Source of the DNA: Alphaproteobacteria bacterium
GTDB taxonomy: Bacteria; Pseudomonadota; Alphaproteobacteria; Thalassobaculales; Thalassobaculaceae
Assembly: GCA_024742605.1 (NCBI GenBank)
Contig: JANSYC010000002.1
Location: 71,238-135,237, forward strand
Length of the DNA: 64,000 bases
Reading direction: 5' to 3'
The notes under the pieces are model-generated. The model ran no database searches and had not been told where the DNA came from. It saw only the letters and a list, made by a program, of their open reading frames with translations. A program made the position numbers and the translations under genes. Shown in pieces: positions 1 through 64,000 of the stretch (positions are counted from its first letter, which is position 1; each line of letters opens with the position of its first letter).

Positions 1-672
1 ACGCACCACGTGACGGTCGGGATCCTCCGATACGGCGTCTGCCGGTCCCGAAGCCTCTGTCGAGGTCGCGTCCAGGTCCACAGAGGACCGTGCCAGGGAA
101 ATGGCGAGCGCACGGCCCAACAGCTTGTCTCCATCGCCGCTGGCCCCGTGCACCCCTCCGATCGCTATTTTCGGCCGAAACCCCGGTCCGGGTTCTATCC
201 CGGAGCGCGGCTCAATCCATCCGGCGAGGGTGCGCGTGGCAGCCAGCAAGTCCTCGTCCGACGTGATCGGTCGGCTGAACTCGCCAACCACAGACCCGTC
301 CGGCCGGGCCAACGTCCAATCGAGCCGCATCGCCCCGTCAGACTGGCGGGTCCCAAGGGCCGCCAGATAGAGACTGGCGGAGTTTCCCACCCGTCCCACA
401 TTCTGCGCGCTGGCGATGATTCCCTGCTTCTGCAGGGCCTGTGCGGTCAGGTCGGCGATCAGGGCGCCGGTGCCTTCGTCCACGCCCTCGGTCGGCAGAA
501 TCACCACACCTTCGGTGGCAGGGGCGAACAGAGGTGGCGCTTCGGCCTTCTGATCGACGTCCCGGGAGAACGGCTGGGGCACCACACCGCAACCCGCAAG
601 CCCGACCATCAGGCACAGCAGCGCTACTCCCAACCGCATCAGGCGGAGACATTCATCTGACACACGGGTCAT
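1..672 (-). CDS. Putative lipoprotein, partial (runs off left edge)
   Basis: An open frame starts at ATG 672 and continues without a stop to base 1, so the C-terminus lies outside the window (at least 224 codons). The N-terminus is a lipoprotein signal: a short polar stretch, a hydrophobic core and a lipobox L-A-G-C with the lipidated Cys near residue 28. A second ATG 11 codons in would also leave a good signal peptide. The rest looks like a soluble periplasmic or outer-membrane-attached domain; a stretch around residues 50-120 resembles lipoproteins that recognise paired sugar or peptide ligands, but I do not recognise the family. It is the last visible gene of the hldD-lgt operon and its ATG overlaps the stop of a 21-codon frame. 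Confidence 0.8.
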   Translation of the reverse strand, partial: MTRVSDECLRLMRLGVALLCLMVGLAGCGVVPQPFSRDVDQKAEAPPLFAPATEGVVILPTEGVDEGTGALIADLTAQALQKQGIIASAQNVGRVGNSASLYLAALGTRQSDGAMRLDWTLARPDGSVVGEFSRPITSDEDLLAATRTLAGWIEPRSGIEPGPGFRPKIAIGGVHGASGDGDKLLGRALAISLARSSVDLDATSTEASGPADAVSEDPDRHVVR

Positions 673-737
673 CAAATCACGCAACTGACCAAGAGCCCGA
701 GGAACAACATCACCATGAAGATCAAGAGGTGTGGCAT
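672..737 (-). CDS. Possible 21-aa hydrophobic small protein
   Basis: ATG at 737 opens 21 codons ending in TGA at 674-672, and that stop shares its A with the ATG of the downstream lipoprotein gene (TGATG), the usual layout for translational coupling. The peptide is almost entirely hydrophobic (about 15 Leu/Ile/Val/Met/Phe residues) and ends L-V-S-C-V-I, which looks like a membrane helix or the start of a lipobox. The upstream ribosome-binding site is weak, only a GGAAG about 13 bases ahead. It may be a coupling leader or a chance frame. Confidence 0.3.
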   Translation of the reverse strand: MPHLLIFMVMLFLGLLVSCVI

Positions 738-793
738 GGCCCGGACATAGCTTCCGACCCCGTCCGAGGCAAGGGTCCGTTGGTGGAATTCGC

Positions 794-1945
794 CTAACGG
801 GCGACCAGTTCGAGGGGCATGCGGGAAAGGCGTTCCGGTTCCGCGTCCGTAACGATCACGGTTTCTCCCAAGGTCATGGCCTGCCCGGCCTCGCTGTCCA
901 TCAGGATCATATGGAGGAAGAACACCATACCCGGCTGCGCCACCACGGGATTGCCGTGATAGAACATCGGATAGTCCATCCAGATCGGCGCGAACACCGC
1001 ACCCAGAGAATAGCCGCAGGCGTTCAGGCGGGCATGCCGGAGTCCGTTCGCATCCATCACCCGCGCATGGGCATCGAACACCTCGCCAATCGGCCGGCCG
1101 GGCTGCAACGCACTCTTGCAGGCGCTGAGCGCTTCCGCGCACGCGTCAAACATATGTCGTTGATGAGCCGAAACGGGTCCGACCGGAATCGTACGCATCA
1201 GACAGGCATGGTAGTGCCGGTATGCCCCGCCGAACTCCAAAGTCAGTTGGTCTTGCTGCGCCAGAACCTTACGGCCAGTGAAGTAGCGACACAGCAAGGC
1301 ATCCGCGCCGGAGCCGATGATGAACTCATTACCGAGATAATCGCCGCCGCCCTTGAACACAGCACCCTGCATGGCGGCCAGGATCTCGCCCTCGTCCGCC
1401 CCTGGACCGGTGAGTTTGTGAGCTTCCTCGAGCGCCCTGTCTCCGAGCTCCGCCGCCATCCGAACGTATTCCAGCTCCTGCGGCGATTTCACCAGACGCA
1501 GATGATTGACCAGGTCGGAGGCATCCTGAAGGACAGCGAAGCCGTCCAGCGCCGCATCCAGCTTCTTGCCGAGGGCCGCGTTGAGCCCGTAGGCCGCGTA
1601 CTCGACCCCCAATTTCTTTCCACGTGCGCCCAAGGTCTCAAGCGCTGCCCGCAGATCGTCCGGAGGTGTCGCATCGGCCCGGTCGACCCAGATCCGGATA
1701 TCCTCGATGATGCTCGTGTTCTGCGCCTGGCGCAGATCCGGTGCCCGGGTGAGCAGCATGATCCGGCCATCGGTGTCGAGATAAAGACACTGGAAGAAGC
1801 AGAAGCCGAAGGTGTCATAGCCGGTCAGCCAGAACATGCTCTCCTGACGGAACATCAGCAGCCCATCCAGTCCGGCCACCTCCAAAGCGGCGATGGTCTT
1901 GCGTTTGCGATCGTCGAATTCGGCGCGTTCGAAATGCAGGGCCAT
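794..1945 (-). CDS. M24-fold (pita-bread) hydrolase, creatinase/ectoine-hydrolase-like
   Basis: This 383-residue protein has the two-domain layout of Xaa-Pro peptidase relatives: a creatinase N-terminal domain (about 10-145) followed by the pita-bread domain (about 155-375). Residues that bind the two metals in true M24 aminopeptidases are mostly changed: the first Asp is Glu237, the second falls at Ala247/Cys248, and the usual His-Gly-x-Gly block reads Tyr-Ser-Leu-Gly; Glu361 is kept. That pattern fits the metal-free creatinase or ectoine hydrolase (DoeA/EutD) branch acting on a C-N bond, rather than a dipeptidase. The start at ATG 1945 has a GAGAGGA site upstream. It sits in the lgt-pgeF operon. 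The substrate cannot be read from the sequence. Confidence 0.8.
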   Translation of the reverse strand: MALHFERAEFDDRKRKTIAALEVAGLDGLLMFRQESMFWLTGYDTFGFCFFQCLYLDTDGRIMLLTRAPDLRQAQNTSIIEDIRIWVDRADATPPDDLRAALETLGARGKKLGVEYAAYGLNAALGKKLDAALDGFAVLQDASDLVNHLRLVKSPQELEYVRMAAELGDRALEEAHKLTGPGADEGEILAAMQGAVFKGGGDYLGNEFIIGSGADALLCRYFTGRKVLAQQDQLTLEFGGAYRHYHACLMRTIPVGPVSAHQRHMFDACAEALSACKSALQPGRPIGEVFDAHARVMDANGLRHARLNACGYSLGAVFAPIWMDYPMFYHGNPVVAQPGMVFFLHMILMDSEAGQAMTLGETVIVTDAEPERLSRMPLELVAR

Positions 1946-1982
1946 CTCTTGAATCCTCTCGGGGCTGGCGTCAGTGGGGAGC

Positions 1983-2723
1983 TTAGTCGGAGACTTCGCG
2001 ACGCAATTTGCTGGTCACCAAAGCACCATCGGCCCGCAAATACGCTATCGTCAATCCTTCATGGGCGGTCCGCGGGACCTCTTTCAGCCATCGCACCTCA
2101 AGTGAAATCCGCTCCTCGGTATGTTGAGGCTGCCAGTCCGTCGCATGCAGGTCCGTAACCTTGAACAAGACCGCATCCCCAGCCTTGGGTCTCGGCCAGT
2201 CGCATTCGAATTCGGTGGTTCCCAAGACCTCCGGCAGCTGCTCGGTGACGACCAGATCGTCACGGTTGATCCCGACCCTCGCCATCATGGTGTCCCAGAC
2301 CGTCCGCCGGTCGGCCCCGCCGCTCCAAGTCAGAAATCGGAGGCCGGGTCGCCGACCGTCGATGTCGTGCAACGGTATCCACGTCACCAGGGCATCGTCG
2401 TTATAGCCGACCAGATTGGCGTCCATATGCCAGTTCACGGTGCTTACGCGGGCTCCCGGTAGATGGCAGCGCAGCGTGCAAAAATCTGCCACCACCAGCG
2501 GTTCCGTACCGAACCTGTGGGCCACCTCACGTCCAGCAGGTCCGCTCATCACGTGCCGCAGGATGTGCAGAAACGCCTGCTTCTTTGGTCCGTGATCGAG
2601 CATCGTCAGACTGAACTTATGGAAATCCTCAGTCTTGGCATGCTCTGCCACCAATTGACGGGTCAGGGTGACGATACGACCGTCGCACGCCCCTTCGACG
2701 ATATCGTAAGGTTTGCGTTCCAA
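1983..2723 (-). CDS. Phytanoyl-CoA dioxygenase-like Fe(II)/2-oxoglutarate oxygenase
   Basis: This 246-residue cytoplasmic protein shows the double-stranded beta-helix iron triad: His99-x-Asp101 (in the stretch WHMDAN), a distal His193, and an Arg at 205 or 211 placed to hold the 2-oxoglutarate carboxylate. The spacing agrees with the PhyH superfamily, but overall similarity looks distant. It lies 8 bases after pgeF and 37 bases before the M24 gene, so it is cotranscribed with them. A role in modifying a small osmolyte or an envelope component would fit, but the substrate is unknown. Confidence 0.65.
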   Translation of the reverse strand: MERKPYDIVEGACDGRIVTLTRQLVAEHAKTEDFHKFSLTMLDHGPKKQAFLHILRHVMSGPAGREVAHRFGTEPLVVADFCTLRCHLPGARVSTVNWHMDANLVGYNDDALVTWIPLHDIDGRRPGLRFLTWSGGADRRTVWDTMMARVGINRDDLVVTEQLPEVLGTTEFECDWPRPKAGDAVLFKVTDLHATDWQPQHTEERISLEVRWLKEVPRTAHEGLTIAYLRADGALVTSKLRREVSD

Positions 2724-2731
2724 TCTCTTCC

Positions 2732-3496
2732 TCAGTCACCAAGCGAGATGGCGGCCAACATCCGGCCGTAGCTGGGCTCGGCACGATGGCAGGAGCGGCG
2801 GTAGCTGAAGAAATTCACCTCGTCCTGATAGGTGTCCCGGCCCAGGCAATAGACCTCGTCGAGGCTCAGCCGCCCAAGCCGATCCCGCAGGTAGGCGGAC
2901 AGGTCGAACAGAAAATGTCCGTCCTTGGACGCGGTCCCGAAGAAGCGGCTGTTCCGGGTGTCCTGCTCCAGGAAAGGACCCGGGAACTCTGGGCCGACCT
3001 CATAGGATTCCCCACTGATGCACGGTCCGATGGCCGCCCGGATGCAATCCGGACGGGCGCCGAGATCGATCATCGCGTCGACCGTCGCCTCAGCGACTCC
3101 GTTCAGCGCCCCGCGCCAGCCCGCATGACAGGCCCCGATGACCCCATCCTCGGCAGATGCGAAAAGGATCGGCGCGCAGTCGGCCGCAAGCGCTCCGAGC
3201 GCCACCCCTTTTCGCATGGTCACCAGCCCATCGGCCTTACGCACCTCCGTCGGATCGCTGTCTTCCTCGACCACCATCACGGTATTCGAGTGGATTTGAT
3301 GGTTGGTGAACAGCGCGTCCGCCGGCAGGTCGAGCGCCGCCATCGCCCGCGCACGATTGTCCCGCACCGCCGCCGGATCATCACCGGAGCCCAGACCGCA
3401 ATTGAGCGACGTGTAGATGCCCTTGCTCACACCACCGCGCCGGGTGAAGAAGGCGTGGCGGATACCGCTTTCGGTGAGCCCATCAATCTGTATCAC
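2732..3496 (-). CDS. pgeF: Peptidoglycan editing factor PgeF (YfiH/laccase-domain family)
   Basis: The protein matches the multicopper-polyphenol-oxidase-like family of about 250 residues. The family start GIRHAFFTRRGGVS and the block around SLNCGLGSGDDP are present, together with the conserved His/Cys metal site (L-A-A-D-C-A-P and C-H-A-G-W-R-G). In E. coli this family removes wrongly incorporated L-Ser from the peptidoglycan stem; older annotations call it laccase. The start is uncertain: GTG 3496 is chosen because CGGA lies 7 bases upstream; a TTG at 3523 would add nine residues. It stands between the MidA-like and PhyH-like genes in the lgt operon. Confidence 0.88.
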   Translation of the reverse strand: MIQIDGLTESGIRHAFFTRRGGVSKGIYTSLNCGLGSGDDPAAVRDNRARAMAALDLPADALFTNHQIHSNTVMVVEEDSDPTEVRKADGLVTMRKGVALGALAADCAPILFASAEDGVIGACHAGWRGALNGVAEATVDAMIDLGARPDCIRAAIGPCISGESYEVGPEFPGPFLEQDTRNSRFFGTASKDGHFLFDLSAYLRDRLGRLSLDEVYCLGRDTYQDEVNFFSYRRSCHRAEPSYGRMLAAISLGD

Positions 3497-3605
3497 GGGG
3501 TGGTCCGATCCGTTCGCGTCCAAGGAACTGGCGTCAAACCCTGACGTCGTCCGCCATGTCGATCCCGCCCGGTCTCCGGAATGACGATACCTTTACCGGT
3601 ATCGG

Positions 3606-4709
3606 CTAAAACCCGACTGGGATCGGCATATCGGACGACGTCCAAGCCACCGCCTTGAAAAGGGTGCCCATTTCGGCGGGATCGATCAAGCGGTGCCGCG
3701 CCGCCATGATCGTGTCCACCTGCCCGGAGGTCGCCGCACCCGTCAGGACCGCTACCCGGGCGTCGATGCCGAGCGCTTGCAGCAAGGCCCCCTGCGCGAC
3801 CGGACCGTACGCCGTGGCCCCACCCTCGGCTGCAGCCCGGTTGAGTGTCGCGAAGTCGACATGGGCCGTCAGGTCGGCCGCCCCGAGGGTCGTCAGAATA
3901 TCGGCGAAGCGGTGTCCACGCAGGGCCTGCAAACTGTCACCCGTCGCCGGTTTGGAATAGCCGTAGTCGATGACCAGACAGACGCCGGAACGGGCGGCCA
4001 GCCGCTCGCCCAGACTGCGCGCGATCGACAGACCGGACGGGCAGACCTCCATGATCTCGCCCTCCCCCGCCGTCCGCACGACCGTAGGATCGACCAGGAC
4101 CTCCAAGGGGCTGGGCCCAGGCGCCTCGGTCCAGGCCAGCGCATCCCCCGCCCGATCCAGTCCGATGCGCCGTTCGTGCCAGCGCCGATTCCGCCTGACC
4201 AACTGCTGAACCGGCAACGCGTCGAAGAACTCATTTGCGATCAGCACCATCGGCAGGTCCGGCAGGGTTCCGACCGTATCATGCCAAACCGGGGCAAATC
4301 CGGACGAAACCAGCGCCTTGCCTTGCAGGGTCCTCATGCTCGGACTCGCCTCGACCAGATGAATCTGCACCGCATCGCAGAACCCGGGAACCGAACGGCC
4401 GGCGCGCAAGGCATCGGCCATCAGGGTACCGCGACCGGGGCCCAGTTCGACCAGCGCCAGCCGAGACGGTGCCCCCATCGCCTGCCAGGCGACAGCAGCC
4501 CAGAGTCCGATCAGTTCACCGAACATCTGACTGATCTCGGGGGCGGTGATGAAATCTCCGGAAACACCGAACGGGTCGCGGGTCGCGTAGTAGCCGAACC
4601 GAGGATGGGTCAGGGCCGTCGCCATCACGTCGGCGAGCGGCAACGGGCCTTCCGCATGGATCCGCCGGATCAGATGAGCCCGCAGGTCCGAGGACTCGCC
4701 GCCGGTCAT
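3606..4709 (-). CDS. MidA/NDUFAF7-like SAM-dependent arginine methyltransferase
   Basis: This 367-residue protein belongs to the PF02636 (COG1565) methyltransferases. The SAM-binding glycine loop ELGPGRGTLM lies near residue 98, followed by the family motif IANEFFDALP and the C-terminal IDYGY block. The mitochondrial homologue NDUFAF7/MidA dimethylates an arginine of the complex I subunit NDUFS2, so a complex I role is likely here too, though not shown. Its ATG at 4709 overlaps the lgt stop by four bases, so translation is coupled. The neighbouring order lgt - midA - pgeF is common in alphaproteobacteria. Confidence 0.9.
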   Translation of the reverse strand: MTGGESSDLRAHLIRRIHAEGPLPLADVMATALTHPRFGYYATRDPFGVSGDFITAPEISQMFGELIGLWAAVAWQAMGAPSRLALVELGPGRGTLMADALRAGRSVPGFCDAVQIHLVEASPSMRTLQGKALVSSGFAPVWHDTVGTLPDLPMVLIANEFFDALPVQQLVRRNRRWHERRIGLDRAGDALAWTEAPGPSPLEVLVDPTVVRTAGEGEIMEVCPSGLSIARSLGERLAARSGVCLVIDYGYSKPATGDSLQALRGHRFADILTTLGAADLTAHVDFATLNRAAAEGGATAYGPVAQGALLQALGIDARVAVLTGAATSGQVDTIMAARHRLIDPAEMGTLFKAVAWTSSDMPIPVGF

Positions 4710-5560
4710 TTTCCTGGGCCGGCCTTAAGCCCCGGCAGCGACTTCGGCGGCACCACCGGCGTCCGCGTCCAGGCCCAGCGGATCAGAAACGCCCCTCCGA
4801 CAATCATCGGCAGGGACAGCACCTGGCCCATGGTGACCACGCCGAACAGATAACCCAGTTGGACATCCGGCTCCCGGAAGAACTCGACGAACCCGCGGAA
4901 CAGACCGTAGCCAAGGAAGAAACCGCCGGTCACGATCCCGGGCCGTTCGCGGATCTCCGGACGGCGGGCCAACAGGAATAGGATCACGAACAGCACCAGC
5001 CCCTCCAGCGCCGCCTCGTACAATTGCGACGGATGCCGGGGCTCCGGCCCGCCGCGCGGGAACACCATGGCATAGGGGAAGTCCGGTGCCGGGCGCCCGA
5101 ACAACTCGCCGTTGATGAAATTGGCGATGCGCCCGAAGAACAGTCCGATCGGGGCCGCGGCGCAGACCAGATCGCCGAGCGCGAACCACGGCGCGCCGTG
5201 CTTGCGGGCGAACAGAATGGTCGCCACCAGGAGGCCGAGGGTGCCCCCATGGAACGCCATACCACCCTGCCAGACCTTGAGGATGTCGAGCGGATTCTCG
5301 AGATAATACCCGGGCTGATAGAACAGGATATAGCCGATCCTGCCGCCGATCACGATTCCGAAGGTGGCCCACAGGACGAAATCGTCGATCAGTTTCGGGT
5401 TGAAATAGACCGGGCGCCGCGACGCCAGCCACAGGGCATAGCGCCAGCCGAGCATGATGCCGGAGATGTAGGCGAGCGCGTACCACCGGATGACGATCGG
5501 GCCCAGCTCGACCGCGATCGGGTCGATCATGGGGAACGGGAGGGCGAGCATCGGGCTCAT
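4706..5560 (-). CDS. lgt: Prolipoprotein diacylglyceryl transferase
   Basis: Lgt moves a diacylglyceryl group from phosphatidylglycerol to the lipobox Cys of prolipoproteins in the inner membrane. The 284-residue protein has seven hydrophobic segments and the family signature GRIANFINGELFGRP, plus the HPSQLYEA block that carries an essential Tyr/His region. Length is normal for the family. It overlaps hldD upstream (stop 5557) and the MidA-like gene downstream, both by four bases. Several of its likely clients (Pal at 30544 and the lipoprotein at 1-672) are in this window. Confidence 0.97.
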   Translation of the reverse strand: MSPMLALPFPMIDPIAVELGPIVIRWYALAYISGIMLGWRYALWLASRRPVYFNPKLIDDFVLWATFGIVIGGRIGYILFYQPGYYLENPLDILKVWQGGMAFHGGTLGLLVATILFARKHGAPWFALGDLVCAAAPIGLFFGRIANFINGELFGRPAPDFPYAMVFPRGGPEPRHPSQLYEAALEGLVLFVILFLLARRPEIRERPGIVTGGFFLGYGLFRGFVEFFREPDVQLGYLFGVVTMGQVLSLPMIVGGAFLIRWAWTRTPVVPPKSLPGLKAGPGK

Positions 5561-6546
5561 CGATACGGATCCTCAGCCGTCAGATGCTCCTGCACGTAGC
5601 GGCGCACGCCTTCCTCCAGCGGGGTCGACTGCCCCGGCCATCCGGCCGACCGCAAACGCCCCATGCTGGCCTCGGTGAAGTACTGGTACTTTTCCCGGAG
5701 GGCTTCCGGCATGTCGATCCACTCGATCTTCGGTTCCAGATCGAGAGCGCTGAAGATCGCGCGCGCCAGATCCGCGAAACTGCGCGCCTTGCCCGATCCG
5801 ATGTTGTAGATCCCACTGACCTCGGGCGTGTCCTCGAGCCACAGCATCACGTCCACGCAATCGTCGACGAACACGAAATCCCGCAACTGGCCCCCGTGCT
5901 CGTAGTCGGGACGGTAGGACTTGAACAGGCGCGCAGGCTCCCCCGCCACGATCTTCGGGGTATTGTGAGCGACGACGCTTTGCATAGACCCCTTGTGGTA
6001 TTCGTTGGGGCCGTAGACGTTGAAGAACTTGAGGCCGGCCCATTGCGGCGGATGATCTCCCCGACCGGCCAGCGCCACCGCCCGCCGATCAAACAGGTGC
6101 TTCGACCAGCCGTAGGCATTCAGGGGCCGCAGCTTGGCCTGCGCGGCGGGGCTGAAATCGTCGTCGAAACCGTTCGCCCCATCACCATAGGTCGCCGCCG
6201 AGGAGGCGTAGATCAGCCGAACATCATGGTCCGCGCACCAGCGCCAAAGGTCCAGCGGCAGGGTCACGTTCTCCCGCACGATCAGATCCGCATCGGTCTC
6301 CGTCGTCGACGAAACCGCGCCCATGTGAAAGATCACGTCGATCTCGGAGGCATGTGCCATCAGGAAGTCAAAGAACCGCTCCGGCGGAACGATGGCGGCC
6401 AGATCGCGCTTGGCGATGTTGCACCATTTCTCGTCCGTCCCCAGCCGGTCGACCACGACGATGTCCTGGCTCCCCTTATGCTTGGCTTCCAAGGCGGCCA
6501 CCAAGTTGGAGCCGATGAAACCGGCCCCGCCCGTCACGATGATCAT
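5557..6546 (-). CDS. hldD: ADP-L-glycero-D-manno-heptose 6-epimerase
   Basis: An extended short-chain dehydrogenase of 329 residues that makes ADP-L-glycero-beta-D-manno-heptose for LPS inner core. The N-terminal NAD(P)-binding loop is GGAGFIGSN, the active-site block is YASSAATYG, and the catalytic Tyr-x3-Lys pair is in NAYGWSKH. The start is ATG 6546 because a strong GGAGGAGGG lies just ahead; an upstream in-frame codon would add only a basic, family-foreign extension. It leads the operon hldD-lgt-midA-pgeF. The alternative reading as a UDP-glucose 4-epimerase is less likely given the heptose-epimerase-specific length and the EYHKG block. Confidence 0.93.
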   Translation of the reverse strand: MIIVTGGAGFIGSNLVAALEAKHKGSQDIVVVDRLGTDEKWCNIAKRDLAAIVPPERFFDFLMAHASEIDVIFHMGAVSSTTETDADLIVRENVTLPLDLWRWCADHDVRLIYASSAATYGDGANGFDDDFSPAAQAKLRPLNAYGWSKHLFDRRAVALAGRGDHPPQWAGLKFFNVYGPNEYHKGSMQSVVAHNTPKIVAGEPARLFKSYRPDYEHGGQLRDFVFVDDCVDVMLWLEDTPEVSGIYNIGSGKARSFADLARAIFSALDLEPKIEWIDMPEALREKYQYFTEASMGRLRSAGWPGQSTPLEEGVRRYVQEHLTAEDPYR

Positions 6547-6694
6547 CTCATCCCTCCTCCGCCCGCACCTACGGCGCCCGAAATGCACAGCCCGTGTCTA
6601 CCGCAACGCCCTCCGCGACGAAAGCGCCGGTGCGGTTCCTTGTCATGCCCGGGTCCACATGCCATATCGAAACGACGACGCAGAGGAGGCGATG

Positions 6695-7087
6695 ATGCAG
6701 ACCCAAAGCAAGTTCTTCGACGATCTCGCGAAAATGGCGAGCGGCGCGATGAGTGCCGCCTCGGGTTTGCGCGAGGAGGTGAACCAGCTGATCCAACAGC
6801 AGTTCGACCGGTTCATGTCCAGCCGCGACCTTGTGAGCCGGGAAGAATTCGCCGCCGTGGAAGCGATGGCGTCGAAAGCCAGACAGGAGCAGGAGAAGCT
6901 CGCCAAACAGCTGGCTGCGCTGGAAAAGAAACTGGCCGAGACCGCCAAGGAACCAAAATCCGCAGCCAAGCCTGCGGCCCGGAAGCCTGCCGCCCGGCCG
7001 AAAGGCACGGCGACCGCCCGTCGGACCGCGACCAGCCGGCGCGGCAAGACCAAGCCCGCCGACGAGACGCCCAGCAAGGACGGCTGA
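6695..7087 (+). CDS. ubiK: UbiK-type ubiquinone biosynthesis accessory factor (BMFP family)
   Basis: The first 85 residues match the YqiC/UbiK family (PF04380, formerly DUF526): FDDLAKMASGAM, an amphipathic region, the motif VSREEFAAVE and a C-terminal coiled coil. The family helps the soluble Ubi complex in ubiquinone synthesis and binds membranes. Here the coiled coil is followed by about 45 residues rich in Ala, Lys, Arg and Pro, resembling a histone-H1 tail, which is longer and more basic than in E. coli. ATG 6695 is chosen over ATG 6692 because the GAGGAGG site would be too close to the earlier codon. A COQ9-like gene lies 1.9 kb downstream. Confidence 0.88.
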   Translation: MQTQSKFFDDLAKMASGAMSAASGLREEVNQLIQQQFDRFMSSRDLVSREEFAAVEAMASKARQEQEKLAKQLAALEKKLAETAKEPKSAAKPAARKPAARPKGTATARRTATSRRGKTKPADETPSKDG

Positions 7088-7437
7088 GGCGCCTCTCACC
7101 ATCCGAAATGGTCGTGCGAATCGGGGTGATTCGCACGTGTTCGAGATGACGTTTCTGTGAAACCCTGTAATTGATACAGATTCTTGATTTTCAATCGATT
7201 CCGCCCCGTCCCTTTAAATCAATACCTTCCATCCGGTTGCTAAATCTCAGGGTTAATCGATTTTAACCCACAAAATGAGGTATTGAACTGCGATTCCGAC
7301 AATGAAACGCTCCAGGTCGTGGTGAAAACACGGCCAACGCCACAAGATGTGGTCGACCGGTGAATTGGGTCGGACGTATCGACACCATCCTGGGCCGCTG
7401 CGTGGGACGTCACGCACACCAATAGGGAGCCTCCGAC
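7088..7437. other. 350-bp AT-rich intergenic region with several inverted repeats
   Basis: No coding frame is supported here. The region is much richer in A+T than its flanks and holds four non-trivial inverted repeats: 7113-7137 (10-bp arms), 7165-7179 (5-bp arms), 7219-7227 with 7278-7286 (9-bp arms) and, nested inside that pair, 7250-7256 with 7263-7269 (7-bp arms). The self-palindrome AATCGATT occurs twice, at 7193 and 7255. The part next to 7438 must carry the promoter of the YbjN-like gene. Confidence 0.6.
7113..7137 (+). terminator. Perfect 10-bp hairpin downstream of ubiK
   Basis: The arms CGTGCGAATC and GATTCGCACG enclose the loop GGGGT, 25 bases after the ubiK stop. No T-run follows directly, so it may be a Rho-assisted terminator, an RNA-stability hairpin or an operator rather than a classical intrinsic terminator. 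Confidence 0.5.
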
Positions 7438-7941
7438 ATGTCGGTCACCTTCGTCGACGCAGCCTCCAGACAAGCACATCCGCTCGATCTCCTCGAGGAG
7501 ATCGTCGGCGCCAATGATTGGGCCTTTGATCGGGCCAGCCATGATGAGCTTGCCGTCGAGATCGCCGGACGATGGTGCGACTACCGGCTGTATTTTCTGT
7601 GGCAGGAGGATCTGGGCGCACTGCACTTTTCCTGCCTGCTGGAAAACCGGGTTCCGGTCGAAAAGCGCCGGGAAGTGAGCCTGCTCCTGGCGCTTCTGAA
7701 CGAGAAGATGTGGCTCGGACATTTCGATCTGTCCTCCGACGATGGGACGCCCATGTTCCGCCATACCCTGCTGCTGCGCGGTGCCGGGCAGGTCTCGGTT
7801 GAGCAGATGGAAGACTTGGTGGAGATCGCCCTGCATGAGTCCGAGCGCTTCTTCCCGGCCTTCCAATTCGTGATCTGGGGCGGTAAATCTGCCGAGGACG
7901 CGGTGAACTGCTCACTGCTCGACGTGGCCGGAGAGGCCTGA
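7438..7941 (+). CDS. YbjN domain-containing protein
   Basis: This 167-residue soluble protein fits the YbjN family (PF10722), which resembles type III secretion chaperones in fold. Conserved features are the N-terminal LEEI helix, the W-C-D-Y-R-L-Y-F strand, EKRREVSLLLALLNEKMWLGHFDLSSDDG, and the FFPAFQFVIWGGKSAEDA segment. E. coli YbjN affects motility and stress responses; the function in alphaproteobacteria is not known. GGGAG is eight bases ahead of ATG 7438. It is 22 bases from proC, with which it forms a conserved pair in many Rhodospirillales. Confidence 0.88.
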   Translation: MSVTFVDAASRQAHPLDLLEEIVGANDWAFDRASHDELAVEIAGRWCDYRLYFLWQEDLGALHFSCLLENRVPVEKRREVSLLLALLNEKMWLGHFDLSSDDGTPMFRHTLLLRGAGQVSVEQMEDLVEIALHESERFFPAFQFVIWGGKSAEDAVNCSLLDVAGEA

Positions 7942-7963
7942 CACCACACACCGGAGACGACCT

Positions 7964-8797
7964 ATGAACGCCCAGCCCCATGCCGCCCCTCTTCTTCTGA
8001 TCGGCTGCGGCAAGATGGGCGGCGCCATGCTGTCCGGCTGGCTGGCCGGCGGGGAAGCGGCCGGCGGTGTGCATGTGGTCGAGCCGAATGCCGATGCCAT
8101 GGCGCCCTTCTCCGCACGGGACGAGGTGACGGTCCACAACGCGATTGCCGACCTGCCCGCCAATCTGACTCCCTCGGTGGTCATCCTGGCGGTGAAGCCG
8201 CAGTCGATGGATGACGCGGTCGCTCCGCTCGCCGGTTTCACCAAGACCGGGACCTGTTTTCTGTCGATCGCCGCCGGCAAGACCATCGGATATTTCGAAA
8301 AGCATCTCGGATCAGAGGCCGCGATCGTGCGGGCGATGCCGAACACCCCGGCTGCGGTCGGACGCGGAATCACCGCCTATGTCGCAAATGACCGGGTCGA
8401 TGCCGAGCAGAAGGCGTTCTGCCATCGTCTGCTGGAATCGGTCGGCGAGGCGCTCGAAGCGGACGAGGAAAGCTGGATCGACGCGGTGACAGCGTTGTCG
8501 GGCGGCGGTCCTGCCTATGTGTTTCTGCTGATCGAGGCCTTGGCGAAGGCTGGTGAGGCCTCCGGTCTCCCGGCGGATTTCGCCATGCGATTGGCCCGGA
8601 CCACCGTGTCCGGATCCGGCGAATTGGCCCGCCAGTCCAAAGAGGAGGCGAGCCAGCTCCGCGTGAACGTCACCAGCCCGGGCGGCACAACCGCCGAAGC
8701 GCTGAAAGTGCTGATGGACGAAAAGACCGGTATCCAGCCGGTCTTCGACGCTGCCATCGCGGCCGCCACCGCGCGGTCCAAGGAACTTGCCGGATAA
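7964..8797 (+). CDS. proC: Pyrroline-5-carboxylate reductase
   Basis: ProC reduces 1-pyrroline-5-carboxylate to L-proline with NAD(P)H, the last step of proline synthesis. The 277-residue protein has the Rossmann loop IGCGKMGGAML at residue 12, the AVKPQ strand, AIVRAMPNTPAAVGRG in the middle and the family signature ALSGGGPAYVFLLIEALA with VTSPGGTTAEAL near the C-terminus. GGAGA precedes ATG 7964. It follows the YbjN gene closely and a palindromic repeat lies 19 bases after its stop. Confidence 0.96.
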   Translation: MNAQPHAAPLLLIGCGKMGGAMLSGWLAGGEAAGGVHVVEPNADAMAPFSARDEVTVHNAIADLPANLTPSVVILAVKPQSMDDAVAPLAGFTKTGTCFLSIAAGKTIGYFEKHLGSEAAIVRAMPNTPAAVGRGITAYVANDRVDAEQKAFCHRLLESVGEALEADEESWIDAVTALSGGGPAYVFLLIEALAKAGEASGLPADFAMRLARTTVSGSGELARQSKEEASQLRVNVTSPGGTTAEALKVLMDEKTGIQPVFDAAIAAATARSKELAG

Positions 8798-8815
8798 CCA
8801 GCCGCCCCACGTCAG

Positions 8816-8866
8816 GCTCAGGGCGATAAGACCCAACCCGCGATCTGGGTGTTTATCGCCCGGAGC
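8816..8866. repeat. REP-like interspersed palindromic element
   Basis: Arms of 14 bases (GCTC-x-GGGCGATAA at 8816-8829 and TTATCGCCC-x-GAGC at 8853-8866, one mismatch) enclose a shorter stem, ACCCA with TGGGT. The right flank continues with GAGCTTGTCGAAGGGTGA, a motif typical of dispersed repeats in many alphaproteobacterial genomes. It may also end proC transcription. I found no second copy in this window. Confidence 0.65.
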
Positions 8867-8956
8867 TTGTCGAAGGGTGAAATTTTGACCTGACCGACTT
8901 GCGCGCCATATGCCATCGCACGACATCCGCCCCCTGGTCCACAGTAAGAGAACCGC

Positions 8957-9589
8957 ATGACCGATACCCCGATCGACGAGTCCGCACAGCCGATCGATGC
9001 CAACTCCGAACTCGATGCGCTGGTCGATGCTGCCCTTGAGATCGCGGCGGAACACGGCTGGCGGCGGACCAGCGTGCGCGAAGCGGCTGAGCGCGCCGGG
9101 ATCGGTCGGGTGAACGCCTTGCGCTTGGCACCGGTCAAACTGGTCCTGCTGAAGCGGCTGGCGGAGCGGACCGACGTGCAGGCTCTGGGCGCCCTGGATG
9201 AGGACGCGACCGATCCCGAGATTCCGATGCGGGACCGGTTGTTCGAGGCGCTGATGCTGCGGTTCGACATTCTCAAGCCCCACAGGGCCGGGATCACCGC
9301 GATCCTGCGGGACCTGCCGCGCGATCCGTTCACCGCCCTTGCAGGATTGCCGGCGCTCGGAACCTCCATGGCAAAGACCCTTGAGGCCGTGGGTGAGAGC
9401 ACGCAGCTGCCGTTCGGTCCCTTACGGATCAAAGGTCTGGCGATCGTCTGGCTCGCGACCCTCCGGGTCTGGGTCGATGACGACAGCGACGACATGGCCG
9501 TGACCATGAAAGCCCTGGACGCCAATCTGACGCGCGCGGATGAACTGGTGAACACCTTCCGGCTCGGAACTCCGCAGAACGAGGCCTAG
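8957..9589 (+). CDS. COQ9/TetR-like protein
   Basis: The 210-residue protein begins with a TetR-type helix-turn-helix region (about 30-65: TSVREAAERAGIGRVNALRL), but the Tyr-x-x-Phe turn that normally follows the recognition helix is missing, so DNA binding is doubtful. The C-terminal half ends in VWVDDDSDDMAVTMKALDANL, which matches the lipid-binding COQ9 domain; COQ9 itself is a TetR-fold protein that presents lipid intermediates to COQ7. With ubiK at the other end of the same block, a ubiquinone role is a reasonable inference; a conventional TetR regulator is the alternative. Its stop shares CTAG with the opposite gene. Confidence 0.7.
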   Translation: MTDTPIDESAQPIDANSELDALVDAALEIAAEHGWRRTSVREAAERAGIGRVNALRLAPVKLVLLKRLAERTDVQALGALDEDATDPEIPMRDRLFEALMLRFDILKPHRAGITAILRDLPRDPFTALAGLPALGTSMAKTLEAVGESTQLPFGPLRIKGLAIVWLATLRVWVDDDSDDMAVTMKALDANLTRADELVNTFRLGTPQNEA

Positions 9590-10623
9590 CCCTCCGCTGG
9601 CCCCCGCTTCACCGGAACGATCGAAGACGGGTCGCCCGTGCCTTCGAAACAGATGTTCTCCAGCGTCTCACCGCGGGCGAACCTGTCGAGCTGGTCCGCG
9701 ACGAAGGTCCAGCGCCGGGTCGTCATCTCCTGGGTCCAGGCCGAGTTGTGCGGCGACATGATCAGATTGTCGAGTTTCTGAAAGGGAAACTGCGACGGCC
9801 AGGGATTCGTGTCCGCCCCTTCGGGGTAGGTGTACCAGACATCGATAATGCCGCCGCGGATCCGCTTGGACTGAAGAGCCGCGTAGAGGGCCGCCTCGTC
9901 CACCGTGCCGCCGCGCCCGACATTGCAGATCACCGCATCCGATTTCATCCTGGCGAACTGGGCCGCACCGATCATGCCGCGCGTCACGTCGTCAAGCGGG
10001 GCACACACGATCACGAAATCGCTTTCGGCCAGAAGCGTGTCCATCTGCTCCACCGTACCGTACCAGTCGACGAGTTTACCCTCGTCCCGGACGCTTCGGC
10101 TGACCGCCATCACCTTCATGCCGAACGCCTTGGAGCGGATGGCGATCTCGCGACCGATATGGCCGTAGCCGACGATTCCCACGGTCGCGCCACGCATCTC
10201 CCGGTGCATCGGCCCCGAGGAAATCGACCTCCCATCGTAGGAGTGCTTCCGCATATGGGGGTCGGTGTCCCGCAACAGGCCGATCTGGAACTCCAGCATG
10301 CCCAGCATCACGTGCTCGGCGATGGTGGTCTCGTGCTCGTAGGTGTTGCAGAACAGCACTCCGGCCGGAAGCTCGTCCTCCTTGATCCAATCAAACCCGG
10401 TGAACGGGATCTGGTAAAGCTTCAAGCGGTTGGTCGCCGGCAGATCCGGAACCCCGCCGCCGATCAGCACGTCAGCTTCTCCCGCGACCTCGCGAAACCG
10501 CTCCGGCTCGGCCTTCATATCGCAGCTTATGAAGCGCCAGTCGGTCCGGGTATGGGTCTTCAGAAACTCTTCCCGGCGGATCGCGTTGGGTCCGGCCAGC
10601 AATGCGGTGGGCTGTTCGCTCAC
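9586..10623 (-). CDS. D-isomer-specific 2-hydroxyacid dehydrogenase
   Basis: This 345-residue NAD(P)-dependent oxidoreductase has an N-terminal catalytic lobe, the dinucleotide loop VGYGHIGREIA near residue 150, the catalytic Arg in ICNVGRGGTVDE and the catalytic His in SPHNSAW. The acid residue of the triad is probably in YTYPEG. It reduces or oxidises a 2-keto/2-hydroxy acid; the substrate is not evident. The start is taken as GTG 10623 with GAGG upstream, which avoids an extension overlapping the divergent gene. It diverges from the GGT-like gene across about 110 bases. Confidence 0.88.
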   Translation of the reverse strand: MSEQPTALLAGPNAIRREEFLKTHTRTDWRFISCDMKAEPERFREVAGEADVLIGGGVPDLPATNRLKLYQIPFTGFDWIKEDELPAGVLFCNTYEHETTIAEHVMLGMLEFQIGLLRDTDPHMRKHSYDGRSISSGPMHREMRGATVGIVGYGHIGREIAIRSKAFGMKVMAVSRSVRDEGKLVDWYGTVEQMDTLLAESDFVIVCAPLDDVTRGMIGAAQFARMKSDAVICNVGRGGTVDEAALYAALQSKRIRGGIIDVWYTYPEGADTNPWPSQFPFQKLDNLIMSPHNSAWTQEMTTRRWTFVADQLDRFARGETLENICFEGTGDPSSIVPVKRGPAEG

Positions 10624-10736
10624 GGGGCGCCTCTTGGTGTTTTTGGTACAACTCGGCACGAGAGTCCGCGCGGGACAGACCTTGTGTTCGGCACCGGCAA
10701 ATGTCTAGCCTTCGCATACAAATTATGGAGGGCAAG

Positions 10737-12269
10737 ATGCCGGACGATCTCTATGGCGGCTGGGCAGGGTTCGAGACGGCACCGATGACCCGGGGGGCGA
10801 TCGCCTGCGGGAATCCCGACGCCGCAGAAGCCGGGGCCGAGGTGTACCGTGCCGGCGGCAATGCCATCGACGCCTGTGTGGCCGCCGCCTTTGCGATGGG
10901 CGTCGTCGAGCCCTTGGACAGCGGGCTGGGGGCAGGCGGCTTCATGGTTCTCCATCATGCATCCACCAACACCACCGCCTGCCTGGACTTCATGGGCACG
11001 GCTCCGGCGAGCGCGCGCTACGAGATCTTCCCCGCCGTCGATCCGACCGGCGATTACGCCATCAAGGTCAAGGGACGCGCCAACGAGGACGCGCATACCT
11101 CGGTCGCGGTTCCGGGTGCCGCAGCGGGATTGTGCCGGGCACTCGAGCGGTTCGGGGTGCTGGACCGGCAGGCGGTGATGGCACCCGCGATCCGGCTGGG
11201 GCGCGAGGGCTTCACGGTGGCGGCGAAATCGGCGCTGCGGATGCAGCGCTCCGAACGCCTGCTGGATCTGACCGCCGAATGCCGCCGGGTCCTGAAGCGC
11301 CCCGATGGCACGCTGCGGCAGGCCGACGATCACATGACCATGGCCGATTATGCCGCCTCGCTGGAGCTTGTAGCGGAACAGGGCGCCGAGGTGATGTATA
11401 CCGGCGTCCTCGCCCACGCGATCGCGGACGAGATTCGGGCGGCCGGCGGATTTCTGACGGCGGACGACCTGTCGGGCTATGCCGTGGTGCACCGGACACC
11501 ACCGAGAGGCCGCTATCGGGGTCACGAGCTGTCGGTGATGGCACCGCCGTCGTCGGGGTTCCTTGTGGCTTCGGCTCTGGGAGCGCTGGAGCGTGCGGGT
11601 GTGCCGGACACCGACAAGGGGCGGGCGGAGGCCCTCGCACGGGTCATGCTGGCGATGTTCGAACGCCGCCGGGTTGGCCTGGGCGACCCGGGCTTCGTGC
11701 CGGTGAAGCTGGACGGCGAGAGCACCGAGACCACCTCGCTTTCCGCGATCGACGCCGAGGGCAACGGCTGCACCATCACGTTTTCCAACAACAACCATTC
11801 CGGCGTCGTGGTCCCGGGCACCGGCATCCTGCTGAACAACCAGATGCGGCTGTTCCATCCCTGGCCCGGCAGCCCCAATTCGGTCGCCGGCGGCAAGCGC
11901 CCGGCAAGCTCGATGATGCCGAGCCTGATCGTCTCGGGTGGCAAGGCGGTGCTGTCGATCGGTGCCTCGGGGGCGACCCGCATCCCGACCGCGATCCTGC
12001 AGATCCTCTTTCACCATCTGGGCCGAGGCCTGCCGCTGAACGAGGCGGTGCGGGAGCCGCGCCTGCACGCCGAGGAGGATACCCTGATGTCCGACGCGGA
12101 TTACGAGCCGGTCGCAAGCGCCGTCGCGACCGAACTGGGCCTGACCTATCGGGCGCTGCCCGGCCGTGATCCGATGATGGCATCGTGTCAGTCGATCTCG
12201 GTTAATGCGGACGGAACGACAACCGCAGCCGGCGACCCGAGAGCCCGAGCACAGGGACGCGTGGTCTAG
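10737..12269 (+). CDS. Gamma-glutamyltransferase-like N-terminal nucleophile hydrolase
   Basis: The 510-residue protein matches the GGT family: NAIDACVAAAFAMGVVEPLDSGLGAGGF near the N-terminus, a DDLSGY block, then TETTSLSAIDAEGN, where the Thr before Thr-Ser is the expected cleavage point and nucleophile, and the C-terminal SSMMPSLIV and IGASGATRIPTA motifs. No signal peptide is present, so unlike E. coli Ggt it should be cytoplasmic, as in PGA- or cephalosporin-acylase-like relatives. The start at ATG 10737 is supported by GGAGG five bases ahead. It heads a plus-strand catabolic run with the isomerase-like gene at 12329. Confidence 0.88.
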   Translation: MPDDLYGGWAGFETAPMTRGAIACGNPDAAEAGAEVYRAGGNAIDACVAAAFAMGVVEPLDSGLGAGGFMVLHHASTNTTACLDFMGTAPASARYEIFPAVDPTGDYAIKVKGRANEDAHTSVAVPGAAAGLCRALERFGVLDRQAVMAPAIRLGREGFTVAAKSALRMQRSERLLDLTAECRRVLKRPDGTLRQADDHMTMADYAASLELVAEQGAEVMYTGVLAHAIADEIRAAGGFLTADDLSGYAVVHRTPPRGRYRGHELSVMAPPSSGFLVASALGALERAGVPDTDKGRAEALARVMLAMFERRRVGLGDPGFVPVKLDGESTETTSLSAIDAEGNGCTITFSNNNHSGVVVPGTGILLNNQMRLFHPWPGSPNSVAGGKRPASSMMPSLIVSGGKAVLSIGASGATRIPTAILQILFHHLGRGLPLNEAVREPRLHAEEDTLMSDADYEPVASAVATELGLTYRALPGRDPMMASCQSISVNADGTTTAAGDPRARAQGRVV

Positions 12270-12328
12270 CCCGACCGCTTCTCCCTTTCCCGTCTCCCTG
12301 CACCATTCACGCACCAGAGTGACCCCCG

Positions 12329-12958
12329 ATGCCAACGCCTGAGAAGACCATCGACTACTACTATTCGACCCGCTCAAACTTCACCTATATCGGAGCAGCA
12401 CGGCTGAACGCGATGGCCGAGGCGAGCGGGCGGCGGATCGTCCACCGGCCGATCCTGCTGTCGGTGGTGATGCCGCCCATCGGCGGCATGCCGTTCGGCG
12501 AGCGCCCGACCATGCTGCGGAACTACGCCATGCGGGACGCCCTGCGCTGCGCCGAACATCTCGGCGTTCCCCTGCTGCGCGAGCCGATCCATCACATGGG
12601 ACCGGTCGAACTGCCCTCCGGCATCGTCATCGCCGGGCAGCGCGCGGTGGCCCGAGGGGAGGCGGGCGACGTCGACGCCTTGAGCCTGGGTATTCTTCAG
12701 GCGCTCTGGCGCGACGACCTGGACATCGCCGACAGGAGCGTTGTCGCCGAGACCTGCCGGGAAGCCGGTTTTGCAGCGCCCGACGCACTGATCGACGAAG
12801 CGCTGGGCGAGCCGGTACAGGCGGAGCTCGCCCGTAATTGCCAGGAGGCGATCATCCGCGGCGTGATCGGGGCCCCGACCTATTTTGTCGATGATGAACC
12901 GTTCTACGGGCAGGATCGGCTGGACTATGTCGAGCGGGCCTTGGCGCGATCGGCGTAG
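12329..12958 (+). CDS. DsbA-fold 2-hydroxychromene-2-carboxylate isomerase-like protein
   Basis: The 209-residue protein has the kappa-class GST/DsbA thioredoxin fold of the HCCA isomerase family: an N-terminal DYYYSTRSNFTYIG strand-turn, the RPILL block, the central NYAMRDALRCAEHLGVP and the C-terminal IIRGVIGAPTYFVDDEPFYGQDRLDYV. The isomerase family uses glutathione and a Ser in the first turn rather than a CxxC; no CxxC is visible here. In naphthalene degradation the enzyme opens a cyclic hemiketal, but no other such genes are nearby, so the real substrate is open. Confidence 0.82.
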   Translation: MPTPEKTIDYYYSTRSNFTYIGAARLNAMAEASGRRIVHRPILLSVVMPPIGGMPFGERPTMLRNYAMRDALRCAEHLGVPLLREPIHHMGPVELPSGIVIAGQRAVARGEAGDVDALSLGILQALWRDDLDIADRSVVAETCREAGFAAPDALIDEALGEPVQAELARNCQEAIIRGVIGAPTYFVDDEPFYGQDRLDYVERALARSA

Positions 12959-13107
12959 CAGCGCGGACAGGGCAATCGAACGACCGGAAAGGGATCGGCG
13001 GATCGGCGGATGTGCATTTGCCACCTCGGTCGCCGTCCACCCCCTTCCCTTCCCGCCACCGCCTTGCGATCCTCGGGCCAACAAGACGACACCCGGGAGG
13101 ACTGCAG

Positions 13108-13500
13108 ATGACCGAAACGCCTCTTCAAGGCGGCCCCGATGCCACCTATTTCCGATATCTGGAAGCGGGTGACTGGCGGATCCAGAAGTGCACCGGCTGT
13201 GGGACCCATGTGTTTCAGCCCCGGGTGATGTGCCCGGCCTGCGCTGGCGATGCGTTCGACTGGGTGGCGCCATCCGGCGGCGGAACCGTCTATTCCACCA
13301 CGATCATTCGGCGGCGACCGGAGCGCGGCGGTGATTACAATGTCGCCCTGATCGATCTTGCCGAGGGGGTGCGGATGATGAGCCGGGTCGAAGGATTGGC
13401 CCCCGACATGGTCGCCATCGGCCTGCCGGTCACGGCACGGCTCGTCGATGACGATGGCGCCAAGATCGTGGTCTTCGATCCGACGGGAGAAACGTCATGA
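13108..13500 (+). CDS. Zn-ribbon/OB-fold DUF35 protein (thiolase or aldolase partner)
   Basis: The 130-residue protein has a rubredoxin-like zinc ribbon with Cys28, Cys31, Cys42 and Cys45, followed by an OB-fold (about 48-120). This is the DUF35/YgbP-type partner that binds CoA ester substrates for thiolase-fold enzymes, for example in the ChsH2-Ltp2 retro-aldolase of steroid side-chain breakdown. GGGAGG lies ahead of ATG 13108. Its stop overlaps the start of the thiolase-like gene by four bases (ATGA), so the two are made together and should form a complex. Confidence 0.88.
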   Translation: MTETPLQGGPDATYFRYLEAGDWRIQKCTGCGTHVFQPRVMCPACAGDAFDWVAPSGGGTVYSTTIIRRRPERGGDYNVALIDLAEGVRMMSRVEGLAPDMVAIGLPVTARLVDDDGAKIVVFDPTGETS

Positions 13501-14660
13501 GCGGTACCTGGGAGCTGCGCGGCAAGACCGCGATCGTCGGCGCCGCCACCGCCCATCTGGGCGAAGCGCCGGGCTATTCCCATCTGGAGATCATGGCGGA
13601 TGCCGCGCGCGGAGCCCTGACCGATGCCGGGCTGACGCTCGCCGATGTGGACGGGCTGTTCGCCGTGTCCATGCATTCGGTTTTTCCGGTATTGAGCTTC
13701 GGGGAATATCTCGGCATCCAGCCCAAAGTCTCCGACGGCACCATCGTCGGCGGCTCCTCCGCCGTATACCAGATGCTGCACGCCGCCCTGGCGTTGCATC
13801 ACGGGCTCTGCGACGTTGCCCTGATCGTCTATGGCTCGAACCAGCGGACCGCGTCGGGCAAGCTGCATTCTCCATCGGGGGCCGAGAACCTGCCCTATGA
13901 GAAACCCTATGGTCTCCGCGCACCGATCGCGGGCTACGCCATGGCGGCCGCCCGCCACATGCACGAGTACGGCACCACCCGCGAACAGCTCGCCGAGGTT
14001 GCCGTCGCCGCCCGCATGTGGGCCGCCATGAACGAGGAGGCCTTCGACCGTGCCCCGCTGACCGTCGAGGACGTGCTCGGCGCCCGCATGGTCTGCGATC
14101 CGCTCAGCGTTCGGGATTGCTGTCTGGTCACGGATGGCGGCGGGGCGATCGTCATGACCCGCGCCGATCGGGCCAAGGATCTGGCCAAGCCCCCCGTACA
14201 CCTCCTGTCCTGCGCTGGCGGACAGACCCATCGTCAGATCTCCATGATGCCGGATCTGACCACCACCTCCGCCGCCGAGTGCGGGCCGCGCGCCTTCGCG
14301 ATGGCGGGGCTGAAACCGGCCGATGTCGACGTGGCACAAGTCTACGACGCCTTCACCATCAACGCGGTGATCCTTCTGGAGGATCTCGGCTTCTGCCCGA
14401 AGGGCGAAGGCGGGCGCTTTGTCGGCGACGGCAGGCTGCGGCCGGGCGGTGGGTTGCCCCTCAATACCTATGGCGGCGGGCTGTCCTGCACACATCCGGG
14501 CATGCTGGGCATCTTCACCACGATCGAGGCCGTCCGCCAGTTGCGGGGCGAATGCGGGCCGCGCCAGGTGGCCGATGCCGAGATCGCACTGGCCCATGGC
14601 AATGGCGGCATGTTCGCCCATGAGAGCACGGCGCTTCTTGGGAGCGGAGCGGCCCTGTGA
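13497..14660 (+). CDS. Thiolase-fold protein lacking the nucleophilic Cys, probable aldolase-type (Ltp2-like)
   Basis: The 387-residue protein has the thiolase/SCP2-thiolase fold with SGKL- and LPLNTYGGGLSCTHPG-type blocks near residue 320. The position of the first thiolase Cys reads Val-Gly-Gly-Ser87-Ser88, and the C-terminal Cys-x-Gly-Gly block reads His-Gly-Asn-Gly-Gly. Claisen condensation or thiolysis in the normal way therefore seems excluded. Known Cys-less homologues paired with DUF35 proteins (Ltp2) are retro-aldolases cleaving beta-hydroxyacyl-CoA, which fits the adjacent DUF35 gene. The acyl substrate is unknown. Confidence 0.82.
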   Translation: MSGTWELRGKTAIVGAATAHLGEAPGYSHLEIMADAARGALTDAGLTLADVDGLFAVSMHSVFPVLSFGEYLGIQPKVSDGTIVGGSSAVYQMLHAALALHHGLCDVALIVYGSNQRTASGKLHSPSGAENLPYEKPYGLRAPIAGYAMAAARHMHEYGTTREQLAEVAVAARMWAAMNEEAFDRAPLTVEDVLGARMVCDPLSVRDCCLVTDGGGAIVMTRADRAKDLAKPPVHLLSCAGGQTHRQISMMPDLTTTSAAECGPRAFAMAGLKPADVDVAQVYDAFTINAVILLEDLGFCPKGEGGRFVGDGRLRPGGGLPLNTYGGGLSCTHPGMLGIFTTIEAVRQLRGECGPRQVADAEIALAHGNGGMFAHESTALLGSGAAL

Positions 14661-15169
14661 GCGTGAACCTGGTCCTGGGCGGCGCCCGCTCCGGCAAGTC
14701 CCGCAGGGCCGAACAGATCGCGCGCGGGTTCGGCGGCGACCGTGTCTACCTCGCGACGTCGGAGCCGTTCGATGACGAGATGAGGCAACGCGTTGCCCTG
14801 CACCGAGCGGATCGAGACGCCCATGGCTGGATCACGGTCGAGGAACCGCTTGCCCTTGCCGAGACCTTGGCAGCCCAAGCGGAACCGGGCCGCGCGATCC
14901 TGGTCGAATGTCTGACAACATGGCTGGGCAACCTGATGCACCATGAGCGGGATGTGGCGGCCGCCTGCGCCGATCTGTTGGCGGCATTGGAGACAGTGTC
15001 CGGCCATGTGATTCTGGTCGGCACCGAGGTTGGCCTGGGGATCGTGCCGGAGAATGCGCTCGCCCGCCGGTTCCGCGACCATGCCGGACGCCTGCACCAG
15101 GACATCGCCAGGATCGCCGATCGGGTCGAACTGGTTGTGGCGGGGTTGCCGGTGGTGGTGAAGGGATAG
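14657..15169 (+). CDS. cobU: Adenosylcobinamide kinase/adenosylcobinamide-phosphate guanylyltransferase
   Basis: CobU/CobP phosphorylates adenosylcobinamide and then adds GMP to give AdoCbi-GDP in late cobalamin synthesis. The 170-residue protein has the P-loop LGGARSGKS at residue 7, the RVYLATSEPFDDEM strand, the LVECLTTWLGNL motif and VGTEVGLGIVPENALARRFRD, all in normal order. It starts with GTG 14657 overlapping the stop of the thiolase-like gene (GTGA), and it is the only cobalamin gene in the window, so its linkage to the DUF35/thiolase pair is probably positional. Confidence 0.94.
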   Translation: MSVNLVLGGARSGKSRRAEQIARGFGGDRVYLATSEPFDDEMRQRVALHRADRDAHGWITVEEPLALAETLAAQAEPGRAILVECLTTWLGNLMHHERDVAAACADLLAALETVSGHVILVGTEVGLGIVPENALARRFRDHAGRLHQDIARIADRVELVVAGLPVVVKG

Positions 15170-15232
15170 CCATCGATTGCCTCCACGCCGTGCGCGTCGT
15201 ATGACCGGATAAAGACATCTGGGAGATTTAGA

Positions 15233-15919
15233 ATGACCGGCCAGCTTTCCCCCGATTGGCGCCGCAGCCCGGCTGAGACCGCCGCTGATATCCTGCTCGA
15301 GATCAAGGCGATCAACATTCGCCCGGACGAGCCGTTCACCTTCACCTCGGGTCGACTTTCGCCGGTCTATGTGGATTGCAGAAAGATCATCTCGTTCACC
15401 AACGCACGCCGGCGTCTGATGGAGATCGGCAAGCAGATGCTGACCCAGGTGGCGGGCTCTGAAGCGTTCGATATGGTGGCGGGCGGCGAGACAGCAGGCA
15501 TTCCTTTCGCCGCCTGGATGGCCGATCAACTGGATCTGCCGATGCTCTACATCCGCAAGAAGCCGAAGGGCTTCGGCCGCAACGCCCGGATCGAGGGGCA
15601 GGTGCGCGAGGGCGCGCGGGTGCTTCTGGTCGAGGATCTTGCGACCGATGGCGGCAGCAAACTGTCCTTCATCGATGCGATCCGCGAGGCCGGAATGGAG
15701 GTCGCCCATTGTTTCGTGGTGTTCCATTACGGCGTGTTCCCGCAGAGCGTGACCAGCATGCGGGAGCGCGGCGTCGAACTGCACGGGCTGTGCACCTGGT
15801 GGGACGTGCTGGCAGCGGCCCCGCGCCATGGCTATACCGATGCCCAGCTTTCCGAGGTACGGGCCTTCCTGGCCGAGCCAGAGGCCTGGGATGCCCGCCA
15901 CCGTTCAGAGACCGCGTGA
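15233..15919 (+). CDS. pyrE: Orotate phosphoribosyltransferase
   Basis: PyrE joins orotate to PRPP to give OMP in pyrimidine synthesis. The 228-residue protein contains FTFTSGRLSPVYVDCRKI near the N-terminus (orotate and PRPP contacts), the flexible-loop block YIRKKPKGFGRNARIEG and the PRPP-binding signature VLLVEDLATDGGSK at about residue 125. This is the alphaproteobacterial form with a longer C-terminus. GGGAGATT precedes ATG 15233. Confidence 0.95.
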   Translation: MTGQLSPDWRRSPAETAADILLEIKAINIRPDEPFTFTSGRLSPVYVDCRKIISFTNARRRLMEIGKQMLTQVAGSEAFDMVAGGETAGIPFAAWMADQLDLPMLYIRKKPKGFGRNARIEGQVREGARVLLVEDLATDGGSKLSFIDAIREAGMEVAHCFVVFHYGVFPQSVTSMRERGVELHGLCTWWDVLAAAPRHGYTDAQLSEVRAFLAEPEAWDARHRSETA

Positions 15920-15930
15920 AGGAAGACGAC

Positions 15931-16551
15931 ATGATGAAGATCTGGGGCCGGTCCAATTCGGCCAATGTACAGAAGGTTCTCTGGATCGCCGACGAGTTGG
16001 GACTGGATTACGAGCGGGAAGACGTGGGCGGCAGCTTCGGCCGCACCAAGGAGCCACCCTACAGTGACCTGAACCCGAACGCTGTGGTCCCGACCCTGGT
16101 CGAGGACGATTTCGTCCTGTGGGAGTCGAATGCCTGCACCCGCTATCTCGCCAACACTTACGGCAAGGGCACCCTGGCGCCGACCGACGGACGCGCGTAC
16201 GCAGACGCCGACCGCTGGATGGACTGGCAGCAGACCACCGTCCTGCCGTTCATGACCCCGATCTTCTGGGGCTATGTCCGCACGGCAGAAGACGACCGGG
16301 ACATGGCCGCAATCACGGCCGCGGTGGAGCGCGGTATGCAGGTCTTCGGCGTCCTGGAAAAGCGCCTAGAAGGTCGTGATTTCATCATGGGCGATCATCT
16401 GACCATGGCCGACATCCCGGTCGCCATTCAGGCCTTCCGGTTCAAGATCCTGGTCAAGGATCGTCCCGGTCTCGAAAATTTCGATGCCTGGGTCGAGCGC
16501 TGCCGACAGACAACGGGTTTCCAGAACTGGATCGACAAGCCACTCACCTGA
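15931..16551 (+). CDS. Glutathione S-transferase family protein
   Basis: The 206-residue protein has an N-terminal thioredoxin-fold domain (WGRSNSANVQKVLW, with a Ser at the glutathione-activating position, then NPNAVVPTLVEDDFVLWESNAC, the glutathione gamma-glutamyl site) and an all-helical C-terminal domain with FIMGDHLTMADIPV. It resembles the theta/beta-like bacterial GSTs. GGAAG precedes ATG 15931; a second ATG follows directly. It lies 11 bases after pyrE and 11 bases before the thioesterase gene, so all three are probably one transcript. Confidence 0.9.
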   Translation: MMKIWGRSNSANVQKVLWIADELGLDYEREDVGGSFGRTKEPPYSDLNPNAVVPTLVEDDFVLWESNACTRYLANTYGKGTLAPTDGRAYADADRWMDWQQTTVLPFMTPIFWGYVRTAEDDRDMAAITAAVERGMQVFGVLEKRLEGRDFIMGDHLTMADIPVAIQAFRFKILVKDRPGLENFDAWVERCRQTTGFQNWIDKPLT

Positions 16552-16562
16552 GGACTCCTTCG

Positions 16563-17006
16563 ATGTCGCAGATTCAAATCGCCCCCGAGGGGGAGTCGAT
16601 CGAGGATCCGATTGGCTTCAACAAGGCCCTCGGCTTTCGGATGGCCGAATGGGGGCCCGGCCATGCGGTCATGGAGATCCAACTGGCGGATATGCATCTG
16701 AACCGCGCCGGTGTGCTGCACGGCGGCGTGCTCGGCACGTTAATCGATGCATCCTGCGGATTCTGCGGCGTCTGGACCGCGCCGGGGGAGCCGATCGTCA
16801 AGGCGATGACCCTGACGCTGACCACCAACTATCTGGGGCAGGTGCGCGAGGGCAGGGTGAGGTGCACGGCGACCAGAAAGGGCGGGGGACGCAAGATCTT
16901 CTTCGCCTCGGCCGAGGTGCTGTCGGAAGACGGCACCCTGCTGGCGATGGGCGAGGGCTCCTACCGGATCCGGCAGAGCGATCCTTACGGGACGCCGACG
17001 AGCTAG
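16563..17006 (+). CDS. PaaI-type hotdog-fold acyl-CoA thioesterase
   Basis: The 147-residue protein is a single hotdog domain of the PaaI/YdiI family: the central helix HGGVLGTLIDASCGF carries the catalytic Asp, after MHLNRAGVL, and TLTTNYLGQVREGRVRCTATRKGGGRKIFFASAEV forms the sheet. These enzymes hydrolyse hydroxyphenylacetyl-CoA or similar aromatic or medium-chain acyl-CoA thioesters. The link to the acyl-CoA related genes nearby (DUF35/thiolase pair) is positional only. Confidence 0.9.
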   Translation: MSQIQIAPEGESIEDPIGFNKALGFRMAEWGPGHAVMEIQLADMHLNRAGVLHGGVLGTLIDASCGFCGVWTAPGEPIVKAMTLTLTTNYLGQVREGRVRCTATRKGGGRKIFFASAEVLSEDGTLLAMGEGSYRIRQSDPYGTPTS

Positions 17007-17013
17007 GTTGAGG

Positions 17014-17256
17014 CTACAGATCTTCCCGGTCGAAATCGCCAACCTGATCGTCGTAGCCACGGCGGGAGGAGAAAAAGGCGAGTGCCATCAGGCCCCCGCC
17101 GATCGCCAGCGTGAACACCACGCCCAGACCCAAAGCGATCCAGCCGTGGATCGACATCTCGGTGCCGGCCATGCCATCCCAGACATAGTTAGCCCAAAAT
17201 CCGGTTGTAACGGCAACGCCGCCCAGAACAACCAGCAACAGAATTGCGTTACGCAT
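17014..17256 (-). CDS. Small two-helix membrane protein, conserved hypothetical
   Basis: The 80-residue protein has two hydrophobic segments, about residues 4-24 and 38-62, joined by a short loop with WANYVWDGMAGTEMSIHGW, and a charged C-terminal tail beginning FFSSRRGYDD and ending in acidic residues. This pattern is seen in many alphaproteobacteria without assigned function. It converges with the thioesterase gene with only 7 bases between the stops and diverges from the PhyH gene at 17385. Confidence 0.75.
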   Translation of the reverse strand: MRNAILLLVVLGGVAVTTGFWANYVWDGMAGTEMSIHGWIALGLGVVFTLAIGGGLMALAFFSSRRGYDDQVGDFDREDL

Positions 17257-17384
17257 TTGGGATTACCCGAAAAAGTGCAGATCCAGCGTTCTCTATAGGT
17301 AATCCTTCCGTCAGGGCGTTACCAGGGCGATACTGGGGCGCGCTGTCCCGGGTGATGGCAAAAGCGGTTCCGCAGGAGGTGGAG

Positions 17385-18287
17385 ATGGCACAGGTTCTGA
17401 GCGACGAGCAGGTCGCGGCGTTTCGACGCGACGGGGTGCTGACCGTACCGGACGCGGTCTCTCCCGAGCAGCTGGCGGCCCTGAAGGCCGATCTCGCCGG
17501 CTGGGTCGAGGAGAGCCGGGAGCAGTCGGAGCCGTTCGGCCCCCCCACAATCGACGGGCGCGCACGATTCGACATGGGGGCGGAGCACAGCCCCACGCAC
17601 CCTGCCCTGCGCCGGGTCAACAACCCGTCGGACATCTCGCAGGCCTATCGCCAGGTGATGACCGGCGCCCGGACCGTCGACATGATCGCCGACCTGGTCG
17701 GCCCGAACGTCAAGTTCCATCACTGCAAGATCAACGTGAAGCTTCCCGGCTCCAAGACCGAGGTCGCCTACCATCAGGATTTCGGCTTCACCCCGCACAC
17801 AAACGACGACGTGGTCACCGCCCTGCTGATGCTCGACGACGTGACCGAGGAAAACGGCTGCCTTATGGTGGTCCCCGGCACCCATACCGGCCCGATGTTG
17901 AGTCTTTTCAGGGATGGCATCTTCGTCGGCCGGGTCGACGACGCGACCGAAGCGGAGATGAAGGCCCGACAGATCCCGGTGACCGGCACGGCCGGATCGG
18001 TCTGTCTGATGCATACAAGGCTGGCACACGGCTCGGCCCCGAATGCATCGGATCATCCACGTGGGCTCTACATCTGCGTCTATTCCGCCGCCGATGCGGT
18101 GCCGGTCGCCCGCAATCCGATGCCCAGTCCGAACGAAGGCCTGATCGTGCGCGGGGTCGAGAGCCCGACCGCTCGGATGGTCCCGATCGAGGTGGAACTC
18201 CCGAAACAGCCGAAATCGGCCTCCTTCTTCACCGTCCAGGGCCAGGATTCGGCCCAGGTGCCCCCCAAACCTGCCGCGGCTGAGTGA
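17385..18287 (+). CDS. Phytanoyl-CoA dioxygenase family protein
   Basis: The 300-residue protein is a clear PhyH member: the N-terminal LSDEQVAAFRRDGVLTVPDAVSPEQL helix, the iron-binding HQD motif in YHQDFGFTPHTNDDVVTALLMLDD, ENGCLMVVPGTHTGP, a distal His in TRLAHGSAPN and an Arg in the next strand for 2-oxoglutarate. AGGAGGT lies four bases ahead of ATG 17385. It is translationally coupled (GTGA) to the aldo-keto-reductase-like gene, so the two probably act together. The substrate is unknown. Confidence 0.9.
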   Translation: MAQVLSDEQVAAFRRDGVLTVPDAVSPEQLAALKADLAGWVEESREQSEPFGPPTIDGRARFDMGAEHSPTHPALRRVNNPSDISQAYRQVMTGARTVDMIADLVGPNVKFHHCKINVKLPGSKTEVAYHQDFGFTPHTNDDVVTALLMLDDVTEENGCLMVVPGTHTGPMLSLFRDGIFVGRVDDATEAEMKARQIPVTGTAGSVCLMHTRLAHGSAPNASDHPRGLYICVYSAADAVPVARNPMPSPNEGLIVRGVESPTARMVPIEVELPKQPKSASFFTVQGQDSAQVPPKPAAAE

Positions 18288-19240
18288 CCGGCCACGCCAA
18301 GGTCGGCCGCCGCCTGTTGGGAAAGACCGGGCGGAAAGTGTCCGAACTGGGCTTCGGCTGCGGCGGTCTCTGGGCCAGCCGGATGATACCGGATCAGCGG
18401 GCGATCGATCTGGTGCATCAGGCGATCGACCTGGGGGTCAGCGTGTTCACCACCACAACGGGCGAGGCCGGCGGGCTGGCGCAGGACCGGCTGGGACGGG
18501 CCCTGCGGTCGCATCGCCACCGGATCGACGGGCTGACGATCACGGCGCAGGTCGGCTCGGTGTCGGCCCGCTCGGCCGGCGCCGGTCGCTGGGGCGTTCT
18601 CAAGGATTTCTCGCCGCTCGGGATCGAGGCGCAACTGCTCGAGAGCCTGGAACGGCTCGGGCTCGATCAGATACCGGTCCTGGTGCTGGACGACCCGGAC
18701 CCGGTCCACCTGACCGAGGATCTCGCGGCCACACTTGCGGAGCACAAGCGGGGCGGGCTGATCGGGATGATCGGAATCTCCGGCACGCCAGCCCGGATTG
18801 AGGCGTCCCTGCCCAGCGGGCTGATCGACGTGATTCTGCCGACCTACAGTCCTGTCGACCGATCCGCCGACCCGGTGATCGGGATGGCGAACGCCCTGGG
18901 TCTCGGCGTCATCGCGACCGGCGTGCTGTCGCGGATGGCGTTCTCAAAGGAACAGAAGTGGGCCGGCTCCGATCCGGCGACCTGGACCTATGCGGTCCGG
19001 CACCTGACCGACCGGGTGACGGCGGCGGACCGGGTCGCGCGGGCCCGGAAATTCCTGCTGATGAGCCGGGTGAAGAACTGGACCCCGGCCCAGGCCTGTC
19101 TGGGCGTGGTTCTGGCCAATCCGAGCATCCATTGCGGCGTGTTTCGGAGCATCCGGACAGATCACCTCGCCGAGAACGCCGCCACCTGCGGCCGCGCCCT
19201 GCTGCCCGGCGTCCTGGCGAAGCTGCGCTCGCTCGGATAG
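18284..19240 (+). CDS. Aldo/keto reductase homologue without the catalytic tetrad
   Basis: The 318-residue protein has the AKR TIM-barrel order: RRLLGKTGRKVSELGFGCGGL at the start, GVSVFTTTTGEAGG, ITAQVG, SLERLGLDQIPVLVLDDPDP, and a C-terminal half with IGISG and PTYSPVDR. All four catalytic positions are changed: Asp is Thr56, Tyr falls at Glu61/Ala62, Lys is Gln89 and His is Asp136. Standard NADPH-dependent carbonyl reduction is therefore unlikely. It starts at GTG 18284 inside the stop of the PhyH gene. It may be a regulatory or structural partner, or catalyse another reaction. Confidence 0.85.
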   Translation: MTGHAKVGRRLLGKTGRKVSELGFGCGGLWASRMIPDQRAIDLVHQAIDLGVSVFTTTTGEAGGLAQDRLGRALRSHRHRIDGLTITAQVGSVSARSAGAGRWGVLKDFSPLGIEAQLLESLERLGLDQIPVLVLDDPDPVHLTEDLAATLAEHKRGGLIGMIGISGTPARIEASLPSGLIDVILPTYSPVDRSADPVIGMANALGLGVIATGVLSRMAFSKEQKWAGSDPATWTYAVRHLTDRVTAADRVARARKFLLMSRVKNWTPAQACLGVVLANPSIHCGVFRSIRTDHLAENAATCGRALLPGVLAKLRSLG

Positions 19241-19266
19241 GCAGTTCCGGTCCGCCGACCGTCCCG

Positions 19267-19977
19267 CTAGTCCGCAAGCGCGATGTTGATCCGCCGGTTC
19301 TGCTTGCCCTTGTTCTCGATCTTGCCGATCACCAGCCTGCCGATCTCGCCGGTGGATTTCAGATGGGTGCCGCCGCAGGGCTGGTAATCCACATTCTCGC
19401 CGATGCGGATCATGCGCACGCGTCCGGCCCCGGTCGGCGGTTTGACCGACATGGTGCGCACAAGATCCGGATTGCTCTCGAGTTCCTGGTCGGTGATCCA
19501 CGAGATATCGAGCGTATGGTCGGCCGTGACCAACCCGTTCAGCGCCGCCGCCAGGGCTTCCTTTTCCGGGACCTTCTCGGGCTCCAACGCGAAGTCGAGC
19601 CGGCCCTTGCCCGCCCCGATCTGCCCGCCGGTCACCCCACCGTCGACCACCGAGCACAGCAGATGCAAGGCCGTGTGCACCCGCATATGCAGATAGCGCT
19701 TGTCCCAATCGAGGCTGGCGGTGACCGTGTCGCCGACCGCCAGCCCGTCCACCGTCCCAGCGGGGACATGGACGATCCGGCCGTTTGATTTGACCGTATC
19801 CGCGACCGTCATAGCGGTACCGGCGGCCGTAATGATCGTCCCGGAATCGCCGGGCTGTCCCCCGCCCGTCGGGTAGAAGCAGGTCCGGTCCAGTACAATC
19901 CCCTCCTCGGCGATCTCGATCACCCTGGCCTCACAGCTCTTCAGGTAGGCATCTTCGCGGAACAGCTCTTCGGTCAT
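19267..19977 (-). CDS. Alanyl-tRNA editing protein, AlaX-type
   Basis: The protein of about 236 residues matches free-standing AlaX: the TCFYPTGGGQPGDSG block near residue 33, the zinc motif HTALH (His101 and His105) and the later CGGTHLKSTGEIG with the remaining Cys and His ligands. Such proteins hydrolyse Ser- or Gly-mischarged tRNA-Ala. The start ATG 19977 follows CTGGAGA; an upstream extension would overlap the threonine dehydratase gene. It is 49 bases downstream of that gene, a linkage also seen elsewhere between amino-acid deaminases and editing proteins. Confidence 0.9.
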   Translation of the reverse strand: MTEELFREDAYLKSCEARVIEIAEEGIVLDRTCFYPTGGGQPGDSGTIITAAGTAMTVADTVKSNGRIVHVPAGTVDGLAVGDTVTASLDWDKRYLHMRVHTALHLLCSVVDGGVTGGQIGAGKGRLDFALEPEKVPEKEALAAALNGLVTADHTLDISWITDQELESNPDLVRTMSVKPPTGAGRVRMIRIGENVDYQPCGGTHLKSTGEIGRLVIGKIENKGKQNRRINIALAD

Positions 19978-20026
19978 CACTAGATCTCCAGAAACGGTTC
20001 GATCGTTCGGTTGTTCTGCCGACCGC

Positions 20027-21004
20027 TCATCCCTCGGCGAGCACGGCCCGGTACATGTCAGCATCCACATTACCACCTGAGAGAATCACGCCAACCTTGC
20101 GCCCCGCCCAGCGCTCTTTGGTTTTCAACAGAGCGGCGAGCGACGCCGCCCCGGCGCCCTCGATCACATTGTGCGTGTCGGTGAATAGATTGCGCATGGC
20201 GGCTTTGATCTCATCGTCCGAAACCCGGATCACGCCGGCGGCGCCGGCTTTGATCTGCGCGAAGGCGCCCGGGATCGGGACCCGACAGGCCACACCGTCG
20301 GCCATGGTCACCGCCTCGTTGGTCGAGACCGGCTGTCCCGCCTCATAGGACAGCGCATAGGCAGGTGCGCCTTCCGAGACCACGCCGAAGATCTCGGCCT
20401 TGGACCCGACCGCATCCCGGGCCGCCATCACCCCGCAGATGCCGGACCCCAGACCGATCGGCACGAACACGGCGTCCAGATCCGGGGCGCTGCGAAACAA
20501 CTCCAACCCATAGGTCCCGACACCTGCGACCAGCAGCGGATGGAAGCTGTTCACCATGTGAAGGTGTTCCTCCGCCGCACGTGCCTGGGCGTATTCGAAG
20601 GCCGCCTGAAAGTCGTGCCCGTGAATGACCAGATCGGCGCCCAGGGCGATCATCGCCGCGTTCTTCTCGACCGAGTTGCCTTCCGGCACCACCACGATCG
20701 ATTTCATCCCCGCCCGGCTGGCCGAGAACGCGATCGACTGACCGTGATTGCCGCGGGTCGCCGTGATCACGCCGCTCGGCGGATTGGAGCCACGTTTCAG
20801 GTCCTCCATGTAGACCAGACCACCCCGGATCTTGAAAGCACCGACCGGTGTGTGGTTCTCGTGCTTGGCCCAGACCTCGCACCCCGCCCGAGCCGACAGA
20901 AGCGGCCAAGTGTACTGCGGGGTCGGCGGCATGACGGCATGCACGATCTCCGCCGCCCGTTCCAAGACGCCGATATCCAGCTTCACATCACCTTCGGTGG
21001 TCAT
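20027..21004 (-). CDS. Threonine/serine dehydratase (PLP fold type II)
   Basis: The 325-residue protein is a PLP-dependent beta-eliminating lyase with Lys58 in GAFKIRGG as the Schiff-base lysine, the phosphate-binding and substrate blocks TATRGNHGQSIAFSAS and GLGSGICGVM, and a C-terminal ILSGGNVD. There is no ACT regulatory domain, so it is the short catabolic-type enzyme and not the feedback-controlled IlvA. ATG 21004 follows GGGGGAG. It diverges from a MocR regulator, which probably controls it. Hydroxyectoine-pathway EutB is a closely related possibility, given the M24 gene elsewhere. Confidence 0.9.
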   Translation of the reverse strand: MTTEGDVKLDIGVLERAAEIVHAVMPPTPQYTWPLLSARAGCEVWAKHENHTPVGAFKIRGGLVYMEDLKRGSNPPSGVITATRGNHGQSIAFSASRAGMKSIVVVPEGNSVEKNAAMIALGADLVIHGHDFQAAFEYAQARAAEEHLHMVNSFHPLLVAGVGTYGLELFRSAPDLDAVFVPIGLGSGICGVMAARDAVGSKAEIFGVVSEGAPAYALSYEAGQPVSTNEAVTMADGVACRVPIPGAFAQIKAGAAGVIRVSDDEIKAAMRNLFTDTHNVIEGAGAASLAALLKTKERWAGRKVGVILSGGNVDADMYRAVLAEG

Positions 21005-21160
21005 CCGGTCTCTCCCCCAGCAGCCTGGAATTGTTACGCAGACATTCTCTTTATTATCTTCATTTAATCTTTGCATATTGTATCCATCATGACCTCTCAA
21101 TGAAAACATTGTCACCGTGACGCCGAGACCTCGATACGACCTGCCTTCTGGAGACATGGG
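21005..21160. promoter_or_regulatory. Divergent promoter region with a candidate MocR operator
   Basis: The 156-base gap between the threonine dehydratase and MocR starts is AT-rich in the middle. It holds the inverted repeat CAATG-AAAA-CATTG at 21098-21111, which is a candidate operator. MocR regulators usually control the gene next to them. Confidence 0.5.
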
Positions 21161-22573
21161 ATGCCCGATGCGGCCGTCGACCTGATCGAAGAGTGGACCC
21201 CGGACCTTGCGGATCGGAGCGGTCCCCGCTACCGCGCGATCGCAGAGGCGATGGAACACGACATCCGCACCGGCGCCCTGCCCGTCGGCAGCCGCCTGCC
21301 CACCCATCGGGATCTCGCCTGGCGCCTGAACGTCACCGTCGGCACTGTCACCCGGGCCTACAAGGAGGCCACCACCCGTGGCCTGATCGACGGCGAAATC
21401 GGGCGCGGCACCTTCGTCCGCGATCGTCGTATCCGGCAATGGGGTGCTGTCGCGGACCGCGGGCCCGCCACCACGATCGATTTCGGCCCCAATTTCACCC
21501 CCCTGTCAGCAGAAACGGAGGGCCTGTTCCGCGAGACGCTCGCCGAGGTCGCCCTCGACCGTACGTTGGGCCCGATGTCCGGATACGAGCCCAGCGGCGG
21601 CCGGATCGAGCATCGGGCACGGCTGGCGGATTGGATCCGGACGACCGGCGCACCGGCCTCGGCGGAAACGACCCTGATCACCGCGGGCGTCCAGCATGGC
21701 CTGGCGATCGTCATGACCGCCCTGTTCGAACCCGGCGACGCCATCGTGTGCGCCCGGCTGACCCATCCGGGGGCGAAAAGCCTGGCGATCCGGCGCGGTC
21801 TGCGGCTGATTTCGGTTGCGAGCGATGAGGACGGCGTGTTGCCCGACGCCCTGGAGGCGGCGTGCCGGCTGAACCGACCGAAAGGCGTGTTCGTGATCCC
21901 CACCCTGGACAATCCGACATCCGTGATCATGTCCGGGCAGCGGCGCGCGCAGATCGCCGAGGTGGCAGCGCGCCAGGACCTGATCGTCGTCGAGGATGAC
22001 GTCTATCGCGGGTTCGCGCCGGAGGCTGCCGCCCCGATCGCATCCTTGATCCCCGACCGCGCAGTCTATCTGCACAGTTCATCGAAGCATCTGGCCCCCG
22101 GCCTACGTGTGGGGGCCATGTCTGCTCCCGAGGCCTGGCGGCCGCGCCTCCAACCCTGTCTGCGCGACATGATGTGGATGGCACCACCGTCCATGGTGGA
22201 AGTGCTGATCCGGTGGCTGGACAACGGAACGGCCGCACGGATGGAGTCCGAGAAACGGGAGGAGATGGCCGGCCGTCAGGCTTTGGTCAGGGAGATGCTG
22301 GCACCCTACCCAATCGCATCCCACCCGACCGGTCTGCAGGCCTGGCTGGACCTGCCGGAGGCGTGGTGGGGTCGGAACGCCGCAGGCGCCCTGCTGGAAG
22401 CCGGTGTTTCGGTGACCGCGGGCGAAGTTTTCGAAACCACGTCCGGGGCCGGACGCGGCCAAATCCGCCTGGCTCTCGGCTGCCCGAACAGCAGGGACAC
22501 CTTGTCCCGCGGCCTGAACCTGATCCGTAGCGTGCTCGACAACAGCCCGGACCAACTGGGGGATTTCATGTGA
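21161..22573 (+). CDS. MocR-family regulator (GntR winged helix plus aminotransferase domain)
   Basis: The 470-residue protein joins an N-terminal GntR-type winged helix (about 20-85, with LPTHRDLAWRLNVTVGTVTRAYKEA) to a fold-type I aminotransferase domain (about 110-460). The expected PLP lysine is in SSSKHLAPGLRVG, with the aromatic and Asp/Tyr PLP contacts upstream at DDVYRG. Members sense PLP or amino-acid derived ligands and mainly activate neighbouring genes. GGAG lies seven bases ahead of ATG 21161. The divergent partner is the threonine dehydratase gene. Confidence 0.93.
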   Translation: MPDAAVDLIEEWTPDLADRSGPRYRAIAEAMEHDIRTGALPVGSRLPTHRDLAWRLNVTVGTVTRAYKEATTRGLIDGEIGRGTFVRDRRIRQWGAVADRGPATTIDFGPNFTPLSAETEGLFRETLAEVALDRTLGPMSGYEPSGGRIEHRARLADWIRTTGAPASAETTLITAGVQHGLAIVMTALFEPGDAIVCARLTHPGAKSLAIRRGLRLISVASDEDGVLPDALEAACRLNRPKGVFVIPTLDNPTSVIMSGQRRAQIAEVAARQDLIVVEDDVYRGFAPEAAAPIASLIPDRAVYLHSSSKHLAPGLRVGAMSAPEAWRPRLQPCLRDMMWMAPPSMVEVLIRWLDNGTAARMESEKREEMAGRQALVREMLAPYPIASHPTGLQAWLDLPEAWWGRNAAGALLEAGVSVTAGEVFETTSGAGRGQIRLALGCPNSRDTLSRGLNLIRSVLDNSPDQLGDFM

Positions 22574-22585
22574 GGCGCGACGGCG

Positions 22586-23449
22586 TCACGCGTCCGGTGT
22601 CACCGTGTGGCTGTGATTCAGCGGGCCATGACCTTTGCCGAATCCCGGGGCGGTGCGGATCGCGGTGATGACGTAGTCGCGCGCCCGTCGCACGGCGGCC
22701 GACAACTCAAGCCCTTGGGCGATCCCGCAGGCGAGGGCAGATGCCAGGGTGCAACCGGTGCCGTGGGTGTGTCGGGTATGCAGCCGTGGGCTCTCGAAGG
22801 TTTCGATCCCATGCTCGGTCGCAAGCAGATCGGTCAGAACGTCGCCCGACATATGCCCCCCCTTCAGCAGCACCGCCTGAGCTCCCAGGGACAGCAGCAT
22901 CTCCGCCGCGTGACGCATTCCGTCGATATCTCGGATGCTCATGCCGGTCAGCAGCTCGGCTTCGGGGATGTTCGGGGTCAGCACGGTGGCACGTAGGATC
23001 ATCCGAGCCTTCAAGATCCCGATGGCCGAGTCCTCCAGCAGGGCATGGCCCCCTTTCGCAACCATGACCGGATCGACGACCACCGGAGTATCCGGCGCCA
23101 TCGCCTCCAAAACGTCGCAGACCGCGTCGATCACGGCGCTCGAGTGCAGCATCCCTGTCTTCACACAATCGGCACCGAGATCATCCAGCACCAGTTCGAG
23201 CTGCTGACGGATAAAAGCCGTTGGGACGTCATGGATTCCAAAAACCCCTTGGGTGTTCTGCGCGGTCAGGGCAGTGATCGCCGTCATTCCATATCCGCCG
23301 AGGGCGGTGACCGCCTTCAGATCCGCCTGGATCCCGGCACCACCGCCGGAATCGGAACCCGCGGCAATCAGAACCCGCCCTCTTTGGGCGCGCGGCATCA
23401 TGGTCAGGTTGCCCTGCGCCCGTCCTTGGTCCAACGAAGGTCGCATCAC
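22586..23449 (-). CDS. thiD: Hydroxymethylpyrimidine/phosphomethylpyrimidine kinase
   Basis: ThiD phosphorylates HMP and HMP-P for thiamine synthesis. The 287-residue ribokinase-fold protein has the start block [22 protein letters not shown], the central [20 protein letters not shown] and the anion-hole motif [14 protein letters not shown]. The start is GTG 23449 (GTGATG with GGAGG seven bases ahead), overlapping the glmM stop; later ATGs near 23401 are alternatives. It is the last gene of the long minus-strand operon. A ThiE-type gene is 23 kb away. Confidence 0.93.
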
Positions 23450-24807
23450 TCGGCTGCCTCCGCTCCGGCAGCTTCCACCACGCCCGCCAGCCGGTCGACG
23501 ATCTCGTTCACCCGAGCCGGATCCTCGCCCTCCGCCATCACGCGGATCAGCGGTTCGGTACCGCTCTTGCGGATCAGGAGGCGGCCAGAGCCGAAGAGTT
23601 CCGCCTCCGCCTGAGAGATGGCCGCCTTGACGTGATCGAAGTCGAGAGGGCTCGGCCCGCTATAGCGCACGTTCTTCAGCACCTGGGGCAATGGCTCGAA
23701 CACGTGGGCCACCTCGGACATGGGAGCGTCGGCCTGCACCAGCACCGCCAGCACCTGCAGCGCCGCGATCAGGCCGTCACCGGTCGTGCAGTAGTCCGAC
23801 AGGATCATGTGACCGGACTGCTCACCGCCCACGTTGAAACCACCCGAGCGCATCTGTTCCAGCACATAGCGATCCCCGACCCCTGCGCGGATCAGAGACA
23901 GACCCTCGCTTTGCAGATGGCGCTCCAGACCCAGATTGGACATCACGGTCGCGACAATACCACCGCCGTGCAGGCGGCCGTCCTTGGCCCAGGACCCGGC
24001 GATAAGACCCATCACCTGATCCCCGTCGACCACCCGGCCTTTCTCATCCGCCAGGATCAGCCGGTCCGCATCCCCATCCAGCGCAATTCCAAGATCCGCG
24101 CCGGTCTCGACCACCTTGGCGCTCATGGTTCCGGGCGCGGTGGCACCGCAACGGTCGTTGATGTTGAAGCCATCCGGCGACACGCCGATCGGAATCACCT
24201 CGGCCCCCAGTTCGAACAGCACCTCGGGTGCCACGCGGTAGGCCGCCCCGTTCGCGCAGTCCAGCACGATCTTCAGCCCGTCCAGACGCAGGCCGCGCGG
24301 GAACGTGCCCTTGGCGACCTCCACATACCGACCGCGCACATCGTCGAGCCGCCGGGCGCGGCCGAGATCGCGGGAGCCGGCGAGATCCGCCTCGACGATC
24401 GTATCCATCCGGGCCTCGATCTCCGCCTCGACCGCATCGGACAGCTTGAAGCCGTCCGGGCCGAAGAGTTTGATCCCGTTGTCGTAGAACGGGTTGTGAG
24501 AGGCCGAAATCATCACCCCAAGATCGGCTCGGAGGGAGCGCGTCAGGATCGCCACCGCCGGCGTCGGCATCGGGCCGACCAGCACCACATCAATTCCGAT
24601 CGAAGTGAACCCGGCCACCATCGCGTTCTCGAGCATGTAGCCGGACAGGCGCGTGTCCTTCCCGATCACGGCCATCGGGCGGCGGTCATGATTGCCGAGG
24701 AAGAACAGACCGGCCGCACTCGCCACCCGCATCGCGAGTCCCGCGGTCATCGGGCGGCTGTTCGCACGGCCTCGAATCCCGTCGGTTCCAAAAAGACTCC
24801 GCCCCAT
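23446..24807 (-). CDS. glmM: Phosphoglucosamine mutase
   Basis: GlmM interconverts glucosamine-6-phosphate and glucosamine-1-phosphate on the way to UDP-GlcNAc. The 453-residue protein begins [13 protein letters not shown], has the phosphoserine loop [14 protein letters not shown] at residues 100-113, the metal loop DGDADR (about 243) and GGEQSGHMI for sugar binding, with the phosphate-binding [15 protein letters not shown] at the end. It is 93 bases downstream of folP. Position after ftsH-folP is the classical bacterial order. Confidence 0.97.
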
Positions 24808-24900
24808 GATCTCCTACCCGCGTCCGCGCCACGTTTCTAATTTTCCAACGGTCCTTATAGCCAATCCCGCACCCGAGGGCATCCCTCAAGCGCAGCGAAT

Positions 24901-25997
24901 TCACGCGCCATGCAGCGCGCGTTGAACCGCCAGGGCCTGGACGGTCTCGGCCACGTCATGGACCCGCACCATCTGCGCGCCCCGGGCCACCGCGGCCAGC
25001 GCCAGGGCGATCGAGCCCGGCAGCCGTTCCTTCGCGGGCTCTCCGCTGGAGACCGCACCGATCGTGCTTTTCCGGGACGCGCCGAACAGGACCGGGCAAC
25101 CGAGGCCGTGGAACAGGGTCAACCAATCGGTCACCGCCATGTTGTGATCGGCGGTCTTGCCGAAGCCGAAGCCCGGATCCACCAGAAGCCTGTCACGTGG
25201 CAGACCCGCCGCCTCGCATGCCGCGATCCGCGCTTCCAGCATATCGTAGACATCGAGCGGCGCGTGATCGTAGCGCGGGTCGATCTGCATGGTCTTGGGA
25301 TCCGCGAGCATGTGCATCAGCGCCACGCTGGCGCCGCGTTCCGCCACCAACGGCAAGGACTGCGGATCGTGACGCAGGGCCGAGACGTCGTTCACCAGAG
25401 CGGCGCCTGCGTCCAGGGCCGCCGTCATCACCGCTGCGTTTCGGGTGTCGATCGACAGCGGCGCCAGTCCGACCAGACCGGACAGGACCGGGATCGTGCG
25501 GCGAACCTCCGACCCGATCGGAACGGGGTCTGAGCCGGGCCGGGTGGATTCCCCGCCGATATCGAGCAGATCGGCGCCCGCGTCGACCAGGGCCCGCCCG
25601 TGGGCGATGGCGGCGGCGGGGTCCGCATGATCGCCACCATCGGAGAAACTGTCCGGGGTCACGTTGACGATGCCCATGACCCGCGCGCGGTCGAGCGACA
25701 GGCCGGCGACCGGCGCGCGCGGCGCGGTCAGACGTGCCAGCCGGGTCTCGAAATCCGGAATGGACAGGCCGGCCGCTGCGTCGACCGAGAGCCGCGCGAT
25801 CCTGATCCCGTCCGCACCCCGCACCACCACATCGACGGCCTGAAACGCCACCGGACCGCCGGCGAGCGGGAGCGCGCATCCGATCGCGATCAAGGTCTGC
25901 GCTTCAGCCCCCTGCGCCAGACCGCTCGGACGCAAATAAACGGGCCCGGAGGAGATCTCCAGGCCCGTGCATTCGGTCAGCCATCTGACGGGAAGCG

Positions 25998-26001
<4 letters not shown>
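24901..26001 (-). CDS. folP: Dihydropteroate synthase with N-terminal extension
   Basis: DHPS joins para-aminobenzoate to 6-hydroxymethyl-dihydropterin pyrophosphate. The TIM-barrel part (from about residue 105) has [16 protein letters not shown], the pterin block [15 protein letters not shown], the NDVSALR strand, [12 protein letters not shown] and the C-terminal RVHDVAE. In front lies a domain of about 100 residues starting [15 protein letters not shown] that E. coli FolP lacks and which is common in alphaproteobacteria. The start is GTG 26001, overlapping the ftsH stop. Confidence 0.92.
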
Positions 26002-27919
<1,918 letters not shown>

Positions 27920-27923
<4 letters not shown>

Positions 27924-29350
27924 GTGGCCTGCCTTCCGTTGACGGGCTCTGGTGTCCGAGCGGCCCGCAAATCCGCGTCCGAGCACCTGGGTCTCAACCA
28001 ATCCGGCACAGCCCGAGCGGCATACCGAACTCTAATGTCTCCGCCGATCCATGCGAACGGATCGGCCGTTGTCTCGCTAAGGTGGGGGAGCGTCATCGTA
28101 CCGTCAAGGTCGACGACTGCCGGTAAAGCGAGTCGAGCGGTTCCCGGCCAACCGGAGGCATCGGAATCGCGGGCGGTTCCATCCCGTTCTTTGGCCCGTA
28201 CGAAGGCTTTCCAAAGCTCCTGCCCGCATTCCCCCGCGACCCGAACGCACACCGCCTGACCTCTGCCGTTGAAGATCTCAAATCGTCCGTCCCAAAGCAC
28301 GGATCTTCCGGGCTCCAGGGTGATCTCATGGTCGATGGAGCGCCATTCCCGGGTCACGCGCAGACCACCGGTTCCATCGGATCGCGCCTTCAGGACCGCG
28401 AGCCGGCAGCCCCCGAGGGTCCGGACAGCGCCGGTTTTGGCCTCCGCCAGCCAGTCAACGGCCCGGTCCAGCCGCTGCCCGCGCGCCGGATAGATGCCGC
28501 CGCCGATCGTTTGCAGCAGTCCGGACAAGACCCGGCGGGCGACCGGTCTCGGCAGCTCACGGAAGCTCGCAAGGCCCAGCCAGGCATATCCGGTGGCGGA
28601 CAGGTGAACGCAGCCGGAAAGGCGCTCCGCCGTCAACCGATCCATCTCCCCGCGCGCCCGCCCCATGAGGTTTGCGAGCCGGCCCAGGCGCGCCGCGGTA
28701 ACCCCTGATGCACGCAAGGGTGCGGCCATTTCTCGCAATCTCCCGCGAGCGAAACGGAGGTCAAGGTTACTCGGATCCCGAAGAACCGAAACGCCCTCGG
28801 CGGCGGCATGGGCCTCCAAGACAGCCTTCGAGAGGGTCAGCAACGGCCGCAAAAGACGGATGCCGTGCAGGTGCGTCATCGGCGCCATCCCGGCCAGGCC
28901 GTCAGGCCCACTGTCCCGGTCGATCCGATGCAGAAGGGTCTCGGCCTGATCCTCAAGGTGGTGTGCCACCAACAGGGTGGTCCCGCCGAGGTCCTGGCAG
29001 GCCTCTGCCATCAGTCTATAGCGCGCGTCCCGCGCCGCCCGATGGACCCCTGTGGTCGGCTTTTCGCCATGCCACCGCAGGATGGTGCAGGAGCGTCCAC
29101 GCAGCCTGCACACAGCTTCGATCTGGGCGGCTTCGGCATCCGCCTCGGGCCGCAGTCCGTGGTTCACGTGGAGCGCCTGAAGGAGAACTCCACGGCGGCG
29201 ACACAGGTGATCGGCCACGAGAAAAAGCGCCATACTGTCCGGCCCGCCGGACAGGGCGACTGCGACAGGTGCTTTGTCCCAATCAGGTGCGATCCGGTCC
29301 AGGCAGGTCTCGACCGTCTCGATCAGCGGTGACGCAGATGCGTCAGGCAC
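27920..29350 (-). CDS. tilS: tRNA(Ile)-lysidine synthase
   Basis: TilS converts the wobble cytidine of the CAU-anticodon tRNA-Ile to lysidine with ATP. The N-type ATP pyrophosphatase loop is [11 protein letters not shown] at about residue 35, followed by the family block [30 protein letters not shown]. The C-terminal half (about 230-476) is more variable, as usual. The start is ambiguous: GTG 29350 is chosen, and a TTG at 29371 would extend it by seven residues. It overlaps cpoB at the front and ftsH at the end. Confidence 0.93.
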
Positions 29351-30350
29351 ACTGCAAGCGCTGCTTCTCAAGGAACAGTCGCCGCGTCAATTGGGTGCCC
29401 GCATTCGGGTAGTCGCTCTCCACCTTGGCGAGGGTGACACAGGCCTCCTGGGTCTTCCCGGCGCGCGCCAGAGACATCCCCAGCTTCAGAAGGCTGTCCG
29501 GCGCCTTGGGACTGTTCGGAAAATCCCGGTAGCCGTTCAGGAAAGCGACCGCGGCATCTTCGAAGCGCTCCCGGACATAATAGGTCTCACCCAGCCAGTA
29601 CTGGGCATTCCCTGCCAGGGGGTCGTCGCCGTATTCGGAAACGAACCTCTGAAAGGCGAGTTCGGCGCTGCCGAACTCCTTGCGGACCAACAGGTCGAAC
29701 GCCGCGTCGTAGAGCTGCTCCGGGGTTGCGCCTGCCGGGGGAAGAGACGCGGTTTGCCCGGACTCACCTCCAGCCGCCGGTGGGGTGAGCTGAAGCTGCG
29801 AATTGCTGATCGTTCCAAGGGTGCCGCGTCCGGAAGTGGCATCGGTCGATGCGGTGGACTGGCTGTCGGACGGGGGGGGAGACGCGTTGCCCTGCTGGCC
29901 TAGACCGGAGGCGGGCGGAGCGCCGCCTTCCAGGGCCCGCAACCGATAATCCGTGTCGGCTTGTAGCGTATCCAGGCGTTTCTGAACCTGGTTGGCGTGA
30001 TAGGTCGCCTCTTCCACCTTGCCGGTCAACTCGCGGATCTGGGTTTCCAGACGCTGCAGCCGCACTTCGATCCGCGCCAGTGCTGTTGGCGCCGCGTCAG
30101 CGGTACTCCCGACACCGGATGCGGCAGCGGCCGGTGGCGGGTTTCCGGCATAAACCGTCCGCTGCATATCGGTCATGGTGCGCTCGAGCCGATCCAGCCG
30201 GTCCGCCAGAACCGAGAGGTCCTGTGCCTGAACGGAGCCCGGGCCCGCCGCAAAAACGATCCCATATCCGAGGACGGCCAGCACAATCGCTGTCGGCCTC
30301 GGCAGCGCCCGGAACAGGTGACGGGTCAATCGGGGGGTAAGGTCCATCAT
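29343..30350 (-). CDS. cpoB: Cell division coordinator CpoB (YbgF)
   Basis: The protein of about 335 residues has a signal peptide ending before QAQDLSVLADRL, an N-terminal coiled coil (about 35-115), a Gly/Ser/Thr-rich linker and C-terminal TPR repeats (about 215-335: GATPEQLYDAAFDLLVRKEFGSAELAFQRF and similar). It works in the periplasm linking PBP1B with the Tol-Pal system at septation. Start ATG 30350, with a second ATG directly after, gives a clean signal peptide. A strong terminator lies between pal and this gene, so it may have its own promoter. Confidence 0.92.
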   Translation of the reverse strand: MMDLTPRLTRHLFRALPRPTAIVLAVLGYGIVFAAGPGSVQAQDLSVLADRLDRLERTMTDMQRTVYAGNPPPAAAASGVGSTADAAPTALARIEVRLQRLETQIRELTGKVEEATYHANQVQKRLDTLQADTDYRLRALEGGAPPASGLGQQGNASPPPSDSQSTASTDATSGRGTLGTISNSQLQLTPPAAGGESGQTASLPPAGATPEQLYDAAFDLLVRKEFGSAELAFQRFVSEYGDDPLAGNAQYWLGETYYVRERFEDAAVAFLNGYRDFPNSPKAPDSLLKLGMSLARAGKTQEACVTLAKVESDYPNAGTQLTRRLFLEKQRLQCA

Positions 30351-30447
30351 GCTGTGATCATCCCGTAAGGAAACGGCGGAATTGTGGCGAGCTTGGATCA
30401 AAACCGCACCATCCCCAAACCGAATTCGACCCGAAAGCACCGGGTCC

Positions 30448-30485
30448 GAAAAAGAAAACCGGCGGCCTGTCGAACGGGCCGCCGG
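30448..30485 (-). terminator. Intrinsic terminator after pal
   Basis: Read on the minus strand, a nine-pair GC stem (30459-30467 with 30477-30485) is followed by a T-rich run corresponding to 30448-30458. It lies 59 bases after the pal stop and would end most tolQRAB-pal transcripts before cpoB. Confidence 0.8.
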
Positions 30486-30543
30486 TCTGCAAAATCGTCA
30501 GATCAAACACGCCCGAGCCTGATCCAGGACGGGCGGAGATCCG

Positions 30544-31029
30544 TTAGCGGACGACCGAGATCGCCACCCGGTTCTGTGCCCATGCTTCTTCGTTCGAGCC
30601 AACCGCGATCGGACGCTCTTCACCGTAGGAAATGGTGGAGATCCGGCCTGGGTTGATCCCCAGCGACACAAGGTAGTCGCGCGCGGCGGACGCCCGACGC
30701 TCACCCAGAGCCAAGTTGTACTCGCGGGTGCCGCGCTCGTCAGCATGACCCTCGATGGTGACGGCCACATTCTGGTACTGCCGCAGCCAGAAGGCCTGCC
30801 GCTCCAGAACGGTCCGCTCCTCGGTGGTCAGGGTCGACTGGTCGAAGCCGAAGAACACCCGGTCGCCGACGTTGACCGCGAAGTCTTCCGCAGAGCCCGG
30901 GGTCGGACCCGCAGGAGTCGTGACGCTTGCGTTGCCGACATTGCCGGTGTTGGCACCGGAATCAGGAGCCGTTTCGCACGCGGCGAGAAGGGCGACGGCT
31001 GCGAAGACGCTCAGAAATTTCATGCGCAT
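30544..31029 (-). CDS. pal: Peptidoglycan-associated lipoprotein Pal
   Basis: Pal anchors the outer membrane to peptidoglycan and binds TolB. The 161-residue protein has a lipoprotein signal ending L-L-A-A-C (Cys about 18), a Gly/Thr/Pro linker and an OmpA-like peptidoglycan-binding domain (about 50-161) with VFFGFDQSTL, IEGHADERGTREYNLALGERRASAARDYL and GEERPI, where the conserved Asp and Arg contact meso-DAP. Lgt at 4706 supplies the lipid. GGAGGGATT precedes ATG 31029. Confidence 0.97.
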   Translation of the reverse strand: MRMKFLSVFAAVALLAACETAPDSGANTGNVGNASVTTPAGPTPGSAEDFAVNVGDRVFFGFDQSTLTTEERTVLERQAFWLRQYQNVAVTIEGHADERGTREYNLALGERRASAARDYLVSLGINPGRISTISYGEERPIAVGSNEEAWAQNRVAISVVR

Positions 31030-31167
31030 TTTGGATAATCCCTCCGGAAACTGTGTACTTCGGGCGTCCCGCCCCTACGAGGTTTCAGCCCGAACCTCCG
31101 GGTCTCCCGAGCTCTATCGGCCACGCGCAAGCGGACTGCTTGCGCTCCTGACCCGAGCAGCAACGTC

Positions 31168-31197
31168 CTTATACGTTGAGAAGCCCTATCTAATCAA
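31168..31197 (-). promoter_or_regulatory. Candidate sigma70 promoter for pal inside the tolB end
   Basis: On the minus strand a TTGATT box (31192-31197), an 18-base spacer and a TATAAG box (31168-31173) sit across the last codons and stop of tolB. Transcription would start near 31160, leaving a leader of about 130 bases before pal. This would let pal be made separately from the tolQRAB message. Confidence 0.55.
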
Positions 31198-32634
31198 GGG
31201 GCTCCATGCCGGGTCGGACGCGTCCAACGGCGTGACCACTTCGCGCTCATTATAGCCCGTAACATCGATCGAATGCAGCTTCGCTCCACCGCCCTGACCA
31301 TTGCGATCGGTAGGCTGTTCCTTGAAATAAATCAGAACCCGGCCGTTCGGAGACCAGCTCGGCCCTTCGACCGAAAAGCCTTCGGTGAGCAGTCTTTCGC
31401 CGGACCCGTCCGGGCGCATCACGCCGATTTGAAAACGGCCGCCGAAAATCCGGGTGAACGCGATCAGATCGCCCCGCGGCGACCAGACCGGCGTGGCATA
31501 GCGGCCGTCGCCGAAGCTGATCCGCTGCACGTTCGAGCCGTCCGCATTCATGGTGTACAATTGCTGGCTGCCGCCGCGGTCCGAGTTGAACACGACCCGT
31601 TGCGCATCCGGACTGAACGTCGCGGAGGTATCGATGGCCTGGGTGTCGGTCAGGCGCCGGACCTGCCGGGTCCGCAGATCCATCGTGTAGATGTCGGTCA
31701 CGCCGTTCCGGGCCATGCTCATGATGACCTTGTTGCCGTCCGGCGAGAAGCGGGGCGCGAAGGTCATGCCGGGGAAGTCGCCCAGAACCTCCTGCTGACC
31801 GGTGTCCAGGTTGAAGATGTAGACCCGCGGCCGGTTGTTGTAATAGGCCAGATACGTGATTTCCTGCAGCGTCGGCGAGAACCGGGGCGTCAGCACCAGC
31901 GTGTTTCCGTCGGTCAGGAACTTATGATTGGCGCCGTCCTGGTCCATGATCGCGAGCTGCTTGCGGCGGCGGTTCGCCGGGCCGCTCTCGGCGATGTAGA
32001 CGATCCGGGTATCGAAATAGCCGTCCTCGCCGGTGATCCGCTTGTAGATCATGTCGGAGATGATGTGGGCCGCCCGCCGGATCGATTCGGGGATCGCGGT
32101 CAGGGCGGTGCCGGCCATGTACTGCTCGCCGAACACATCCCAGAGCCGGTACTCGATCCGATACTGCCCGTCGCCCAGCGTCGAGACCCGGCCGTGGACC
32201 AGGGCCTGGGCGTTGATGATCCGCCAATCGCCGAACCGCGGCACCCCGTCGAAGACGATGTCGGTCTGCACGAAGGCCGCCTGGTCGATCATCTTGAACA
32301 GCCCGGAGCGTTCCAGATTTGCGCGGATAATCCCGGAGACCTCGGTGCCGATCTTCGTGGTCTCGGACTCGGCGCCCTTGAAATCCTCGATCGCCACCGG
32401 CAGCGGATCGACCCGACCCTGGGTGATGTCGATCCGCAATTCCGCCTTCGCGGGACCGACGGCGCCCAGACCCGCCAGCGCGCCGATGACGGCGCCGCCT
32501 CCGGCAAGCCGCGCGAACATCCGCCGCGAGACCTCCGGGCGCACGCGCTCGGCGGCGACAACGGGGGCGAAGACGGGAAGCGGCTCGGCGACGTCTTCCG
32601 AGCCGAGTTTCACAGAACGGGTCAGATCGGTCAT
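31186..32634 (-). CDS. tolB: Tol-Pal system protein TolB, with Tat-like signal
   Basis: TolB is the periplasmic beta-propeller that links TolA and Pal. The 482-residue protein has an N-terminal TolB domain and six WD40-like/PD40 blades (from about 210) with repeated [14 protein letters not shown] and [10 protein letters not shown] motifs. The N-terminus is unusual: about 35 polar residues, then S-R-R-M-F-A, a hydrophobic core and A-K-A before ELRID, which fits a Tat twin-arginine signal instead of a plain Sec signal. It overlaps tolA by four bases. Confidence 0.95.
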
Positions 32635-33770
32635 GACAGCATGTCCCTAGGGTTGAACGTGATCACGAAGGACTTCCAGGTCTCGTACTTGTCGACCGGA
32701 AGATTGAGCGGCGAGCAGCGCGGATTGCGCAGGGCCCGGACGGCCGCCTCGGCGGCGGCGCGGAAGTGGGGCTCCCCCATCCGAGACTGATCGAGAATTT
32801 CGGTGTTCGAGACCGTGCGGTCCGGCCGCATCCGGACCCGGATCTCGACGATCAGCTCCTCGGCGTTCTTCGCACCGGCCGGCACCAGCCAGCAGCCCGA
32901 GATCTGCTGCCGGATCGCATCCAGCTCCGAGACCGAGAGCGGCCGGTCCGGATTGGACGGCGCCAGCTGCCGCTGGGCATTGGCCGCCTGCTGCTGTGGC
33001 TTCGGTTCGACCTCGGTCGGCCGCGGCTTGTTCTCGAAATTCGCGACCGTGTTGAGGATGCTGGCGAACGGATCCTCCGGCTCCTTCTTCTTCGGCGGCT
33101 CCGGCGTCTGCGCCACCTGAGGACGCGGCGGCGGGGTCGGACGCATGGTCGGAACCGGCGGGGCCTCGGCCGGCTGCGCCTCCGCCACTTCGGGCTTGGG
33201 AGCTTCCACCGTCTCGGGCTCCGCGACCTCCGGCTTCGGTGCCTCGACCGGCTCCGGTTTCGCGATCTCCGGCTCCGGCGGCTTGGGCGCCAGCGGTTCG
33301 GGGATCGGAACCGGTGCCGCCTCGGTGGCCGGTGCCACCTCCGGCGGCGGCGCGCTGGCCACCGTCTCCGGCGGTGTCGCGGCCGGTTCGGGGGTTTTCG
33401 GCTGCGCGATCTCGGGGGGTGGCGGCGGTGCCTGCTCGGCCGGTGCCGGCGGGGTCGAGACAGCGGGCGTCGGCTCGGTGGGAGCCGGCGGCTGCGGACG
33501 CGCGCTGGGCGGCGGCGGAGGTGGCGGCGGCGGGGTCGGACGCTCCGGAACGTCCGGCGCCGACGCGGTCTCGACCGGCGTCTCGCTCGGCTTCAGGGTC
33601 TCCGATGGAGGCGGCGCATTGGTCACCTCGGCGATCGTCATCACCTCGACCACCACCAGACGGGTGGCGATCTCGCGATCCTTCGCGAAAAACGGCAGTC
33701 CGTACACGGCGAGCAGGATCAGCGCCGCGTGCAGGATAACCGAAAAGGTGAGGGCGAAAGGTCTTGTCAT
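32631..33770 (-). CDS. tolA: TolA-type envelope-spanning protein
   Basis: The 379-residue protein has one N-terminal helix (about 7-27) for contact with TolQ and TolR, a long central region made almost entirely of Pro, Glu, Ala, Lys and Thr (about 55-230, with runs such as [10 protein letters not shown]), and a TonB/TolA C-terminal domain (about 285-379) with [19 protein letters not shown] and the C-terminal FNPRDML. Alphaproteobacterial TolA often has this low-complexity domain II. It lies 39 bases after tolR and overlaps tolB. Confidence 0.95.
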
Positions 33771-33809
33771 GATCGATCTGATCGACGGTCCAAATCAGTT
33801 GATGATGGT

Positions 33810-34268
33810 CTATTGCGTCGTCGTATCGGACGGTGCCCGGGCCGGGTCCGGCAGTTCCGCCAGCAGGGCGACCTTGGTGAAGCCGGCCGCGCTGACCATT
33901 CCCATCACCGTCATCACCTCGCCATAGGCGATCGCCTTGTCACCCCGCACGAAGATCCGGGTGTCGGGTCTCTCACCGGTGATGGCGGTCAGCTTGGCGA
34001 CCAGACTCTCCCGCTCGATCGGGCTCTCCTGCAGCCAGACCGTTCCGTCGGCGCGGACGGTCACCACCAGGGGCTCGACCTCGTCGGTCAGCTGAGCCGC
34101 CTGGGTCTTGGGCAGATCGACCGGCACCCCGACCGTCAACAGCGGGGCCGTGACCATGAACACGATCAGCAGCACCAGCATGACGTCGACGAACGGGGTC
34201 ACATTGATCTCGGACAGCGGCGCGTACCGTCTGGCGTTCGCGCGTCGGTTCAGCAGCGGACCGGCCAT
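33810..34268 (-). CDS. tolR: Tol-Pal system protein TolR
   Basis: The 152-residue ExbD/TolR family protein has one transmembrane helix (about 24-45, INVTPFVDVMLVLLIVFMVTAP, with the essential proton-path Asp at about 28) and a periplasmic domain that binds peptidoglycan. Three bases separate it from the tolQ stop. Function is in the TolQR proton-driven motor of the inner membrane. Confidence 0.96.
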   Translation of the reverse strand: MAGPLLNRRANARRYAPLSEINVTPFVDVMLVLLIVFMVTAPLLTVGVPVDLPKTQAAQLTDEVEPLVVTVRADGTVWLQESPIERESLVAKLTAITGERPDTRIFVRGDKAIAYGEVMTVMGMVSAAGFTKVALLAELPDPARAPSDTTTQ

Positions 34269-34271
34269 GGC

Positions 34272-35006
34272 TTATTGCCCCTCGTCCAACTGGCGCGACA
34301 GGATCGAGCCGAACTCCGAGGAGAAGGCCTCCAGCCGGGCCGCGTATTTGCCGATATCGGACGAGATCTTGTTGTAGAAGATCACCGCCGGGATCGCCGC
34401 CACCAGACCGAGTGCCGTCGCGAACAGGGCCTCGGCGATGCCGGGGGCCACCACCGCGAGGCTGGTGTTCTTCGAGGCCGCGATCGACTGGAAGCTGTTC
34501 ATGATGCCCCAGACCGTTCCGAACAATCCCACGAACGGCGCGGTCGAGCCGACCGATGCGAGGAAGGTCATCCGCTTTTCCAGCGCCTCCATCTCCCGCA
34601 TGATCGTCAGGCCCATGACCTGCTCGACCCGTTGCCGAACGCTGGCCCGGAACTCGTTGCCCTTGGCGGTCAGACCGCGTGCCGTGGACCGCCGCCATTC
34701 GCGCATGGCCGAGGAGAACACCGCCGACATCGGATCGTTCGGCTGATCCCCCATCTTGTCGTACAGATCCTCGAGCGAGCCGCCGGACCAGAACCGATCC
34801 TCGAAGTCGCTGGCGCGCGCGCGGAGCTGACGGACTTTGATGAGCTTCTCGAAGATGATCGCCCAGCACCAGATCGACGCCAGGACCAGCATGATCATCA
34901 CCGCCTTAACCAGCGGATCCGCCAGCAGGAAAAGCCCGACGATGCTGAGATCCGCGCTGGCGCCCAGACCGGCGTCAAGACCCGGCGTTACAAGGGTTTG
35001 ATCCAT
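34272..35006 (-). CDS. tolQ: Tol-Pal system protein TolQ
   Basis: The 244-residue MotA/TolQ/ExbB-family protein has three transmembrane helices: one near the N-terminus (about 20-45) and two near the C-terminus (PFVGLFGTVWGIMNSFQSI and LATALGLVAAIPAVIFYN-like), with a large cytoplasmic loop. Start ATG 35006 follows GGGGA and is 19 bases after the ybgC stop; the longer upstream frame lacks a family match. Confidence 0.95.
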   Translation of the reverse strand: MDQTLVTPGLDAGLGASADLSIVGLFLLADPLVKAVMIMLVLASIWCWAIIFEKLIKVRQLRARASDFEDRFWSGGSLEDLYDKMGDQPNDPMSAVFSSAMREWRRSTARGLTAKGNEFRASVRQRVEQVMGLTIMREMEALEKRMTFLASVGSTAPFVGLFGTVWGIMNSFQSIAASKNTSLAVVAPGIAEALFATALGLVAAIPAVIFYNKISSDIGKYAARLEAFSSEFGSILSRQLDEGQ

Positions 35007-35025
35007 TCCCGTCCCCGTTTGGTTG

Positions 35026-35517
35026 CTAGAACTTGTCCGTTTCGGCCGCCATCCCGGCCGTGCCGGCCAGGCGGTCGCGTATATCGCGCGGCAGCCGCCG
35101 CGGACGCCCTTCGGCATCCACCAGCGCCACCACCAGATCCAATGTCACCAGCGGCCCGGCGTCACCCGCCTTGCCGACTTCCTGAAAGATCTCGATCGCG
35201 GCACCCCGCACCGCGCGCAGATCGCAGCTGACATCCAGGCGATCGTCGAGGCGGGCCGGTGCGAGATAGTCGACCGTGCAGCGGCGCACCACGAAGCCCA
35301 GCCCGTGCCGGTCCCGCATGTCGGATTGGTCGATCCCGGCGGCCCGCAGCATCTCCGTGCGCGCACGTTCGGCGAACTTCAGGTAGTTGGCGTGATAGAC
35401 GATGCCGCCCGCATCGGTGTCCTCGTAGTACACCCGGACCGGGAACACGAAAGGGGACAGCACGGATCGGCTCGAACCGGCTGCGGTGCGGGTGACGTCC
35501 AAACCGGCTTCAGGCAT
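35026..35517 (-). CDS. ybgC: Tol-Pal-associated acyl-CoA thioesterase YbgC
   Basis: The 163-residue hotdog-fold protein has the 4-hydroxybenzoyl-CoA thioesterase motif [25 protein letters not shown], in which the Asp is catalytic. YbgC acts on short-chain or phospholipid-related acyl-CoAs and is the usual first gene of the tol cluster. ATG 35517 lies eight bases inside ruvB; longer starts would overlap ruvB further. GGA lies upstream. Confidence 0.94.
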
Positions 35518-36580
35518 CGTCGGACTCGCCATTTGCCAGAAGGTCGAACTGCTCACGAAAGTCCTTCGGAGGATTCAGGCCCAGATAGCGCCATCCACCG
35601 TGGGACAGGACCCGGCCCCTTGGCGTGCGCTGGATCAGGCCCTGCTGCATCAAGTAGGGCTCGATCACCTCTTCGATCACATCGCGCTGTTCGCCGAGTG
35701 CCGCGCCCAGCGTCTCCGCACCGACCGGTCCGCCATTGTAGTTCTCGGCGATGCAACCGAGATAGCGGCGGTCCATGCTGTCGAGGCCGCGCGCGTCGAC
35801 CTCAAGCCGGGTCAGAGCCGCATCTGCGATCACCGCGTCAACCATGGTCTTACCGGCGACCGAGGCGAAGTCCCGCACACGCCGCAGCAGGCGTCCGGCC
35901 ACCCGGGGGGTGCCGCGGGCGCGCTTGGCGATCTCGGCTGCGCCGTCCGGGGTCAGCCCGAAATTCAGCAGGCTGGCCCCGCGGGCCACGATGCCGCTCA
36001 GTTCTTCGGCGGAATAGAACTGGAGCCGCAGGGGAATTCCGAACCGTTCCCGCAACGGCGTGGTGATCAGACCCGACCGCGTCGTCGCCGCGACCAAGGT
36101 GAACGGCGACAGATCGATCCGGATCGATCGTGCCGCTGGTCCTTCGCCGATGATCAGGTCCAATTGAAAGTCCTCCATGGCAGGATAGAGCACTTCCTCT
36201 ACGGCAGGATTAAGGCGGTGAATTTCGTCGATGAACAGAACGTCGCGCGGCTGAAGGTTGGTCAGGAGCGCCGCCAGATCCCCGGCCTTGGCGATCACCG
36301 GGCCGGAGGTGGCGCGGAAGTTCACGCCCAGCTCCCGGGCGACGATCTGGGCCAGGGTCGTCTTGCCCAGACCCGGCGGGCCGAACAGCAGCACATGGTC
36401 CAGAGCCTCGCTCCGCCCGCGCGCCGCATCGATGAAAACCTTCAGGTTTTCGCGGACCTGTTTCTGACCGGTGAAGTCGTCCAGCGTCTGCGGACGAAGC
36501 GACGTGTCCTGTACGTCTCCCGGCAGCGGCTCGCCATCGACCAAACGGTCGTCGATCTCGTCACCGTCCTCGAAACTCAC
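35510..36580 (-). CDS. ruvB: Holliday junction branch migration helicase RuvB
   Basis: The 356-residue AAA+ motor has the Walker A loop [18 protein letters not shown], Walker [17 protein letters not shown] and the C-terminal winged helix with [26 protein letters not shown]. It drives branch migration with RuvA. It begins with GTG 36580, overlapping the ruvA stop (GTGA), and the end overlaps ybgC. RuvC-RuvA-RuvB order is as in most bacteria. Confidence 0.98.
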
Positions 36581-37194
36581 GCCGCCAACTCCTTCAGACC
36601 CAGCGTGATCAGCTTATCGAGCGACCGGGCCTCCCCCAGAGCCTTGGCGGCCACCTGAACCGCCCCATGCGCCTCGGTGCGCCCGTATCCCAGGTTGACC
36701 AGGGCCGAGATCGCATCCGAGACCATGTCGTCGCCCGGCAGGACCGAGGCCGCCGCCGAGGCCGGAGCGTCGGCACCAAGTCCCAGCGCCACGTTCGCGG
36801 TCTTGTCCTTCAATTCGTTGACCATGCGGGTCGCCAGTTTCGGGCCGACCCCGTCGGCGCGGGTCAAGGGCACCCGGTCCTGGGCCGCGATGGCATTGAA
36901 GATCTCATCCGGCGCCAGCACCGACAGAATGGACAGCGCGTGCTTGGCGCCGACCCCCTGCACGGTCTGAAGCATCTTGAAAACCGCCTTCTCGGCCGGG
37001 CTGGCAAAGCCGAACAGGTGAATATGATCCTCGCGCACATGGGTCTCGACCTGAACCGAAACCGTGCCGCCGATCGCTCCGAGCGCCGTCAGGGTCTTGG
37101 CCGAGCAGAACACCAGGTAGCCGACGCCCCCCACGTCAATCACGGCCGAACCGCTCTCGATCGCGGCGAGAATGCCTCTCAGCCGCGCGATCAT
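36577..37194 (-). CDS. ruvA: Holliday junction DNA-binding protein RuvA
   Basis: The 205-residue protein begins MIARLRGIL and has the OB-fold domain I, the helix-hairpin-helix pair in domain II ([32 protein letters not shown]) and the RuvB-binding domain III at about 155-205. It overlaps ruvC by four bases at the start and ruvB by four at the end. Confidence 0.97.
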
Positions 37195-37787
37195 GACACG
37201 CCCCCCGCCTTTTCCTTGGCGAGCGCCGCCATCACCGCCGCCTGCAGGCCGGCCGGCATCTGGCCGACCGAGCCCTTGCGCCGGGCGTCGCCGCCCGCGT
37301 CGGCCCCGTAGGCCGCACGGGAGCCGACATAATGGGCATGGCAGACCGCCACCGCGAGGGCATCGGCCGCGTCCGGGCCCTTGATCTTCGCACCGGGCAG
37401 CAGGGTCGCGATCATCGACTGAACCTGCTCCTTGGCCGCGTTCCCGGTGCCCACCACCGCCTTCTTCACCCGCTTGGGCGCGTATTCGGCCACATGCAGA
37501 CCGGCCTTGGCGGGCGCCAGCAGCACCACGCCCCGCGCCAAGCCGAGCTTCAGAGTGGATTCCGGGTTCCGGTTCACGAAGGTTTCCTCGACCGCCGCCT
37601 CATCCGGTCGGAATTCCGCGATCAGGTCCTGGATCGCGTCGTACAACTGGACCAAACGGGTGGCGATCGCCGCCTCTCCATCGGAATGCACGGTTCCGTC
37701 GGCGATATGCTTCAGCCGCACACCGTCGGTCTCAATCACCCCCCAGCCGGTGTTCCGCAATCCGGGGTCGAGGCCAATCAAACGCAT
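37191..37787 (-). CDS. ruvC: Holliday junction resolvase RuvC
   Basis: The 198-residue endonuclease has the RNase H-like catalytic acids: Asp7 in [13 protein letters not shown], a Glu in [11 protein letters not shown] and the C-terminal pair near [14 protein letters not shown]. The C-terminal 30 residues past the catalytic block, containing Ala/Gly/Arg, are longer than in E. coli. It starts the ruvC-ruvA-ruvB run, 42 bases downstream of the YebC gene. Confidence 0.97.
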
Positions 37788-37829
37788 GCTTCCTCCCCAA
37801 ACCGTCGCACCGAGCCGGACACGGCCCCG

Positions 37830-38579
37830 TCAGGCGGTCAGTTTCTCCATGATCGCGTCCGAGATCTCGAAATTCGCCGAGACCTGCTGCACGTCGTCAT
37901 TCTCTTCCAGCACATCCATGAGCTTCAGCAGCGTACCCGCCTGGTCCTCGTCGACCTCGATGGTATTGGTCGGCTTCCAGGTCAGGCCCGAGGATTGCGG
38001 CTCTCCCAGGGAACTCTCCAGCGCCTCGCGGACGGTGTTGAAATCCTCGACCGCGCAGGTGATCTCGTGCTCCTCCTCGCCCGATTCGGCATTCTCGGCA
38101 CCGGCTTCGATCGCCGCCTCCAGCACATCGTCCGCATTGCCGACCGAGACCGGGAAGATCAGCTGACCGACCCGGTTGAACATGAAGGACACCGCCCCGG
38201 TCTCGGCCAGGTTGCCGCCGTGCTTGGCGAAGGCCGCCCGCACTTCGGATGCGGTCCGGTTGCGGTTGTCGGTGAAGGCGTCGACGATCATCGCCACGCC
38301 GCCCGGGCCGTAGCCTTCGTATCGCACGTCCTCGTAATTGCTGTCGTCGCCCCCGCCCGCGCCCTTCTTGATGGCGCGCTCGATGTTGTCCTTCGGCATG
38401 TTCTCCTTGCGCGCGGCGATGATCGCGGACCGCAGCGCCGGGTTCGATCCCGGATCCTCGCCGCCCATCTTCGCCGCCACCTGAAGCTCGCGCGTCAAAC
38501 GGGTGAAGACCTTGGCGCGCTTCTTATCCTGCGCGCCCTTGCGGTACATGATGTTCTTGAATTGTGAATGCCCAGCCAT
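37830..38579 (-). CDS. yebC: YebC/PmpR family transcriptional regulator or ribosome-associated factor
   Basis: The 249-residue protein begins [25 protein letters not shown] and contains the [19 protein letters not shown]-type block and [20 protein letters not shown], all diagnostic of the family. Members were called regulators (PmpR) and more recently linked to relief of ribosome stalling at prolines. The start ATG 38579 agrees exactly with the conserved N-terminus. Position beside ruvC is conserved in proteobacteria. Confidence 0.95.
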
Positions 38580-38836
38580 CTCACACACCTTGCAGAGCGC
38601 CGCCGGACCGGTCGAAGTTACGAGCCGTCGTGGCGCCTTTGTTGAGTCTATACCAGATGTGGGGGTACCGCGCATCCTTCCGAATGCCGTCCCGCCCGCC
38701 AAGAGACATCGGAAGGCGCCGCCCTCCCATGCCGCGCGGCGGTGTAGCACAAAGCGGGTGCGCCCGTGTAGATCATCCGTAATCTGTGTGACTATCCTGC
38801 CCGCTCCACCATCCCGATTTCGCACTGCCCGGGCCG

Positions 38837-39445
38837 ATGTTCGAAAACCTGATCACCATGCTGATGGTCGCGGTCGCCCTGATGGGCAGCCCGGGCCCCG
38901 CCACCCTGAGCCTCGCCGCCGTCGGCGCCGCCTTCGGAGCGCGGGCGGGGCTGCGGTTCTTCGCCGGAATCATTTCCGGGAACATCACGGTGCTGCTGCT
39001 GCTCGCCACCGGGGTGACCGGGATCGTGCTGGCGGTGCCGGAGATGAAGATCGCGATCACCCTGGCGGCCGGAGCGTATATTCTGTATCTGGCCTACCGA
39101 ATCGCGATGGCGCCGCCGGCCGCCGCCCGCGAGGCGGGCGCGCGCGCCCCGTCCTTTCCCTCGGCCTATTTCCTGGCGATCGCCAATCCGAAGGCCTATG
39201 CCGCCCTGGGGGCGGTCTATTCCGGCAACACGCTGATAACCGAGGGGTTCGGTGGCCAGACCCTGCTGATGGATTCCGCTGCCAAGCTGCTGGTCATGAT
39301 CTGCGTGATGGTCACCGTCAACGGCAGCTGGCTGGTCTTCGGCTCCGCCTTCGCCGCGGTGCTGACAGATCCCCGGAAATCCCGGATCGCGAACATCTGC
39401 TTCGCGATCCTGCTGGTGGTGTCGGTGGTGCTGGCGGTGCTCTGA
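38837..39445 (+). CDS. LysE-family amino acid exporter
   Basis: The 202-residue inner membrane protein has about six hydrophobic segments and the family start [23 protein letters not shown], followed by the central [21 protein letters not shown] block. LysE/RhtB carriers export lysine, threonine, homoserine or other small metabolites; the substrate here cannot be told. Its stop lies three bases from that of the convergent YmdB-type gene, with no room for a terminator. Confidence 0.88.
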
Positions 39446-39448
39446 GCC

Positions 39449-40264
39449 TCAGGCGTCCGGCATGACCTGCGACAGCCGCCCGCCCTTTCGCAGCGGCTCC
39501 ACCCGGATCGCCAGCCCGGTGGCATCATCGGTCTCGACGAACACGCCGCACAAGGTGCCCTCACCCTCGGCCGCTTCCAGACGCGGGGTCGGCATCTTGC
39601 GGGTGAAGCGCTCGACCGGGCTGTCCTTCTTCATCCCGATCACACTGTCGTAGTCGCCGCACATGCCCGCGTCCGACTGATAGGCGGAGCCGTGTTCCAG
39701 CACCATGGTATCGGCGGTCGGGATGTGGGTGTGGGTGCCGACCACCAGCGAGACCCGGCCGTCGAAGGCGTGGCCGAATGCCATCTTCTCCGAGGTCGCC
39801 TCGCCGTGCAGGTCGATCAGGATGAAGTCGACCGTGTCGCCCAGCATCAGACTCTCGATCGCCCGTTCGACGGCCGCGAACGGATCGTCCAGCGGATCCA
39901 TGAACAACCGGCACATAACGTTGAGCACCGCCACCCGGTGTCCGTTTCTTGTCTGGTAAACGCCGATGCCGCGGCCCGGTGTGCCTTCGGGGAAATTCAG
40001 CGGCCGCAGCAGGTTGGGGTCGGTTTCGATATAGGTGATGATCTCGCGCTGGTCCCAGATGTGATTGCCGGTGGTGATCACATCGACACCCGCATCGTAG
40101 AGCTCGCGGCAGATTTTCCCGGTGATTCCGAAGCCGCCGGCCGCGTTCTCCCCGTTGCAGACCACGAAATCCGGCGAAAGTCCCCGAATCACACCAGGCA
40201 AATGGTCGGTCACCGCCTCGCGGCCGACCCGTCCGACCACATCCCCCAGAAACAAGACACGCAC
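39449..40264 (-). CDS. YmdB-type metallophosphoesterase
   Basis: The 271-residue protein matches TIGR00282: MRVLFLGDVVGRVGREA, the NGENAAGGFGI metal block, TGNHIWDQ, HGEATSEK and VGTHTHIPTAD ligands. In Bacillus subtilis YmdB is a 2',3'-cyclic nucleotide phosphodiesterase that influences biofilm formation. GTG 40264 is the start because it matches the conserved N-terminus. It is one base from the 5-FCL stop, so the two are one transcript. Confidence 0.93.
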   Translation of the reverse strand: MRVLFLGDVVGRVGREAVTDHLPGVIRGLSPDFVVCNGENAAGGFGITGKICRELYDAGVDVITTGNHIWDQREIITYIETDPNLLRPLNFPEGTPGRGIGVYQTRNGHRVAVLNVMCRLFMDPLDDPFAAVERAIESLMLGDTVDFILIDLHGEATSEKMAFGHAFDGRVSLVVGTHTHIPTADTMVLEHGSAYQSDAGMCGDYDSVIGMKKDSPVERFTRKMPTPRLEAAEGEGTLCGVFVETDDATGLAIRVEPLRKGGRLSQVMPDA

Positions 40265-40265
40265 A

Positions 40266-40883
40266 TCACGACCTTTCGATTTCGATGAATTCCCGCTCGG
40301 TGCAGATACCGTCGAGAACCACGTCATAGGGGCCGCTGGGAACCGCGTCCACCTCCTGGGCACCATAGGCGACGCCGATCGCGCGCACCGCGTGCCGGCC
40401 CCGCAGCGCCGCCAGAGTCCGATCGTAGAAGCCGCCGCCATAGCCGAGACGCTGGCCGGTCCGGTCGAAGGCCAGCATTGGCACCAGCAAAAGGGATGGC
40501 TCGACCTCTTCCGCCTCCGGGGTCGGTTCGCTGACGCCGAATTCGACCTTGACCAGCGGGTCGCCCCATTCCCAGGCTCGAAAGGCCAGGGGGCGGTGCG
40601 GCCCGACCATGACCGGCAGCGCGGTCCGGCACCCGAGCGTCGCCAGCGCTGCAAGCGTCGCACGCGGATCGATTTCGTCGCGCATCGGCCAGTATCCGGA
40701 CACGATGGTGCCGGCGCCGGGTGCGAGGGCAGCGGTCAGATTGGCGGTCAGACGGGCGGTGGCGTCCATGGCCTCCATCGCGGCCGCGGCACGGCGCCGG
40801 GCCATGGCTTTGCGAAGCTCAACCTTCTCGGCCGCCAATTCCGGTGCGTCGGAACCGACAAAGCCCTCGGTTTGATCGGTCAT
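40266..40883 (-). CDS. 5-formyltetrahydrofolate cyclo-ligase
   Basis: The enzyme recycles 5-formyl-THF to 5,10-methenyl-THF with ATP. The protein of about 205 residues has KVELRKAMARRRAA near the start and the signature ATP site LLLVPMLAFDRTGQRLGYGGGFYDRTL, with the following AIGVAYGAQEV. This is the ygfA position, downstream of zapA and the candidate 6S RNA, as in many proteobacteria. Start ATG 40883 is chosen because an upstream stretch does not match the family and would overlap the RNA. Confidence 0.93.
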   Translation of the reverse strand: MTDQTEGFVGSDAPELAAEKVELRKAMARRRAAAAMEAMDATARLTANLTAALAPGAGTIVSGYWPMRDEIDPRATLAALATLGCRTALPVMVGPHRPLAFRAWEWGDPLVKVEFGVSEPTPEAEEVEPSLLLVPMLAFDRTGQRLGYGGGFYDRTLAALRGRHAVRAIGVAYGAQEVDAVPSGPYDVVLDGICTEREFIEIERS

Positions 40884-40889
40884 GGAATG

Positions 40890-41040
40890 AACCCGGCTCG
40901 TGATCAGTCGGGCCAGAAGCCCATCGGTCGGATGTGACGGAACCACCGAGCCGTCGGAGCGGTTGTACCCTCTGTGGCCTGCTAGTGCAGGTGGGCGCCG
41001 CGAATACCGAGACCTCGGTCCCGGCAGAGACAGCTCCCTC
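40890..41040 (-). ncRNA. ssrS: Candidate 6S RNA (ssrS)
   Basis: The 303-base gap between zapA and the 5-FCL gene is the standard location of 6S RNA, which sequesters sigma70 RNA polymerase in stationary phase. On the minus strand a promoter-like TTAGGA-18-TATAAA pair (41071-41076 and 41047-41052) would start transcription near 41040. The transcript can form a closing stem (41017-41025 with 40936-40944) and an internal stem-loop CCTGC-tagt-GCAGG (40978-40991). Ends are approximate, and I could not confirm the conserved open-complex-like bulge. Confidence 0.6.
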
Positions 41041-41046
41041 AGAGTG

Positions 41047-41076
41047 TTTATAGCCCCAGGGGTATGAGTGTCCTAA
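41047..41076 (-). promoter_or_regulatory. Candidate promoter of the 6S RNA
   Basis: On the minus strand TTAGGA and TATAAA are separated by 18 bases, ahead of the gap between zapA and the 5-FCL gene. The -10 box is a near-perfect match to the sigma70 consensus. No coding frame starts nearby except the 5-FCL gene about 165 bases away. Confidence 0.55.
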
Positions 41077-41186
41077 CGAACGAAGCAGCCCCGTCACCCC
41101 CTAAAGTAACGCACAGGCCCCCAATGTCGAGTCCCCCGACAGCCGGACGGGCTGAAAAAGGCGATATTTTTCCGAGAGATAGGGCA

Positions 41187-41516
41187 TCAGGACGGCTGCA
41201 GGCGTCCGGCAAGACCTTCCAGCCGCTCGGCAAGTCCTTCAATGGAAAGGGCCATTTCCTCAACCTCGCTCGGATTGAAGTCCTCGTCCTCTTCGTCAAC
41301 CGAATGGGCCGCGTCCCGGAGATCCATCAGCTCGTCGGCCACCAGCAGGCTCGCCATGACCAGCAGCCGCGTATCGCCGACCTGTCCGACCTGCTGCACC
41401 AGATCCTTCACATGGGCATCCACCATGGTCGACAGGTCCCGAATCCGGTCTTCCTGACCTTCGTCGCAGGCCATCCGGTAGGTCTTGCCGTTAATGCTGA
41501 TATCCACCTGGGCCAC
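41187..41516 (-). CDS. zapA: Cell division protein ZapA
   Basis: The 109-residue protein begins MAQVDISINGKTYRMACDEGQEDRI and continues with a long C-terminal coiled coil (about 55-105). ZapA binds FtsZ and crosslinks its filaments at the division ring. The start is GTG 41516 with GGAGA eight bases ahead. A nine-base tandem repeat lies directly upstream, between it and the DUF4164 gene. Confidence 0.93.
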   Translation of the reverse strand: MAQVDISINGKTYRMACDEGQEDRIRDLSTMVDAHVKDLVQQVGQVGDTRLLVMASLLVADELMDLRDAAHSVDEEDEDFNPSEVEEMALSIEGLAERLEGLAGRLQPS

Positions 41517-41530
41517 GGGCCGTCTCCATG

Positions 41531-41590
41531 TCGAATGGGTCGAATGGGTCGAATGGGTCGAATGGGTCGAATGGGTCGAATGGGTCGAAT
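41531..41590. repeat. Nine-base tandem repeat in the zapA leader
   Basis: The nine-base unit TCGAATGGG is repeated six times exactly from 41531 to 41584 and a partial copy follows to 41590. It is a clean direct repeat of the kind that changes copy number by slippage, and it lies between the DUF4164 stop (41607) and the zapA ribosome-binding site. Confidence 0.97.
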
Positions 41591-41606
41591 CCGAAATTGA
41601 CGGATC

Positions 41607-41834
41607 CTATTGTTCGAGGACGATTTCAAGCTGGTCGATCGTACGGTCAAGCCGGGCGTCAACCTGGCCCGCAGCAGCCGCCAGCTTGGCATAATCCGCT
41701 TTGACGGCCGCCAGTTCCGCGCCCAGGTCGCCGCCATCGGTCAGCTGTCCGCCCCCGACCGCGTCGGCGACAGCCGCCTCCAAACTCGAAACCGCGTTCT
41801 CCAACCGCTCACGCGCCGCAGCCAACCGCGACAT
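41607..41834 (-). CDS. DUF4164 family coiled-coil protein
   Basis: The 75-residue protein is largely one coiled coil, with a hydrophobic heptad pattern (RERLENAVSSLEAAVADAV and LAAVKADYAKLAAAAGQVDARLDRTIDQLEIVLEQ). It fits DUF4164, a small alphaproteobacterial family found just before zapA and thought to have a role in division. ATG 41834 has GGGAG eight bases ahead. Function is unknown. Confidence 0.85.
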   Translation of the reverse strand: MSRLAAARERLENAVSSLEAAVADAVGGGQLTDGGDLGAELAAVKADYAKLAAAAGQVDARLDRTIDQLEIVLEQ

Positions 41835-41876
41835 ACCACTTCTCCCAAGCCACCACATTTCATCTCGGATCATGAT

Positions 41877-41903
41877 TCCAACACCCTAGACCCGATTGTT
41901 GGA
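41877..41903. promoter_or_regulatory. Seven-base inverted repeat between DUF4164 and tkt
   Basis: TCCAACA (41877-41883) and TGTTGGA (41897-41903) are exact inverted repeats with a 13-base spacer in the 280-base divergent gap between the DUF4164 gene and tkt. It is a candidate operator for one or both transcripts. Confidence 0.4.
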
Positions 41904-42114
41904 GTATCGCATGATATCGACGACGGTGCCAGTCCGGCGATATGAGCGCTCAGCGTACGCCATCCGCGCCCTTCATGCGGTTTGATCGCCCGATGGACCG
42001 CTTGACGTCGGGGGGTCCGGTGGGCATGTTCCGCCCGCCGATCCGCCGGCTTTCGATGAGCGTCTTGCCTTGGTCGACGGATGGGCATCCCGTTCTAGCG
42101 ACAAGCGGCCCCCG

Positions 42115-44118
42115 ATGAGCACCAGCACAGACACGATCCTCCCCCTCGCCAATGCAATCCGGGCGCTTGCCATGGATGCTGTGGAAAGGGCCAAATCCGG
42201 CCATCCCGGAATGCCCATGGGCATGGCCGATGTCGCGACCACGCTGTTCGCCCGCCACCTGAAGTTCGACCCGAACCAGCCGGACTGGGCCGACCGGGAC
42301 CGCTTCATCCTCTCCGCCGGTCACGGCTCGATGCTGATGTATGCGCTGCTGCATCTGACCGGCTACCCGGGGATGACGATCGAGGAGATCAAGAACTTCC
42401 GACAGCTCGGCTCCAAGACGCCGGGTCATCCGGAATACGGCCACACGGTCGGGGTCGAGACCACCACCGGGCCGCTGGGTCAGGGTTTTGCGAACGCGGT
42501 CGGCATGGCCGTGGCCGAACGCAATCTGAATGCCCGCTTCGGTGACGACCTGGTCGACCACTTCACCTATGTGATCGCAGGCGACGGCTGCCTGATGGAG
42601 GGCATCAGCCACGAAGCGGGGTCGCTGGCCGGCCATCTGGGCCTGGGCCGGATGATCGTGCTGTTCGACGATAACGGCATTTCCATCGACGGCCCGACCT
42701 CCCTTGCGGTCTCGGACGATCAGCCGGCCCGGTTCGCGGCGCTCGGCTGGCATGTCCTGTCGGTCGACGGACACGATCCGGTCGCGATCGATGCGGCGAT
42801 CACCGAGGCGAAGGCCGATCCCCGCCCGTCGCTGATCGCCTGCAGGACCACCATCGGATTCGGCGCGCCAAAGAAGGCCGGCACCGCCGGTTCGCATGGA
42901 GCGCCGTTGGGTGCCGAGGAGATCGCCGGTGCGCGCGCGGCGCTCGACTGGCCATATGCCCCGTTCGAGATCCCCAAGGACATCCAGGCCGGCTGGACGG
43001 CGATCGCCCGCCGAGGCGCCGCCGAATACGACAACTGGCTTGGCCGCTACGAGGCAGAGGAAGCGGCTGTGCGGGCCGAATTCGATCGCGTCATGTCCGG
43101 CAAGCTGGATGTCGAGGGCGTCTCCGACGCGCTGCACAGCCTGAAGGCCGAACTCGCCTCCGATCCGCCGAAGATCGCAAGCCGCGTCTCCTCCCAGCGC
43201 ACCATCGAGGCGTTCGCGGCCGCCATGCCAGAGCTGATCGGCGGCTCGGCAGATCTGACCGGATCGAACAACACCAAGGTCGGGGCCTTCGAGATCCTGA
43301 ACAGGGACAATTACGGCGGCCGGTACCTCCACTACGGCGTGCGTGAGCATGCGATGGCGGCGGCCATGAACGGCATGGCTTTGCACGGCGGCGTGGTGCC
43401 GTTCGGCGGCACCTTCCTGGTGTTCACCGACTACTGCCGGCATTCGATCCGCCTGTCCGCCCTGATGGGCATCCGGGTGATCTACGTGATGACCCACGAC
43501 TCGATCGGCCTTGGCGAGGACGGTCCGACCCACCAGCCGGTGGAGCATCTGGCCAGCCTGCGGGCGATCCCCAATCTGCACGTGATGCGCCCGGCCGACG
43601 CCGTTGAGACTGCCGAGTGCTGGGACCACGCGCTGGCTCGGTCCGACGGTCCAACCGTTCTGGCGCTCAGCCGCCAGGGCCTGCCGGGCGTGCGGACCAT
43701 CCACACCGGCGAGAACCGCTCGCAGAAGGGCGGATACCTGCTTTCGGAGGGTAAAGGCCCCCGCGACGTGACCTTGGTCGCGACCGGCTCCGAGGTCGAT
43801 ATCGCCCGCCGAGCCAAGCAGCTGCTGGAAAAAGACGGGATCAACGCCTGTCTGGTCTCGATGCCCTGCGCCGAGCTGTTCGACGCTCAGGACGACGCCT
43901 ACAAAGCCCAGGTTGTCGGCGACGGGGTGCCGATCGTGGCGGTCGAGGCCGGGATCCGGCAATCCTGGGATCGGCTGCTCGGCCACAGGGGCGGCTTCGT
44001 GGGAATGTCGGGGTTCGGGGCTTCCGCTCCGGCCGGAGACCTCTATATGCACTTTGAGATCACACCCGAGGCGGTGGCCCGGGAAGCCCTGCGCGTGATC
44101 GGCCGCGCCGACGATTAG
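42115..44118 (+). CDS. tkt: Transketolase
   Basis: The 667-residue thiamine-diphosphate enzyme moves two-carbon ketol units in the pentose phosphate pathway. It contains [12 protein letters not shown] near residue 30, the ThDP motif [38 protein letters not shown], and the C-terminal [22 protein letters not shown] 42115 begins the carbon operon tkt-gap-fba-thiE. The presence of a ThDP-dependent enzyme and a ThiE gene in one run is a common alphaproteobacterial pattern. Confidence 0.97.
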
Positions 44119-44177
44119 TCGTCGGATCCAAAGCGCGGGCCGTGACATCGCGCGACCAACGAGGAGGAAAGACCATC

Positions 44178-45188
44178 ATGGCGACCAAGATCGCGATCAA
44201 CGGATTCGGACGGATTGGCCGGCTGGTGCTCCGCGCCCTGGCGGAAGCCAAGCGCGACGATATCGAAGTGGTGCTGATCAACGATCTGGGACCGGTCGAG
44301 TCGAATGCCCATCTGTTCCGTTACGATACGATCCACGGCCGCTATCCCGGCACGGTGACCACCGGCGAGGACTGGATGGATATCGGGTTCGGCAAGATCA
44401 AGGTCACCGCCGAGCGGGATCCGGCCAAGCTTCCGCACAAGGAGCAGGGCGTCGACATCGCGATGGACTGCACCGGCATCTTCACCAAGCGCGAGCAGGC
44501 CGCCCTGCATCTGGATGCGGGCGCCAAGCGGGTGCTGATCTCGGCACCGGCCACCGGTGCGGATCTGACGGTCGTCTATGGCGTGAACCACGACAAGATC
44601 ACCGCCGAGCACACGGTTGTCTCGAACGCCTCCTGCACCACCAACTGCCTGGCACCCGTGGCCTATGTGCTGAACAACGCGATCGGGATCGAGCGCGGCT
44701 ACATGACCACGATCCACGCCTATACCGGCGACCAGCCGACCCAGGACACACTGCACAAGGACCTGCACCGGGCCCGGGCCGCCGCCATGTCGATGATTCC
44801 CACCTCGACCGGTGCCGCCAAGGCGGTGGGTCTTGTGCTGCCGGAACTGGCGGGCAAGCTGGACGGCACCTCCGTCCGGGTTCCGACCGCCAACGTCTCG
44901 CTGATCGACTTCAAGTTCCAGCCGAAGCGCGACACGTCGGTCGAGGAGGTCAACAAGGCGATGACCGACGCGGCCAACAGCAACCAGCTCAAGGGCATTC
45001 TGGGTGTGAACGCGGAGCCCCTGGTGTCCAGCGACTTCAATCATGACAGCCACAGCTCGACCTTCGATCTGAAACAGACCCAGGTGATCGAAGGCAAGCT
45101 GGTCCGCGTGATGTCCTGGTACGACAACGAATGGGGCTTCTCGAACCGGATGCTCGACACCGCCACCGCCATGGCGCGCACGATCTGA
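44178..45188 (+). CDS. gap: Glyceraldehyde-3-phosphate dehydrogenase, type I
   Basis: The 336-residue enzyme oxidises glyceraldehyde-3-phosphate with NAD(P). It begins [21 protein letters not shown], has the catalytic Cys in [10 protein letters not shown] (about 150) and its partner His in the later TIHAYTGDQ, and ends with [27 protein letters not shown] is upstream. It lies 59 bases after tkt. No phosphoglycerate kinase gene is between it and fba, where many relatives carry pgk. Confidence 0.97.
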
Positions 45189-45217
45189 GACCGGCCGAGA
45201 CAGAGGGAGACGATGCG

Positions 45218-46144
45218 ATGAAGATGACCCAGAAGGTCAAGAAGATCCTGGACTGCTACGAGAGCGACAATCCCGGAACCAAGGCCAATCTGGCCCGCAT
45301 CCTGATGCAGGGCAAGTTGGGCGGCACCGGCAAGATGGTGATCCTGCCGGTCGACCAGGGCTTCGAGCATGGCCCGGCCCGCAGCTTCGCGCCGAACCCG
45401 GCGGCCTACGATCCGCATTACCACTACAAGCTTGCGATCGATGCCGGTTTGAACGCCTATGCCGCCCCACTCGGCATGCTGGAAGCGGGGGCCGACAGCT
45501 TCGCCGGTCAGATTCCGACGATCCTGAAGGTCAACAGCGCCAACAGCCTGGCCCGCGACAAGGACGGCCCGACCCAGGCGCTGACCGGCTCGGTCGGGGA
45601 TGCGCTGCGTCTCGGCTGCTCGGCCATCGGCTTCACGATCTATCCGGGCTCCGACAACCAGTTCGACATGATGGGCCAGATCCGCGAGCTTGCGGAAGAG
45701 GCGAAGTCGGTCGGCCTGGCGGTGGTGATGTGGTCCTATCCGCGCGGCGGCGACCTGTCCAAGGACGCGGAGACCAGCGTCGACATCTGCGCCTATGCGG
45801 CGCACATGGCCGCCTTGATGGGCGCGCACATCATCAAGGTCAAGCCGCCGAAGGCCGGCATCGGCCTGGAAGCCGCGCGCAAGGCCTACGAGGGCAACGG
45901 CATTCCGACCGGCACGCTCGCCGAGCGGATCGCCCATGTGATGCAGGCGTCCTTCGACGGCCGCCGGATCGTGGTGTTCTCGGGTGGCGAGGCCAAGGGT
46001 ATCGACGGTCTGCTGGGCGAGATCCGCGAGCTCTACCAGGGTGGCGCCAACGGCTCGATCATCGGCCGCAACACCTTCCAGCGTCCGCGCGACGAGGCGC
46101 TGGCCCTGCTCGGCCAGATCATCGAGATCTATAAGGGCAGGTGA
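45218..46144 (+). CDS. Fructose-bisphosphate aldolase, class I (DhnA/archaeal-type)
   Basis: The 308-residue protein is a DeoC/LacD-like TIM-barrel Schiff-base aldolase with ILPVDQGFEHGPARSFAP, the catalytic Lys in HIIKVKPPKAG, and the phosphate loop FSGGEAKGIDGL and GSIIGRNTFQR. This is the DhnA/FbaB-type class I enzyme and not the metal-dependent class II enzyme. GAGGGAGACG precedes ATG 45218. It follows gap by 29 bases. Confidence 0.94.
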   Translation: MKMTQKVKKILDCYESDNPGTKANLARILMQGKLGGTGKMVILPVDQGFEHGPARSFAPNPAAYDPHYHYKLAIDAGLNAYAAPLGMLEAGADSFAGQIPTILKVNSANSLARDKDGPTQALTGSVGDALRLGCSAIGFTIYPGSDNQFDMMGQIRELAEEAKSVGLAVVMWSYPRGGDLSKDAETSVDICAYAAHMAALMGAHIIKVKPPKAGIGLEAARKAYEGNGIPTGTLAERIAHVMQASFDGRRIVVFSGGEAKGIDGLLGEIRELYQGGANGSIIGRNTFQRPRDEALALLGQIIEIYKGR

Positions 46145-46170
46145 GCGCTCAGCGCATTACAGGACTAACC

Positions 46171-46812
46171 ATGACCACCGAACTCTACCTGATCACCCCG
46201 CCGCGTCTGGACGATGTGGCGGGGTTTTGCGATCTGCTCGGACAGGCGCTGGACGCGGGTGAGATCGCCTGCCTGCAGCTCCGCCTCAAGGACGTGGACG
46301 AGGAGACGGTCAAACGGGCGGTCGAGGCGATCCTGCCGGTCTGCCACGCCCGCCGGGTCCCGCTGCTGCTGAACGACGATCCGGAACTGGCGGTCGCCAC
46401 CGGCTGCGACGGCGTCCATGTGGGCCAGGACGACATGCAGTTCCGGGGCGCGCGCAAGCTGATGGGGGAGACCGCCATGATCGGCGTGACCTGCAAGGAC
46501 AGCATCCCGCTCGCGCTCGATGCGGCGGACGAGGGGGCCGATTACGTGGCGTTCGGCGCGTTCTTCCCGTCCTCGACCAAGGACAGCACCACCGCAGCCT
46601 CGCTCGAGACCATTGAATTCTGGACTCAGGCGATGACGGTGCCCTGCGTCGCCATCGGCGGCATCACACATGAGAACTGCGGCCCGCTGGTCGCGGCGGG
46701 CGCCGATTTTCTGGCGGTGATCGGCGGCATCTGGGGCCACCCGGACGGCCCGGCGGCGGCGGTCAAGGCCTTCGAAGCCACCATCGCGGCCCACGCGCCG
46801 GCCGAAGACTGA
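46171..46812 (+). CDS. thiE: Thiamine-phosphate synthase (ThiE-like)
   Basis: The 213-residue TIM-barrel protein has TELYLITPPRLDD, LQLRLKDVD (HMP-PP phosphate region), LLNDDPELAV, GVHVGQDDMQFRGAR, GVTCKDS, YVAFGAFFPSSTKDS and VAIGGITHENCGPLVAAGADFLAVIGGIW, all in ThiE order. It joins HMP-PP and HET-P to thiamine phosphate. Start ATG 46171 follows AGGA; a GTG at 46141 overlapping the fba stop is a less likely start. ThiD is at 22586. Confidence 0.9.
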   Translation: MTTELYLITPPRLDDVAGFCDLLGQALDAGEIACLQLRLKDVDEETVKRAVEAILPVCHARRVPLLLNDDPELAVATGCDGVHVGQDDMQFRGARKLMGETAMIGVTCKDSIPLALDAADEGADYVAFGAFFPSSTKDSTTAASLETIEFWTQAMTVPCVAIGGITHENCGPLVAAGADFLAVIGGIWGHPDGPAAAVKAFEATIAAHAPAED

Positions 46813-46821
46813 GGCAGCCCC

Positions 46822-47853
46822 TCAGTAGCGGATCAGCTCCGCCCAGATCGCCAGCGCCTCGTTCTGCATGGTCTCGCCTTTGGCGTTCGCGAACCAGGGC
46901 ACGTTGAGCAGTCGGGACTCCACCAGCTGTCCCTCGGACCGGAACCGGGTATCGCGCAAGGCGCCCTCGGTCTCGTCGCGGGGCTCAAGCCGATTCTCGT
47001 GGTAGAGATGGCGGGTCCGGTGCCTGATCAGGCTGTCAAAATAATAGGCCTGCGAGTCGGCCTGCATGTGCTGCAGGGAGAGAAAGTTCAGCATCACATC
47101 GACAGGGCGATCCATTTTTTCGGCCAGGAGCCAGGGCGCGAGAATGTTGATGTTTCCATCCCGCAGCCGGTCCGTCTCCGCCCAGACCAGGTTCACCCGC
47201 TCCGGGAACACGGCGTCCAGATAGCGCGCCGCCAAGGCCATGTTGAGCGGCATGTCGACGTAGATCGCCGTCTCGGCACCCGACCAGATCATGAGATCGG
47301 CGAGGGTTTTTCCGAACCCTCCGCCGAGTTCGAGAACCGTCGCAGGCCGGTCGTCGAGCGTTTCCAGCATGGACACGGTCCGTACCGCCCGCGCCGCCAT
47401 CCGGATGGAGAACCGCGAGCAGATGATCAGTCGGCCTTCTGCGACGCACACGCCCTTGGCGCCGCCGCAGTCGATGCCGTCCTCGACCGTGCGCAGAAAC
47501 AGCGGCACCTGCGCCGGGTCGATCTGAGAGAGTTCGGCATCGAACTCCGCCTGAAGCGCATCCGAGTATCCAGCGTTTGGAATCAGCTTGGTGTAGGGAA
47601 ACTTCTGGAATGGCTGGGCCTTCAGGATTTCAGCCTTACCGATCGCATAGTCCGTCACCTCGATCCCGATCCCACTGAGGTAGTGGTCTCGAAAGCGTTC
47701 AATCAGGTCCCGGCTCAGCGAGGGCTGAAATTTGAAACTGCGGTGACGACGATGCGCGTCGGACAGAGCCGTCCCCCTGAACCAGCCGGACGTGGCCTCT
47801 CTCGAGGCGGCCTCCGCCATGGCCGGGTACCGCGCCACTACCTCGTCGATCAT
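46822..47853 (-). CDS. Putative sugar O-methyltransferase (TIGR04371-like)
   Basis: The 343-residue protein has a SAM-binding loop VLELGGGFGKTLADL (about 172), with MLNFLSLQHMQADSQAYYFDSLIRHRTRHLYHENRLEP in the C-terminal half. Length and motif order fit the putative sugar O-methyltransferase family associated with surface polysaccharides, although no glycosyltransferase genes are nearby. Start ATG 47853 has GGGAG eight bases ahead. The gene converges with thiE, nine bases between stops. Confidence 0.78.
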   Translation of the reverse strand: MIDEVVARYPAMAEAASREATSGWFRGTALSDAHRRHRSFKFQPSLSRDLIERFRDHYLSGIGIEVTDYAIGKAEILKAQPFQKFPYTKLIPNAGYSDALQAEFDAELSQIDPAQVPLFLRTVEDGIDCGGAKGVCVAEGRLIICSRFSIRMAARAVRTVSMLETLDDRPATVLELGGGFGKTLADLMIWSGAETAIYVDMPLNMALAARYLDAVFPERVNLVWAETDRLRDGNINILAPWLLAEKMDRPVDVMLNFLSLQHMQADSQAYYFDSLIRHRTRHLYHENRLEPRDETEGALRDTRFRSEGQLVESRLLNVPWFANAKGETMQNEALAIWAELIRY

Positions 47854-48045
47854 CGCAAAGACTCCCAAACCGCCGTCCCCCGTGCGCAGGTGGTTAGACT
47901 GACCCGGGTTTTCCAAGTCAAGCGACGCCGCGAACGATAGAACAACAAAAATTTCTCTGGCGGCTCAGAGAGATTTCAGGATATCGGTGATCCGTTCCGA
48001 CCGGTGCACCTCTCCCGCCTTCGTCCCCTCCCCGGATCTTGAGTG

Positions 48046-48471
48046 ATGCTGTTGCGCAGAGCCCGCCCGGATGATCTCAGCGAAATCTATGACGTCCGCC
48101 AGACCGCAACCGAGAACCGCCTCTACGAGAGCCGCGAGGTCTTCCTGGAGATCGCGCGTCCGGTCGTCGCCGACCGGATGTGTTGGGTCTGTGAGGTGCG
48201 GAACCGGCGGATCGCGGGTTTCGGGGCCGCGATCGCGGCTTCCGGCGCGATTGATGCGCTGTATGTCCGCCCGGACATGGAAGGCCGCGGGGTCGGCAAA
48301 GGGCTGCTTCGGAAATGCTGTGATGATCTGCTGCTGCGCGGTCACCGGATCGCCTGGCTCACGACCGGCGAAGGAACCCGCGCCGAGGGCTTCTACCGCA
48401 AGCTCGGATGGCGTTCATTCGCCAGCAAAACCCCCGGTGAAGTGCTGTTTCGCCGCAGCTTGCTGCGTTGA
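48046..48471 (+). CDS. GNAT family N-acetyltransferase
   Basis: The 141-residue protein is a single GNAT domain: LRRARPDDLSEIYDVRQ at the start, the beta-strand block AIDALYVRPDMEGRGVGKGLLRKCCDDLLLRG with the acetyl-CoA pyrophosphate loop R/G-x-x-G-x-G, and a C-terminal GFYRKLGWRSF. The substrate is unknown. GTG 48043 is an alternative start; the ribosome-binding site is weak. Confidence 0.88.
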   Translation: MLLRRARPDDLSEIYDVRQTATENRLYESREVFLEIARPVVADRMCWVCEVRNRRIAGFGAAIAASGAIDALYVRPDMEGRGVGKGLLRKCCDDLLLRGHRIAWLTTGEGTRAEGFYRKLGWRSFASKTPGEVLFRRSLLR

Positions 48472-48636
48472 CACGGACAGCCTATGAGCGGAATGACAGG
48501 GCCACGAAAAATTTGCTATAAACCGTCCCTCGGAAGACCGGCACAGACCGTGTCCCCGTGGGTGGAAACCAGCGACGCCTGTCCAGCTCGGAACCCGGCC
48601 TGGACCGGCAGCGCCACAGTCTCAAGGATGACCGAG

Positions 48637-50421
48637 ATGAGTGCTTATGCGGCCCCGGTGCGCGACATGCGTTTCGTGATGAATTCTGTTGTCGGCCTCG
48701 ACCGCGTGGCCACCCTGCCCGGTCTCGAAGCCGTGGAACCGGATCTGGTCGACCAGATCCTGGAGGAAGGCAGCAGACTGGCCGTCAACGTTCTGGCGCC
48801 GCTGAACGCCGTGGGCGACAAGCAAGGCGCCAGGATCGAAAACGGGGTGGTGCGCGCCGCAGATGGGTTCGCTGAGGGCTACCGGCAGTTCATCGAGGGC
48901 GGCTGGAACGGCGCGCCCTTCGAGGAGGACTGGGGTGGGATGAATCTGCCCTGGCTGGTCTCCACCGCGCTGCAGGAAATGTGGCAGGCTTCCAATCTGG
49001 CGTTCGGTCTCTGCCCGCTGCTGACCCAGGCGGCGATAGACGCGCTGCGGGAGGTCGGCACCGACGAGCAGAAGGCGCTCTACCTGCCGAAGCTGGTCAC
49101 CGGCGAGTGGACCGGCACCATGAACCTGACCGAACCTCAGGCCGGTACCGATCTCGGCTCGATCCGGACCAAGGCCGAGCATGCCGGTGACGGGACCTAC
49201 CGGGTCCGGGGCCAGAAGATCTACATCACCTGGGGCGACCACGACATGACGGACAATATCGTCCATCTGGTCCTGGCCCGTTCGCCGGACGACATTCCGG
49301 GCGTGAAAGGCCTGTCGCTCTACATCGTACCGAAATTCATCCCAGACGCCGACGGTCGGCCGGGGATCCGCAACGACGTCAAGCCGCTGTCTCTCGAGCA
49401 CAAGCTGGGCATCCACGCCTCCCCCACCTGTATCATGGCCTATGGAGAGGCCGAGGGTGCCGTCGGCTACCTTGTCGGCGAGGAGAACCGCGGCATCGAG
49501 TACATGTTCATCATGATGAACAACGCCCGGCTGGCGGTCGGCCTGCAAGGCCTGGCGATGTCGGAGCGGGCCTATCAGCAGTCCGTGGACTACGCCAGGA
49601 ACCGGGTTCAGAGCCGCGCCCTGGCCGGCTCTCCGTCGGCCGTCGCGATCATCAACCACCCGGATGTGCGCCGGATGCTGATGACCATGCGCGCCCAGAT
49701 CGAGGCGATGCGCGGGCTGATCTACGACGTGGCCGCGATGACGGATATTGCCGACAGACATCCGGACGCGGCAACCGCCAAGGCCGCCCAGCAGCGGGTC
49801 GATCTGCTGATTCCAGTCGTGAAGGCCTGGTGCACCGATACCGGCGTGGAGATCTGCTCGACCAATGTGCAGATTCACGGGGGCATGGGCTTTGTCGAGG
49901 AGACGGGCGCGGCACAGCACTACCGCGATGTCCGGATCACGCCGATCTACGAAGGCACCAACGGCATCCAATCGCTGGATCTGGTCGGTCGCAAGGTGGC
50001 ACGGGATGGCGGAGCGGCCGCGCGGGCCTTCCTGGACGATCTGGACGCCACGCTTGCGGCGCTGAAAGCGGCGGGCGACGACACCACCATGGCCGCCACG
50101 CACAAACGATTGTCGGTGGCCCGCGACGCATTGTCCGAAGCCACCGATTGGGTGGTGGCAACGATGCCAAGTGATGCCGCGGCGGGGGCAGCCCCTTCGG
50201 CCCTATACCTGAAGCTGTTCGGGATCACGGCAGGCGGTTGGATGATGGCCCGGGCGGCCCTCGCGGCGAAGGATGGCTCCGAAGACCCGGAGTACCTGAA
50301 GGCCAAGATGACAACGGTTCGGCACTATGCCGACCATATCCTGACCCAGGCACCCGCTCTCACGGATGCGATCACCGCTGATGGAGGCACCGTGATGTCC
50401 TTCGCCGTCGACCAGTTCTGA
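48637..50421 (+). CDS. Acyl-CoA dehydrogenase, DmdC-like
   Basis: The 594-residue FAD enzyme has an N-terminal helical region beginning MSAYAAPVRDMRFVMNSVVGLD, the FAD-binding middle strand with MNLTEPQAGTDLGSIRTKA, HGGMGFVEETGAAQHYRDVRITPIYEGTNGIQSLDLVGRK, with the Glu of YEG as catalytic base, and a C-terminal acyl-CoA dehydrogenase domain (PF12806). This long type includes DmdC, the 3-methylmercaptopropionyl-CoA dehydrogenase of DMSP demethylation, but also general long-type enzymes. No other dmd genes are nearby, so the substrate is open. Confidence 0.9.
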   Translation: MSAYAAPVRDMRFVMNSVVGLDRVATLPGLEAVEPDLVDQILEEGSRLAVNVLAPLNAVGDKQGARIENGVVRAADGFAEGYRQFIEGGWNGAPFEEDWGGMNLPWLVSTALQEMWQASNLAFGLCPLLTQAAIDALREVGTDEQKALYLPKLVTGEWTGTMNLTEPQAGTDLGSIRTKAEHAGDGTYRVRGQKIYITWGDHDMTDNIVHLVLARSPDDIPGVKGLSLYIVPKFIPDADGRPGIRNDVKPLSLEHKLGIHASPTCIMAYGEAEGAVGYLVGEENRGIEYMFIMMNNARLAVGLQGLAMSERAYQQSVDYARNRVQSRALAGSPSAVAIINHPDVRRMLMTMRAQIEAMRGLIYDVAAMTDIADRHPDAATAKAAQQRVDLLIPVVKAWCTDTGVEICSTNVQIHGGMGFVEETGAAQHYRDVRITPIYEGTNGIQSLDLVGRKVARDGGAAARAFLDDLDATLAALKAAGDDTTMAATHKRLSVARDALSEATDWVVATMPSDAAAGAAPSALYLKLFGITAGGWMMARAALAAKDGSEDPEYLKAKMTTVRHYADHILTQAPALTDAITADGGTVMSFAVDQF

Positions 50422-50491
50422 GCTCCGGTTTCGGATGGCAGGGACAGCCCATCGAACGATCGGCCCTTCCCCGTATCCGGTCCTGACATTC

Positions 50492-50581
50492 GGGCTTGAG
50501 GAGCGCGGCAGCCACTAAGAACCGGTTGAAAAGGTTGCGTCATGTAGCGAATCCACATCTCTCGAGCCGCGCTCCCAGCCC
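50492..50581. other. Long interrupted inverted repeat after the acyl-CoA dehydrogenase gene
   Basis: GGGCT, a three-base gap and GGAGCGCGGC (50492-50509) pair exactly with GCCGCGCTCC, one base and AGCCC (50566-50581), leaving a 56-base loop. The structure lies 70 bases after the acyl-CoA dehydrogenase stop and may end its transcript or regulate the metal operon downstream. Confidence 0.55.
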
Positions 50582-50595
50582 CGGTCCGTGGAAAC

Positions 50596-50630
50596 ACAGA
50601 ACGATAAAATCGTAGGCAAAATGGTTCTGT
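50596..50630. promoter_or_regulatory. Candidate operator ahead of the metal RND operon
   Basis: ACAGAAC (50596-50602) and GTTCTGT (50624-50630) are exact inverted repeats, and CGAT-AAA-ATCG is nested just inside the left arm. The region is AT-rich and lies about 70 bases ahead of the adaptor gene, so it is likely part of that promoter. Confidence 0.45.
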
Positions 50631-50699
50631 ATCAGTAGGATATCCCAATCGTTTTCGATATGGATTTTGACGCGAGACGCTCTCTAGAGGGATTTGACT

Positions 50700-52472
50700 A
50701 TGTCAGGACGTCGAACTGCGGCCAATCTGGCGCTATGGGCTGCGATTTTCGCCTTGATGACGGCCGATACCTCAAATGGTCGGGCGAATAGCGACGTTGT
50801 ATCGGATACGACCGTGGGCGCGCGGGCGGACACAAATGTGCCGGTGAAACCGGCGGCGGCCAACGCACCTCGCCCGGGCCTTGACAGCGCGGATCGTGGC
50901 ACCTGGGCCTCGTGGCTCGGCGCAACAGCCATGGCGGTCGGGGAGACCGGCCAGCAGGCGGCGAGCGCCGCATACTATTTGGGTGGCGAAGTCTTGGACT
51001 CCAGCCGCATCATCGGGCTCTCTACACTGCGCGGTTTCGGATTGATCGAAGGCCCTCCGGCTCTTGGCGCCGACGGCACCACGGAAGACGGAACCGTTAG
51101 CGCCTGGGTCGACCTGGGCCTGGGCGGCGGCCCAGCGAAATCCGATACCGGACAACCCGTCATACGCAAGACAACTGGCCTCGCCGACGGCCAAGCCCAG
51201 GCGGCGATGGGTGTCGCGCATGTCGATAGCGAAAAGGGTGGTTCCCGCGGAGCACCGCTCGTGGACACCCATTCCGGGGAGTCGACGAACGAATTGATCA
51301 GCCGGGTTTCCTCGACTTCGCAATCCTTAAATCCGGCCAGGCCGGCCGGGGGATCTGTTGCGGATCTCCCGTTGCCGGTCTCCTGCGAATGGTCATCCCT
51401 GTCGCAGTCGGCCACCCCGGGCCTGAGCGCCGATGACATCGGCACGCTTACGGGGTTGGGCCTGATGGATGAGAGCGCGCGGCGCCTGTCCGACGGAACC
51501 GTGTTCTTTCCGGTCGTAACCCAACGGCTTCTTCAAGTTCGGACGGCGGTCGCATGTGACGGCCAGGTCGCCAGCACCCGGCGTTTGGTCGGACACGTGA
51601 TCGCCAATCCGACCAGCAGCGGGCTGGTCCAGGCGGAACAGGACGGCCGGGTCGAAAAGGGCGCGTTCGGGTTCCCGGTGATCGGCCAGAAGGTGCAGCA
51701 GGGAGAACTTCTCGCCTATCTCAGTCCAATTCTGTCGACCAGCGAACGCGCGCAGCTCAACCGGGAAATCGAGACCCTCAGAGGCATGGTCGCCGCCAAG
51801 GAGTTGGAGATTGCGCGGACACGTGAGATGCCGCTGCTGCCATTTCGTGACGGCCGCATCCTGTCGTTGCGGCTTGAGCTGAACACGCTGAAATCCCAAC
51901 GCGACGCGCTGATCGAAGGCCTTGACGGACGCCAGCCTCTGGTCGCCTCGGTGTCTGGCGTCATCGTGGAGTCTCAGGTGCGGGTGGGGCAGGTGATCGA
52001 GGCCCGCCATGTACTCTGGGAAATCGCCGATGCTGACGACCTTTGGGTCGAAGCGGAGATGTTCGACGGCCAGCCACTGAATGTGGTCCCGGGTTCGACG
52101 GCGGTGACGTCGGGAGGATTGGAGATGGGCCTAAAGTTCATCGGCGCCGGGCTCTCGACAACGGAATCTCAGGCGTCTCCCGTGCAATTTCAGGTCACGT
52201 CGATTCCGGAAGGTGTCCGGATCGGCGAACGGGTTGTCGTCAATCTCCGCGAAGGCGGACTGCAGTCCGGGACCCTGATCCCCAAGAGCGCGATGCTCCG
52301 CCGGCCGAACGGCGAGATGGTCGTGTGGTCTTCGTTCGGCCCCGAACGCTTTGAAGCCCTGAAAGTCGACTGGAAGCCCGTCGATGGCAGCACGGTTCTG
52401 ATCGAAGCGGGTATTTCCCCGGGAATGCGGGTCGTGGTCGACGGCGCATCCCTCCTGTCCGAGGTGAGATGA
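50700..52472 (+). CDS. RND efflux periplasmic adaptor (HlyD/CusB-like) with long N-terminal extension
   Basis: The protein of about 590 residues has an N-terminal hydrophobic signal segment (about 8-30) and then roughly 200 residues I cannot assign. The C-terminal part is a normal membrane fusion protein: a lipoyl/barrel region, the coiled-coil hairpin around SERAQLNREIETLRGMVAAKELEIARTREM with QLRLELNTLKSQRDAL-type heptads, a beta-barrel (VLWEIADADDLWVEAEMFD) and a C-terminal membrane-proximal domain ending ISPGMRVVVDGASLLSEV. It is coupled (ATGA) to the His-rich accessory gene. It bridges the RND pump to an outer-membrane channel, which is not encoded nearby. Confidence 0.85.
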   Translation: MSGRRTAANLALWAAIFALMTADTSNGRANSDVVSDTTVGARADTNVPVKPAAANAPRPGLDSADRGTWASWLGATAMAVGETGQQAASAAYYLGGEVLDSSRIIGLSTLRGFGLIEGPPALGADGTTEDGTVSAWVDLGLGGGPAKSDTGQPVIRKTTGLADGQAQAAMGVAHVDSEKGGSRGAPLVDTHSGESTNELISRVSSTSQSLNPARPAGGSVADLPLPVSCEWSSLSQSATPGLSADDIGTLTGLGLMDESARRLSDGTVFFPVVTQRLLQVRTAVACDGQVASTRRLVGHVIANPTSSGLVQAEQDGRVEKGAFGFPVIGQKVQQGELLAYLSPILSTSERAQLNREIETLRGMVAAKELEIARTREMPLLPFRDGRILSLRLELNTLKSQRDALIEGLDGRQPLVASVSGVIVESQVRVGQVIEARHVLWEIADADDLWVEAEMFDGQPLNVVPGSTAVTSGGLEMGLKFIGAGLSTTESQASPVQFQVTSIPEGVRIGERVVVNLREGGLQSGTLIPKSAMLRRPNGEMVVWSSFGPERFEALKVDWKPVDGSTVLIEAGISPGMRVVVDGASLLSEVR

Positions 52473-53203
52473 AGATGATCCAGATGCTTGAGCGACAGAA
52501 CGGCGCCAAGACCGCCCGCCCGGGACGCTTGAAGATCGGAGCGTTGCTGGCATCGGCGCTGATCCTCGGCTGGACCGCGCCGGGTCTTGCCCATGAAGGC
52601 CACAACCATGGGGACGAGGTCGAGCGTCCGCCTGCGGATCTTCAGGATCTGAAACCGCGCGCCGTCGCCACCGGGGCCGCGTTCCAACTGGTTGGGATTC
52701 CGGTTTCGGGCGCGCTTGCGATCTTCATCGACAGTGTGGCCAGCAACACCCCGGTCACCGGAGCGTTTGTCGAACTGATGACCGCGGGCGACGCGACGCT
52801 TGTTGCCGAAGAAGTGGTGCCGGGCCTCTACATGGCGTCACCCTGGCCGCCTCTGGGCGTTTCGCCGGACCAACTGGTCGGTTCGGAGGTCATCACGACA
52901 ATCGTGGCGGAGGATGGTGACGATCTTCTGCTGGTCCGCCTCCCCGATGGGGTCGCCAACCCGACCGGTGCTGAGACCGCCGGGACCGGCGCCGAAGCCG
53001 CGGTCGGGACCAAGGTCGCCTCGATGGTCTCGAGCGACGCGGAAAGCTGGGGCGGCAGTGCCCTGCTCATCCTGGCGGGAAGTATCCTGTCCCTTGCCGG
53101 TGTCTTCGCGGGCCTCCGCAATCGCGGGGTCGGCCGGTGGATCGGGTTCGGGGCGATCGCGATGGGCGCCGTGATCGGAATGTCCTCCTCAGGTATCGTC
53201 TGA
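52469..53203 (+). CDS. His-rich, membrane-anchored accessory protein of the RND operon
   Basis: The 244-residue protein has a signal peptide (about 20-41) followed directly by A-H-E-G-H-N-H-G-D-E, a probable metal-binding segment, then a beta-rich periplasmic domain (about 50-150), and two C-terminal transmembrane helices (about 192-212 and 222-240). It begins at ATG 52469 inside the adaptor stop. A role in handing metal to the pump is plausible, but I do not recognise a family. Confidence 0.75.
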   Translation: MKMIQMLERQNGAKTARPGRLKIGALLASALILGWTAPGLAHEGHNHGDEVERPPADLQDLKPRAVATGAAFQLVGIPVSGALAIFIDSVASNTPVTGAFVELMTAGDATLVAEEVVPGLYMASPWPPLGVSPDQLVGSEVITTIVAEDGDDLLLVRLPDGVANPTGAETAGTGAEAAVGTKVASMVSSDAESWGGSALLILAGSILSLAGVFAGLRNRGVGRWIGFGAIAMGAVIGMSSSGIV

Positions 53204-53261
53204 CGGTTCTTCATCCGCTCTTGTGCGGTATGTGACCAATCATCCAGGAGCAGACCGTTAG

Positions 53262-56200
53262 ATGTTTTCGTATGTGGTCGATCAGAGCCTCCGCAACCGG
53301 CTTTTTGTCGTGGTCATCGCGCTTATCATGTTGGGGTACGGCGCGTTCACCCTGACCCGGATGCCGGTCGATGTGTTTCCGGACCTGACCCGACCCACCG
53401 TGACCCTCATCACCGAAGTCGGTGGCTTGTCGGCGGAAGAGGTCGAGGCACTCGTCACCTACCCGATCGAGACCGGCATGGTCGGCATGCCCGGGCTGGA
53501 ACGGGTCCGCAGCGTGTCCAGCCGAGGCCTGTCCATGGTCTATCTGGAGTTCGGCTGGGACACGGATGTCTACCAGGACCGCCAGTTCGTGGTCGAACGG
53601 ATGGAACAGGTCTCCGAGAGCCTGCCGGAGGACGTGGTTCCCTTCATGACACCGATGTCGTCCATCATGGGCGAGATCATGCTGATGGGGTTCACCGGCG
53701 ACGGAATCTCTCCGATGGCCCTGCGGGAACTCGTCGACTGGGTCGTGCGACCACGGATCATGGCGATTTCCGGCGTCGCCCAGGTGATCCCGATCGGCGG
53801 CGAAGTCCGACAACTCCGGGTCACGCCCGATCCGGAGCGAATGATGGCGCTGGGGATCACGGTGGATGATCTGACCGGCGCGCTCGAAAATTTCGGATTG
53901 AACACCGGCGGCGGGTTTATCGAGCAGGCGGGTCGCGAATACGTCATTCGAAATGTCGGCCCCGGCCACCGCCCCGAAGACGTGCGCGATCTGCGGATCG
54001 CCGATCGTGGCGGCATAGCGGTGCCTTTGAAGCAGATCGCCGATGTTGGCTACGCCGCCGCCACCAAACGCGGAGATGCCGGGTTCAACGGGCAATCGGC
54101 GGTCATCGTGTCGGTGATGAAGCAGCCCGGCGTGGACACACTCGCACTCGTCTCGGAAGTCAAAACGGCCATGGCCGCCCTGTCTTCGAGCTTCCCCGAC
54201 GGCGTCCAGGTTCACGAGCCGATTTACGATCAGAGCGATTTCATCTCGACCTCGGTCGACAATGTGGAGACCGTGCTGATCGAGGCCTCGATCGTGGTCA
54301 CCATCGTCCTGGCCGTGTTTCTGGTGAACGCCCGCACCACCCTGATCTCGCTGAGCGCGATCCCGGTTTCCGCCATGGTCGCAATCCTGGTGCTGCACGC
54401 CATGGGGCAGTCGATCAACACCATGACCTTGGGCGGGCTCGCGATTGCGATCGGGGAGCTAGTCGACGATGCGGTGGTGGGTGTCGAGAACGTGTTTCGC
54501 CGCCTGCGTCTCAACGCGGCCTCAAGCCGTCCCAGACCGGCGATGGAGGTGATCGCGGAGGCCTCGATCGAAGTCCGGTCCGGAATCATGATTGCAACAA
54601 TCATCATCGTGGTGGTTCTGGTTCCGCTCTACGCGCTCTCGGGCATCGAAGGCCGGATGTTCGCGCCGTTCGCGACCGCCTATATCATCGCGATCCTGGC
54701 GAGCCTGGTGACCGCCGTCATGCTGACCCCGGTCATGTGCTACTACCTGCTGCCGAACACCCCGCTGCTGCACAAGGGCGACGGCGCGGTGCTGAACTGG
54801 CTGAAAGGGATCAACCGGAAGATCGTCGCCTGGGCCCTTGGGCGAGCCAAGGCCGTGCTCGCGGTCTCCATCGTCGGCGCCTTCCTCATCGGTTCGACCG
54901 CCCTGCTCCTGCCTCGGGTCTTCATGCCGACCACGAACGAGGGCTCGATCGTGGTCCTGGTTCAAATGCCCGCCGGCACATCTCTGGGAGAGTCGACCCG
55001 GATCGGCCAGACGATCGAAAACGTCATCATGCAGGTGCCCGAAGTGTTGGCGGTCGGCCGCCGCAGTGGTCGGGCCGAGCTTGATGAGCATGCTGAGAAC
55101 GTCAATGTGAGTGAGATCAACGTCCGGCTGGATCGCAGCGGGCGCAGCAGCCAAACCGTGCGGGACGAGATCCGTGAACGTCTCAACCCCTTTCCGATTC
55201 GGGTGATCATGGACGAGCCGCTGTCGCACCGGATCGATCACATGATCTCCGGCGTTCGGGCCAAGATCGCGCTGAAGCTGTTCGGCGACGACCTGGACGT
55301 CCTTCAGACGATCGCGCAGGGCTTCGAAGGAAAACTCCGCGACATTCCCGGCATCGATGATGTCGGCGTCTCGACCCAGGCGAGGCTGCCGCAGATCTCG
55401 ATTTCGGTGGACGCGGAGCGGGCATCCGCCTATGGGATCGCGCCTTCCGAGGTACTGCAAACCATCCAGAACCTGACCCTGGGCACCAATGCTGCCGAGG
55501 TTTTCGAGGGGGAACGCCGCTTCGATCTGGTGGTGCGCATGAAGGACTCGGACCGGACCAGCGAGCGGCTGATGTCGCTGCTGATTTCCACGCCCCGCGG
55601 TCATGTGCCGCTGTCCACCTTTGCCGAAATCTCCGAGTCAGACGGCCCGAACAACATCAACCGGGAGAATATGCGCCGCCGCGTGGTCGTCCGTGCCAAT
55701 GCGTCGGGAGATGACATGAGCGAGGTGGTCGAGGCGATCAAACAGACCGTCGCCGAAACCAAGCTGCCCTCCGGGTATTTCGCGGTGTTGGACGGCACGT
55801 TCCGCGCCGAGGAAAGCGCATCGAAGGCCATTCTGATCCTGTCGATCGCGTCCCTGGCCATGATTTTCGTGGTGCTCTATTCACGCTACAAGCGGGCCAG
55901 TCTCTGCCTCATGATCATGGCGATCATTCCGATGGCGACGGTGGGCGGTATCGTCGGGCTGTGGGTGGCGGGTCTGCCGCTCTCGATAGCCGCGATGTTC
56001 GGCTTCGTGACCCTTGCGGGGATCACCGCGCGGAACGGGATCCTGAAGATCAGTCACTACATCAATCTGGTCCTGTACGAAGGGGAGCGGTTCAACGACG
56101 CCCTGATGATTCGGGGCAGCGAGGAACGCCTGGCCCCGGTTCTCATGACCAGCGTCTCGGCCGGCCTGGCCCTGATCCCGCTGCTGTTCGGCGGTGACGT

Positions 56201-56372
56201 CCCGGGTAAGGAGATCCTGCATCCAATCGCAGTGGTGATTTTCAGCGGACTGATCAGCGCACTGCTTCTGGACACTTTCCTGACGCCGGTCCTGTTCCGG
56301 CTTTTCGGAGAGAATGCATTGAAATACCTGCAGGGCATGGCCGACGCCAGAGCCTTGAAGGAAGCCTTTTAG
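53262..56372 (+). CDS. Heavy-metal RND efflux pump, CzcA/CusA-type
   Basis: The 1036-residue protein has the twelve-helix RND architecture with two large periplasmic loops: N-terminal helix FVVVIALIMLGYGAFTLTRMPVDVFPDL, the intramembrane GELVDDAVVGVENVF block, with charged proton-relay residues, and a C-terminal repeat with AMFGFVTLAGITARNGILKISHY. Early porter sequence (EEVEALVTYPIETGMVGMPGLERVRSVSSRGLSMVYLEF) is of the HME type, which exports Cu, Ag, Co, Zn or Cd. It lies 58 bases after the accessory gene. The metal cannot be told by reading alone. Confidence 0.95.
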   Translation: MFSYVVDQSLRNRLFVVVIALIMLGYGAFTLTRMPVDVFPDLTRPTVTLITEVGGLSAEEVEALVTYPIETGMVGMPGLERVRSVSSRGLSMVYLEFGWDTDVYQDRQFVVERMEQVSESLPEDVVPFMTPMSSIMGEIMLMGFTGDGISPMALRELVDWVVRPRIMAISGVAQVIPIGGEVRQLRVTPDPERMMALGITVDDLTGALENFGLNTGGGFIEQAGREYVIRNVGPGHRPEDVRDLRIADRGGIAVPLKQIADVGYAAATKRGDAGFNGQSAVIVSVMKQPGVDTLALVSEVKTAMAALSSSFPDGVQVHEPIYDQSDFISTSVDNVETVLIEASIVVTIVLAVFLVNARTTLISLSAIPVSAMVAILVLHAMGQSINTMTLGGLAIAIGELVDDAVVGVENVFRRLRLNAASSRPRPAMEVIAEASIEVRSGIMIATIIIVVVLVPLYALSGIEGRMFAPFATAYIIAILASLVTAVMLTPVMCYYLLPNTPLLHKGDGAVLNWLKGINRKIVAWALGRAKAVLAVSIVGAFLIGSTALLLPRVFMPTTNEGSIVVLVQMPAGTSLGESTRIGQTIENVIMQVPEVLAVGRRSGRAELDEHAENVNVSEINVRLDRSGRSSQTVRDEIRERLNPFPIRVIMDEPLSHRIDHMISGVRAKIALKLFGDDLDVLQTIAQGFEGKLRDIPGIDDVGVSTQARLPQISISVDAERASAYGIAPSEVLQTIQNLTLGTNAAEVFEGERRFDLVVRMKDSDRTSERLMSLLISTPRGHVPLSTFAEISESDGPNNINRENMRRRVVVRANASGDDMSEVVEAIKQTVAETKLPSGYFAVLDGTFRAEESASKAILILSIASLAMIFVVLYSRYKRASLCLMIMAIIPMATVGGIVGLWVAGLPLSIAAMFGFVTLAGITARNGILKISHYINLVLYEGERFNDALMIRGSEERLAPVLMTSVSAGLALIPLLFGGDVPGKEILHPIAVVIFSGLISALLLDTFLTPVLFRLFGENALKYLQGMADARALKEAF

Positions 56373-56416
56373 TTCTACACGACATGCCGGAGATCCGGCT
56401 TGAGAGGAGCTGTCCG

Positions 56417-56839
56417 ATGATTTCTTACGTCCCCCGCCTCGCCCGGGTGCTCACGGTCTGCATGGCCGTGGCCGGCGGTCTGGCAATGTCCATGCCCGCT
56501 CTGGCGCAAAGCTCGCATGAACACTCGCACGACGAAGGTCCCCATGGCGGCCAGATCGCAGAAGTCGGTCCCTATGATGCAGAGATCGTTCTCGAAGACG
56601 GGGAAATCCGAATCTACGTGATGACCCACGACGATCCGGCGGCTGCGGTCGCCGTCAGCGGCGGGGACGTCGTCGTGCTCACCGGCGGCGGCAGCAAAAA
56701 GATCACCCTCAGCCCCGATGGTGACTCACTGCTCGGCAAGCCCGATTTCGAGATCGAGGAAGACGCCAAGGCCGTGATTCGGGTCACAACCGCGGACGGC
56801 AAGACGCATGCCGGCAAGGCTCAGATCGAGACGGATTAA
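56417..56839 (+). CDS. Small secreted His-rich protein of the RND operon
   Basis: The 140-residue protein has a signal peptide (about 5-30) ending ALAQS, followed by H-E-H-S-H-D-E-G-P-H-G-G, a likely metal site, then a beta-rich domain of about 90 residues (IVLEDGEIRIYVMTHDDPAAAVAVSGGDVVVL). It resembles the N-terminal part of CzcB-type adaptors or CusF-like metal chaperones in role rather than in clear sequence. AGGAG lies seven bases ahead of ATG 56417. Confidence 0.75.
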   Translation: MISYVPRLARVLTVCMAVAGGLAMSMPALAQSSHEHSHDEGPHGGQIAEVGPYDAEIVLEDGEIRIYVMTHDDPAAAVAVSGGDVVVLTGGGSKKITLSPDGDSLLGKPDFEIEEDAKAVIRVTTADGKTHAGKAQIETD

Positions 56840-56877
56840 GGTGTCTCCCAAACCCGCAACGGCATAGAGTCCAAATC

Positions 56878-57669
56878 ATGGGATATGATATCGGACTCTA
56901 TCTGGCCAGCGTTCCACTGGAAACTGCGGTGCCGCTGTTCCTGGCCGTAGGCATCCTGGTTTCGATCCTCGGCTCGTGGGTGGTGAATTCGATATTCACC
57001 CCCTTTGAGCTTGAGGCGAACAATGGGGTTGGCGGCGCCAAATTTGCTTTTCTCGGAGAGGTTTACGCCGTCACGCTGGGTCTGGCGCTGATCGGCGCCT
57101 TCGATCATTACACCACCTCTCAGACCAATGCCCAGAAGGAGGCCGCCACCCTGGCCAGCCTGAAGGGAGCAGCAGAGGTCTACAATCTCCCGGAACAGGC
57201 TGCCGACCAGCGCGCCATGCACGACGCCGTGACGGCATATGCGCGGGCCGTCGTGGATCGGGAATGGGGGGTCATGAGCTACGGGATCGCCGATACCGAA
57301 GTCTCAATCCGATTGGGGGAAATCCGGGCTGCCTTTCTCGGCGCAGATCCTCTGACGGCAGGACAACAGGCGCTTCAACAAAACACTGTCGAATGGGTGC
57401 GTCAGCTCAGCGAATATCGCACCCTACGACTGACGACGGTTTCAAGGTCTCTGGTGGCTCTTGTCTGGATCGTCGTGATTGTCGGGACCCTAACCGCCAT
57501 CATATTTCCCTGGTTTTTCGGGACCTTCAACATCCTGGCCCAGGGAGCCATGTCCGCGCTCTTGGTGTCGTTCCTGATGCTGCATCTGCTCGTGATTCTA
57601 CAGCTCAGTTATCCGTTCGTCGGCGATGCGTCGATCAGTTCGGCCGCCTTCCTGGATGTGATGCGATAG
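56878..57669 (+). CDS. DUF4239-like (bestrophin-related) membrane protein
   Basis: The 263-residue protein has four probable transmembrane helices (about 15-38, 54-76, 190-215 and 222-245) with a soluble central part. The segment FAFLGEVYAVTLGLALIGAFDHYTTSQTNAQKEAATLASL matches the DUF4239 pattern of a conserved helix pair followed by an acidic, Ala-rich helix. Some family members may be ion channels. It lies 38 bases after the His-rich gene; whether it belongs with the metal operon or the mitofilin-like cluster is unclear. Confidence 0.7.
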   Translation: MGYDIGLYLASVPLETAVPLFLAVGILVSILGSWVVNSIFTPFELEANNGVGGAKFAFLGEVYAVTLGLALIGAFDHYTTSQTNAQKEAATLASLKGAAEVYNLPEQAADQRAMHDAVTAYARAVVDREWGVMSYGIADTEVSIRLGEIRAAFLGADPLTAGQQALQQNTVEWVRQLSEYRTLRLTTVSRSLVALVWIVVIVGTLTAIIFPWFFGTFNILAQGAMSALLVSFLMLHLLVILQLSYPFVGDASISSAAFLDVMR

Positions 57670-57682
57670 CGACTTTATGCTG

Positions 57683-58273
57683 TCATCCGCCGTCTCGGAT
57701 CAATTCGTAGACCATATGCGTGGTCAAGGTCTCACCGACCTCGATCTCCACACCGATCAGACCGTAATCGGCTCCGATATCGACCAGTCGCCAGTCGGAC
57801 GCGTCCAGCAAGGTGCGGGTCAACTCCAGTTCGGGGCGCGCCTTGGCCTCGGCCGCGAGCAGGACATTTCGCCACAAGGCCATCCGACGGTCCGTCTCGA
57901 TCTCACGCTCGAAGTCGAAGCTCAAGAGCAGATGACCCTGATTCACTTGGGAAATCTTGTAGCCTGCGAGGGAGAAACCAGCCTCGCGGCCGATCTCGGC
58001 CAATGGCTCGGGTCCCTCGATGGCCATACGCCGAATGGCTGAGGCCGCAAGCTGCATCCGATCCGGTCGATCCAGGGACTTCACGACGCCGAAGAACCAC
58101 TCGCTCACGGTTCGATCCAAATCGGCGAGAAACTCCGAGACGTCCGCGATCGCATCGCCGACAACACCCGCTTGAGCAGGCTTCGGTCCACTGACCGCAA
58201 GCATCGCCGTCACCAAGACCATCAAATAAGCGCTGCGCAGGCTGTTCCGGCGTCGCGAGTCGGAGACGATCAT
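57683..58273 (-). CDS. Secreted protein of unknown function
   Basis: The protein of about 196 residues has an N-terminal signal peptide (SRRRNSLRSAYLMVLVTAMLAVSGPKPAQAG) and then a mixed alpha/beta part with helices such as AIADVSEFLADLDRTVSEWFFGVVKSLDR. ATG 58273 is chosen, with ATG 58291 six codons upstream an alternative; neither has a strong ribosome-binding site. I do not recognise a family. It converges with the DUF4239-like gene, 13 bases between stops. Confidence 0.6.
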   Translation of the reverse strand: MIVSDSRRRNSLRSAYLMVLVTAMLAVSGPKPAQAGVVGDAIADVSEFLADLDRTVSEWFFGVVKSLDRPDRMQLAASAIRRMAIEGPEPLAEIGREAGFSLAGYKISQVNQGHLLLSFDFEREIETDRRMALWRNVLLAAEAKARPELELTRTLLDASDWRLVDIGADYGLIGVEIEVGETLTTHMVYELIRDGG

Positions 58274-58445
58274 GGGACCAGGGTTCTGCATGGGCAGACT
58301 AAACAGGAAATCTGGAAACTGGGCAACAGCCCGATGAATCCAAGGATTTACGGAACCGTGCGATCCCCGCATCGACAACCGTGTTTCACGAGCCACGCCG
58401 TTAGGTCATGATATCGCTCTTCTGGTCCAACCGGGTGAACTCGCC

Positions 58446-59093
58446 ATGGCAAACGTTCTTGTTGTCTCTACCAGCAAGGGGGGAACCGGAAAGACCACAC
58501 TCGGTGTCTCGCTCGCCGCCTATTGGCGGGATCAGGGCAAAAGGGTTTCGATCCTAGATACGGATCCGAATGAGGCAATGACCCGCTGGGCCGGGAAAAG
58601 CCAGACCGGGTTCCAGGGGATTGAGGTCCGGTCGAGTTCGAACGAGCACGATATCATCGAGAACGTGCAACAGCTCGGAGCGAATGCGGATCTGGTGGTT
58701 GTCGATACGGCCGGGTTCGGCAACCAGTCGATGATCTATGCGGTCGGGATCGCCGATCTGGTTCTGGTCCCCGTGATGGCGGATGAGGCCAGCCTGTTCG
58801 AGGCTGCCAAGATGAAACGCGTGATCGACAGCGCCAGTGCCCTGACGCGACGCGACATCAACTTCCGGACGGTTCTGAATCGGGTCAAGCGGACAACCAC
58901 CGTGGTGCGGCATACCGAGCGGAATCTGGAGCAGTTGGGCCTGAGACCGACCGCCACCCGCATCGGTGATCGGGTGATTTTCCAGGAGGCGTCATATCAC
59001 GGGGAAACCCCGCTCAGCCTGATGCCTGGCAACCGTGCGGCCCTGGAAATTCGAAATCTGGCACGGGAATTGGAACCCGAGCTGTTTATTTGA
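58446..59093 (+). CDS. Orphan ParA/MinD-type ATPase
   Basis: The 215-residue protein has the deviant Walker A loop KGGTGKTT at residues 11-18 with the signature Lys, the Walker A' VSILDTDPNEAMTRW, Walker B LVVVDTAGFGN and the ParA-fold C-terminus. There is no N-terminal DNA-binding domain and no ParB or MinE gene next to it, so it is an orphan partitioning-type ATPase. Such proteins position cargo such as chemoreceptors, carboxysomes or cell-surface complexes on nucleoid or membrane. It lies between the secreted protein gene and the mitofilin-like gene. Confidence 0.92.
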   Translation: MANVLVVSTSKGGTGKTTLGVSLAAYWRDQGKRVSILDTDPNEAMTRWAGKSQTGFQGIEVRSSSNEHDIIENVQQLGANADLVVVDTAGFGNQSMIYAVGIADLVLVPVMADEASLFEAAKMKRVIDSASALTRRDINFRTVLNRVKRTTTVVRHTERNLEQLGLRPTATRIGDRVIFQEASYHGETPLSLMPGNRAALEIRNLARELEPELFI

Positions 59094-59154
59094 AGACTTG
59101 GTGCGGCGACCATCTGGTGATCCCGCCATTCCCCGGGAGCACTCTTTCGGCATG

Positions 59155-59176
59155 AAAAAAGGGACCCGGTGGCCCC
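59155..59176 (-). terminator. Intrinsic terminator after the first mitofilin-like gene
   Basis: On the minus strand a stem GGGGCC-ACCG-GGTCCC with one wobble pair (59161-59176) is followed by six T (59155-59160). It is about 30 bases downstream of the stop at 59205 and ends the minus-strand cluster; converging ParA transcription meets it on the other side. Confidence 0.75.
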
Positions 59177-59204
59177 TTCTCTCCGATCAAACCGGTCACG
59201 GACC

Positions 59205-60428
59205 CTACTGGGCGCGGGCGACCGCCTCGATCATGTAGACGTCCAGATCGGCCACTGCCTCGGCAGCGAGGTCGCGTGACTGGACCGCGGCAATCCAGGA
59301 CTCGGTCTTCGCCTTCATCGCCTCCGGCAAAGCCTCGAGCTCCGCGATGGCCATGTCGAACGCACCGGCCCGGACCATTTCCTCGGCCCGCGCCATGATG
59401 CTCAAGGGCCCGTCACCATCCGGCACACCGTCCAGCCGCCACCGCAGGCGGATCGTAGCTGCCGTCAGGGAGGCCATGGTCTCGGAAATCGTGCGGGCGA
59501 TTTCACCGCCACCGGATTCTATGATCTGGGACGCAGCGACCACGTCCTGCGACACCTCGTCGAATGTGCGCTGCAAATCCTGATCGGTCGGAATACCGAT
59601 CTCAGCCCAGGGATCCAGAGCATAGACCGACTCCATGGCCGGGTCGTTTTCACCGACGATCGCCCGGAACAGATTGAGCTTGTCGGCGAACGGGCCACCG
59701 GAGTTTATCTCCTCACGCAGATCGTCGGCGACGATGAGAATGGCCGGGACTTTTACCGCACGGATCGAGGTATTCAGTGTCACCTGACCCTCGGACAACT
59801 GGGTCACGGTCGCGCTCAACTCCGCGACACTTCCGATCAGCGCCTTCTGATCGGCCTCCAGCTTCGCGACAGCGCTGCTTTTGCCGTCACCACCCCATAC
59901 CAGGGGCCCCCAGACCGGCGTGGTCACGGCGATGATGACCGCCAGGACACTTGCCAAAAGTGGCAATGTGCTACTGCCGCCACCGGTCGTCCCACTGCCG
60001 CCCGGTGGCGTCGAAAACTTCGTGGATGTGGTCGAGCCACTGTTCGCCGCAGGCGTCGATGGCGGTGTGGCTGTGGAAGAACTGGAGGTGCTTGAACCGC
60101 TCATGTTACGCCGTTTCGGTGGGGGTGGAGGTGCTGCATTGGCACCTAGGTTGGAAGAACTTGGAGAATCAAGCCGTGTGGAAGGTGGTACCGCAGCCGC
60201 AGCCGCGCTTTTTTTCGTCCCGGACTTGGAAGCAGCGGCAGCCTTCGGCGACCGCGCTTTTTTGGAAGCCGTCGAGGCGGTCGCAGCGGCTTTCGGTTTC
60301 GGCGCTACGACCTTGGCCGCGGGTTTCGCTGCCTTGGGTTTCCGAAGGGCAGGTTTCTTAGGTTCCGAAGTTGTTTCCGGTCCGACATTTCTAGCGCCGG
60401 AGCCGCCGTCACTGTCCGCGTCGCTCAC
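59205..60428 (-). CDS. Mitofilin (Mic60)-like membrane protein with histone-H1-like tail
   Basis: The 407-residue protein starts at GTG 60428 (GGGGG upstream). Residues 1-80 are Lys/Ala/Pro-rich like a histone-H1 tail, 80-153 are Ser/Thr/Gly/Pro low complexity, 155-175 form the single transmembrane helix, 185-220 a short coiled coil. The C-terminal 180 residues follow the mitofilin pattern: INSGGPFADKLNLFRAIVGENDPAM, then EIGIPTDQDLQRTF, and finally GAFDMAIAELEALPEAMKAKTESWIAAVQSRDLAAEAV. This is an inside-out orientation with the coiled coil and mitofilin domain in the periplasm, as for Mic60. Confidence 0.75.
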   Translation of the reverse strand: MSDADSDGGSGARNVGPETTSEPKKPALRKPKAAKPAAKVVAPKPKAAATASTASKKARSPKAAAASKSGTKKSAAAAAVPPSTRLDSPSSSNLGANAAPPPPPKRRNMSGSSTSSSSTATPPSTPAANSGSTTSTKFSTPPGGSGTTGGGSSTLPLLASVLAVIIAVTTPVWGPLVWGGDGKSSAVAKLEADQKALIGSVAELSATVTQLSEGQVTLNTSIRAVKVPAILIVADDLREEINSGGPFADKLNLFRAIVGENDPAMESVYALDPWAEIGIPTDQDLQRTFDEVSQDVVAASQIIESGGGEIARTISETMASLTAATIRLRWRLDGVPDGDGPLSIMARAEEMVRAGAFDMAIAELEALPEAMKAKTESWIAAVQSRDLAAEAVADLDVYMIEAVARAQ

Positions 60429-60571
60429 CGCTATCCCCCGTCAAAACTTACTTTGATCCGTCATAGCCTACACCAAATTGAACCGCCTGTATTGCGCCGC
60501 TTAACATGCCGACATCAAATCATCGCCTCGCATGCCAGCAAAACCGATACCGGGCGAGTCTTGAGTTAGTC

Positions 60572-61174
60572 TCAGTCCTTTTTTCCGGCGTATCGGTAGA
60601 ACTGAAGCACGACCAGCGCCAGCGCTGCGGACCAAAAGTTCAAGGTGTTCAGGGTGTAGGGAAGCAGGGTGATGAGATAGGTCGTGACCATTTGTCCGAT
60701 CAGAGCCGCGAAGACGATGCCGAACAGGCCGATGACGACTTCGATACCTCGAAGAAGCAGCAGGACCGACAGCAAACTTGCAATCCCCAAGGCCGCGAGA
60801 CAGAGTCCATAAACCATCCATCCCATCGGGAGATCGGCAAGGCTCAACTGCGCCCAGAGCGGTGCGTAGTCGTAGAGCGCGGGATCGCCGATCGTCGAAA
60901 GGTACACCCGCCACGGCAGGTCCCACGGCCCACCGGCTTCAACGATGGTGTTGATCTCGTAAGCGGGGCGCGCTTCGTTGGTGATGAAAACCCCGAAGCC
61001 GAGGAGGATTCCGAAGCCGGTCGACAACTGGGACAAGAGCGGGATGCGGTCGAAGAACGCCAGCGACGGCACCCGCCAAATCAGGCGTGACGCATACACC
61101 CCCAACAGGGGAATCAACAAGAGGGTCGCGCCGATCAGAAATCGTCCGGCCAAGTTGAGGAATACGTCCGTCAC
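60572..61174 (-). CDS. Five-helix membrane protein of unknown function
   Basis: The 200-residue protein has probable helices at about 10-28, 45-64, 117-140, 145-166 and 175-193, separated by a longer loop at 65-115 with YEINTIVEAGGPWDLPWRVYLSTIGDPALYDYAPLW. The start is GTG 61174. No family is recognised. It lies between the two mitofilin-like genes, 42 bases from the larger one, so it is likely a membrane partner of them. Confidence 0.7.
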   Translation of the reverse strand: MTDVFLNLAGRFLIGATLLLIPLLGVYASRLIWRVPSLAFFDRIPLLSQLSTGFGILLGFGVFITNEARPAYEINTIVEAGGPWDLPWRVYLSTIGDPALYDYAPLWAQLSLADLPMGWMVYGLCLAALGIASLLSVLLLLRGIEVVIGLFGIVFAALIGQMVTTYLITLLPYTLNTLNFWSAALALVVLQFYRYAGKKD

Positions 61175-61216
61175 ACCGTGCGCTGCCTTTGGGGCCTAAT
61201 CAGGGCCGCCGCCGCG

Positions 61217-62953
61217 TCAGTCCGGCTTCGCCGCCGCTCCGACGCCCGCTGCATCCCGACCGTAGACGACCGCCTCCAAACGCTGCATCGCCTGAGCAAC
61301 CTGATAGCGATCGCGCAATCCGACCAACCAGTCGTTCAACGCGCCCGATCGGCTGTCCGTGATCATCACCGAAGCTTCCGCCACCGCCAACTCCAGATCG
61401 CCGCGCTCCAACGCGCTGTCAATCGTATCGGCCGCCGCTTCGAGCCCCCCGCTCAGCGCCGGCTGCGGAGAGGATACGCCACCGACCAGCATTGAGAACC
61501 ATTGACCAATCTGCGCGCTCCAATTGGACGCCCGGCTGGCAATCGAGCTCGACTGGCTCGCTATCAAGCGCAGGTCTCTCCGAAGATCCTGGATCGAGTT
61601 CACACCCTTTGCCGAGACCTGAGTCAGCAGATCGAAAGCCGGTGAGGAGGTCGCAGCGTCGTTCAGGTTCTGTCTCGCAAAACTCAGTTCCTCGGGGAAA
61701 GGTGTGGAGTCATGTACCGCGCCCTGCAGTTGCAGAAGCGCGAGAACCGGCATGTTCTGCGACTGGAAGACCGAAACAAGCTGAGCCGTTCGCTCGTTGA
61801 CATCCAGCAGCGCCTTGAAATCGTTCGTCAGGGTCTCGACGCGCTGATCAATCGCAGCCGTTCGCTCCGTCAGGGCCGACTGAGCCTCCACCGCTTCCAC
61901 CATGCCGACCTCTATAGCATCCGAACGCTGTTCGAGGGCGGCGGCCATCTCCTGGGTCGCCCCAAGATCCGAGCTCAACGCGTCCTGGGCGGCCATCACC
62001 TCCGATTTCAACGCATCTATGGATGCCGCCAGGGACCCGGAGGCCGCCTGCAGTTCGCTGTCCAAGCGCATCACTTCCGAAGCCATATCGGCTTTCATCG
62101 CCTCAATCGCCGCCTGCTGCGCCGGGAGCTGCTCCGTCACATCTCCGGTCGCGCTCGACAAGGATTGGAGCCGCGCATCCACATCGTCTAGTTTTGCGGC
62201 CATCTCATCCCGCAGCAGCAACTCGCGCGCCGCCTCTTGAGTCAGGCCATCCGCCGCGACCACCCGTTCCAGGGCCGCCGTGAGGCGGTCGATCCGCGCG
62301 TCCAGCCCCTCATAGGTGACCTCCAGCCGGTCGGTGTCATATCCGGTGACCATATTGACCACCCGCTCGCTCAACTGGGGCACATACTCCAGAAGCAGTT
62401 GACGCGCTTCCGACCGGTAACTGGGCGCACCGAGGGAAACCACCGCAGCCGCCAAGGCGATCAGTGCAAAAATAAGGGTCCAAAACGTCGCGAACCAGCT
62501 TCCGCGCCGTTTCGCCGGCGGCGTCGCCCCCCCGGCTCCCACACCGCCGCCGGTCGCGGCACCGCCTCCGGAGCCGCCCGCACTTCGTCCGTCCGCCTTG
62601 AGTCCGGACCCACCGATGCCCGGGGCCGGCGATGCCGACGACAGGCTGGGTTTCGGCTCTGCCGACGCAGATGCGGCGGATGCCGCAGATGACGTTCCGG
62701 TCGGAGATGGGGATTTCGCCGTCTCCGAACTCATGGATACGCCTCCTGTGGTCTTGGCGTCCGTCGATGATTTCGGAACTTCGGCACTCATGTCTTCACC
62801 CGGCAGTGTCTGTGGCTGTGGCTCTGGCTTCGTGGTGTCGGGACCAGCCTGTGAAGACTCCTCGCCAACGCGAGACGCGCTCCCGGGGTACCGGTTCGCC
62901 AGTCGTTCCAGATCTGCTGGATCCACATTTGGAAGCCGTGGTCGGTTCGCCAT
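61217..62953 (-). CDS. Large mitofilin (Mic60)-like coiled-coil membrane protein
   Basis: The protein of about 578 residues has 150 residues of Ser/Thr/Ala/Gly/Pro-rich low complexity, a helix at about 153-174, a long periplasmic coiled coil (about 213-398, heptads such as DEMAAKLDDVDARLQSLSS) and the mitofilin C-terminal domain (LLQLQGAVHDSTPFPEELSFARQNLND, GVNSIQDLRRDL, then SALERGDLELAVAEASVMITDSRSGALNDWLVGLRDRYQVAQAMQRLEAVV). ATG 62953 is preferred over ATG 62959 because the GAGGG site would be too close to the earlier one. It looks more like a full Mic60 than its paralogue at 59205. Confidence 0.8.
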   Translation of the reverse strand: MANRPRLPNVDPADLERLANRYPGSASRVGEESSQAGPDTTKPEPQPQTLPGEDMSAEVPKSSTDAKTTGGVSMSSETAKSPSPTGTSSAASAASASAEPKPSLSSASPAPGIGGSGLKADGRSAGGSGGGAATGGGVGAGGATPPAKRRGSWFATFWTLIFALIALAAAVVSLGAPSYRSEARQLLLEYVPQLSERVVNMVTGYDTDRLEVTYEGLDARIDRLTAALERVVAADGLTQEAARELLLRDEMAAKLDDVDARLQSLSSATGDVTEQLPAQQAAIEAMKADMASEVMRLDSELQAASGSLAASIDALKSEVMAAQDALSSDLGATQEMAAALEQRSDAIEVGMVEAVEAQSALTERTAAIDQRVETLTNDFKALLDVNERTAQLVSVFQSQNMPVLALLQLQGAVHDSTPFPEELSFARQNLNDAATSSPAFDLLTQVSAKGVNSIQDLRRDLRLIASQSSSIASRASNWSAQIGQWFSMLVGGVSSPQPALSGGLEAAADTIDSALERGDLELAVAEASVMITDSRSGALNDWLVGLRDRYQVAQAMQRLEAVVYGRDAAGVGAAAKPD

Positions 62954-63009
62954 AGACATACCCTCGACGCTTCTGCCCAGGCAGCTTGACCGGAATGGTT
63001 AGGCCAACC

Positions 63010-63447
63010 CTAGTCCGGGACGGAATTGAACCAACGACGCGACCGGATAACCCACCCGGCACGTCGCGGACGAATACCTTCTTCGACCATCAACGCCTTG
63101 ACGCGTCGGCGGGCCTCATCCGGTGTGATCTTGCCGCGGGCCTTCGCTCGATACATCTCAGCCGCCTGCTCGAACTCCCGCCGGGACAACCGGCGACCGG
63201 AGTTCTGGTTGGCCTGCATGGTCAAAATCTCGCGCGTCGCGTCGTCGGCAACCCTCTGAAGCACGAGCTTCTGATCGTTCACGGTAGCCAACATGGATCC
63301 GTTCGCTTCGTCCAGGCTGAGATGGAACCTCGCCATACCGTCCTGAAGGAGACGGCGTTCATCCTCAACCCGAATGAAGCCTCCATTCATGCCTTCAATG
63401 CGAACCATGTCCGCAAATCGACGCCGTGTTTCCGGATCTGCTGTCAT
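63010..63447 (-). CDS. Basic helical protein of unknown function
   Basis: The 145-residue protein is mostly helical and increasingly basic towards the C-terminus (EARRRVKALMVEEGIRPRRAGWVIRSRRWF). A middle stretch DATREILTMQANQNSGRRLSRREFEQAAEMYRAKARGKITPDEARRRV resembles a helix pair with a short loop. No signal or transmembrane segment is present. I do not recognise a family. It lies 56 bases before the large mitofilin-like gene and probably shares its transcript. Confidence 0.6.
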   Translation of the reverse strand: MTADPETRRRFADMVRIEGMNGGFIRVEDERRLLQDGMARFHLSLDEANGSMLATVNDQKLVLQRVADDATREILTMQANQNSGRRLSRREFEQAAEMYRAKARGKITPDEARRRVKALMVEEGIRPRRAGWVIRSRRWFNSVPD

Positions 63448-63615
63448 CTATGAAATATATCCATTTTGCGCGTGTCCCAGTTCGGGACGACTTAACGATG
63501 AACGGCGCCAAATCTGCAACTCGAGCATGGGTACCGCCGGTACACGCTCAAACATCTGATCGGCTCAAGGGCAATGCCGATGAGTGCCAGACATTCTCAT
63601 CGTTCTTGCCGGCAA

Positions 63616-63987
63616 TCAACCAGACGTCGGAGTCTCGATGATCGGCATCGGCTGTGTCATGAACCAGTGAGCACCAATCCCGCCCGCAACCGCGCCCGCC
63701 AAGGTCGCCATGCCGCCGCCGCCCAGCAGATCAATGACCAGCGCGCCCCCCAGGGACCCGATGGCGATGACGACGAGATCGTTGGTGGACACCATCACCA
63801 CCTTCGAACCGTCGGACATCTGAGACGCCGCGTCCTGCGCGGCATCAACCATTTCATTCATCTTGGAGCGCATCTGATCGACCATGGTGCTCAGCGATTC
63901 AATCTGCTCCGGCGTCAGAATCGTTCCGCCGCCGGACGAGGAATCGCTGGTCACGGCAGGCGTTTCAACGGTTACCGATTGCGCCAT
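63616..63987 (-). CDS. Small membrane protein with glycine-zipper helices
   Basis: The 123-residue protein has a Ser/Gly-rich start, an amphipathic helix (about 25-60: TPEQIESLSTMVDQMRSKMNEMVDAAQDAAS), and two hydrophobic segments (about 71-88 and 91-108) very rich in Gly and Ala, of the glycine-zipper type found in helices that pack tightly or oligomerise in membranes. ATG 63987 has GGCGG upstream. It is the first visible gene of the mitofilin-like run; more genes may lie to the right. Confidence 0.6.
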   Translation of the reverse strand: MAQSVTVETPAVTSDSSSGGGTILTPEQIESLSTMVDQMRSKMNEMVDAAQDAASQMSDGSKVVMVSTNDLVVIAIGSLGGALVIDLLGGGGMATLAGAVAGGIGAHWFMTQPMPIIETPTSG

Positions 63988-64000
63988 AGCACCGCCTGTA

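Follow-up and report, generated by a model that had tools for sequence, protein, structure and literature searches.

A conserved alphaproteobacterial gene cluster pairs two divergent mitofilin-family proteins with a ParA-type ATPase and, in relatives, with MlaE-type lipid-transport genes

Mic60, the mitofilin protein, is regarded as the bacterial inheritance that underlies mitochondrial cristae, and it has been viewed as a single gene with a single role. Two further kinds of described system bear on the locus studied here, namely the Mla lipid transporter (MlaFEDB-MlaC-MlaA) and the orphan ParA/MinD positioning systems, such as McdAB and the PpfA/ParC system of chemotaxis clusters. For ParA/MinD ATPases, partner proteins have been reported to attach via charged, disordered N-termini (PMC10241942). 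Here we describe a gene cluster from a 64,000-nucleotide stretch of alphaproteobacterial DNA (the window), in which two mitofilin-family genes, micA and micB, lie close to a ParA-type gene. No description of this cluster was found in the open-access papers searched.

MicB (59205..60428, minus strand) matches the Pfam mitofilin family PF09731 directly (1.6e-10, 41 bits, against a Pfam cut-off of 27.4 bits). Its mitofilin domain, delimited by Pfam and hhalign, covers residues about 218–405 (59214..59777, minus strand). Aligned with canonical Mic60 by hhalign, MicB gave a probability of 99.0, or 99.4 for the domain only. MicA (61217..62953, minus strand) has no direct Pfam match itself; its orthologues in genomes G403 (46.5 bits) and G334 (31.1 bits) exceed the same cut-off, and hhalign matched MicA to canonical Mic60 with a probability of 99.7 (E 2e-25). 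The C-terminal domain alone (residues about 385–575; 61235..61807, minus strand, from the domain-only hhalign) matched canonical Mic60 at 99.6 (E 5e-23; 0.7 when reversed) and MicB at 99.3, while reversed-sequence controls for the mitofilin domain comparisons gave 0.5–0.7. Judged by sequence, both proteins thus carry the mitofilin domain of PF09731, in agreement with the preliminary description, which had called both mitofilin-like and whose named genes are all present in the window.

The overall mitofilin plan claimed in that description held. Each protein has one predicted transmembrane helix, at about residues 154–172 in MicA and at 154–172 in MicB, and the coiled coil is long in MicA but short in MicB. 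In the AF2 model of MicA, long helices at residues 241–331 and 338–416 support the coiled coil, and the helices of residues 422–572 mostly have a pLDDT of about 90, with low confidence near 475–500. A fold search with this model returned nothing significant; the solved MIC60 helical bundle (9qwr) appeared at rank 50, which was not significant, and the fold evidence for MicA is therefore neutral.

The two proteins have distinctive N-terminal tails. Relatives keep a MicA start that corresponds to 62953 rather than 62959, and from it the protein runs through a conserved tail motif, a low-complexity linker, the transmembrane helix, the coiled coil and the C-terminal mitofilin domain. The motif (MANRPRLPNVDPADLERLANRYPGS; 62879..62953, minus strand), predicted to be cytosolic, is near invariant in nine genomes of the family Thalassobaculaceae and recurs in G403 (MARKHTIPGVDEAALSELARQFP) and G300 (MAGSKKLPGVDKEALEGLAKQFP). 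It is a candidate docking peptide for ParA, or for basic145, a small cluster protein described below. The MicB tail is basic and disordered; its first 80 residues contain 17 K/R against 5 D/E. Because this is the kind of tail through which ParA/MinD partners are reported to bind (PMC10241942), it counts in favor of ParA binding.

Neither protein replaces the resident Mic60. The ordinary Mic60 of the source genome is encoded at a separate locus on another contig (C23), fused in frame to HemD, which fits the earlier statement that canonical Mic60 is single and placed beside heme genes. Heme genes are absent from the MicA/MicB cluster, unlike the usual, though not defining, location of alphaproteobacterial Mic60. 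Most cluster-bearing genomes likewise carry an ordinary Mic60. In our tree, 13 of 14 MicA rows form a clade of their own (support 92/94), and since this clade spans several families, MicA is an old paralogue rather than a recent copy. The tree also rejects the idea that MicA and MicB arose by recent duplication of the resident Mic60. Neither Mic10 nor Mic19 came up when the cluster proteins were scanned against Pfam.

Gene order and orientation are identical in nine Thalassobaculaceae species (nine genomes, five genera), and the cluster is therefore not a chance arrangement. Partial, rearranged sets occur in about eight other alphaproteobacterial families. Between the two mitofilin genes lies TM200 (60572..61174, minus strand), a polytopic membrane protein with no Pfam family match. 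Of the five helices previously assigned to it, simple hydropathy recovered three, whereas inspection by eye supports about five. TM200 regularly accompanies basic145 and is kept in the family genomes, in G334, G403, G422, G366, G208, G085 and G071, and in Azospirillum B510. The most conserved marker of the cluster is basic145 itself (63010..63447, minus strand; 51–82% identical within the family), correctly recognized before as a basic helical protein: it is soluble and all-helical with a pI of 10.8 and an AF2 pLDDT of 89, and it matches no known family. A fold search with its model gave no PDB match below E 0.6, and the weak match to calbindin hints at an EF-hand-like layout at most. We found basic145 in 10 of the 386 alphaproteobacterial genomes of our class sample, plus one marginal match. 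A search with basic145 by itself reached eight genomes outside the family; where enough contig is available, these loci hold TM200, DUF6524, Mic-like, mem353, glycine-zipper, bestrophin-like or ParA genes. Neighborhood comparison thus recovered the conserved co-occurrence of mitofilins with ParA and membrane genes. A named-genome scan using MicA as the sole query returned no match.

The remaining genes of the window cluster are also conserved. The protein formerly described as DUF4239-like is real (56878..57669, plus strand), and Pfam assigns this membrane protein to the Bestrophin-like family PF14023 (the former DUF4239) at 2e-39; its gene holds an equivalent cluster-flanking position in G034, G026 and G030 and, outside the family, in G366 and G101. 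A small amphipathic exported protein (57683..58273, minus strand; signal peptide start MIVSDSRRRN...AQA, open frame extending to 58396) is kept beside ParA in family genomes, and weak relatives adjoin the G403 and G300 clusters. An exported glycine-zipper protein (63616..64000, minus strand), conserved in family clusters, crosses the window edge, with its start near 64050; the full gene, of 167 codons with a signal-peptide start, is at L004:9854-10357. Genes for mem353 and DUF6524 extend the cluster beyond the window.

The ParA gene reported at 58446..59093 (plus strand) is real. Its 215-residue product, assigned to Pfam AAA_31/CbiA, has the deviant Walker A motif SKGGTGKTT, a ParA fold and no N-terminal DNA-binding domain. 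It belongs to a distinct ParA/MinD-type subfamily: identity is 70–76% among family clusters and 46–49% in G334, G403, G366 and G300, and no other alphaproteobacterial ParA protein in the sample is more than 36% identical to it. The subfamily is present in 6 of 386 sampled genomes, five of which also carry basic145 (hypergeometric P 2e-8, kinship ignored). In all six, ParA adjoins a MicA-type (or MicB) gene, and an additional genome, G422, has the order ParA-MicA-basic145-MicB-TM200. ParA is often, though not always, part of the cluster: the cores of Azospirillum sp. B510, G208 and G071 have no linked or cluster-type ParA. The product of the adjoining MicA-type or MicB gene is its putative partner or cargo, and the suggested placement of the set on the nucleoid by ParA is plausible.

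Homologous clusters add a second half, comprising a one-chain ABC ATPase/MlaE permease (ABC::MlaE), the outer-membrane lipoprotein MlaA, a PH-like protein and DUF6524. Genes for ABC::MlaE, p370 and the PH-like protein abut the family clusters L022, L023 and L027 (L025 is the same minus the PH-like match) and adjoin ParA-MicA in G366 (L154). In G300 (L152), at a contig edge, only ABC::MlaE lies beside ParA-MicA, and in G071 (L123) the ABC::MlaE, p370 and PH-like genes lie beside basic145, TM200 and DUF6524. MlaA is encoded inside the G334, G403, G085 and G366 loci. A paralogue of basic145 fused to a SnoaL-like domain also lies beside an ABC::MlaE gene. The most contiguous homologous cluster with lipid-transport genes is on plasmid pAB510b of Azospirillum sp. 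B510, the only one of 72,556 plasmids matched by either basic145 or ABC::MlaE, at one shared locus that also holds TM200, two copies of DUF6524, p370, a mitofilin protein (hhalign 98.2) and MlaA.

The ABC::MlaE half of the source genome is encoded on a different contig (C91), and it is therefore relatives that supply the link between mitofilins and lipid transport. The combination of MlaE permease, ABC ATPase and MlaA is found in their clusters and not inside the window. It also counts against the link that MlaA and MlaE families are common. The protein p370, predicted to be membrane-anchored and periplasmic, was considered as an MCE/MlaD protein and rejected (hhalign Prob 0.2 against the MCE profile), which implies a transporter without the usual Mla substrate tunnel. 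Matches to PF02470 (MCE) in the source genome lie elsewhere, and carrier genomes have ordinary MlaD genes at other loci; because the cluster lacks an MCE-domain subunit (MlaD), we do not class it as an Mla system. The 139-residue protein is named PH-like only, because the Pfam hint of a bacterial PH domain was weak (one of five members, E 0.27) and this assignment was not adopted.

Taken together, our preferred reading, to which we give a probability of roughly 45%, is a conserved accessory envelope system that combines bridging by MicA/MicB, MlaE-type lipid traffic and, where ParA is present, positioning. MicA and MicB would sit in the inner membrane, with their N-tails in the cytosol and their coiled coil and/or mitofilin domain in the periplasm. 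With TM200 and other membrane proteins, they may form an assembly extending toward the outer membrane, and the ABC ATPase/MlaE permease, p370 and MlaA could shuttle lipid between the two membranes there. ParA, where present, would bind the cytosolic tails, through the MicA motif and/or the basic MicB tail, and would space or partition the assembly as ParA/MinD ATPases do with other cargos. The absence of ParA from some clusters speaks against this reading, as does G366, where ParA is present, yet MicA is without the tail motif. A more specific version is possible, though on the doubtful side: a ParA-positioned, mitofilin-scaffolded lipid conduit, so far undescribed, running from inner to outer membrane, in which mitofilin coiled-coil proteins replace the MCE tunnel.

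It is rather unlikely that the set is instead a second MICOS-like shaper, in which MicA/MicB curve the inner membrane and form or maintain invaginations or intracytoplasmic membrane, ParA places the domain, and the ABC and MlaA proteins supply lipid or are incidental. Alphaproteobacterial members of the mitofilin family do bend membranes and sustain intracytoplasmic ones (PMC12136173, PMC12631773), and in Euglenozoa two divergent mitofilin proteins in place of Mic60 still remodel membranes. However, Mla-type genes recur beside the mitofilins too often to look incidental, and most carriers already have an ordinary Mic60. Of the earlier proposal that the set may shape or position an inner-membrane domain, component homology and co-occurrence stand; with an MlaE-type ABC transporter and MlaA in the set, inter-membrane lipid traffic guides function better than bending alone.

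An unlikely alternative holds that MicA/MicB serve an envelope transport or stress system as structural or regulatory components, with ParA a mere neighbor or acting on DNA or other cargo. In the window, ParA is encoded on the opposite strand, and the three clusters without it retain the mitofilin and/or TM200-basic145 core. Against this, ParA adjoins a mitofilin gene wherever the sample holds it and is well conserved while the mitofilins diverge, and in G208, which has no cluster ParA, MicA has a signal-peptide-like start and lacks the cytosolic tail. A mobile or defence-type island in place of a housekeeping system is very improbable: the distribution is patchy and GC is somewhat lower (0.60–0.62 versus about 0.65), but PADLOC and PHROG gave only weak coiled-coil and P-loop similarity and no supporting family, which speaks against a defence island, and the order conserved in nine species is set between ordinary chromosomal genes.

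The mitofilin family has at least two further old bacterial members, genetically tied to a lipid ABC transporter, to MlaA and often to ParA, in some marine and soil bacteria related to the mitochondrial ancestor. If this link is functional, culturable bacteria would allow a test of the long-standing question of whether lipid exchange between two membranes was the first role of mitofilins. A membrane contact site would then join the known ParA cargos, and the conduit version would offer a bacterial precedent for contact sites that unite membrane bridging and lipid transfer in one machine.

Compared with Mla, relatives' clusters share an MlaE-family permease with an ABC ATPase and the MlaA lipoprotein, but ATPase and permease form one chain, p370 stands in place of a recognizable MCE/MlaD subunit, mitofilins and a PH-like protein are added, and the MlaE half lies outside the window. 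The Euglenozoan Mic34/Mic40 (PMC12631773) are likewise a divergent mitofilin-domain pair, each equally far from Mic60 and from the other; they replace Mic60 and have no transmembrane helices, whereas MicA/MicB coexist with it and have them. With Mic60 itself (PF09731; COG4223-type, beside hemD; mitochondrial), MicA/MicB share the N-terminal transmembrane helix and C-terminal mitofilin domain, and MicA the long coiled coil, yet they are two divergent, paired paralogues at a separate locus remote from heme genes, present in addition to the ordinary protein, with a conserved, predicted cytosolic tail motif in MicA and cluster linkage to ParA and MlaE/MlaA. Finally, as in the orphan ParA/MinD systems, a single ParA with a Walker A motif and no ParB is encoded beside a putative cargo partner, which could bind it through a charged N-tail; what would differ here is the cargo, proposed to be an inner-membrane mitofilin assembly.

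The window (C56:71238-135237) belongs to a 4.47 Mb genome whose relatives are Thalassobaculaceae (Thalassobaculum litoreum, T. fulvum and strain BAL199). All genes listed in the preliminary description were found in the window, including the orphan ParA on the + strand (58446-59093), which is a ParA-type ATPase, and a + strand protein described as DUF4239-like, which is Bestrophin-like (the former DUF4239). The glycine-zipper gene spans the window edge, beyond which the cluster has two further genes, one for mem353, a membrane protein with a signal peptide, and one for a DUF6524 protein. GC content is 0.60-0.62 over positions 56001-64000, which hold the cluster, against ~0.65 in most other DNA of the window. 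Immediately before the cluster lies an RND efflux operon (50694-56839; CzcA-like by eye). A same-type RND gene is also near the cluster in genomes G034, G030, G334 and G085, and the operon may be no mere bystander.

Two of the proteins, MicA (61217-62953, − strand) and MicB (59205-60428, − strand), had been described as Mic60-like, and this identification holds for both. MicB has a Pfam Mitofilin match over the cut-off. MicA itself returned zero Pfam matches, and profile comparison with the canonical Mic60 of the same family was strongly positive (Prob 99.7, E 2e-25; MicB, Prob 99.0). When the comparison was rerun on the C-terminal domains alone to exclude coiled-coil effects, probabilities were 99.6 for MicA and 99.4 for MicB against canonical Mic60 and 99.3 for MicA against MicB, with reversed controls at 0.5-0.7. 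MicA orthologues of G403 and G334 pass the Pfam cut-off independently. In the AlphaFold2 model of MicA, which is of modest overall confidence (62.7), a short N-terminal helix covers a conserved motif; the model also has a single TM helix, long coiled-coil helices and a helical domain at the C-terminus. Most of this domain scores close to pLDDT 90, but confidence is low at ~residues 475-500.

This genome encodes its ordinary Mic60 on contig C23 as an in-frame fusion with HemD (809 codons, HemD (PF02602) at the N-terminus; L005:7336-9762, strand −; G000:C23:44356-45666). Canonical Mic60 of G334 has the same build, and a HemD frame in G366 ends in a Mic60-like C-terminal part, identified through the family profile. 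In a mitofilin-domain tree, 13 of the 14 MicA-type sequences, which represent six families, fall on one side (support 92/94), while MicB and Mic60 of Thalassobaculaceae each form a clade (100/98 and 96/92); the deeper order is not resolved. MicA, MicB and Mic60 are old paralogues.

A neighborhood survey had been proposed for co-occurrence of the mitofilins with ParA and the membrane genes, and it revealed a conserved order in nine Thalassobaculaceae genomes of five genera: DUF6524, mem353, glycine zipper, basic145, MicA, TM200, MicB, ParA, exported protein and bestrophin-like protein, some contigs being truncated and the last gene observed in four only. The cluster is absent from other genomes of the family, including one same-genus draft, and those without it mostly retain the ordinary Mic60. 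ParA (70-76%) and basic145 (51-82%) are best conserved within the family; MicA and MicB are least conserved, except for the MicA N-tail, MANRPxLPNVDPExLxKLAxQYPGS.

Among 386 alphaproteobacterial genomes, basic145 occurs in 10, plus one marginal hit, across eight families, and the loci carry the same partner genes in shuffled order. Those of G334 and G403 combine ParA and two or three mitofilin proteins with TM200, DUF6524 and MlaA; in G334 a third mitofilin-family protein, MicC, adjoins basic145 (L121:8569-9618). The order in G422 is ParA-MicA-basic145-MicB-TM200, the set of G366 is divided between two contigs, and the locus of G208, which lacks the cluster ParA, encodes two mitofilin proteins alongside TM200, mem353 and DUF6524. 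Of 72,556 plasmid records, basic145 and ABC::MlaE (a one-chain ABC ATPase and MlaE permease) each match only pAB510b of Azospirillum sp. B510. Its contiguous locus encodes basic145 (AZL_RS21575), TM200 (RS21570), two DUF6524 proteins, p370 (RS21555), ABC::MlaE (RS33575), a mitofilin protein (RS21545) and MlaA (RS33570). RS21545 scores slightly below the Pfam cut-off (26.9 bits) and matches MicA at 98.2 by hhalign (reversed, 0.4).

A search independent of basic145 found the ParA subfamily (at least 46% identity) in 6 of the 386 genomes. Five of these also have basic145 (hypergeometric P 2e-8, kinship between families uncorrected; by family P ~1e-7, with 139 families as a lower bound and between-family kinship uncorrected), and in all six a mitofilin-type gene adjoins ParA, of the MicA type outside Thalassobaculaceae. 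In G085, a more divergent ParA overlaps a further mitofilin-family gene (L156:4058-6417), so the pairing may extend beyond this cluster type. The N-tail of MicA is predicted to be cytosolic, with a K/R-rich flank preceding the TM helix, and that of MicB is basic and disordered; ParA/MinD partners are reported to bind the ATPase via charged disordered N-termini (PMC10241942). ParA-bearing genomes from three families carry the MicA motif, G366 being the exception (ParA present, motif absent). In G208, which has no cluster-type ParA, a signal-peptide-like start replaces the motif.

Lipid-transport genes also lie beside the cluster. At L022, L023 and L027 it adjoins genes for a PH-like protein, p370 and ABC::MlaE, followed by a basic145 paralogue with a fused SnoaL/CaMKII-association-like domain; L025 has the same neighbors with no PH-like hit. 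The corresponding block of this genome is on another contig, C91 (L114:8886-13051). ABC::MlaE accompanies ParA-MicA in G366 and G300. In G071 it occurs with p370 and basic145-TM200-DUF6524, and in G085 it lies next to p370 and a mitofilin gene. Every cluster-bearing Thalassobaculaceae genome has the fused paralogue (L114:8886-9842, L022:14156-15067, L025:5428-6318), which adjoins ABC::MlaE wherever the contig allows. Identification of p370 as an MCE protein was rejected. A fusion of the PH-like domain to mem353 in G403 (L122:17650-19341) hints that the two proteins act together.

We propose that ParA would be tethered by MicA and/or MicB, whose periplasmic parts may form a bridge in the direction of the outer membrane, and that lipid could be moved at the bridged sites by the MlaE-type transporter and MlaA. 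The components individually belong to known kinds. Alphaproteobacterial Mic60 is described in the open-access literature as a conserved protein, and we found no account there of a mitofilin-ParA-MlaE cluster, most subscription papers and preprints being outside the scope.
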